Shown here: positions 1 to 23,098 of the stretch, one piece after another
How the letters are laid out: the number at the start of each line of letters is the position of its first letter
How positions within the stretch are numbered: the stretch's first letter is position 1
Source: a virus
Virus record (IMG/VR): IMGVR_UViG_3300030104_003549
Span: 16,050-39,147 of that record
Strand: one strand, 5' to 3'
DNA length: 23,098 bases
Translations under genes and position numbers: made by a program
The notes under the pieces: model-generated
The model's input: the letters and a program-made list of their open reading frames with translations, nothing else
What the model was told of the DNA's origin: nothing
The model's database searches: none

Positions 1-238
1 TAAAGAAACCAAATGCCGCTTTGTAAAAAGAATCGTTGCTGTTTTGTGGCTTATCACCGCTTTCTTGTGTTCTTCGCACATTAGCAACAAAGTTTCTCCA
101 AAGGCCACGACCAATCGGGTTTGTTGTTTCAATGTTGTTTTCAGAACAAATCTCTTCAAATTTGTTCATCGCTTCTTCCGCACTCATACCAATGTATTGT
201 GCGCTCTTTTCAATTTCGTTTTTTAATTTTTCTTCCAT
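1..238 (-). CDS. Hypothetical protein, N-terminal part (cut by window edge)
   Basis: The first 79 residues of a minus-strand protein whose 3' end lies beyond base 1. The start ATG at 238 has GGAAGTG about 5 nt upstream. The segment is hydrophilic and helical, begins MEEKLKNEIEKSAQ, and has a conserved-looking patch 'NPIGRGLWRNFVANVRR' followed by 'FYKAAFGFF' at the edge. It lies 33 nt downstream of the clamp-loader gene with no terminator between, so it is probably in the same replication transcript. I do not recognise the family. A single-stranded-DNA-binding or other replication role is possible only by location. Confidence 0.75.
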   Translation of the reverse strand, partial: MEEKLKNEIEKSAQYIGMSAEEAMNKFEEICSENNIETTNPIGRGLWRNFVANVRRTQESGDKPQNSNDSFYKAAFGFF

Positions 239-271
239 ATTTTACACTTCCGTATTTTTTATTTTTTTCCT

Positions 272-1183
272 TTAAATGAGTTGTCCAACCATCCATGACA
301 CTAATACTCTTGGGGTCATAGATGTTGAACGATACTCGCTTTCTCCTATTGTTCTTAGATACTTAAACTTTAAGTTGCTTTCTATTCCGTTAATATTGAT
401 TACTGCATCGTGTAAACCGATACAAATTTCTGATATATCACGACCTGCATAAATCATGTCGTGGAGAACAGATAGAACATTTGTATTTTTACTAGTTATA
501 AGATTAATTATTTTAACATATTCTTCTAATGATATTTCACTTTGTTTCTTTAGTGAGATATTGGAGTGTTTAGCGGCCTGTATTTCAGTAATCGCTCTCC
601 TTAAATCACCGTTCAGAGTGCCTATAAAGGAACTCAATTCATCATCATCGAATCCAGTTATATCTTCACGTTTGAGAATATCTTTAACTACTTCAAGTAT
701 TTGCTCATTAGTTAATGGAGCAAAATGATAGTTTGCACATCTACTTTGTAGTGGATGTATAATCTTATTCTTATTGTTACAAGTAATAATAAAACGCACA
801 TTACTAGCATATCTCTCCATTATTCTTTTGAGAGCATTTTGAGCATCATTGGTCATTCCTTCCATTTCATCTAATAAAATGATTCTAAAAGGAGCATCAC
901 CAATAGTTCCGCTTTGTGCGATTTGCTTGATTAAAGTTCTTACAGTTTCTAGTTTTCTATCATCAGATGCATTGATTTCAAAAAAGTTATCTATTGCTTT
1001 TTCTCCTAACATAGAGAATGCTAGGGCTAAAGCCGCACCAGTTTTACCTGTGCCTGCTCTACCATAGAATAAAACATTAGGCATATCTTTTTCTTGAATC
1101 CATAATTCAGCATCCATCTTAAAATGAACCTGTCCTATAATATCTCCTAGTTTCTTTGGTCTATATTTTTCTGTCCATAGCAT
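272..1183 (-). CDS. rfcS: Replication factor C small subunit (clamp-loader AAA+ ATPase)
   Basis: A clamp-loader ATPase that would open and load the sliding clamp (PCNA) at primer-template junctions. The N-terminus has the RFC signature LWTEKYRPK. Walker A is GRAGTGKT (about residues 41-48), Walker B is ILLDEME (about 102-108), and the SRC motif with the trans-acting arginine finger is at about 147-149. The protein is 303 aa, slightly short of typical archaeal RFC-S (about 315-330), with the loss at the C-terminal collar. I place the start at 1183 because GGAGG lies 8 nt upstream; the ATG at 1189 is only 2 nt from the same site. It is archaeal/eukaryal in type. The large-subunit-like partner lies two genes upstream. 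Confidence 0.95.
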   Translation of the reverse strand: MLWTEKYRPKKLGDIIGQVHFKMDAELWIQEKDMPNVLFYGRAGTGKTGAALALAFSMLGEKAIDNFFEINASDDRKLETVRTLIKQIAQSGTIGDAPFRIILLDEMEGMTNDAQNALKRIMERYASNVRFIITCNNKNKIIHPLQSRCANYHFAPLTNEQILEVVKDILKREDITGFDDDELSSFIGTLNGDLRRAITEIQAAKHSNISLKKQSEISLEEYVKIINLITSKNTNVLSVLHDMIYAGRDISEICIGLHDAVININGIESNLKFKYLRTIGESEYRSTSMTPRVLVSWMVGQLI

Positions 1184-1185
1184 AT

Positions 1186-1395
1186 TCATATCCTCCAGTA
1201 ATTTAGTTTATTGATTTTTCTACATCTTAGATTAAGTCTTTTAAGGACATTTGTGAGTTGCCAACTATTAGGAACCCAATGCATTCCACTATCCTTTAGA
1301 ATCATAACGATGTCTGCTGAACATAATTCAGAGCCATCTTTTAATGCTGGCATTATTCTTCTTTTAATCATTTCTTCTCTACTTATTCCTACCAT
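1186..1395 (-). CDS. Small hypothetical protein, possible winged-helix/HTH
   Basis: A 69-aa protein between the two clamp-loader genes. A longer reading is possible from 1419, but GGTGA 5 nt before the ATG at 1395 (MVGISREEM) supports this start; it also leaves a 1-nt gap after the upstream stop. The sequence is basic and helical, with a segment 'SADIVMILKD ... SWQLTNVLKRL' that could form a helix-turn-helix, followed by a basic 'RCRKINK' patch. A DNA-binding role is inference from composition only. It ends 2 nt before the start of rfcS. Confidence 0.7.
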   Translation of the reverse strand: MVGISREEMIKRRIMPALKDGSELCSADIVMILKDSGMHWVPNSWQLTNVLKRLNLRCRKINKLNYWRI

Positions 1396-1396
1396 A

Positions 1397-2257
1397 TTAT
1401 TCACCATTAAAATATTCACTTAGAGTTTTAACCTCTAATTTGATTGGGTCTTTCTTAGACCTTCTTTTCTTTTCCTTTAAGCCTAAAAGCCTTGAGTCTC
1501 CATTATTTAATTTATTTCTAACATAGAGAGCATACTCTTCATCCTTTAATAATTGTTTAAGAGTAGTTACATTAGAATTACAAATTCCAAGTTTTCTAGC
1601 AAGATAAGGTATTTTGGAATATGTTTTTCTTTGTGGCATTTTAAGCCTAGAGAAATCCATACCGTTATGTCTGTATGCAAGAAGTTCATAAAAATATCTT
1701 TGACTCCATCTTCTCTTAACTACACTATCAATAAAAACTAATTTATTGGGATGTATATTTTCACATAACCAAGAAAGTATTTGGACATCAGGAGGTTTGT
1801 TATAAACCAATAACTGTGCAACCATATCTCTATCGGGTTGTTTCAAGTATTCTTGAACTAATGAATAGGTATCTTTTTCATATGAAAAAGGTTCATCCCC
1901 TCTCGGTGCTTTTTCTTTTATTGATTCTCTTAAGAAATTCCTACTACCTGCTCTTTTAATTTGACACATTGATTTGATTTCTTTAGGAACTGATTTCTCA
2001 TTGATTGATGTTAATACTATTTGGCCTTTGTAATTCCTAAGTACAAATAATACTTCATCTTTCTTTGCTTTAAAATGCACATCTTCTATTATGATACCAT
2101 CATTAATTGGTATTGAGAATACATCTTTTAGTCCCATCTCATTAGCATAAACAGTAATGGGGTTATTCACAAAAGTTTTAGCCTTTGTAGACTTACCTGT
2201 TCCCGATTTACCTGTTAAAAGTATAGGTCTATTTCTTTTCATATTTGTTAATCCCAT
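1397..2257 (-). CDS. Clamp-loader large-subunit-like P-loop ATPase
   Basis: A 286-aa P-loop ATPase. Residues about 11-23 contain a Walker A (LLTGKSGTGKST), and an acidic 'IIIEDVHF' strand at about 55-62 would serve as Walker B. The second half resembles the RFC large-subunit pattern: 'ILSWLCENI' at about 160-168, then a helix-rich segment with 'RRWSQRYFYELLAYR'. The C-terminus is very basic (KEKKRRSKKD), as in RFC-L. It is much shorter than cellular RFC-L (about 400-500 aa) and the AAA+ core is compressed, so it may be a degenerate, partner-dependent subunit. AGGTG lies 7 nt before the start. It overlaps the upstream stop by 1 nt (TAATG). Confidence 0.7.
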   Translation of the reverse strand: MGLTNMKRNRPILLTGKSGTGKSTKAKTFVNNPITVYANEMGLKDVFSIPINDGIIIEDVHFKAKKDEVLFVLRNYKGQIVLTSINEKSVPKEIKSMCQIKRAGSRNFLRESIKEKAPRGDEPFSYEKDTYSLVQEYLKQPDRDMVAQLLVYNKPPDVQILSWLCENIHPNKLVFIDSVVKRRWSQRYFYELLAYRHNGMDFSRLKMPQRKTYSKIPYLARKLGICNSNVTTLKQLLKDEEYALYVRNKLNNGDSRLLGLKEKKRRSKKDPIKLEVKTLSEYFNGE

Positions 2258-2655
2258 TATAGCACACCTTTAATTTCAAATAATCTTTCCATGCCTTCTA
2301 AGGTTAGATGTTTCTTCTCTGAGACAATATCTACGCATTCCGAGAATGCTTCCCATTCATCTTTAGAATGAGGCAAAGAAGTATAAACAAGTTCTTTTAC
2401 TTTGTAAAGATTCTTAATTCCTCCTATTCTCAAAATAGGTTTATTTCTAGTCGAATGTTCTACCTCACGATACGTTGTTTCTATTCCATGATGGTATAGA
2501 CTTCTCTGTAAAGCCAAAAGAAATTTTGCATTCGCTCGTATATTTAATCTCAATCTTACTCTATAACCGATAGAAGATACATCAGATGATGTAATATTCA
2601 AATCCATTTTGGTTGATGATAAAAGAATACCAATTACCATTTCTTTACTAAACAC
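2257..2655 (-). CDS. LAGLIDADG-like fold protein, probably catalytically dead
   Basis: A 132-aa protein with a GTG start at 2655; GGAGG lies 7 nt upstream and TAGTG overlaps the upstream stop. The order of elements matches a single LAGLIDADG homing-endonuclease unit: an N-terminal helix 'VIGILLSST', a strand pair 'YRVRLRLNIRANAKFLLALQ', a 'GIETTYREVE...KPILRIGG' sheet, and a C-terminal 'KKHLTLEGMERLFEIK', the typical end of the family. In active enzymes the first helix ends in an acidic residue plus Gly (such as GDG or SDG). Here that position reads S-S-T, so the metal-binding acid seems lost. A single-domain copy would need to dimerise. I infer a repurposed DNA-binding protein. The fold is assigned by eye. 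Confidence 0.55.
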   Translation of the reverse strand: MFSKEMVIGILLSSTKMDLNITSSDVSSIGYRVRLRLNIRANAKFLLALQRSLYHHGIETTYREVEHSTRNKPILRIGGIKNLYKVKELVYTSLPHSKDEWEAFSECVDIVSEKKHLTLEGMERLFEIKGVL

Positions 2656-3119
2656 TACAAGTCCTCCATGTATTTTGAATTATCAGGCCAATAGCCATTA
2701 GGGTCTTGACTAGGATGCATTTCCCACCAATACATATGAGCAGGAGTAATAGTTTTATCTCCTCTATTTTCTGCATTTTCTTCTGCGGCTACAACTAAAT
2801 CTTCTATTGAACCTTCCATCCATACTTTTAGGAAAGCAACGAAGTCTCTAGATATAGGCATATCTGTATATTCTTTAATCATAGAACGTAAAGAAAGTTT
2901 ACCAGAGCGATTAAATTTAGGTAATGTAGGTTTTTCTGGAATAACGAATGTGCCATCCTCTGTGAAATAAGGCACTAATTCCAGTTTCATTTTTCTAGGT
3001 CTACCTTTTGGATTAACTACATCTTTAAGATGAGCATATCCATCTTCTATTCTTATAACCATAAAGGTTGCTCTTTCTACTCCTGTTCCTAAAACAGTTA
3101 AGTCTCCTTTCTTAATCAT
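2655..3119 (-). CDS. SH3-like domain fused to a histone-fold domain
   Basis: A 154-aa protein. Residues 1-52 (GDLTVLGTG...ATFMVIRIEDGYAHLKDV...) look like a small SH3/KOW-like beta barrel. Residues about 75-132 read as a histone fold: short helix 'LRSMIKEYTD', loop with 'PISRD', a long central helix to 'ENAENRG', the beta-bridge 'DKTIT', then a last helix 'PAHMYWWEM'. Compared with archaeal histones, the order (IK, S-D, A, G-x-KTI, hM) is kept. The tail is Trp/Pro-rich and acidic (HPSQDPNGYW...MEDL). It lies beside ligase and clamp-loader genes, so a role in viral chromatin or replication-transcription is plausible. GGTGA lies 6 nt before the ATG. The domain calls are from pattern only. Confidence 0.6.
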   Translation of the reverse strand: MIKKGDLTVLGTGVERATFMVIRIEDGYAHLKDVVNPKGRPRKMKLELVPYFTEDGTFVIPEKPTLPKFNRSGKLSLRSMIKEYTDMPISRDFVAFLKVWMEGSIEDLVVAAEENAENRGDKTITPAHMYWWEMHPSQDPNGYWPDNSKYMEDL

Positions 3120-3523
3120 TAAACATCACCTTGTCTGAGGATTGCCGCTATATATTCGTGGTCTGCTTCTTCTTCTACTGCTTTAAGTGCAGTTCTGAGA
3201 ATAGTAATAGTTCTAGTTTGAAACAATGATTCTAAGTTAAAAGACTTATGAAGTAACTTACTTCCTTCTTCAGAAGCAAGGAAGCCTTTCAATTTCAACT
3301 CTTTAATTAATTTATAAGAGGTATTAGTTCTAGGGACTTTTTTAGTGGATTCTTCATTTCTAAGAAAATGAAGTCTATCATGAAGTTTATCTAACCTAGT
3401 TTTAATCATCTGTAATTGTTGATACTGTTCACGGATAAGACTTCCTACCTTGTTTTTGTTTAAGTCATCTATTTTGTATACTCTGCCTTTTATATCTGCT
3501 ATGTAATCTGTTTCGTAGGTCAT
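3119..3523 (-). CDS. Hypothetical coiled-coil protein
   Basis: A 134-aa helical protein between the ligase and the histone-fold gene. Residues about 25-55 (LIREQYQQLQMIKTRLDKLHDRLHFLR in part) have a heptad pattern expected of a coiled coil. The rest is charged and helical. Its ATG overlaps the ligase stop (ATGA) with GAGG 6 nt upstream, so the two are translationally coupled. I do not recognise the family. Its position suggests a structural or adaptor part of the replication module. Confidence 0.75.
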   Translation of the reverse strand: MTYETDYIADIKGRVYKIDDLNKNKVGSLIREQYQQLQMIKTRLDKLHDRLHFLRNEESTKKVPRTNTSYKLIKELKLKGFLASEEGSKLLHKSFNLESLFQTRTITILRTALKAVEEEADHEYIAAILRQGDV

Positions 3524-5037
3524 ATTAATTCCTCTATATTCTTTATTGTGTTTATATCTGCTACAAACTTATCCTCTCTTATTCTGTGCACTCTAGGAAA
3601 TCTGAGAGAATAATTTCCTTGCTTATCCTTTGTTACTAAGTCTGCTTTAATTTCCAAAACTACTCTTGGTAAAAAGTAGTAAGTATTGTTCTTAAAGTCC
3701 TCAACATTCTTTCTCAAAGTATTTGTTAAACTGATTAAGTTAGCATCTGTTAATCCGCTTCCTACACTAGTTACTTTAACAAAACCATTTTCTGACTTTG
3801 CTCCTAAGTCAAAGGAAGCAAAATAAGAAGAGTTTTTACCATCACCGTATCTTGCTGATAGAATAACTAAATCCAAATCAATTTGAGGCGGCTTATGTTT
3901 AGCCCAATATTTAGAACGCTTTCCTGATTCATAGGGGGCATCAGCATCTTTTACAATAATGCCTTCAAATCCTTCATTAATTGCTTTATTGTAGAAAGCC
4001 ATTACATTATCAGTTGAACGCTCGGCTTGGTCAGGTAAACTATTCATTTCTATCAAACGCTGAGAATAAGGTAGATTCATTATCGTTACACCATTATACA
4101 TTAGACAATCAAAAATTACCCACTTTACAGGGCATTTAGCAATAGCCTCTGCTTTATCTTTAGAATGAACTCTAGTTGCGAGTTTAGAATGAGGTGCAGG
4201 TCTTTCTCCTTCTATTGGATATATTTCTCCATCTAGAATTAGATTATCTGATTCATAGGCTCTAACAATATCTGCAACATCGGAAAATTGTTCTGTTACA
4301 ATCTTTCCCCTTCTATTGAAAATAATAACGCTATCTTCTTGCTTATGTATTTGATAACGATTACCGTCATACTTGAAATCTACAATCTTATTAGTAGGCC
4401 ATTTATCCATAGGGATAGCCTTTGCTAACATAGGTGCAACAAATCCTCCATGAGTTAAATTTATTGGTGGTTCCTCATTCATTTCATAATATGAAACAAC
4501 ATCGCTAATAGAATTAAAGTTACAATGTTTCTTAACTACTGAAATCTTTTTACCATAGTGCTTCGCTATTACTTTCTGTAAAGTAGAAGTTTTAATTCCA
4601 TTTCTAGTTGTTCTTAACCAGTAACGAATAAACCACTTTACTTCGATGTCTGACATTTTTAATACGCATTCATTAATGAGTTTAAATGAATTAGAAAGCA
4701 TATTCCCACAATCTAATTCAATTAGAGTTTTGAAGGTATTAATAGTGTATTCGTTTTCTTTATTAGTGTTATCGAACCAATAAATTGCTTCTCCTAAGTC
4801 TCCATAGGTATCATACTCTGTTTCTATTTCATCTTCAAACACATCATAAATCTTAGACATCCATTTCTTTGCCTTAGATAGACCAATATTATTTGTCTTA
4901 AGTTCTAAACTCAAGATACTAAATAATGTGCGTTTGTCCTCAAAATTCATCAGTTCGCTCGAAAGGAATGTTATTGCTTGAGTTGGGGTCATATCTTCGC
5001 TTGCTTCCAGCATCCTTGCTAATTGTTTCATTGTCAT
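3520..5037 (-). CDS. lig: ATP-dependent DNA ligase
   Basis: Seals nicks in duplex DNA through an enzyme-AMP intermediate. The nucleotidyltransferase motifs are in order: motif I KYDGNR with catalytic Lys about 222, motif III ILDGEI (267-272), motif IV EGFEGIIVK (356-363 region), motif V SKYWAKHK (375-382). A C-terminal OB-fold follows (LVILSARYGDGKNS... to FPRVHRIREDK). Residues 1-200 form the helical DNA-binding domain typical of archaeal/eukaryal ligase I. At 505 aa it is somewhat shorter than cellular archaeal ligases (about 550-600). The start at 5037 overlaps the preceding small gene by 98 bp. GGAG is present but about 10 nt away, so an internal start (MTPTQ, 4992) is an alternative. Confidence 0.95.
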   Translation of the reverse strand: MTMKQLARMLEASEDMTPTQAITFLSSELMNFEDKRTLFSILSLELKTNNIGLSKAKKWMSKIYDVFEDEIETEYDTYGDLGEAIYWFDNTNKENEYTINTFKTLIELDCGNMLSNSFKLINECVLKMSDIEVKWFIRYWLRTTRNGIKTSTLQKVIAKHYGKKISVVKKHCNFNSISDVVSYYEMNEEPPINLTHGGFVAPMLAKAIPMDKWPTNKIVDFKYDGNRYQIHKQEDSVIIFNRRGKIVTEQFSDVADIVRAYESDNLILDGEIYPIEGERPAPHSKLATRVHSKDKAEAIAKCPVKWVIFDCLMYNGVTIMNLPYSQRLIEMNSLPDQAERSTDNVMAFYNKAINEGFEGIIVKDADAPYESGKRSKYWAKHKPPQIDLDLVILSARYGDGKNSSYFASFDLGAKSENGFVKVTSVGSGLTDANLISLTNTLRKNVEDFKNNTYYFLPRVVLEIKADLVTKDKQGNYSLRFPRVHRIREDKFVADINTIKNIEELI

Positions 5038-5167
5038 CTATAATCATCTCCATATTTTTATTTATTGTTTTTACTAGTTCTTTTAGTAAATCACCTAGTT
5101 TTCCGTTATGTTGCTCTGCATATTTCCACATAGCATTTGCTAAATAGAGCCATTCATTCTTCTTCAT
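4940..5167 (-). CDS. Small hypothetical protein overlapping the ligase start
   Basis: A 75-aa ORF whose last 98 bp overlap the ligase start in another frame. The N-terminal half (MKKNEWLYLANAMWKYAEQH, then LLKELVKTINKNM) is amphipathic and looks coding. The C-terminal part lies in the overlap and is low in hydrophobic residues. AGAGG lies 7 nt before the ATG, and the start overlaps the upstream stop by 14 nt. Either the overlap is real or the ligase starts further in. Function unknown. Confidence 0.55.
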   Translation of the reverse strand: MKKNEWLYLANAMWKYAEQHNGKLGDLLKELVKTINKNMEMIIDDNETISKDAGSKRRYDPNSSNNIPFERTDEF

Positions 5168-5501
5168 CGTCGAGCCTCTGTAATAGTCTTAGAAAGTTAG
5201 TCATCATTAAAGATACAACTTCTGCCTCTTCATTTTTATTTAATGCTAGTAATTTGTTCGTCAAACTAATCAAGGTTGCTTGAGTAATTGCGGGTGCAAT
5301 TTTTGCAATTGAACCATTTAATTGTATTTCCCAATAAGAAATAAACGAGGCTCTTGCAAAGTAAGAAGAATACCTTACATCTTGTTGTCCTGTATTAAAC
5401 ATATCAAGATATGAACTGTGTAATTTCTTTCTTTTCTCTTTGCACCAAGATGCAAACTTTTTATCATTATTTGCTATTAAATATAATTTATTAAAATTCA
5501 T
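5154..5501 (-). CDS. Hypothetical helical protein
   Basis: A 115-aa protein with no recognised motif, basic at the N-terminus (KEKRKKLHSSY) and helical to the end (LTNKLLALNKNEEAEVVSLMMTNFLRLLQRL). The ATG at 5501 overlaps the previous stop (ATGA), with GAGG about 8 nt upstream inside the Glu-tail codons of the upstream gene. Function unknown. Confidence 0.75.
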   Translation of the reverse strand: MNFNKLYLIANNDKKFASWCKEKRKKLHSSYLDMFNTGQQDVRYSSYFARASFISYWEIQLNGSIAKIAPAITQATLISLTNKLLALNKNEEAEVVSLMMTNFLRLLQRLDDEEE

Positions 5502-5794
5502 TCTTCTTCCTCTGTTTTATTTAAGTGTTTTAAAACTGCTTCAGTTATTTCCTTTGTTAGAATTGCTTGAATATCAGAGAAACAATTGTCAATATGTTTA
5601 GGTTGAACACCACAATTTCTTCCAGAATTGGAAGGTATTTTCATCTTTACTTCTACATACATAGCAAATAAATCAATGACTTCTCCGCATTTACTCTGAA
5701 ACCGTTCATCTGATTGATTATAATACTGTCTATTAGGGTTTGCTTTTCTTAAAGCCTCCCTTGCTTGAACATAACTAATTCTCGTTCTTTTCAT
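5498..5794 (-). CDS. Hypothetical protein, loosely histone-fold-like
   Basis: A 98-aa protein with a basic N-terminus (MKRTRISYVQAREALRKANPNRQ). A long helix follows (ERFQSKCGEVIDLFAMYVEVKM), then 'VQPKHIDNCFSDIQ' and a final helix. A short helix, a long helix and a third helix after a P-x-H-I turn is roughly the histone/TAF layout, but no diagnostic residue is seen, so this is only a suggestion. The C-terminal Glu run overlaps the Shine-Dalgarno of the next gene. GGAG lies 8 nt before the ATG. Confidence 0.7.
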   Translation of the reverse strand: MKRTRISYVQAREALRKANPNRQYYNQSDERFQSKCGEVIDLFAMYVEVKMKIPSNSGRNCGVQPKHIDNCFSDIQAILTKEITEAVLKHLNKTEEEE

Positions 5795-5996
5795 CTAATT
5801 CTCTCCTTAATAAGTTTAATACTTTAATGGCTTCATCTCTATTCAGCCTAATTCCTTTACTGGTAGGTTTATCTCCCTTAAACCAGCGAATGTCTACAAT
5901 ATCAATGTTCCAGTATTTACCACATTGAATTATGACTTCTTCATTTGAGTTTCTAACTACTCTTCCTATTTGTTCTAGTTCGCTCAATTCATCCAC
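5775..5996 (-). CDS. PC4/p15-like single-stranded DNA-binding coactivator
   Basis: A 73-aa protein. PC4-family proteins bind single-stranded or melted DNA as dimers and act in transcription, replication and repair. The core motif is visible: a beta-strand 'VIIQCGKYWNIDIVDIRWF', then 'GDKPTSKGIRLNRDEAIKVLNLLRREL', matching the family pattern D-I-R...K-P-T-x-K-G-I-x-L followed by a C-terminal helix. The start is uncertain: the open frame begins with GTG at 5996, but AGGGG sits better for a TTG three codons in. It overlaps the upstream zinc-protein gene by 13 nt. With the TFB in this window it suggests the virus alters host transcription. Confidence 0.75.
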   Translation of the reverse strand: MDELSELEQIGRVVRNSNEEVIIQCGKYWNIDIVDIRWFKGDKPTSKGIRLNRDEAIKVLNLLRRELDEKNEN

Positions 5997-6382
5997 CCCT
6001 GTTTAAACTTCTTAAGTTCTTGAACTGAAGTAAAATATCTTGGGGCTTCAAGTTCATCTAAACGATTAACAATCCAGCAAGTCCCGCCTAAAGAAGATAT
6101 TTGAACTACTTCAAATTGACCTTCATTAATTTGAATGACTTCGGCAGTATTAATCTCAGGAACTAATCCATAGAGTTTAGTTATTTCTTTTGCTATCTCA
6201 TGAATATTTTCTACAACGTATTTGATAATATGCGCTCTTTGAATTGGTATTTTTGGTGCGACTGGAATTTGTAGTTTTCCTGTTTTATTACAGACTTTAC
6301 ATTTGTTTCCATCACAAATAGGACATTTTATTTCCGCATTATGCGGTGCAGGTAATGTAACAGTAATTGCTCTTTTTTTCAA
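5984..6382 (-). CDS. Zinc-finger protein with DnaJ-like CxxC pair
   Basis: A 132-aa protein starting with TTG at 6382; GGGAGGGG lies 5 nt upstream and the start overlaps the preceding TGA (TTGA). Residues about 19-33 contain C-P-I-C and C-K-V-C with a following C-N-K-T-G, a DnaJ-type zinc knuckle. The rest (ITKLYGLVPEINTAEVIQI...) predicts a small alpha/beta domain that I cannot assign. It may act in protein-protein or nucleic-acid binding. Confidence 0.75.
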   Translation of the reverse strand: MKKRAITVTLPAPHNAEIKCPICDGNKCKVCNKTGKLQIPVAPKIPIQRAHIIKYVVENIHEIAKEITKLYGLVPEINTAEVIQINEGQFEVVQISSLGGTCWIVNRLDELEAPRYFTSVQELKKFKQGWMN

Positions 6383-6510
6383 TCAAACCCCTCCCAATAA
6401 TATTCTTCTTCATATTCATCAGTTGAATCTTCAGGAAGTATTTTAAGATGATATATACTAAGAGCATATAGAACAGCAACACATAAAAATAAATAAAAGA
6501 AGTCCTTCAT
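6379..6510 (-). CDS. Small single-pass membrane protein
   Basis: A 43-aa ORF. Residues about 3-25 (DFFYLFLCVAVLYALSIYHL region) form one hydrophobic helix. The C-terminal 18 residues are strongly acidic (EDSTDEYEEEYYWEGFD). Its ATG overlaps the upstream stop (ATGA) and its own stop overlaps the next gene's TTG, so it fits the coupled operon. Function unknown. Confidence 0.65.
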   Translation of the reverse strand: MKDFFYLFLCVAVLYALSIYHLKILPEDSTDEYEEEYYWEGFD

Positions 6511-6629
6511 GGCCTATACCCCATTATTCGTTGGACTCTTAAATCTAAAGTCTTTGCTATCTGTTCTTGATTTAATGCTCTAAGTATAGCAATTGCATCA
6601 TAGCATACGTTTACTAATCTATCTTCCAT
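6507..6629 (-). CDS. Small hypothetical protein (40 aa)
   Basis: A 40-aa ORF with a perfect GGAGG about 8 nt before its ATG, coupled on both sides (2 nt after the upstream stop, ATGA overlap with the next gene). It contains one amphipathic helix (DAIAILRALNQEQIAKTLDLRVQRI) that could be HTH-like. Function unknown. Confidence 0.6.
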   Translation of the reverse strand: MEDRLVNVCYDAIAILRALNQEQIAKTLDLRVQRIMGYRP

Positions 6630-6631
6630 AG

Positions 6632-6763
6632 TTATTCCTCCAATTCTTTTACCAAATAGGCATCTAATTTAATATATTTGACACCACTTGGACTTTCTAT
6701 TATCCTTTTAGAAAAATCTAAAGGTGTAAGAACCCATTCTTCATCTTCAATAATTACTTTCAT
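6632..6763 (-). CDS. Small hypothetical protein (43 aa)
   Basis: A 43-aa acidic ORF directly downstream of groEL. GGTGA (in the last GroEL codons) lies 6 nt before the ATG. It begins MKVIIEDEEWVLTPLDFSKR. Spacing and coupling support translation; no family recognised. Confidence 0.6.
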   Translation of the reverse strand: MKVIIEDEEWVLTPLDFSKRIIESPSGVKYIKLDAYLVKELEE

Positions 6764-6765
6764 AT

Positions 6766-8277
6766 TTATTCACCCGATAATACTGCAACATCAGTAGTTA
6801 GGAAAAGATTAGCAATAGACATAGCCGCATCGAAACTTCCTAGTGTAACTAACAATGGGTCAAAGATACCTGCTTCCCTTAAATTAACTTCATTACCAGA
6901 AACCATATCAATTCCCGAATCATATTCGTCATCTAATACAGTATATCTTTCTAAGTCAATACCTGCATTATTTACTAATGTCATAAAAGGTGCAATTAAA
7001 GACTTGTAAACTAGATAATCTCCAGTTACTTCTAAGTCGAGAGCCTTACGTGCATTATATAATGACTTACCGCCGCCGATAATAATTCCTCCCTTTAATG
7101 CAGATTTAGTCGCATTTAGGGCATCATCTAATCTTTCCTTAGTTTCTCTAAGTTCAACAGTAGAGCCAGCACCGACATGAATAACAGCGACTCCGCCAGC
7201 CAATCGGGCTAAACGACGCTTGAGCCTTGCTCTATCCATGCCTTTTGCTTCCTCGATAGTTCCACGCAATTGAGCGATTTTGCTGTCTGTGTTACCTTCT
7301 CCGCCAATCAGAATAGTTTTCTCTTTCGACACCATAACCTTTGAACAACTTCCTAGTTCTGCTAATGTGATTAACTGGGGGTCATCCTTAGATTCAGCAG
7401 TTAATACTTTACCACCAACTAGAGAACAAATATCTCCCAATTCATCAATTTGAGCATCACCAAAGTTAGGTGCAAGAATAGCCGCACATTGAATTGTATT
7501 TGCCATTACATTAGCAATTAAATTATTCAATGCTGAACCTTCCATTCCTTTACACATAATTAGAAGAGGTCTGCTTTGTGCAGAAGATATTTCTAATACT
7601 GGAAGAATATCTTGAAAGTTTCGTATAGAAAGATTTGACATAAATATCAAAGGGTTCTCGAATACTGTTTCACCGTTTTCAGTATTAGCCATAAGATGAC
7701 TTAAATATCCTTCATCAAGTTCAATGCCTTCCTTTACTTCAAGATAAGTCTTGTTAGATTTAGATTCTTCTAAAGCAACAATACCTTCTTTGCCAACAGT
7801 TTTTACGGCTTCATTAATAATAGAAGCCATATCAGCATCATTGTTAGAAGCAATCATAGCAATATCATATACATTATCTTCATCAATTTCAGTAGCCTTT
7901 TCTTTTAAGAATCTAGTTACTTTCATTGAAGCAGTTAATAGTTCTAACTTAAGTTGATGTAGATTATACAATTCTTCTAGTTCTAGAATATTATTACATA
8001 ATGCTTGTGCTAAAACGCAAGCAGTAGTAGTTCCATCACCCGATGTATCTTGAGCCTTTGAAGCAATATCCTGCACTAATTGAATTCCCATCTGAATAAA
8101 TGGGTCATTATTATTAACATACTTAGTGATAGTTACTCCGTCATTAATGACAACTGGAGGATTACCTTGTAAAATAACTGTTTTTGCTTGTGGCCCTAAA
8201 GTTGGTTTAACTGTATCTGCTACAAGATTAATTCCTTCCATTAGTTTTTGTTTAACAGTATCTCCGAATAGAATCAT
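6766..8277 (-). CDS. groEL: Group I chaperonin GroEL (shortened)
   Basis: An ATP-driven folding chamber subunit. The N-terminal equatorial domain shows LGPQAKTVIL (28-37), VINDGVTITK (43-52) and the ATP-binding GDGTTTA (80-86). An apical domain (about 170-350) and the returning equatorial segment 'VELRETKERLDDALNATKSAL...GGIIIGGG' follow. This is group I (GroEL/Hsp60), not an archaeal thermosome. At 503 aa it is about 40 residues shorter than bacterial GroEL and lacks the Gly-Met-rich C-terminal tail, ending in VAVLSGE. It overlaps groES by 4 nt (ATGA). GGTGA precedes the start. It probably folds viral capsid or replication proteins, either as a viral ring or mixed with host subunits. Confidence 0.95.
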   Translation of the reverse strand: MILFGDTVKQKLMEGINLVADTVKPTLGPQAKTVILQGNPPVVINDGVTITKYVNNNDPFIQMGIQLVQDIASKAQDTSGDGTTTACVLAQALCNNILELEELYNLHQLKLELLTASMKVTRFLKEKATEIDEDNVYDIAMIASNNDADMASIINEAVKTVGKEGIVALEESKSNKTYLEVKEGIELDEGYLSHLMANTENGETVFENPLIFMSNLSIRNFQDILPVLEISSAQSRPLLIMCKGMEGSALNNLIANVMANTIQCAAILAPNFGDAQIDELGDICSLVGGKVLTAESKDDPQLITLAELGSCSKVMVSKEKTILIGGEGNTDSKIAQLRGTIEEAKGMDRARLKRRLARLAGGVAVIHVGAGSTVELRETKERLDDALNATKSALKGGIIIGGGKSLYNARKALDLEVTGDYLVYKSLIAPFMTLVNNAGIDLERYTVLDDEYDSGIDMVSGNEVNLREAGIFDPLLVTLGSFDAAMSIANLFLTTDVAVLSGE

Positions 8278-8492
8278 TCAATCACCGCCAAAACATAATC
8301 CTTATGGATAAACTTGTATTCTCCATATTCTTCAATAGGTTTCATTGTAGAGAAGATTACTTTCTTTCCGACTAAAGACCCATGCTCATTAGCACCATCA
8401 ACAACAATACCTACATTATTTTCTTTGATAATAATGCCATTAACGCTTCCTTCGTCTTGCTTTACTATAATATAATTACCGATTGCTTTCAT
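8274..8492 (-). CDS. groES: GroES-like co-chaperonin (minimal)
   Basis: The lid of the GroEL chamber. The 72-aa sequence has the GroES order: an N-terminal strand 'AIGNYIIVKQDEG', then 'NGIIIKENNVGIVVDGA', 'GKKVIFS', and the C-terminal 'YKFIHKDYVLAVIE', which closely matches the canonical 'D-I-L-A-V-I-E' ending. Bacterial GroES is about 95 aa. The missing residues fall in the mobile loop and roof region, so contact with GroEL must be unusual. It is encoded directly upstream of groEL with an ATGA overlap and a GGAGG 7 nt before its start. Confidence 0.85.
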   Translation of the reverse strand: MKAIGNYIIVKQDEGSVNGIIIKENNVGIVVDGANEHGSLVGKKVIFSTMKPIEEYGEYKFIHKDYVLAVIE

Positions 8493-8671
8493 TTGCTTTC
8501 CTCCAACATTTGATTATATGTGTATTTTCCTTTCATACCTTCTTTCCATTTTCTTAAATAGATAAAAGAATCAATTACTTCGGGAAGACATTTCATACAA
8601 ACGTTTCTTCCCGAACACGAAATTATTCCTACTCTAGTTCCTTGAACTTTATTACAAACTAAACACTTCAT
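8489..8671 (-). CDS. Small zinc-binding protein
   Basis: A 60-aa protein with two CxxC pairs: C3-L-V-C6 near the start and C-M-K-C at about 25-28, with one more Cys between (IISCSG). This treble-clef or ribbon-like zinc knuckle is followed by a helical tail (YLRKWKEGMKGKYTYNQM). The ATG overlaps the upstream stop, with GGAGG in the upstream Glu-tail codons. Function unknown; it lies upstream of groES in the same operon. Confidence 0.75.
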   Translation of the reverse strand: MKCLVCNKVQGTRVGIISCSGRNVCMKCLPEVIDSFIYLRKWKEGMKGKYTYNQMLEESK

Positions 8672-8850
8672 TCTTCTTCCTCCAATGATGTTACATGGTT
8701 AGATAATTCATCAACCTTAACATAAACTTCCTCTAACCTATCAAGAGTTTTGTTATATTCATCGAGAATCATAAATGTTATTTTTAATATAGTTTCTCTA
8801 GATTTAGTTTTCAAATGTTCTTTAAACGTATGCATATCCAATGTTCTCAT
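8668..8850 (-). CDS. Small coiled-coil protein
   Basis: A 60-aa helical protein. Residues 20-55 (ILKITFMILDEYNK..., LEEVYVKVDELSNHV) have a leucine/isoleucine heptad pattern. The C-terminal E-E-E-E is encoded by the purine-rich Shine-Dalgarno of the next gene. It overlaps both neighbours by 4 nt. Function unknown. Confidence 0.7.
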   Translation of the reverse strand: MRTLDMHTFKEHLKTKSRETILKITFMILDEYNKTLDRLEEVYVKVDELSNHVTSLEEEE

Positions 8851-9134
8851 TCTTCTTCACTTCCTATAAATACCCACTTCTTTTTCATGGTTCTATCCGT
8901 ATAAGTCCATACATGATTCTTATGAAACTCATCCAAGTCTTTATCTCGTTGAGTTCTTTTAGACCAAGTTACTCCCTTAGTTTTTCTTTCGTTCTTATCA
9001 TTAGGATGATTAGATACATGACGTTGGGTTCTTTCAGTAACAGTTAAATCACCTTTTGGGAATGCTATTTCTTTTCGCTTATATGCCCAAGAATGGCCGC
9101 CTTTAATAGTTCTAAAATTCTGTTTAGTATTCAT
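8847..9134 (-). CDS. Basic hypothetical protein
   Basis: A 95-aa, strongly basic, hydrophilic protein (many Lys/Arg/His/Thr, such as 'TERTQRHVSNHPNDKNERKTKG'). The ATG at 9134 overlaps the JAMM gene stop, with AGGAGG 8 nt upstream; a longer reading from 9152 lacks a ribosome site. Composition suggests nucleic-acid binding, but no motif is recognised. Being coupled to the JAMM gene, it is a candidate partner or substrate. Confidence 0.75.
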   Translation of the reverse strand: MNTKQNFRTIKGGHSWAYKRKEIAFPKGDLTVTERTQRHVSNHPNDKNERKTKGVTWSKRTQRDKDLDEFHKNHVWTYTDRTMKKKWVFIGSEEE

Positions 9135-9700
9135 TCCTCTTCCTCCTGACAATTTTCACAAATCCATTCAACAGGAGGTGTTCCTGAATCAGTCCAACAT
9201 GAACATTTTTTTTCATATTGCTGTTGAATATGTTGTTCACCTAAATTACTTTCTTGAATAACTAGAACATTAGGGTCAGTATTCTGCCAAAACCCAAAGT
9301 GTTCATATCCACCAAGCACATATGCTTCTTTCATATTCTTTTGCCAAATATTGACAGTATTCCAATCAGTTCCGCTAAAATAAGCACGACCAAATGGATG
9401 AGTATGAATCCAACATTTAATAGGTAATTTCAATCCAGCAGGTTCTTGCATAAATGCAACAAAACCACTTGAACCTGATGATACAAAACAATTATCGTTA
9501 TCATCAATAACTACTTGAACTTCAAGGTTAGGTAGGATTCTAGTAGACATATCCCAAATAACATTAAAGAAAGCCTGTTGAGCAAAAGGCTCAAGTTGAG
9601 TTTCTTCATTCTCCCATAATTGTCGTCTACCCCAAGTATCTTGAATACTGAATTTTACATAGGCTCGTCTATTCTTCATTTCTTCTTCATATGTTATCAT
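9131..9700 (-). CDS. JAB/JAMM metalloprotease (deubiquitinase-like) with C-terminal zinc knuckle
   Basis: A 189-aa protein. The JAMM zinc-site motif is intact: H99-T-H101-P followed by S109-x-x-D112 (WIHTHPFGRAYFSGTDW). JAMM enzymes cleave isopeptide bonds or C-terminal extensions of ubiquitin-like proteins. The upstream catalytic Glu cannot be assigned safely by eye. A Cys-rich tail (C-S-C at 166-168 and C-E-N-C at 181-184) forms a likely zinc knuckle, then ends in Glu. I chose ATG 9700 because GGTGA is 5 nt upstream; the ATG at 9712 has none. It lies one gene downstream of the E1-like gene, pointing to one Ubl pathway. Alternatives are a tail-assembly peptidase or a CysO/Mec-type thiocarboxylate hydrolase. 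Confidence 0.85.
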   Translation of the reverse strand: MITYEEEMKNRRAYVKFSIQDTWGRRQLWENEETQLEPFAQQAFFNVIWDMSTRILPNLEVQVVIDDNDNCFVSSGSSGFVAFMQEPAGLKLPIKCWIHTHPFGRAYFSGTDWNTVNIWQKNMKEAYVLGGYEHFGFWQNTDPNVLVIQESNLGEQHIQQQYEKKCSCWTDSGTPPVEWICENCQEEEE

Positions 9701-10433
9701 TATATTCACCATTTAGTTTATCTAATTTCTTTTGTAGTTTAGCCGCTTTCTTTAGTTTACGACGTTCTCTCCATGAGAGCCTTTCCTTTCGGGCTTCTGC
9801 AATCTTTTCAGATGTAAGTCTATCTACTTCGATAGTATATTTTTCAAACTTCTTAGTCCAAGAATGATTTATGTTTTCGATTTCTCTAGTTAGAGTAACA
9901 CATTTTGCTTCTAGCAAAGAGTTCTTAGTTCTAAGAATCTTAATATCTTCTTTCTTTTGTTCTAGTAATTGAGCAACCTTATCAGCCGCTAATTTTAGAT
10001 TAGATTTCTTTCTATCAACAGAGTTTAACTGTTGCTTCAAGGCATTTTGCTTGAAAGAAAATCCTTTTGTATAAAATCTATTCTTTACTCCTGCTAAAGA
10101 CCTGCCCATTTCTTTAGATGCTCTTTCTAACTCATCTAAAGAAGATATTTCGCTAAGGTAGTTATCTTCATTCTTAGTCCATCTTTTTGCAGAATAGCCT
10201 GTTTTTCTAGCCTTTCTAGTCTTAACTGGCTTCTTAATTGTAACCTTCCTAGTATTCTTCTTTAGTGGTTGTTTAAGAACATTCTTTCTTAAAGAAACAA
10301 CCATAGCATATATGGATTGGTATGTTCTATCTTCTCCAAACTTAGTGTGAAATCTCTTCACAATTTGTTTAGGCTTCTTATTCAAGTGCATTGTTAAAAA
10401 TGCTTTTTCTTCTGTTGTCCATTTCTTGTTCAT
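9687..10433 (-). CDS. Double Myb/SANT DNA-binding protein with long coiled coil
   Basis: A 248-aa basic protein. The first Myb/SANT-like unit starts near residue 4 (KWTTEEKAFLTMHL...) and ends in 'YQSIYAMVVSLRK'. The second starts near 85 (RWTKNEDNYLSEI...) and ends in 'SLAGVKNRFYTKGF'. Between them is a Lys/Arg-rich linker (KNTRKVTIKKPVKTRKARK). From about 130 on there is a long coiled coil (KVAQLLEQKKEDIKILRTKN...), then a basic end 'WRERRKLKKAAK'. This suggests a dimeric DNA-binding regulator or packaging protein. I use ATG 10433 because AGGAG lies 9 nt upstream; the ATG at 10442 is directly against that site. It lies between the E1 and JAMM genes. Confidence 0.75.
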   Translation of the reverse strand: MNKKWTTEEKAFLTMHLNKKPKQIVKRFHTKFGEDRTYQSIYAMVVSLRKNVLKQPLKKNTRKVTIKKPVKTRKARKTGYSAKRWTKNEDNYLSEISSLDELERASKEMGRSLAGVKNRFYTKGFSFKQNALKQQLNSVDRKKSNLKLAADKVAQLLEQKKEDIKILRTKNSLLEAKCVTLTREIENINHSWTKKFEKYTIEVDRLTSEKIAEARKERLSWRERRKLKKAAKLQKKLDKLNGEYNDNI

Positions 10434-10446
10434 ATTTTTCATCTCC

Positions 10447-11004
10447 TTATAGATTAATCATCATAAAATCCTTTAGTTCTTCATCATTGAAGAATTTTTG
10501 CGCCCATTGTGCGCCCATTCCTGCGATTGCAATTTGTAGGAATTGCACGTTTTTATTCGTTCCATCCCAACTATCTCCTTGACAACTGTAACTTCTGTTA
10601 TCTCCTGCAAGTAATGTATCATACATCTTTGGGTCGGAAAGGCTTGAAATAAAAGCGGCGTTTCTACCCTGCGCTCGGAGGTCAAGCCATTTAATACTTG
10701 TGTTGTATAACGTGCGTCTTACTCCCAAGTTATCTACACAGCACATAACTAGGTCAAAACCTTGCATCTGTTTCTCTGTCAATATAGGATATTGACTCGC
10801 AAAATGCACTGATGTATATTCATCTCTCATAACCATCGCTTTGTTTTGCCCAACGTGTCCTTTCTTAAAGTTTTGATAAGTTAAGTTCTTATCCTCAACT
10901 GTATCGGGGTCTGCTACTGTTATGTGATATAAACCAACTTTGTCTAAAAACTGAATCAAAAATGACCCAATTCCACCTGCTCCAATTACTAATACTTTTC
11001 TCAT
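10447..11004 (-). CDS. E1-like/ThiF-family Ubl-activating enzyme
   Basis: A 185-aa Rossmann enzyme expected to adenylate the C-terminal Gly of a ubiquitin-like protein. It shows GAGGIG (residues 8-13), the acidic ribose site ADPDTVEDKNLTYQNF (31-46, with the family N40 and Q44), K55 in 'GQNKA', and the Mg-site Asp in CCVDN (D91). C141 in 'SYSCQGDS' is the best candidate catalytic Cys. No CxxC zinc pairs as in MoeB/UbaA are visible, and the length (UbaA/MoeB are about 250-270 aa) indicates a minimal E1. The ATG overlaps the upstream zinc-ribbon stop (ATGA). Alternative: a ThiF/MoeB-type sulfur-transfer enzyme; the JAMM and Ubl in the window favour conjugation or Ubl processing. Confidence 0.85.
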   Translation of the reverse strand: MRKVLVIGAGGIGSFLIQFLDKVGLYHITVADPDTVEDKNLTYQNFKKGHVGQNKAMVMRDEYTSVHFASQYPILTEKQMQGFDLVMCCVDNLGVRRTLYNTSIKWLDLRAQGRNAAFISSLSDPKMYDTLLAGDNRSYSCQGDSWDGTNKNVQFLQIAIAGMGAQWAQKFFNDEELKDFMMINL

Positions 11005-11162
11005 TCTAATCCACCTTCTCTAACAAACTGAATAAAATCCATTCCATATTCTTTATTACATTCTATACATTTACAATTTGTATCTGTTGGTTTCCAATGC
11101 ACTAATGAATAACTTCTGCATTCTAAACATTGTACGTCGTTAATTGCTTTATCTTTTCTCAT
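11001..11162 (-). CDS. Small zinc-ribbon protein
   Basis: A 53-aa ORF between TFB and the E1-like gene. It has C-L-E-C at 12-15 and a second cluster C30-K-C-I-E-C35, a rubredoxin-like or ribbon knuckle. GGAG lies 8 nt before its ATG, it starts 2 nt after the TFB stop, and its stop overlaps the E1 start. It ends R-E-G-G-L-E; a C-terminal GG is noted, but the body is a zinc finger, not a beta-grasp. Confidence 0.7.
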   Translation of the reverse strand: MRKDKAINDVQCLECRSYSLVHWKPTDTNCKCIECNKEYGMDFIQFVREGGLE

Positions 11163-11164
11163 AT

Positions 11165-12004
11165 TTATTTCTCCATTAAGTTATTTACTTCTTTTCCTTT
11201 AACTTCTTTAACTGATGTTTTGCCAATCAGTTGCAGAATTGATTTTGTTTGTTTATAGATATTTTTTCTCTGAAAAGACGTAGCACTTGCTACGTTCTCA
11301 GCAGTTATCTTATAACAATGCATATTTATTGCTATCCAGCAAATGCTTGCATTGTAGCATCTTCCTTTATTGAATGTAGTTTCAATGAGTAAACTCTCAA
11401 AGAAATCATATACCTTTTCACATCGTGCTTGAAATAGCGGTTCTTCTGAAATTAAAGCAGTTGTTTTGCTAAATTCAAACCTATGGTTTGAAAAGGCTGT
11501 TTGTCTTAAAGACTTTGTAATTCTATTAACAACCTTTCTTACCTTTTTAGGATTACAAGAAAATTCAGAACTAACTTCTTTATACGACAAAGGAGTACCA
11601 TTTTCTCTAAGAACATAGCATACTACTGCTGATGCCCTGACTTCAAGAGAATCTCCAGTATTAAAGAAGCCTTTTCGATACAAGGAAAGATACAGTTCTT
11701 CTGTTCTGTATTTAAGAGAAATAAAACTAAACTTAGATAGAATCATATTACAATGAGTAAGTGCATTCTGTACTGTTCTAGGAATAAGATTATCGGTATT
11801 CCATTTATTAAATTTGTGAGAACCTTTTCCTGTGATTATGGAACCTAGTCTATTATCTGGGCTTCTTTGTGGAGTTCCTTCTACATAAGAAACTCCTTCA
11901 TCGAAAGCGTCATAAATCATGACTAATCCACAACTAGTGCAGACCTTTTCTCCTAATCTTTCATCAAATTTAAATTCCCTTTCTCCGCATTCTTCACATT
12001 TCAT
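11165..12004 (-). CDS. tfb: Transcription factor B (TFIIB homologue)
   Basis: A 279-aa archaeal-type TFB, which bridges TATA-bound TBP and RNA polymerase. The N-terminal zinc ribbon has C3-E-E-C6 and C22-T-S-C25. The B-reader/linker follows (TPQRSPDNRLGSIITGKG, 44-61). Two cyclin-like repeats come next, the first around 'SLEVRASAVVCYVLRENGTPLSYKEVS' and the second around 'NASICWIAINMHCYKITAENVASATS'. At 279 aa it is a little short (cellular TFB about 300). I use ATG 12004 because GGAGA is 8 nt upstream; a TTG at 12019 is also open. It overlaps the upstream gene by 11 nt. It probably redirects host RNA polymerase to viral promoters such as the TATA box at 16299-16306. Confidence 0.9.
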   Translation of the reverse strand: MKCEECGEREFKFDERLGEKVCTSCGLVMIYDAFDEGVSYVEGTPQRSPDNRLGSIITGKGSHKFNKWNTDNLIPRTVQNALTHCNMILSKFSFISLKYRTEELYLSLYRKGFFNTGDSLEVRASAVVCYVLRENGTPLSYKEVSSEFSCNPKKVRKVVNRITKSLRQTAFSNHRFEFSKTTALISEEPLFQARCEKVYDFFESLLIETTFNKGRCYNASICWIAINMHCYKITAENVASATSFQRKNIYKQTKSILQLIGKTSVKEVKGKEVNNLMEK

Positions 12005-13259
12005 TATTATTCTCTCCAAGAAGTCTTGTTATTTCTTCATTTTTATTATATTTAGCATCAGCATCAGAATAGATATAGTTTCTGATGGTGTGAACTAAAC
12101 TAAGTAACATTTCATCATTCATCGTGCAAAGAATCCTAGCAACATATTGGTCGCCTAATGAAGAACCCGTTGCTAAATTATCAATACAAATCGGCCCACG
12201 CCATTCTGGAGCAGATAACAAAAGATATTGTGAATCAGTTTCAGGATTTATGATTGGTTTGTTATTTCCATCATATGCTCTAACTTTAGCAGGTTGCCAA
12301 ATTTGTACGCTAACTTTCTGTAAATCAGAACTATTTCTTTTATCTGTAATTTTCCAATCGTATAGTTTGCCTCTTACGAAGATATGAGTTATCTCTCCTT
12401 CATCATCATAAACCGCAACAATTCTCTTTTTGTATTTTTCAAGAGTTTCTTGAAGAAGTTGTTGCGCTCTTCTCTCGACAATATCTCCAGTTCTATTCTG
12501 TTGTAGAAACTCTTTCATGAGTTTTAATTCTGCTTCAGAAGGAGTTCTACCTATTAATCTTTCATATAGGTTACTGGGCGTTAGGTTCTTCCAACTGCCT
12601 CTAGAATGACCATGCCTATATGTATTACAGAAAGTATTCAAATCATCTTTTGATATTTCTCCCCAAATACCATCACTAAGTTCTAGTGCGTAAGTATCTA
12701 AACCTATTTGATTAACATTAAGTCTAACCTCAATCTTACTATATCTCCCTTCTCTTTCATAGAAATGATAAGGAACTTTATTTTCTAAAACATAGTGTAT
12801 ATTTTCAGGAGTATCTAAGTATTCATTCAAAGCACTAAACAGTTTCATTATGTTGCTCTCATTTATACTCATAATCGCTAATTTAGCCAATGCTCCACAA
12901 ACAGTATCTAGTGTAGTATAGTGGCCGTTAATGTTTATTCTTCCCTTAGACTTTTCTATACTAATCGGCATTCCACTAATAGTTAGTTGAACATTGAAAT
13001 CACTAGAATCAGGATTAGACTTAAAAGAAGGATTATGCCTACTATAATATCTACTACTTCTTCTTCTCTTCACTAAATTTCTTTTAAAGTAATCCTTAGT
13101 TGCAGAGAAGATGGGATTTGTCGAATTATGTCGATAATTATGCCAATCAATATTACAATGTGCTTCAACATAATAAGTTTCAGACAATATATCAATTTTA
13201 ACAATGTCCCTTGTTTGGCTGTCATCAGCCCTGTTTATTCTTAATTCTACTTCTGTCAT
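11994..13259 (-). CDS. Hypothetical 421-aa protein
   Basis: A large unknown protein at the head of the TFB-E1-JAMM gene run. Residues 1-60 include a beta-rich start. Residues 60-80 are very basic (KRRRSSRYYSRH). Residues about 85-200 look alpha/beta (QLTISGMPISIEKSKGRINI...). Residues 240-280 are helical. Residues 285-395 form a beta-rich C-terminal domain with 'APEWRGPICIDNLATGSSLGD' (350-370, split here by C358). The 'G-x-I-C-I-D' around C358 superficially resembles the active-site strand of E2 ubiquitin-conjugating enzymes, but the E2 HPN motif is missing, so I do not assign it. The ribosome site is weak. No family recognised. Confidence 0.85.
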   Translation of the reverse strand: MTEVELRINRADDSQTRDIVKIDILSETYYVEAHCNIDWHNYRHNSTNPIFSATKDYFKRNLVKRRRSSRYYSRHNPSFKSNPDSSDFNVQLTISGMPISIEKSKGRININGHYTTLDTVCGALAKLAIMSINESNIMKLFSALNEYLDTPENIHYVLENKVPYHFYEREGRYSKIEVRLNVNQIGLDTYALELSDGIWGEISKDDLNTFCNTYRHGHSRGSWKNLTPSNLYERLIGRTPSEAELKLMKEFLQQNRTGDIVERRAQQLLQETLEKYKKRIVAVYDDEGEITHIFVRGKLYDWKITDKRNSSDLQKVSVQIWQPAKVRAYDGNNKPIINPETDSQYLLLSAPEWRGPICIDNLATGSSLGDQYVARILCTMNDEMLLSLVHTIRNYIYSDADAKYNKNEEITRLLGENNNEM

Positions 13260-13263
13260 AATA

Positions 13264-13431
13264 TCACATCATAAATAATTTATCATCTACGTTGCTTTCG
13301 CAAGCAAGATGAACTTCCTTTTTAATTTCTTCGGGAATCAATAATTGACCCCCACATATTCTACATCTAGTGGCGATTCTTTTGCCATAGGCTCTATGAC
13401 TCGCTACATAGTCTGGATTCTTTTCTTTCAT
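13264..13431 (-). CDS. Small zinc-finger-like protein
   Basis: A 55-aa ORF with GGAG about 8 nt before its ATG. It carries C-R-I-C-G-G at 23-26 and 'HLAC' at 41-44, giving a possible C2HC zinc site, within a basic context (HRAYGKRIATR). It overlaps the upstream gene by 38 nt and ends 4 nt before the 421-aa gene. Function unknown. Confidence 0.6.
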   Translation of the reverse strand: MKEKNPDYVASHRAYGKRIATRCRICGGQLLIPEEIKKEVHLACESNVDDKLFMM

Positions 13432-13753
13432 TATACTTACTCCTTATTTTTATAAAAAATTCCTTATTGTTTTTTTCCATGTAATTATACATTCTTTTCT
13501 TATCAAAAACATCCCTTTCTAGAAACTTAATGAAACCTAATTCTTTCGCTTCTTCTATATCCCACAAGCATTTTTCGTATAAAATACGAATAAGACGAAG
13601 TTTCTTAGCGTCGTCTGATTTGGTCTGCTCACAAACATTCAACGTGTGAATTAAACTAATAAAACTATCGTCAGAGAAATCTCTCGATAAATGAATCGAG
13701 TAGAATTCTAAATCTGAATAACTAATCTTAGGTAATGAAATATTAGATTTCAC
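13394..13753 (-). CDS. Hypothetical helical protein
   Basis: A protein of about 119 aa. The best start is GTG at 13753 with AGGTGG about 6 nt upstream, overlapping the end of the reductase by 11 nt; a GTG at 13783 is also open. The sequence is charged and helical (KKLRLIRILYEKCLWDIEEAK..., FIKFLERDVFDKKRMYNYMEK), with no recognised motif. It is translationally coupled to the ribonucleotide reductase gene. Confidence 0.7.
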   Translation of the reverse strand: MKSNISLPKISYSDLEFYSIHLSRDFSDDSFISLIHTLNVCEQTKSDDAKKLRLIRILYEKCLWDIEEAKELGFIKFLERDVFDKKRMYNYMEKNNKEFFIKIRSKYNERKESRLCSES

Positions 13754-15599
13754 ATTGTCCACCTGCACAGGCAAGTTCTCCACTTAGGTTGGTATTGTCT
13801 TGGTTTTCAATAACTTGAGTTAAGTTAATTTCAGAAAGGGTTGAAATCATCTCTTCATATTGTTTCTTTGTTATTGTTTCAAATGGTGCTTGTTTATATG
13901 TGCCGCCATCATAAGGCAATACAGATAAGCCATTATAATAATGTCTATTCATCCACATCCATTCTCCTACATCTTCCCATTCCTTTTCTTTGATTGAAAT
14001 GGTTGCAGAAACATTGTGAGTATTTAATCCATCTTTATGTCCTGCCCGAACCCAACGAATACTAAAATTCTTTACTCTTTCAAGCAAATCAAATACCTTT
14101 TCTGTACGAATAATAGCATTATCTGGGGCTTTTTGCGGAATACTAATTACTGCTTGCTCAGTAGGATTAAAGTATTCATCTTCCACTAAGTCGGGATGAT
14201 TTTTTGCAAGGTAAGAATAAATTGCTTCATTCTTTCCTACTCTAATTCTACGAATATAATATTTATCATGCCAAGCATGAATACCACTTGAAGTTCCCAA
14301 TACTAAGGAAGTAGTTCCTGCTGGTTTAACGCAAGTTACTCTTGTTGCTTGATTAACTCCTATTACTTCAGCAACTCTTTTATTCTCCATTTTAGCAGCA
14401 AAAGCAGCCATTTCTAAATCTAGTCCTTCTACTACTCCAGATGCAATACCTGTCATAGATACTCCTAATAAAGAATCTTTTTCAGAGTTTTTTTGCCAAA
14501 TTTCTCTTAAATAGTGAAAATCAGTATAACCTGCTTGAAGTGTTCCTAAGAAAGAAGCCGCTTTAACTCGCTCTTCTAAATCAAACTGGTCTTTTACATT
14601 ACTAGCATTAACTTCTGTTAAGTTACAGAATTGATAAGGTCTTAATGCAATTTCACAGCAAGGATTAGTTCCCCAATCTTTGTCATTACTGAAATAAATT
14701 CCAGGTTCTCCGCTACCTGACATTTGTATTCTTTCCCAAAGTTGTAAAAAGAATTCTTTAGTTACTCTATGTCTAAGTAATACTGCTGAATTATTCGCTC
14801 TGCCTCTTTGTGGATTATTTTCCCACCAATTACCAGTCTTAGATGAAATCATTCCCATGTCATCAGCACTAAATAAACTAATCATAGCGGCTCTCCTAAT
14901 ACCTCCACTTAATACTGCGTCGGCAATATGACACATAATATCATGACAATAAATAGAGTTAAGTTGGTATTCACCGCATCGTTGAAGAATACCTTCGATT
15001 TTAACTAAACATTCTCTTAATGGCTGACTTCCTGGCGCTTTTCCACCACTAGTCTTTAATAGAGAACCTTTAGGTCTAATATCAGAATAATCAAAAATAG
15101 GAGTAGAAGTCCTAATTCCCATATAACATTCCATAAGAATCTTTACTGCATCTGCCCAACCTTCTATTGAATCTGCAATTAAATATCTTCTCTGTCTATT
15201 AGGATTAGGCATCTTTAATTCTGGTAATTGTTCAACATGATGTCGTTGAACAGAATAACCTACACCAGTTCCTCCTAATAAAAGAAACATCGCTTCACTA
15301 AATGCAAGATAAGAATCTATTGGCATATAAGCGCAATTGTAAACTCTATTTGGAGAAATCTCAATAGGTTTTCCACCAAACTGCATTGAACGCATAGAGG
15401 GTAATACTTTCTTAGTTAGTACAAAATCATCATAAACTTTGACAATTTCTGTTTCTAAATCAGGATATGATTTAATATGCATATTCATGTTTCTAGTTAC
15501 AATCTCTTTCCATGTTTCCCTTCTTTGCAGTTCTTCTTGATACTTAGCATACTTCATATGCACAGTAATATCGGATAGTATTTCTTGTTCTGTATTCAT
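13743..15599 (-). CDS. nrdJ: Class II (adenosylcobalamin-dependent) ribonucleoside-triphosphate reductase
   Basis: Reduces ribonucleotides to deoxyribonucleotides for viral DNA synthesis, using a B12-derived radical without oxygen. The active site matches the monomeric RTPR family: first redox Cys C89 (YNCAYM), thiyl-radical Cys C314 in NPCCEI with N312 and E316, and second redox Cys C325 in FCNLTEVN, the same 11-residue spacing as C408/C419 of the Lactobacillus enzyme. The C-terminal shuttle pair is C611-x4-C616 (CAGGQCEI). At 618 aa it is well short of RTPR (about 739), with a reduced regulatory region. ATG 15599 has AGGTG 6-7 nt upstream; a TTG at 15608 is less likely. It depends on host cobalamin and thioredoxin-like donors. 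Confidence 0.93.
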   Translation of the reverse strand: MNTEQEILSDITVHMKYAKYQEELQRRETWKEIVTRNMNMHIKSYPDLETEIVKVYDDFVLTKKVLPSMRSMQFGGKPIEISPNRVYNCAYMPIDSYLAFSEAMFLLLGGTGVGYSVQRHHVEQLPELKMPNPNRQRRYLIADSIEGWADAVKILMECYMGIRTSTPIFDYSDIRPKGSLLKTSGGKAPGSQPLRECLVKIEGILQRCGEYQLNSIYCHDIMCHIADAVLSGGIRRAAMISLFSADDMGMISSKTGNWWENNPQRGRANNSAVLLRHRVTKEFFLQLWERIQMSGSGEPGIYFSNDKDWGTNPCCEIALRPYQFCNLTEVNASNVKDQFDLEERVKAASFLGTLQAGYTDFHYLREIWQKNSEKDSLLGVSMTGIASGVVEGLDLEMAAFAAKMENKRVAEVIGVNQATRVTCVKPAGTTSLVLGTSSGIHAWHDKYYIRRIRVGKNEAIYSYLAKNHPDLVEDEYFNPTEQAVISIPQKAPDNAIIRTEKVFDLLERVKNFSIRWVRAGHKDGLNTHNVSATISIKEKEWEDVGEWMWMNRHYYNGLSVLPYDGGTYKQAPFETITKKQYEEMISTLSEINLTQVIENQDNTNLSGELACAGGQCEI

Positions 15600-15601
15600 C
15601 T

Positions 15602-15976
15602 TCAACACCTCAATTTTGTTTTCTTTGGGAATTTATCTATGGTTGTAAACGACGACAACCATTGTCCGTTTTTCAAAACGACCCATTCCTTTTCTTCTTT
15701 AAATTCCCATGAAGAAAAGTCCTTTATGCTATCTTCTCCATTGTCTGCAATTAAAGAGTCAATGGAAGTATAGGTTTTATCGCCATAACTGACAATAGTT
15801 TCACCCATACAGATTATTTTTGCTTTTTCTGTAAATGCGAGAATAGTCCCGCTTGAATAAAAATCTGGTTTAAAACAAACATTGTTGTTCAATACCGTTA
15901 GTTGGTTAAGTTTCCAACCCTTATCCTTTGTTACTAAATTATACGCCTCTGTTCCTATAAAATATTTTAAATTCAT
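15602..15976 (-). CDS. Hypothetical beta-rich protein
   Basis: A 124-aa protein upstream of the reductase gene, ending 2 nt before its start. It has many short beta-like strands (TVLNNNVCFKPDF, TILAFTEKAKIICMG, WVVLKNGQWLSSF), perhaps a small SH3/WW-like barrel. I chose ATG 15976 because GGTGA lies 5 nt upstream; the open frame to 15988 would start with TTG. It sits just after the terminator-like hairpin. Function unknown. Confidence 0.7.
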   Translation of the reverse strand: MNLKYFIGTEAYNLVTKDKGWKLNQLTVLNNNVCFKPDFYSSGTILAFTEKAKIICMGETIVSYGDKTYTSIDSLIADNGEDSIKDFSSWEFKEEKEWVVLKNGQWLSSFTTIDKFPKKTKLRC

Positions 15977-15986
15977 GCCCATCACC

Positions 15987-16026
15987 AAAAAAAGGGAGAG
16001 CCAAGACTATTAGCCCCGACTCTCCC
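15987..16026 (-). terminator. Hairpin plus T-run terminator after the Ubl gene
   Basis: Inverted repeat GGGAGAG (15994-16000) and CTCTCCC (16020-16026), 7 bp with a 19-nt loop. On the minus strand it is followed at once by seven Ts (15987-15993). It lies 31 nt downstream of the Ubl stop and before the 124-aa gene, so it should end or attenuate the Ubl transcript. Some read-through could feed the reductase genes. Confidence 0.7.
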
Positions 16027-16057
16027 GATACGAGAGAGAACTTAAAGATTACTAAAT

Positions 16058-16264
16058 CTAAAGTTTTCCTCCAACGATTGCTGGACTGAGGGTTACTGCC
16101 TCAATGTCATCCCATGCAATTTCGGAGATTTGCTCTCTTGATGTCAATTCACCATCAATAAACACCCAATGCGTAGGGTGCGTGTTGATTTGTTCTATTA
16201 CTTCTTCCGCACTAAGCGCAAGTTCCGTGTGGCCTGTTTCATTCATAATTGTTAAGTTTATCAT
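16058..16264 (-). CDS. Ubiquitin-like beta-grasp protein with C-terminal GG-KL
   Basis: A 68-aa protein. The pattern fits a beta-grasp Ubl (SAMP/MoaD/ThiS size): strands at 2-7 (INLTIM) and 13-17, a helix at 18-28 (SAEEVIEQINT), a strand 'WVFIDGEL' (33-40), a short helix, and a last strand 'IEAVTLSPAIV' leading to G65-G66. Two residues (K-L) follow the diglycine, so trimming would be needed, as for SUMO/NEDD8 or some bacterial Ubls. The start ATG 16264 has AGGTGA 5 nt upstream; a longer frame to 16315 lacks such a site and would include the promoter. It is flanked by its own TATA box and terminator. The E1-like and JAMM genes lie 5-7 kb away. The fold is assigned by eye; a MoaD/ThiS sulfur carrier is the main alternative. 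Confidence 0.75.
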   Translation of the reverse strand: MINLTIMNETGHTELALSAEEVIEQINTHPTHWVFIDGELTSREQISEIAWDDIEAVTLSPAIVGGKL

Positions 16265-16298
16265 ATTGTTCACCTGTGTTTTTCTTATGTTCTCTTCC

Positions 16299-16306
16299 TT
16301 TATATA
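16299..16306 (-). promoter_or_regulatory. Archaeal TATA box for the Ubl gene
   Basis: On the minus strand TATATAAA is followed by GG. It is centred about 38 nt before the Ubl ATG. A start about 25 nt downstream would fall near 16276, giving a leader of about 12 nt that just holds the AGGTGA ribosome site. This is the clearest archaeal promoter in the window and suits the virus-encoded TFB. Confidence 0.65.
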
Positions 16307-16317
16307 CCGACTCATTC

Positions 16318-16575
16318 TTAAGACATATCCTTGTCCATTATCTCATATTGTCGTTGTTCTGTTAGATACGAGTTTAATATCATATCTAGTTTTTCTGGTA
16401 ATGCATCAATAATTCCACATATTAGTTTTCTATTCAAAGAAATCCATATCTTGTGATAAGTATTGATTATTACCTTTGGTTCATCCTTTTCGTTCATAGT
16501 TATTACAATAGGGGGCAATTCTTCATCATCCACTACTCTAAATTCTACTGGTTTTGCTTTTTCTATTACATTCAT
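16318..16575 (-). CDS. Hypothetical protein (85 aa)
   Basis: An 85-aa protein following tRNA-Arg by 22 nt. GGAG lies 8 nt before the ATG. It has a beta-rich middle (PPIVITMNEKDEPKVIINTYHKIWISLN) and a helical end. The motif is not recognised. It ends 12 nt before the Ubl TATA box, marking the boundary of the upstream transcript. Confidence 0.7.
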   Translation of the reverse strand: MNVIEKAKPVEFRVVDDEELPPIVITMNEKDEPKVIINTYHKIWISLNRKLICGIIDALPEKLDMILNSYLTEQRQYEIMDKDMS

Positions 16576-16597
16576 TTTTATTTCTCCTTTTTGGAAT

Positions 16598-16672
16598 TGG
16601 TGGGCGTAACAGGAGTCGAACCCGTATCTTCGGCTTAGAAGGCCAAAATGCTATCCATTACACCATACGCCC
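16598..16672 (-). tRNA. tRNA-Arg (anticodon TCT), CCA encoded
   Basis: On the minus strand a full cloverleaf can be drawn. The acceptor GGGCGTA (16666-16672) pairs with TACGCCC (16602-16608). The anticodon stem TTGGC/GCCGA carries loop CTTCTAA, giving TCT, which reads AGA. The T-arm is ACGGG-TTCGACT-CCTGT. Discriminator A and an encoded CCA follow (16598-16600). It starts only 7 nt after the stop of the 91-aa gene, so it is probably cut out of a longer mRNA. It would supply the rare-in-host, common-in-virus AGA codon. Confidence 0.93.
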
Positions 16673-16679
16673 TGTTTAA

Positions 16680-16955
16680 TCAAACATACGACAAAAGTGC
16701 GGGTATGTTTTTAGAATGGACTAAAGTTTCTAGTCTATCCGTTGAATCTTGGTTTGTTCTGAGTATGGCAGACGAGACAACCTCAATCATTTTTTCATGG
16801 CTAGTATTCCTCAGAACTACTCTAATTTGCATTTCTAGTTCTTCAAGGAACTTGGCTTCATGTAAGCATGAAGGGCATTGTATCTTCATCACAACGTCAT
16901 GATTATAGTCAGTCTGAGTAATGAATCCTTTACCGTTACATTCTTCGCAACTCAT
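16680..16955 (-). CDS. Zinc-knuckle protein (DnaJ-like Cys pairs)
   Basis: A 91-aa protein with C3-E-E-C-N-G-K-G-F at the N-terminus and C27-P-S-C at 27-30, a CxxCxGxG-type zinc knuckle. A helical tail follows (KFLEELEMQIRVVLRN...). Its ATG overlaps the upstream stop (ATGA). Its stop lies 7 nt before tRNA-Arg. Function unknown; DnaJ-like knuckles often bind unfolded protein or partners. Confidence 0.75.
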   Translation of the reverse strand: MSCEECNGKGFITQTDYNHDVVMKIQCPSCLHEAKFLEELEMQIRVVLRNTSHEKMIEVVSSAILRTNQDSTDRLETLVHSKNIPALLSYV

Positions 16956-17197
16956 TCTAATTTCACCTCTTTATAGTATTCATTAAAGAGGGTTTTACAA
17001 GTTGGGTGTTTGTAGTCTACTTCTCCACCATCTATATCAATATCATATTCCACATAATCATCATTATTGTAAATAATTGCTAATGTGGAATACTTAATAT
17101 GATATTGTTTCACGTTATTCCAATCTATATCATAGTCATCCAAATTAACTTCAATGTGTGCTTCATATGTTAATTCTAAAAATCTAGGTTTCTCCAT
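16952..17197 (-). CDS. Hypothetical acidic protein
   Basis: An 81-aa, strongly acidic, beta-rich protein (EAHIEVNLDDYDIDWNNV, YVEYDIDIDGGEVDY). I use ATG 17197 because GGAGG lies 7 nt upstream and it overlaps the preceding stop (TGATG); a longer frame to 17245 has no site. Function unknown. Confidence 0.7.
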   Translation of the reverse strand: MEKPRFLELTYEAHIEVNLDDYDIDWNNVKQYHIKYSTLAIIYNNDDYVEYDIDIDGGEVDYKHPTCKTLFNEYYKEVKLE

Positions 17198-17448
17198 CAA
17201 AATTCCTCCGTTAAAACGAATTCTTTTGTCTCCTTTTGATTCCAATATTGATAAACCAGCATAGTTGCAATCATATAGTTATAGTTAGTTGAACTAGGAT
17301 TTTCTTGAAACATCTCATAACACGTTTGCATATACACATTAGCGTTTGTTAGTCCTAATTCCTTTACTGAAGATTCAACAGGGTCGTGAACTGAGCCGTG
17401 TTGTTTCTTTAGTATTTCTATTGTTTTTTGTTCTATATTATTAAACAT
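17197..17448 (-). CDS. Hypothetical helical protein
   Basis: An 83-aa helical protein with GGAGG 7 nt before its ATG and an 8-nt overlap with the upstream gene. It contains 'YMIATMLVYQYWNQKETKEFV' near the end, amphipathic rather than membrane-spanning. No family recognised. Confidence 0.7.
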   Translation of the reverse strand: MFNNIEQKTIEILKKQHGSVHDPVESSVKELGLTNANVYMQTCYEMFQENPSSTNYNYMIATMLVYQYWNQKETKEFVLTEEF

Positions 17449-18043
17449 TATTAATCCTCCATTGTTCCATTTGTGTTTCTAAGGTAAACCAATTCGGTCT
17501 ACCTCGTTTACGCCATTCAGCGAAACGCCATTTTCCTTTGATGTAATAATGACGATAAGATTCAGTTACGAATTTCCAATCGTCATCATATACGTTATTG
17601 ATTCTATATTTGTCATCCATAGCAATAGATACTGGAGTTAGCCCAGTAGTGGGAAACTTCCAACTATCTTGCCAATTGATAGGCATTTCTGTATTTACTA
17701 TTCTTTGAAATGAACCATGTTCTTTTCCATATCTAAATGAAAACTCTTTGCATAGTTCATAACCATGCATATAAAGCCAATGAAAGTTCTCTTTACTTTG
17801 CCTAGCCCATATCGTTGAAGGGTGATTTAGCATAGCAGGTTTCATCATTAGTGAACCGTTTTCTTTGTGAAAAGCCTTAAGTTCAGCAAGAGTAGGTTCT
17901 TTATCATTTACTTGAACGTATTGAAAATACAATGCGTTAGTATGTAGCATTTGACAAGTTTCTGTTGGCATTTTGACAACGTGTTTATCAATCATCATTT
18001 TTGCTGAGATAACTGGACTATTTGATAGTGCAAATATATTCAT
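17441..18043 (-). CDS. Conserved phage protein, 'DKHVVKM' family
   Basis: A 200-aa protein like a family I recall from cyanophages and other tailed phages, without an assigned biochemical role. Shared features visible here are the N-terminal MNIFALSNSPVISAKMM, the block DKHVVKMPTETCQML (19-33), and 'HPSTIWARQSKENFHWL' (74-90), then 'SFRYGKEHGSF'. The aromatic- and His-rich C-terminus (YRHYYIKGKWRFAEWRKRGRPNW in part) may bind nucleic acid. AGGTGA precedes the start. Family recognition is from memory and function is unknown. Confidence 0.8.
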   Translation of the reverse strand: MNIFALSNSPVISAKMMIDKHVVKMPTETCQMLHTNALYFQYVQVNDKEPTLAELKAFHKENGSLMMKPAMLNHPSTIWARQSKENFHWLYMHGYELCKEFSFRYGKEHGSFQRIVNTEMPINWQDSWKFPTTGLTPVSIAMDDKYRINNVYDDDWKFVTESYRHYYIKGKWRFAEWRKRGRPNWFTLETQMEQWRINNV

Positions 18044-18216
18044 TCTTGTTCACCTTTCCAATACCAAGTTTGTTCGCCTAATTCGTCTAAAGTCATTTCA
18101 AATGTTTCAGCAATAACTGTCATTGGAATACACATATACCATCCAATTTCACGATTTGAACCATTATATCCTTTGTAATTTTCACGCATAAATTCTATTA
18201 TTTTATTTTTATTCAT
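18040..18216 (-). CDS. Small hypothetical protein (58 aa)
   Basis: A 58-aa ORF filling the gap before the conserved phage gene. AGGTGA lies 5 nt before its ATG. It overlaps both neighbours by 4 nt or less. It begins MNKNKIIEFMRENYKGYNG and ends WYWKGEQE; the aromatic content is high. Function unknown. Confidence 0.65.
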   Translation of the reverse strand: MNKNKIIEFMRENYKGYNGSNREIGWYMCIPMTVIAETFEMTLDELGEQTWYWKGEQE

Positions 18217-18386
18217 AATTTCACCTTCGATTTCATGTATGCTTTATAGGGAGACATACCAAACTCCACAAATTCTTTGAAGCGTTTTACTCGCTTTTGT
18301 TCCTTTTCTATTGTTCTATTCAATAATTCCTTTGAGTAATACCTATGATTACTCTGATGAATTATATCTTTCATGTATATCTTCAT
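18213..18386 (-). CDS. Small basic protein
   Basis: A 57-aa basic helical protein (LLNRTIEKEQKRVKRFKEFVEFGMSPYKAYMKSKVKL in part). ATG 18386 has GGTGG 5 nt upstream; a GTG at 18398 is open but lacks a site. It overlaps the upstream zinc gene by 38 nt. Function unknown; nucleic-acid binding is possible by charge. Confidence 0.6.
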   Translation of the reverse strand: MKIYMKDIIHQSNHRYYSKELLNRTIEKEQKRVKRFKEFVEFGMSPYKAYMKSKVKL

Positions 18387-18561
18387 TACATCCACCACAT
18401 ATTTTTATTATTATTTCTGTTGGTTCCTCTTCAGAACCAAACTCTTCACTAATTATTCTTAGTGTATGAGTTGCTTTTAGAAAGCAGACATGACAATGTA
18501 TTATCTTTGGTCTGCTTGGGAATATTTCTTTGCTTAATATTTTTCTTAACCAGTTTATCAT
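18349..18561 (-). CDS. Small zinc-finger protein
   Basis: A 70-aa protein with H-C-H-V-C at about 22-26 and C-G-G-C at about 55-58, a ClpX-C4 or treble-clef-like zinc site. It is the first gene after the 190-bp structured intergenic region, so it probably leads a transcript. GAGG lies 7 nt before the ATG. Confidence 0.7.
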   Translation of the reverse strand: MINWLRKILSKEIFPSRPKIIHCHVCFLKATHTLRIISEEFGSEEEPTEIIIKICGGCNEDIHERYNSSE

Positions 18562-18751
18562 TTTAAATCCTCATTGGTCGGGGAAAGAACTTCATAGAGA
18601 ATAACTTAACTACTATTTCGATGAGATAACCGTTTTGTTCTTATTATTCGATAAACCCCTAAAGTTGCAGGAAAACAAGTTATGACTTCAAATACCAGAT
18701 GAAGTGAACCTATTTTTAATTTTAAACCTGCGATTTCCGTAGGAAAAAGGT
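18562..18751. ncRNA. Candidate structured RNA or structured leader
   Basis: A 190-bp gap without an ORF, rich in inverted repeats. GGGG (18580-18583)/CCCC (18656-18659) encloses AAGAAC (18585-18590)/GTTCTT (18637-18642) and GAATAA (18599-18604)/TTATTC (18644-18649). The last two interleave, so they could form an H-type pseudoknot. ACTTCA/TGAAGT (18685-18690/18700-18705) makes a separate hairpin. TTAAACCT/AGGTTTAA (18722-18729/18748-18755), with inner TTTCC/GGAAA, makes another. Strand cannot be fixed. On the minus strand it would be the 5' leader of the zinc-finger gene. It could be a viral small RNA or a leader regulator; no known family matches by eye. Confidence 0.4.
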
Positions 18752-18898
18752 TTAACCTAACTGGAATTTGAAATACTGTTCGTAGGCTTCGATTATCTTA
18801 CGAACAGGTTTGTTTTTGTTTTCCTTTAATACTAAATGAAATGATTGAATCATATTCAATAAGTATTCAGCGTCATCATTATACTGCGTATCATCCAT
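18752..18898 (-). CDS. Small hypothetical protein downstream of MazG
   Basis: A 48-aa ORF coupled to the MazG-like gene: GAGGTG, overlapping the MazG stop, is 5 nt before its ATG. The sequence is helical (YLLNMIQSFHLVLKENKNK, then PVRKIIEAYEQYF). It is the last gene before the structured intergenic region. Function unknown. Confidence 0.65.
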   Translation of the reverse strand: MDDTQYNDDAEYLLNMIQSFHLVLKENKNKPVRKIIEAYEQYFKFQLG

Positions 18899-18907
18899 AT
18901 TTACACC

Positions 18908-19231
18908 TCAGAATGATTTACCATGCATATATTCACGGCTTTGATTGTATTCAATCTTTGCAAGTATAGCACCTGCAATATCTAAATCTTTACCGAATGC
19001 ATAATCCATAATACGAATTACTGCATCTGCTAATTCTTCTTCAAGATTACTATACTCAATAATCTTATTTGAAGAAGGATTACCTTGACGAAGTGCCTCT
19101 AATGCTTCTGAAATTTCAGCATGAATTAATGCCATTCTTTCACCATCATTCACTTCATCTTTCCAGAATCCGTGATTAACTGCGTTTTTATACACTTCTT
19201 TTGCTATTTTATTCCATTCTTTTTCAAACAT
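18908..19231 (-). CDS. MazG-like nucleotide pyrophosphohydrolase
   Basis: A 107-aa all-alpha NTP pyrophosphohydrolase. It carries the Mg-binding ExxE...ExxD signature: 'HAEISEALEAL' (about 37-47) and 'EEELADAVIRIMDYA' (about 64-78). Such enzymes hydrolyse NTPs or dNTPs to NMPs plus pyrophosphate, in phages thought to clean nucleotide pools or lower alarmones. The single-domain length is typical of viral copies. GAGGTG lies 8 nt before the ATG, and the gene overlaps its upstream neighbour by 8 nt. It fits with the ribonucleotide reductase as nucleotide metabolism. Confidence 0.85.
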   Translation of the reverse strand: MFEKEWNKIAKEVYKNAVNHGFWKDEVNDGERMALIHAEISEALEALRQGNPSSNKIIEYSNLEEELADAVIRIMDYAFGKDLDIAGAILAKIEYNQSREYMHGKSF

Positions 19232-19406
19232 TTTTCTTCACCTCATGTTCTTTCTTAAATCTTTTAGCAGTTTCTAGACAGGTTTTAGGAGTATCTTCAT
19301 TAATGTTCTCTCCACGTTGAACCTTTAAACTAAATATCCAGTCTGCAATTTGATTAGTTGATGCGCCATCATTTAACATGGCATTTAATTGACTCATTTT
19401 ACTCAT
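19224..19406 (-). CDS. Small hypothetical protein (60 aa)
   Basis: A 60-aa helical protein with AGGTGA 5-6 nt before its ATG, coupled to the MazG-like gene downstream. It contains 'STNQIADWIFSLKVQRGE', which could be a short HTH-like helix pair. No family recognised. Confidence 0.65.
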   Translation of the reverse strand: MSKMSQLNAMLNDGASTNQIADWIFSLKVQRGENINEDTPKTCLETAKRFKKEHEVKKNV

Positions 19407-19415
19407 ATTATCACC

Positions 19416-19544
19416 TCATCGGCAGATTACTGCTATTTTAAATTCTTCTCCACAATCTAGACAGAAAACAGTAATTAAACCGTTATCATCTAATTCATCT
19501 AGAGCATTTACACCATACTTGAAATTAGGATGTTTACAGTTCAT
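19416..19544 (-). CDS. Small zinc-ribbon-like protein (42 aa)
   Basis: A 42-aa ORF with C3-x-H5 at the N-terminus and C28-L-D-C31 later, a minimal zinc-ribbon arrangement around a short beta hairpin (GLITVFCLDCGEEFKIAVI). GGAGG is 7 nt before the ATG and the start overlaps the upstream stop. Function unknown. Confidence 0.6.
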   Translation of the reverse strand: MNCKHPNFKYGVNALDELDDNGLITVFCLDCGEEFKIAVICR

Positions 19545-19723
19545 TGTTTCCCCTCCTGCTTTTCAAGTAATAATTCGTGTAGTATCTCTTCAAATTCGGT
19601 ATCAAGAACTTCATCTGGTATTTGATTACCATATAACATTCTTCTATATACTTCACAAGCATTCTCTAAAGCCTCGATATATATTTGATTGTTTTTAATC
19701 ATTCTCTTTAATTTTTCATCCAT
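19541..19723 (-). CDS. Small coiled-coil protein
   Basis: A 60-aa protein if started at ATG 19723 (MDEKLKRMIKNN...), overlapping the stop of the upstream zinc ORF. An in-frame ATG at 19762 is an alternative. It is helical with heptads (IEALENACEVYRRMLYG, EFEEILHELLLEKQ). Function unknown. Confidence 0.65.
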   Translation of the reverse strand: MDEKLKRMIKNNQIYIEALENACEVYRRMLYGNQIPDEVLDTEFEEILHELLLEKQEGKQ

Positions 19724-19859
19724 TCTTTTCACATCCACAGGTTTGTAGCCTTCTGAAAGCATCAACAAAACTTACACTACATAAGTTGTCAAATTTTGCT
19801 GTTGCATCGCAAGTTTCACACTTTAGTTCTCTTATATCTTTAAATCTATCTTTTAGCAT
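19716..19859 (-). CDS. Small zinc-binding protein (47 aa)
   Basis: A 47-aa ORF with C14-E-T-C17, C27 and C41-G-C43, spaced like a small zinc finger, and a basic N-terminus (MLKDRFKDIRELK). GAGGA lies 6-7 nt before its ATG. The Cys pattern supports coding, although it overlaps alternative starts of the next gene. Function unknown. Confidence 0.55.
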   Translation of the reverse strand: MLKDRFKDIRELKCETCDATAKFDNLCSVSFVDAFRRLQTCGCEKNG

Positions 19860-19861
19860 TT

Positions 19862-20008
19862 TTATTCCTCTGTTTTTTCCTTTAAATTATACCTTACGCT
19901 GTCTCTAATTAATAAAAGTAAATTATAGTTAGTTGTTGTTTCCCAATCTACACCTTCATTACCTTTAAACATTTTAGCAATATCTATTATCAGTTTTCTT
20001 TCTTTCAT
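19862..20008 (-). CDS. Small hypothetical protein (48 aa)
   Basis: A 48-aa ORF with GGAGG exactly 7 nt before its ATG. It starts overlapping the upstream stop and ends 2 nt before the next ATG. It is helical (MKERKLIIDIAKMFKG, NLLLLIRDSVRYNLKEK). Function unknown. Confidence 0.6.
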   Translation of the reverse strand: MKERKLIIDIAKMFKGNEGVDWETTTNYNLLLLIRDSVRYNLKEKTEE

Positions 20009-20181
20009 TCTAAATCCTCCATCGCATCTGTAAAGATAGAAATTAATTCAACCTTTTGGATGTCAGACGTGCAATTATCATACAGTCTTTCAGTCAAAGT
20101 TTCAATCATTTCACTTATACTTTCATCCATCGCTCGTTCAAACCACTTATTCATTTCTTCCATTAATATACTATAATACAT
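20005..20181 (-). CDS. Small acidic hypothetical protein (58 aa)
   Basis: A 58-aa helical, acidic ORF directly after the helicase gene, with AGGTGA (last helicase codons) 6 nt before its ATG. It contains 'MEEMNKWFERAMDESISEMIETLTERL'-type repeats of Glu/Met (quoted in part). Function unknown. Confidence 0.6.
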   Translation of the reverse strand: MYYSILMEEMNKWFERAMDESISEMIETLTERLYDNCTSDIQKVELISIFTDAMEDLE

Positions 20182-20187
20182 ATTTAT

Positions 20188-21624
20188 TCACCTACTATTT
20201 GGTTTTGGCCCACAATAATACAAATTCTTTTTTGCTCTTGTGATAGCCACATAACAAATGTTTAATTCTTCTTGCATATCAGAAGCCTTCGGATGAGGCA
20301 TTCTCTCAGTTGCTAGAATATAAACATTATCTGCTTCAAGACCTTTAGCCTTATGAACAGTTGAAAGCATAATTTCACCTTTCTCATTACTATTGAATAC
20401 TCTCTTAATTTCTGCAAGAATACCAGTTACAGTTGTAGCCTTTGTAGCAAAGATACGAATACATTCAAACTTATCTTCAAGGGCATGGGCTTGATTTACC
20501 TTTTCAAGTTTAATCAAACGATTGTAATTATAATGGAAATCTTGGTCAAGTAGTTGTAAAAACTCATCAGAACCCATATTACCATTCTTTGTAATCTTAT
20601 TTACTGCATTGACAAGTCCTTTTGTCATATCTCGACCTAGAACATAAGCAGATTTACCTTGCATAATTAAATCATAAAAGGCACTTACTAAAGGAGCGTT
20701 ATATCTACATAGAACCATGTCTCCTTCGCTCGGATTAAACGGTGAATTTTCAATAACTCGGCCTTCTTCAGCATCTTCTTTACAATCAAATTCTGAAACA
20801 AAACGATTCGCTTCTTTTACGACTGATTTAGGACAACGCCATGTAAGAGATAAAGAAAATTCCTTGACTTTTCTGCCACGCTTTGTTAATTCCTTCTGAA
20901 AAATAGAGATTGAATTTGAATCGGCTCCACGAAATCCATAAATTGCTTGGTTTCTATCGCCAACAATGACGACTCTGCCATTCCCAATACATCTAAAAAT
21001 CAATTCTCTCTGCATTTCATTGAAATCTTGTGCTTCATCAACAAATAATACATCAAATACTGGCAAAGGTAATTGATTTACAATAGGAATCCAAATCATA
21101 TCGTCAAAGTCAATAAGACTAACATCGTTACGACATACTTCTAAGATGGTAGGAATAGCACCAATAGCCATTTCTTCTTCACGGTCTGATTCAAAGTTAA
21201 TATTATACTTATCAATCAATTGAAAGATACTCTTTTGGTCAGTTCCTTCAATCAATGAACCTTTGACCAAACTAATTAGTTTTACCAAAGGAAAAGCATT
21301 GAAATCTTTACCTAGAATATCATCAATAATATTCTTTACTTTATAGTTATTGACTCTTGTTTTAATTCCAGCAGAACGAAGTGCAGCAAATCCAAGTGCA
21401 TGGAAAGTTTTTGCAACTACGTTATCTGGGAGTCTTTCTGCTAATTCAGTCTGAATAGATTTATTAAAACAAAGGAAAGCCATATTGGTTCCATTTGTTC
21501 TTTTTGAACCTTCAACGATTGTAAAAGTCTTACCAGTTCCAGCACCAGCATTTACTATTACATCATCAGTTCCGTTTTCTAATTCATTCCATATTTCTTC
21601 TTGTTGTTTTGTTCCAGTTATCAT
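20188..21624 (-). CDS. UvrD/Rep-like superfamily 1A DNA helicase
   Basis: A 478-aa SF1A helicase that should unwind DNA 3'-to-5' during replication or repair. Motifs in order: Walker A NAGAGTGKT (25-33), motif Ia 'AFLCFNKSIQ' and 'AKTFHALGF', Walker B VLFVDEAQDF, motif III 'VVIVGDRNQAIYGFRGA', motif IV-like 'LSLTWRCP', motif V 'IMLSTVHKAKGLEADNV' and motif VI 'YVAITRAKKNLYY'. It is shorter than UvrD (about 720 aa), with reduced 1B/2B subdomains, like the F-box (FBH1)-type or small viral helicases. GAGG lies 8 nt before the start. It is the first protein gene after tRNA-Leu, so the two may share a promoter. Confidence 0.93.
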   Translation of the reverse strand: MITGTKQQEEIWNELENGTDDVIVNAGAGTGKTFTIVEGSKRTNGTNMAFLCFNKSIQTELAERLPDNVVAKTFHALGFAALRSAGIKTRVNNYKVKNIIDDILGKDFNAFPLVKLISLVKGSLIEGTDQKSIFQLIDKYNINFESDREEEMAIGAIPTILEVCRNDVSLIDFDDMIWIPIVNQLPLPVFDVLFVDEAQDFNEMQRELIFRCIGNGRVVIVGDRNQAIYGFRGADSNSISIFQKELTKRGRKVKEFSLSLTWRCPKSVVKEANRFVSEFDCKEDAEEGRVIENSPFNPSEGDMVLCRYNAPLVSAFYDLIMQGKSAYVLGRDMTKGLVNAVNKITKNGNMGSDEFLQLLDQDFHYNYNRLIKLEKVNQAHALEDKFECIRIFATKATTVTGILAEIKRVFNSNEKGEIMLSTVHKAKGLEADNVYILATERMPHPKASDMQEELNICYVAITRAKKNLYYCGPKPNSR

Positions 21625-21741
21625 TATTTTTACCTCATTAATAGGGTGGAATAGGAGGAAGAAAGGAGCAAAATTCCTTGACTAGAGGAATTATTTAATT
21701 AACACATAATTGCCGCCTTTGCTCAACTTTCTTCCATGAAG
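21625..21741. other. Intergenic leader of the helicase gene
   Basis: 117 bp between tRNA-Leu and the helicase. It holds a 6-bp inverted repeat AATTCC (21672-21677)/GGAATT (21687-21692), an AT-rich TTAATTAAATAATT stretch on the minus strand just upstream of it that could act as a TATA element, and a pyrimidine-rich run before the ribosome site. No ORF seen. Confidence 0.4.
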
Positions 21742-21825
21742 TGTGGGAAGCAGGATTTGAACCTGCGAAGCAATACGCACAGGAGTTTAAGCCCTGCTCC
21801 TTTGACCATACTCGGATATTCCCAC
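21742..21825 (-). tRNA. tRNA-Leu (anticodon TAA)
   Basis: A class II tRNA on the minus strand. The acceptor GTGGGAA (21819-21825) pairs with TTCCCAC (21743-21749). The D-arm has TCC/GGA. The anticodon stem CAGGG/TCCTG has loop CTTAAAC, giving TAA, which reads TTA. A long variable arm follows, then the T-arm GCAGG-TTCAAAT-CCTGC. Discriminator A is followed by CTT, so CCA is not encoded, unlike the tRNA-Arg. TTA is a common Leu codon in this window. Confidence 0.92.
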
Positions 21826-22069
21826 GTTTATTATCGAATACTCTGTATATTGTCAAAGATTAGTCAATGCGACCATTACAACACCCATACAGAGGGGTTC
21901 CCCTTATAAGGTGCGCGCCCCACCTGTTTTTACTTTGATAAAATTAAGTATTGTTTAAAATAAACAATTAGAAAAGAAAGGTGAGAGAAAAACCCATAAG
22001 GGGTGTACCTTTTTGTGAACAGAGGTAGGGGTTTTATTACTTCACAAACTCTCGGTGAGTTCCTTTAAG
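21826..22069. promoter_or_regulatory. Palindrome-rich intergenic region, probable promoter of tRNA-Leu/helicase
   Basis: 244 bp without an ORF. From right to left: TTGTTTA/TAAACAA (21951-21957/21961-21967), and a GC-rich patch with AGGTG/CACCT (21909-21913/21921-21925) followed on the plus strand by Ts. The perfect palindrome CCTTATAAGG (21902-21911) and GGGG-TT-CCCC beside it complete the patch. On the minus strand AATATA (21846-21851) lies about 24 nt before the tRNA 5' end, a fitting archaeal TATA position; a bacterial-looking TTGACA overlaps it. The palindromes are candidate operator sites. Confidence 0.45.
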
Positions 22070-22095
22070 AATAGAGGGGAATTACCCCCTCTATT
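22070..22095 (-). terminator. Strong hairpin after the acidic-tail gene
   Basis: A perfect 10-bp inverted repeat AATAGAGGGG/CCCCTCTATT with a 6-nt loop, 25 nt after the stop of the 163-aa gene. No clear T-run follows on the minus strand, so it may act as an mRNA 3'-end stabiliser or a weak terminator. Confidence 0.6.
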
Positions 22096-22119
22096 CATTT
22101 GTCTTTAGCAGAAAAACTC

Positions 22120-22611
22120 TCAGAGTTCTTCTTCTTCTTCTGAATCAGAAGGAAGAAGAGATTCTAAAAGTCCATCCCATGTCTGCGGTTTAGCCTTATA
22201 TCGGCCATTAAGCGCATTTCGGGTTCTTTTTCCAACAGACTTAGCATAATCAGCCGCATCATCGAAAACTCCGCCACCAGACTTAACGTGCTTAAACATA
22301 ATAGCACCGATAATTGGGTCATGGTTATAGAAACCTTCTGCCGCTTCTTCAACAACGCCGCAGATTCTATCTACGTTAATGCGTACTGCTGTAGGGATAG
22401 ATGATTTCTGTCCCTTTCGGAAAGGACTTCCATTTCTTCCAGACAAAAGACCCTTAAGTGCTTTTAATGCACTAGGTCTTTCGTTTACTTCTTCATTTCC
22501 AACTTGTAGGTGTAGTTGGACAACCTGCGAGAGAGGCTCGCTAAGGTCGTTATCTGCGTTTAGGTATTCTTCTACATCGAGAACGATGCTGTTCCATTCC
22601 ATATCTTCCAT
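22120..22611 (-). CDS. Hypothetical protein with acidic C-terminal tail
   Basis: A 163-aa protein. I start it at ATG 22611 because GGAAGTG lies 5 nt upstream, the same site as used by the gene at the left edge; the open frame to 22695 has no site. The middle is Gly/Ser-rich and basic (LKGLLSGRNGSPFRKGQKS), followed by 'RICGVVEEAAEGFYNHDPIIGAIMF' (split here) and 'GKRTRNALNGRYKAK'. The end is D-S-E-E-E-E-E-L. Acidic tails are common in viral DNA-mimic or SSB-like proteins, but I do not recognise a family. Confidence 0.8.
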   Translation of the reverse strand: MEDMEWNSIVLDVEEYLNADNDLSEPLSQVVQLHLQVGNEEVNERPSALKALKGLLSGRNGSPFRKGQKSSIPTAVRINVDRICGVVEEAAEGFYNHDPIIGAIMFKHVKSGGGVFDDAADYAKSVGKRTRNALNGRYKAKPQTWDGLLESLLPSDSEEEEEL

Positions 22612-22615
22612 TTTT

Positions 22616-22762
22616 TCACTTCCGTTTTTTGTGTGGGAGCAACCCTTGAATTGCTCCGCAAAACTCTGTTGTTCTAATAGCATATAAAGGAACACAAATT
22701 GGTGGTTTACTTTCTAAATCACCTTCATCAGTCAGAACATCAAAGAAGCCAAGAATAAACAT
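22616..22762 (-). CDS. Possible 48-aa leader protein
   Basis: A short ORF just upstream of the acidic-tail gene; its stop overlaps that gene's GGAAGTG site. It begins MFILGFFDVLTDEGDLESK and ends PHKKRK. The ribosome site is weak. It contains hairpin GGAGCAA/TTGCTCC (22636-22642/22651-22657), which could also be an mRNA leader element. Coding is uncertain. Confidence 0.4.
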   Translation of the reverse strand: MFILGFFDVLTDEGDLESKPPICVPLYAIRTTEFCGAIQGLLPHKKRK

Positions 22763-22856
22763 TCTTTCTACTTCTGCTCAAATTTTGTTTACTCCCTAAA
22801 GAAATCATTTGTTTCTTTATGGAGGCATTTTGACTTATGATAAAAACGCCTTTTTT
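22681..22856 (+). ncRNA. Candidate plus-strand antisense RNA with terminator
   Basis: On the plus strand ATATAAAGG at 22682-22690 shares its core with the Ubl TATA box. About 140 bp on, an imperfect stem AGGC-A-TTTT/AAAA-AC-GCCT ends in a six-T run (near 22823-22856), a terminator form that works only on the plus strand. A hairpin TAAAGAAA/TTTCTTTA (22797-22804/22812-22819) lies between. No plus-strand ORF with a ribosome site is present. The predicted RNA would be antisense to the start of the 48-aa ORF. Confidence 0.3.
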
Positions 22857-23098
22857 CTAATCGCATGATGAACCCCTCATTATTCCAACTTTGTTAGAAT
22901 TATGGTCTGTGCAACACAAGCCCTAAGAAACTTCCATCAGAAGCCCTCAGAGCAACATTATTCTAATTTTCTAATTTTCTAACCCCCCCTCTCTCCCTGT
23001 ATATCTGATAGGGAGAGAGAGAAGAAGAAGAGAGTATATATTATTATAATAATTAGAATATTAGAATAATATATATTCTTCTACTCTCTGTTGCACAG
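22857..23098. repeat. Nested inverted repeats and A/T-rich iterons; possible origin or genome end
   Basis: 242 bp of noncoding DNA. Three inverted repeats share nearly one centre (about 23003-23014): CTGTGCAAC/GTTGCACAG (22907-22915/23090-23098), ATTATTCTAAT/ATTAGAATAAT (22957-22967/23060-23070) and CTCTCTCCC/GGGAGAGAG (22989-22997/23011-23019). A fourth, TATATATTATT/AATAATATATA (23035-23045/23065-23075), lies in the right half. TTCTAATT is tandemly repeated at 22961-22982. The outer repeat ends exactly at the window's last base. The form fits a replication origin or terminal element. Confidence 0.55.

Follow-up and report, generated by a model that had tools for sequence, protein, structure and literature searches.

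Eukaryotic viruses are famed for stealing or blocking ubiquitin systems. In prokaryotes, archaeal sampylation (SAMP1-3, UbaA and HvJAMM1 of Haloferax volcanii) combines a small beta-grasp ubiquitin-like protein (Ubl) ending in Gly-Gly with a single activating enzyme (E1) and a JAMM protease, with no recognised E2, and the PRTRC cassette of plasmids and phages is composed of ThiF, JAB, E2, Ubl and ParB. Among the Ubl-based defence systems of bacteria, Bil, CBASS type II (Cap2-Cap3) and others follow a logic of E1, JAB and Ubl (or target). In Caldiarchaeum, the JAMM protease CsRpn11 cleaves the Ubl precursor exactly after Gly-Gly and also removes conjugates (PMC6043591). Borg elements encode JAMM proteins (deSAMPylases), and Lilac Borg has a SAMP (PMC12660748). 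Sets of Ubl, E1 and JAB are known from siderophore and sulfur operons, and phages lambda and T1 carry TAPI-TAPK, a pair of a Ubl-fold protein and a JAB protein (PMC1779556).

The magrovirus set described here resembles sampylation in its parts, in the lack of a recognised E2 and in its archaeal host, but it is virus-borne, its Ubl has a variable tail of 0-2 residues, and neither Ubl nor JAMM lies near the SAMP families. With the Caldiarchaeum system (CsUb, E1, E2, RING protein and CsRpn11) it would share a JAMM that cuts after Gly-Gly and deconjugates, activities that are proposed for the magrovirus, whereas E2, RING protein, nine-residue precursor tail and cellular genome belong to Caldiarchaeum only, no E2 being recognised in the magrovirus. 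PRTRC likewise places E1 and JAB on a mobile element, and the magrovirus E1 matches PRTRC_ThiF at 45.3 bits, below the cut-off of 144.75; JAMM and Ubl gave no match to the NCBIfam models PRTRC_A or PRTRC_C, and no ParB or E2 was recognised. As to Bil and CBASS, the general logic is alike and the E1 matches Cap2-type E1-E2 profiles, yet the set is carried by the virus and not aimed at it, and the E1 is minimal, stand-alone and devoid of an E2 domain. Borgs are also archaeal extrachromosomal elements with JAMM proteins and, in one case, a SAMP, but the E1 described for them is a host-genome gene and a linked Ubl-E1-JAMM set is not reported there (PMC12660748). The lambda/T1 pair differs in its location within the tail gene cluster, in the absence of an E1 and in the NlpC domain of TAPK. 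Searching the INPHARED phage collection with the E1 led to crAss-like phages (Asinivirinae) with adjacent Prok-JAB and ThiF genes, in whose E1 the NLxRQ motif is likewise without its Arg; their proteins are larger, the host is bacterial, and no GG-ending Ubl was recognised alongside. The RaFAH work of 2021 devotes one sentence to a viral ThiF/MoeB. Save for that sentence on one gene, the cassette, as read from sequence, seems to be new, although Philosof 2017 or Prabhu 2025 may mention it. We found no description of a prokaryotic virus lineage in which modifier, activating enzyme and deconjugase form, as they apparently do here, a universal core.

The carrier virus and the organisation of the locus

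The window, that is, the whole stretch of 23,098 nucleotides analysed, comes from a magrovirus contig of 39 kb, classified in Caudoviricetes, order Magrovirales. Magroviruses are tailed viruses whose hosts, the Poseidoniales, are the commonest archaea of the sunlit surface ocean. The carrier was assigned at order level by comparison with the published description of Magrovirales, which includes a DNA polymerase of family B that in Aoguangviridae is split (PMC10768690); family B DNA polymerase, RFC-S, ATP-dependent ligase, TFB, GroEL/GroES, SF1 helicase and low G+C were all found. Probable structural genes occupy the start of the contig, and the cassette is placed apart from them, in a replication and early module with ribonucleotide reductase (RNR), TFB, ligase, RFC and chaperonin genes (Table 1).

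Table 1. Features of the cassette and its surroundings (positions in the window)
Feature	Positions	Strand	Evidence
JAMM/MPN+ metalloprotease, 193 aa (189 aa from the ATG at 9700, where relatives start)	9131..9712	-	Prok-JAB, profiles, AF2
Basic coiled-coil protein, 251 aa, between E1 and JAMM	9687..10442	-	ORF, synteny
E1/ThiF-type adenylating enzyme, 185 aa	10447..11004	-	Pfam ThiF 1.1e-18, profile matches, alignment
Viral TFB with a zinc ribbon at its N-terminus, close upstream of the E1 region	11165..12019	-	Pfam Zn_Ribbon_TF 4.7e-9
Conserved 421-aa protein, between RNR and TFB, invariant Cys358	11994..13259	-	alignment
Class II (B12-type) ribonucleotide reductase, between Ubl and E1	13743..15608	-	PHROG 367 5.7e-126, Pfam RNR-II_ins_dom
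Ubl, 68 aa, predicted beta-grasp, C-terminus ...PAIVGG-KL	16061..16264	-	ORF, AF2 model, GG in homologues
Ubl, GG codons	16072-16067	-
Ubl, window-specific KL tail	16066-16061	-
Ubl, stop	16060-16058	-
Conserved 85-aa protein upstream of Ubl	16318..16575	-	alignment, synteny

The sequence-only reading had described a Ubl, an E1 and a JAMM protein carried by a virus, and the three genes recur, one copy each and in the same order, in all 38 magrovirus records of at least 75 kb, 15 of which were also recovered via a DNA ligase scan; in none of them do E1 and JAMM occur without the Ubl. The genes are not adjacent: RNR, the 421-residue protein, TFB and small ORFs separate Ubl from E1, and the coiled-coil gene that follows E1 is inconstant, E1 and JAMM overlapping directly in loci L048-L050. 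The 85-residue protein is found near the Ubl in nearly all relatives. IMG/VR contains at least 181 Ubl and at least 280 E1 stretches, and the cassette is widespread because magroviruses are abundant among the viruses of marine archaea. A cellular origin found no support among 84,980 species genomes scanned for the E1: three contigs only were returned, all in bacterial MAGs, of which at least two have several magrovirus genes aboard and are probably misbinned virus. No homologue of JAMM or of the 421-residue protein was found in INPHARED.

The ubiquitin-like protein

For the Ubl, translation from another in-frame ATG, at 16315, would yield 85 residues, but homologues favour the start at 16264. 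The earlier reading had beforehand staked its case on a beta-grasp fold, and this is the fold predicted by AlphaFold2 (pLDDT 89.6, pTM 0.75, order bbabb-3/10-b), with the GG tail disordered. The nearest solved folds in Foldseek are mostly beta-grasp Ubls, among them ubiquitin, SUMO, NEDD8-type, ThiS and TtuB-like proteins, with weak E-values (0.008 for the best in PDB), as expected because the protein has only 68 residues. Among viral proteins the single match with E < 0.001 was an uncharacterised phage protein, the weaker ones being tail-tip proteins, some of them tip attachment proteins J, and giant-virus ubiquitins. Sequence searches against Pfam and PDB retrieved no significant known Ubl family.

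The putatively activatable C-terminal Gly-Gly, whose conservation the earlier reading had presupposed, is invariant in 79 of 79 distinct homologues. It is followed by two residues in 51 of them, by one in 12, by none in 16, and never by more than two. QbsE also has a two-residue tail, which GG-KL resembles, a likeness that speaks for the sulfur carrier considered below. The tail residues change fast: there are 30 distinct tails, and on the E1+JAMM tree at least 46 tail changes stand against five changes between presence and absence. Otherwise the Ubl is strongly conserved (mean column identity 73%), and dN/dS of Ubl and E1 is mostly well below 0.3, with no sign of an arms race. The mature Ubl has 0-1 lysine in 75 of 79 cases, and its lysine content is 1.1%, against 5.0-7.8% in E1, JAMM and the 421-residue protein. 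Such depletion fits with avoidance of self-tagging, although it could also stem from the mere acidity of the protein.

The activating enzyme

The E1 belongs to the ThiF family (PF00899, 67.7 bits over a cut-off of 28.1) and contains GAGGIG (GxGGIG), D32/D34, K55, D91-N92 and C141 (codon 10584-10582), the last of them present in 111 of 113 E1s; GAGGIG, D91 and C141 had been picked out from the sequence. Profile matches include UBA5, Cap2, NAE and MoeB, and the closest solved relatives are the E1s of ubiquitin and Ubls together with Cap2. PADLOC and NCBIfam scans yielded general E1 matches only, the best NCBIfam scores being those of ThiF, ThiS-adenylyltransferase and MoeB models, each under its cut-off. 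There is no separate catalytic-Cys domain. In MoeB the Arg of NLxRQ, R73, is the canonical ATP-site arginine and contacts ATP; in an alignment that includes E. coli MoeB, Tyr43 replaces it, and Tyr occupies the position in 108 of 108 copies. The remaining ATP-site residues are all kept, and other invariant arginines (R96, R110, R114) could compensate for the missing one. A simple equation with UbaA, the E1 of the sampylation system to which the earlier reading pointed, does not fit the length of only 185 residues, the Tyr in place of Arg and the scores far below the cut-offs, both for PRTRC_ThiF and for the UbaA model NF047750 (35 bits against 450).

The 421-residue protein and the search for an E2

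The 421-residue protein accompanies the cassette in 38 of 38 large records. Its Cys358 is held in the motif W-x-GPICIDN...SSLGDQ, in which GPICIDN resembles the E2 motif GxICLD, and it had no match in Pfam and PDB profile searches. When its profile was compared with eight Prok-E2_B domains and UBE2D2, the alignment fell on the E2 cysteine with P = 0.3 and decoys did as well, so that its identification as an E2 is not supported; it is kept as a candidate partner of the cassette. Neither UQ_con-family E2s, in 30 magroviruses, nor Prok-E2_B, in the six records examined, were detected, although such searches might miss an E2 that has diverged very far.

The JAMM protease

To the HxHP and SxxD motifs recognised earlier an upstream glutamate can be added, the catalytic set being E64 and H103-T-H105-P-x6-S113-x2-D116 (HTHPx6SGTD), kept in essentially all homologues. 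Prok-JAB is matched by 39 of 39 homologues and is the sole domain found. The profile search led to AMSH-LP, its WD40 matches being dismissed as summed sub-threshold repeats, and the AlphaFold2 model (pLDDT 82.4) has Rpn11, CSN5, RadC, PfJAMM1 and AMSH as Foldseek neighbours. Both termini are more variable than the core (mean column identity 36%).

Removal of KL had been proposed as the function of this protease. It may well occur where a tail exists, but it is not the sole role, as the viruses with tail-less Ubls retain the enzyme: the motif is intact in 22 of 22 bare-GG loci, and dN/dS in these viruses (0.09-0.22) is similar to that of the tailed clades, which indicates purifying selection. 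Deconjugation or a related cleavage would be the more general role.

A proposed cycle and its alternatives

We consider, with a probability of about 0.6, that the cassette is a core magrovirus set for reversible protein modification with a virus-encoded Ubl, a reading that draws on the fold models of Ubl and JAMM, the family membership of the E1, the invariance of GG and of the catalytic residues, the universal co-occurrence and conserved gene order, and the selection acting on JAMM. The Ubl precursor, with 0-2 residues past Gly-Gly, would have its tail, if any, cut by the viral JAMM; the small E1 would then use ATP to adenylate the exposed GG carboxylate, and C141 may carry the Ubl as a thioester. 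The activated Ubl would be attached to amino groups on proteins of the virus or the host, the targets envisaged by the sequence-only reading, either straight from E1, as in archaeal sampylation, or through a host factor or a so far unrecognised partner from the virus, for which the 421-residue protein is a candidate. Finally, JAMM would take the Ubl off again, and this proposed role would explain its retention in viruses with a tail-less Ubl. Near-universal carriage of the three genes suggests that magroviruses tag and untag proteins during infection. For the fuller version, in which conjugation and deconjugation are self-contained in the virus as a core infection function, with a minimal E1 acting without a classical E2 or the 421-residue protein serving as a new transfer enzyme, the odds appear evenly balanced. 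Were it true, a virus order would for the first time be shown to have a complete modification set of Ubl, E1 and JAMM as its hallmark. The bare-GG lineages would constitute a natural experiment that tells tail trimming and deconjugation apart, and the E1, minimal and Arg-less, a tractable model for the fewest parts of Ubl activation. Weighed on the other side of the best reading were the lack of an E2, the Arg-less 185-residue E1 and the lack of a known Ubl-family match.

It is unlikely, although worth serious attention, that the Ubl is instead a sulfur carrier, adenylated by the E1 to yield a C-terminal thiocarboxylate that gives sulfur to tRNA, a nucleotide, a cofactor or a metabolite, with JAMM confined to maturing the tail or recycling the carrier, a scheme known from the quinolobactin/PDTC operons and from CysO/Mec+. 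ThiS/MoaD/TtuB-type folds are among the nearest to the Ubl, the best NCBIfam scores of the E1, all under cut-off, point the same way, and siderophore and sulfur operons contain comparable sets (PMC1779556). However, neither rhodanese nor ATP_bind_3 (NcsA/TtuA-type) genes were found in 30 magroviruses by searches for these two families, the controls of which gave matches in 13 and in 14 of 14 genomes, and no biosynthetic partner was recognised within the window. The lack of a viral rhodanese weighs less because host enzymes could provide the sulfur. Selection on JAMM even without a Ubl tail, and a lysine depletion that is needless for a carrier, also argue for protein modification. A role in counter-defence seems improbable; in this view the viral JAMM would strip viral proteins of a host SAMP-type Ubl and the virus's own Ubl would compete for host enzymes, instead of marking dedicated targets. 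Bacterial Ubl systems do act against phages, the many deSAMPylase-like JAMMs of Borgs have been interpreted as counter-defence (PMC12660748), and the ends of JAMM vary more than its core; but a full set in 38 of 38 records exceeds the needs of a lone counter-protease, and the Ubl is strongly conserved, Ubl and E1 being free of arms-race change.

Two further explanations are hardly tenable. One is processing in virion or tail morphogenesis without conjugation, on the precedent of TAPI (Ubl) and TAPK (JAB) in phages (PMC1779556) and with tip attachment proteins J among the viral structural neighbours of the Ubl; against it stand the location of the cassette away from the probable structural genes, the presence of an E1 that the lambda pair lacks, and a JAMM protein with a JAB domain only. 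The other sees the genes as remnants, or as unrelated and brought together by mere chance in a viral module rich in operons, the E1 being inactive for want of its canonical arginine. Every E1 of the group has indeed exchanged this Arg for Tyr, and some other phage E1s, those of crAss-like phages, also lack it; yet C141 and the rest of the ATP site are kept, the other invariant arginines could make up for the loss, and the three genes co-occur universally under purifying selection.

A cassette common to the magroviruses

Judged by its gene content, the carrier of the cassette (record of 39,147 bases in full, the 23,098-base window being its positions 16050-39147) belongs to the magroviruses, which are tailed and infect marine Group II archaea (Poseidoniales). 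Its marker genes are a split family B DNA polymerase, the RFC small subunit, an ATP-dependent ligase, an ERCC4 nuclease, an SF1 helicase, TFB, GroEL/GroES and a class II RNR, with a G+C content of about 33%, and this content agrees with what ICTV describes for the family Aoguangviridae in the order Magrovirales (PMC10768690). Replication-module genes, Ubl, E1 and JAMM included, lie on the minus strand, and probable tail genes on the plus strand at the record start.

The sequence-only reading had described three ORFs, and all are intact (see the table). E1 is a clear member of the ThiF superfamily (Pfam 1.1e-18), and the Prok-JAB family is matched by 39/39 JAMM homologues. IMG/VR relatives comprise at least 181 Ubl stretches and at least 280 E1 stretches. 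That E1 and JAMM might occur in relatives without the Ubl had also been considered; every one of the 38 magrovirus records that reach at least 75 kb has a single copy of each of the three genes, and likewise of the gene for the 421-aa protein. A DNA-ligase scan recovered 15 of these records, two of them missing from the Ubl and E1 scans, so the ascertainment of those two is independent of the cassette. The genes keep one order (Ubl, 128-aa gene, RNR, 421-aa gene, TFB, E1, JAMM, then chaperonin and ligase), and E1 and JAMM overlap directly in three related viruses. The cassette is real, conserved and kept functional by selection.

The 84,980 species genomes scanned, bacterial and archaeal, gave close E1 relatives on three MAG contigs only, at least two of which bear several other magrovirus genes and are probably misbinned virus. 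Contigs L080, L081 and L082, assigned to Maricaulis and Altibacter MAGs (GTDB), carry magrovirus genes including the 421-aa protein, RNR, E1, JAMM and RFC, so misbinned archaeal virus is probably present in these MAGs. Within the reach of that scan, the E1 family is therefore viral.

Positions of the cassette genes and of other features discussed
Feature	Sequence	Positions	Strand	Remark
Ubl	window	16264-16061	-	intact ORF
Ubl tail (KL)	window	16061-16066
E1	window	11004-10447	-	intact ORF
JAMM	window	9712-9131	-	intact ORF
85-aa protein	window	16318-16575
421-aa protein	window	11994-13259
Glu-Glu-Glu gene ends	window	8489-9712
tRNA-Arg(TCT)	window	16598-16672
tRNA-Leu(TAA)	window	21741-21825
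Pyrimidine dimer DNA glycosylase	window	17441-18043		Pfam 1.4e-6
Split JAMM	L186 (G010)	24164-24698
JAB-E1 locus, DAC17	L289	4287-8409
JAB-E1 locus, cr106_1	L290	3976-8405
JAB-E1 locus, PhiCrAssBcn2	L291	3040-7457

Ubl and its activating enzyme

In Pfam and PDB searches the Ubl sequence matched no known family significantly. The ubiquitin-like fold claimed for it is borne out by a confident AlphaFold2 model (39 viral homologues as input, pLDDT 89.6) with the beta-grasp order of elements and GGKL as a flexible tail. Most of the solved structures nearest to it are ubiquitin, SUMO, NEDD8-type, ThiS or a TtuB-sized sulfurtransferase partner. The best TM values are 0.55-0.57, and E-values begin at a weak 0.008, no surprise for a protein of 68 residues. 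GG, NETGHT and HPxHW are nearly or fully invariant, and the GG, whose conservation had been in question, is present in all 79 distinct Ubls.

PinA is a phage Lon inhibitor. The Pfam PinA peptidase inhibitor family (PF10465) was matched by 17/39 Ubl homologues, marginally (best E 0.00046) and possibly by chance. The 85-aa protein, found near Ubl in nearly all relatives and with invariant PP, W and R (alignment A5), is a possible partner candidate.

The E1 profile matches UBA5, Cap2, NEDD8 E1, MccB, MoeB and Uba4, and GxGGIGS, K55, CCxDN, W/D/RAQGRN and SxSCQ are nearly or fully invariant. Aligned with MoeB-type enzymes, the 185-residue protein lacks their N-terminal helix and zinc/crossover region. 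At the site of the ATP-contacting Arg of MoeB and most E1s stands Tyr43 (Tyr in 108/108); crAss-like phage E1s also are without that Arg and share a D-x-R motif further on, so another Arg may replace it. Judged by eye, the candidate catalytic residue C141 sits close to the second cysteine of the CxxC in MoeB and to the cysteines of the crAss enzymes.

The tail and the role of JAMM

The JAMM profile matches AMSH-LP and Sst2, the structures closest to its AlphaFold2 model (pLDDT 82.4) are Rpn11, CSN5, RadC, PfJAMM1 and AMSH, and E64 and HTHPFGxAYFSxxD are nearly or fully invariant. In the probable mechanism, E1 would activate the GG of Ubl, and JAMM would mature the Ubl precursor and later remove Ubl.

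The residues after GG number two in 51 of the 79 distinct Ubls, one in 12 and none in 16, never more, and form 30 different tails. On the E1+JAMM tree of 93 viruses, a quick tree with some long branches, tail sequence changed at least 46 times and tail presence or absence at least five times, the mode of evolution of a processed precursor tail. The proposal that JAMM trims KL may hold, but the protease must also cleave something other than the tail: all 22 bare-GG loci keep the full catalytic motif, with JAMM pairwise dN/dS of 0.09-0.22, similar to tailed lineages. Taking Ubl off a substrate would be the simplest choice; the archaeal JAMM CsRpn11 performs both tail cutting and Ubl removal (PMC6043591).

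Two-residue tails end in Tyr or Leu in 31/51 distinct Ubls, possibly a P2' preference of JAMM or a codon effect. In one magrovirus (L186) JAMM is split across two frames, probably by an assembly frameshift.

Protein conjugation or sulfur transfer

Ubl could serve sulfur transfer instead of conjugation to proteins. Two observations, neither decisive, favour conjugation: rhodanese and NcsA-type thiolase are not encoded in 30 magroviruses, and the mature Ubl has hardly any lysine, which would be expected of a modifier that avoids self-tagging and chains. At most one Lys occurs in 75/79. Lysine makes up 1.1% of its residues, against 5.0-7.8% for E1, JAMM and the 421-aa protein; for Lys/(Lys+Arg) the values are 0.27 and 0.54-0.62. 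Conjugation itself is inferred, as are its targets and the purpose of the cassette. No E2 was recognised (UQ_con in 30 magroviruses, Prok-E2_B in six magrovirus records), which fits sampylation or a hidden partner.

The 421-aa protein was considered as E2; despite its constant presence and invariant Cys, profile comparison gives no support. Its Cys358, within W-x-GPICIDNxxxxSSLGDQ, resembles an E2 active site visually only.

Related systems

RaFAH lists a gene of the MoeB/ThiF family as one of the auxiliary genes most often found in predicted archaeal viruses, mentioning ubiquitination briefly and naming neither Ubl nor JAMM (PMC8276007). Text searches of the literature returned no paper linking magroviruses with ubiquitin, ThiF, JAB or JAMM. 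Borg elements have deSAMPylase-like JAMMs and one SAMP, the E1 being described in the host genome (PMC12660748), and lambdoid phages have a Ubl-fold/JAB pair that serves tails, without E1 (PMC1779556). The magrovirus cassette is a variant of prokaryotic Ubl-modification systems, here within a virus core genome.

In genomes of crAss-like phages an E1 gene also lies beside a Prok-JAB gene. In the Asinivirinae the pair has conserved genes of unknown function on its flanks, with products of about 250 aa and 390-445 aa; the larger product has conserved HSH and PC-x-GxGPI. No GG-ending Ubl was seen at the three loci tabulated; the locus is possibly another phage Ubl-type cassette.

Other features of the window

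A purine-rich GGAGGAAGAGGAATGA stretch that overlaps the following start gives several gene products a Glu-Glu-Glu end; these overlaps look like translational coupling via a Shine-Dalgarno site. The tRNA-Arg lies close to Ubl and the tRNA-Leu close to the window end. The pyrimidine dimer DNA glycosylase is a UV-repair gene, a plausible one in a virus of the surface ocean.

Follow-up and report, generated by a model that had tools for sequence, protein, structure and literature searches.

The gene block and its viral source

The window considered here, that is, the whole analysed stretch of 23,098 bases out of the 39,147-base virus record IMGVR_UViG_3300030104_003549, carries four genes on its minus strand, namely those of a ubiquitin-like (Ubl) protein precursor (68 aa; 16058..16264), an E1-like adenylating enzyme of the ThiF fold (185 aa; 10447..11004), a candidate E2 (421 aa; 11994..13259), and a JAMM/JAB metalloprotease (193 aa; 9131..9712), the latter being a candidate maturase and isopeptidase. 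They are located in a replication/RNR/GroEL block, and the window also encodes a TFB-type zinc ribbon, a clamp-loader-like AAA protein, an ATP-dependent DNA ligase, GroEL, a GroES-like ORF, and a class II RNR, with one tRNA-Arg(TCT) and a GC content of about 33%. The gene content, GC and tRNA match the description of the magroviruses of marine archaea (PMC10768690, PMC5628999), and the window derives from a magrovirus, a tailed virus of the Magrovirales. The Magrovirales are tied to the Marine Group II/Poseidoniales archaea in the same works, from which the host is taken here. A bacterial host, as it could be deduced from the matches in an Altibacter MAG, was rejected, these matches being read as mis-binned viral contigs; thus, the contigs of the loci L082 and L083 (NZTP01000030.1 and NZTP01000027.1) come from magroviruses and were apparently placed by mistake in the genome bin of an 'Altibacter sp.'.

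The presence of the four genes was counted over the distinct loci having enough sequence on both sides, and all four were found in 77 of the 77 E1-anchored and in 69 of the 69 E2-anchored loci, while the records missing one of them were mostly short fragments or ended near the block. Both the candidate E2 gene and the JAMM gene were present in each of the 20 long records of 84-103 kb, the latter gene being split into two pieces in one record. The linkage in a compact block appears, from these gene maps, to be a poor explanation for the co-inheritance by itself, though it could partly contribute, because the distribution of several neighbouring genes in this block is far patchier than that of the four. 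No E3 was identified. The TFB-like protein with its TFIIB zinc ribbon (11165..12019, minus strand), encoded between the candidate E2 and the E1, is a neighbour for which no role in the system is claimed.

The ubiquitin-like protein

The ORF at 16058-16264 of the minus strand is translated as MINLTIMNETGHTELALSAEEVIEQINTHPTHWVFIDGELTSREQISEIAWDDIEAVTLSPAIVGGKL (68 aa), ending with PAIVGG-KL and followed by TAG; thus, the two residues after G65-G66 pointed out in the preliminary description were confirmed by direct translation. The codons of the tail K67-L68 occupy the positions 16061..16066 and those of the diglycine 16067-16072 of the same strand. With the alignment of the first nine sequences as a query, the first scan of the IMG/VR viral contigs for the Ubl gave 174 relatives, of which 80 were kept; the set comprised 76 distinct sequences in IMG/VR and 88 after the wider scans. 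The explanation of the reading frame as a chance ORF was rejected on account of these 88 conserved homologues.

The AF2 model of the Ubl (mean pLDDT 85.7) has the order beta-beta-alpha-beta-beta-alpha-beta, that is, a predicted beta-grasp (ubiquitin) fold, with the disordered C-terminal end, where the residues 66-68 fall below 50. Among the structural matches of this model, the top ones were MoaD (3rpf, Z 5.8), a bacterial Ubl (8tyx, Z 5.5) and SAMP2 in the JAMM1-SAMP2 complex (5lda, Z 5.0), and ThiS was also found, the Z values being modest throughout (5-6). The Pfam family PinA-inhibitor, matched by 31 of 61 Ubl members with 1.4e-4 at best, was set aside, since the predicted fold did not confirm it and, like the GG-E1-JAMM context, points elsewhere. 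In a search of an annotated phage collection, the Ubl and the JAMM had no match and only distant ThiF proteins were retrieved.

Both glycines are invariant, with zero entropy, in all the 88 distinct viral homologues, in which many positions of the body vary. The Ubl bodies are poor in lysine (1.1% against 8.5% in 36 genes of the window): of 86 bodies, 32 contain none and 50 a single one, which is mostly located close to the N-terminus (residue 3). In the mature Ubl of the window, the last basic residue is R43. Such an almost lysine-free modifier would, therefore, disfavour chains and suggests single tags.

The residues beyond the diglycine

The preliminary description had proposed to see by alignment whether a constant GG is followed by a variable tail, and it was found so, the GG being kept in 88 of 88 homologues and the tail varying from 0 to 9 residues. 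Neither a homologue lacking the GG nor a conserved tail embedded in the fold, both of which were sought in the same set, was found. In numbers, the tail consists of two residues in 59 distinct Ubls, of one in 13, of seven in one and of nine in one, so that 74 of the 88 family members, including that of the window, are tailed, while 14 stop exactly at the GG and the tail is hence not general in the family. The first 76 distinct IMG/VR sequences all had the form of GG plus 0-2 residues. The long acidic tails, SCTIDDDDY and SCISDDD, belong to one clade (L275, L279, L284; the Ubl near 2,236-2,729), to which L299 and L292, with the tails SC and SV, are closely related.

The tails change much faster than the proteins that bear them. 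Over 74 close Ubl pairs, the body differs by 10% per residue, and the first and second tail positions by 54% and 30%, respectively; in the loci L011, L012 and L013, the 66-residue bodies are identical and the tails read LY, SY and QY. On the E1 tree of 86 rows, at least 49 changes of tail identity were counted, together with 11 changes of length and 5 of presence/absence. The tail as a component of the fold was rejected, as it is disordered in the model, hypervariable, and missing in 14 members. A stop codon occurs within two codons in 30% of the frames of the 3' flanks, compared to the tails of at most two residues in 86 of 88 Ubls. The tail length looks, accordingly to these sequence counts, constrained rather than set by mere chance stops; this point is not pressed, the relatives being non-independent (about 11 length changes).

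It was proposed in the preliminary description that the tail implies a processing step. In Caldiarchaeum, an Rpn11-type JAMM cuts off a nine-residue tail and the E1 refuses the untrimmed form (PMC5654768). By this analogy, the tail-bearing Ubls would need trimming because the residues past the GG block the activation by other E1s; if the viral E1 behaves like the known ones, this would apply to 74 of the 88 Ubls, the window's included, and not to the remaining 14. The processing is thus favoured for the tailed members, in which the tail lies outside the predicted fold, but it does not extend to the 14 of 88 that end at the GG.

The further statement that a tail is a hallmark of a conjugating Ubl did not stand, its logic being weak. 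As translated, the Ubl of the window ends with GGKL, unlike the sulfur carriers of the ThiS/MoaD type, which end at the GG, with the exception of JAMM-trimmed carriers. In the sulfur carrier QbsE, a dipeptide tail is removed by a JAMM protease. The tail alone cannot separate a conjugating Ubl from a sulfur-carrying one because this carrier exists, as do the operons that join a JAB and an E1 to a ThiS/MoaD-like protein. The latter combination was found in sulfur-metabolism operons by Iyer et al. (PMC1779556).

The E1-like enzyme, the candidate E2 and the JAMM protease

The E1-like protein (10447..11004, minus strand) matches Pfam ThiF with 1.1e-18, and its profile matches include UBA5, the NEDD8 E1, Uba4, and Cap2. 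The motif GxGGIGS is conserved, and the invariant residues are as follows: G8/G10/G11/G13, K55 and D91 of the adenylation site, and C141, located in S-x-S-C-Q. At the position equivalent to Arg73 of MoeB, which is taken from the list of MoeB residues in PMC12355090, there is a Tyr in the motif N-L-x-Y-Q. The enzyme is a bare ThiF domain of 185 aa, in which no CxxC Zn-binding pairs, rhodanese domain or Cys domain were found. The natural candidate for the thioester cysteine, as judged by conservation, would be C141.

The candidate E2 (11994..13259, minus strand) is predicted to have a UBC-like C-terminal domain at the residues ~257-409 (nt 12033-12491), with C358 (nt 12186-12188) in GPICIDN. In its AF2 model (mean pLDDT 86.6), the part past residue 257 follows the order of the UBC fold, i.e., a helix, strands, C358, and three helices, and the 50 best VIA re-alignments are all to E2s, E2-containing complexes or UBC/RWD-type domains (FANCL, BRISC) and fall on the residues 257-409, with Z of only 4.4-6.0 and non-significant Foldseek E values. 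C358 is kept in 95 of the 95 homologues that cover the position, mostly within W-x-G-P-I-C-I-D-N, with such variants as GVCVDN, SICIN and GPVCID, so that the overall context is G-x-I-C-[IV]-D-like. This context resembles the active-site segment G-x-I-C-L-D of E2s, as it reads in three eukaryotic members. The sequence and profile searches of Pfam, PHROG and PDB gave no significant match for the candidate, and its hhalign comparison with three E2s was non-significant (E 0.14-0.25), the only aligned stretch starting at the expected first helix. The HPN motif before C358 is absent among the homologues; the His has also been lost from some bacterial E2 families (PMC1779556). The structure search of BFVD returned three full-length homologues, all of them without annotation. 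The assignment of this gene as an E2 is considered likely on the predicted UBC-like fold and the invariant Cys, the match being structural only, and the E2-like domain, if modelled correctly, would be better evidence for conjugation than the tail. The residues 1-255, which precede the UBC-like domain, are conserved as well, with the invariant D13, P49, E159, N160, D196, G197, and W199, among others.

The JAMM protein (9131..9712, minus strand) has the full motif E-x(n)-H-x-H-x(7)-S-x(2)-D, with E64, H103, H105, S113 and D116 invariant across 44 aligned homologues, and the catalytic motif is intact in every complete homologue. Prok-JAB matches 43 of the 44 members (best E 3.6e-5), the copy of the window being under the curated cut-off. 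The meaningful profile matches in PDB were the JAMMs of the AMSH type; the WD40 matches of the same profile were rejected as spurious sums of many weak matches. In the preliminary description, the JAMM was named as the natural candidate for the protease that removes the tail. This part is retained in so far as an intact JAMM gene travels together with the Ubl and has a precedent in the Caldiarchaeum Rpn11 (PMC5654768), but the gene is also kept in 19 tail-less loci, which makes another job likely. Thus, 19 of 19 loci with a tail-less Ubl retain both an intact E1 and a JAMM with the intact motif H-x-H-P..S..D, and the maturation of the tail seems unlikely to be the sole job of the enzyme. Its second role is likely to be the removal of the Ubl from targets because a pure tail-trimmer should be dispensable where the Ubl has no tail. 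Processing of a precursor by a JAMM is also known for BilC, which acts on BilA (PMC11354881).

Comparison with the known systems

The ubiquitin system of Caldiarchaeum subterraneum (pro-ubiquitin, Rpn11/JAMM, E1, E2, and RING; PMC5654768) has in common with the magrovirus set the archaeal setting, the Ubl precursor with residues past the GG (nine in Caldiarchaeum and 0-9 in magroviruses), and the location of the JAMM, E1 and E2 genes near each other, with the E2 being a candidate in the magrovirus. The exposure of the GG by the JAMM and the failure of the untrimmed form to be activated have been demonstrated in Caldiarchaeum, whereas the magrovirus set is known from sequence and models. The latter set differs by being virus-encoded, by the E1 reduced to a bare ThiF domain with no RING E3 found, by the E2-like domain that follows an N-terminal region of 255 aa and has no HPN, and by the tails, which are mostly of one or two residues and sometimes absent.

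Among the bacterial operons of the types 6a-6e and BilABCD (PMC11354881, PMC1779556), the separate genes for the Ubl, E1, E2 and JAMM are found in Bil and in the type 6d, as in the magrovirus, and the trimming of the BilA precursor by BilC resembles the role proposed here for the viral JAMM (PMC11354881). However, the magrovirus set is carried by a virus and does not belong to host defence; its Ubl is single-domain (68 aa), in contrast to the double-domain one of Bil, its E1 has neither the inactive-active adenylation pseudodimer nor the Cys domain, and the CEHH motif of BilB is missing after C358 of the candidate E2.

The SAMP/E1/JAMM1 set of Euryarchaeota includes, similarly to the magrovirus, a beta-grasp GG modifier, a small non-canonical E1 and a JAMM, with SAMP2 (5lda) matching structurally. 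SAMPs end at the GG and are not known to need an E2, whereas the magrovirus Ubl is tailed in 74 of 88 cases and the E2-like protein is always present. The pair of a Ubl and a JAB from a tailed virus is also known in lambda, namely TAPI and TAPK (JAB/NlpC), which take part in tail assembly (PMC1779556); however, the lambda genes belong to a tail cluster with NlpC and have no E1/E2, while those of the magrovirus lie in the replication/RNR/GroEL block with an E1 and a candidate E2. In the sections of the RaFAH paper covered here (PMC8276007), the MoeB/ThiF gene was listed among the auxiliary genes prevalent in archaeal viruses, a connection with ubiquitination being suggested, and it may include the magrovirus E1; the Ubl, its tail, the JAMM and the E2 are unmentioned in these sections.

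The proposed pathway and its alternatives

The best reading of the block, which is considered probable from the conserved residues and the predicted folds, is a virus-encoded system of Ubl conjugation and deconjugation that is core to the magroviruses. The primary product of the Ubl gene would carry a short dispensable tail, which the virus-encoded JAMM probably trims to expose G66; the E1-like ThiF protein would adenylate G66 and hold the Ubl, probably on C141, from which it would move to C358 of the E2-like protein and become attached to the lysines of targets. The large N-terminal region of the E2-like protein perhaps steers the targeting. The JAMM could also cut the Ubl off the targets again, which would explain the retention of the JAMM in the viruses with the tail-less Ubl.

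An unlikely alternative is a sulfur carrier, where the E1 would adenylate the JAMM-trimmed Ubl and the sulfur on G66 would feed a viral or host thiolation, e.g., of tRNA, with no protein tagging. It would suit the small, single-domain, ThiF-like E1, the MoaD and ThiS among the structural matches of the Ubl, and the trimmed dipeptide tail of QbsE, as well as the sulfur-metabolism operons with a JAB, an E1 and a ThiS/MoaD-like protein (PMC1779556) and the PAPS reductase CysH reported for some magroviruses (PMC10160649). However, this E1 has neither a rhodanese domain nor the Zn-binding Cys pairs of MoeB/ThiF, the JAMM is retained where there is no tail to remove, and the constant presence of a UBC-like protein whose Cys is invariant would be superfluous for sulfur carriers. 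In another explanation, the JAMM would serve only for deconjugation, or would target the Ubl/SAMP conjugates of the host, the tail being trimmed by a host carboxypeptidase or a different protease; this gains from the intact JAMM in all the tail-less viruses and from the tails being mostly just 1-2 residues of varied sequence. It is rated as rather unlikely, since the known JAMM partners process precursors, as do the Caldiarchaeum Rpn11 (PMC5654768) and BilC (PMC11354881), and the 7- and 9-residue acidic tails of one clade suit an endopeptidase better.

It is very improbable that the Ubl is never activated and is a structural or binding protein with an incidental GG-tail: the absence of the MoeB Arg73 equivalent from the E1 would fit such a protein, while the zero entropy of both glycines against the variable tail and many variable body positions, and the strict co-inheritance with the E1, the JAMM and the candidate E2 speak against it.

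As for the conjugation and deconjugation system, it seems somewhat favoured that the magrovirus core set is a complete and self-sufficient Ubl machine, consisting of a pro-Ubl, a JAMM maturase/isopeptidase, a minimal E1, and an E2 not recognised before, whose large N-terminal region possibly handles substrates; during infection, this machine would tag host or viral proteins. The candidate purposes of this tagging are the take-over of the host, the protection from host defence, and virion assembly. In the papers searched, no report on the Ubl, the JAMM or the E2 of a magrovirus was found, and the system is, as far as searchable, an undescribed virus-borne form of the E1-E2-Ubl-JAMM kind. Ubl conjugation in prokaryotes has been described mostly in bacterial operons, part of which serve in the defence against phages, and in a small number of archaeal hosts. 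In the magroviruses, the entire pathway appears to belong to the virus and is inherited as one unit, in a viral group that is abundant in the ocean. If true, the virus would possess a new means of take-over or assembly; with its four proteins, the minimal system could be reconstituted, and it would bear on how ubiquitin systems originated. The natural mix of tailed and tail-less Ubls separates the maturation role of the JAMM from that in deconjugation, both of which are directly testable.

Other features of the block

Adjoining the Ubl gene in the window, an 85-aa protein is encoded at 16318-16575 of the minus strand; it is present in 117 of 138 loci, with about 63% identity, and belongs to no known family. 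Just 3' of the Ubl gene, at 15987-16026, the perfect inverted repeat GGGAGAG/CTCTCCC is followed by a T run on the minus strand and is likely an intrinsic terminator. A zinc-ribbon-like protein of 53 aa (11001-11162, minus strand) overlaps the start of the E1 gene in the window, and only 15 loci have this protein. Two Ubl-E1 blocks of differing sequence, L067 and L075, were found in the single record IMGVR_UViG_3300021958_000021 (184,733 bp), which is probably two joined magrovirus genomes. Several minus-strand proteins of the window, including the JAMM and its homologues, have EEE or EEEE at their C-termini (3' ends at 9131, 8847, 8668, 5498, and 5154), probably because the stop codon overlaps the ribosome-binding site that serves the following gene.
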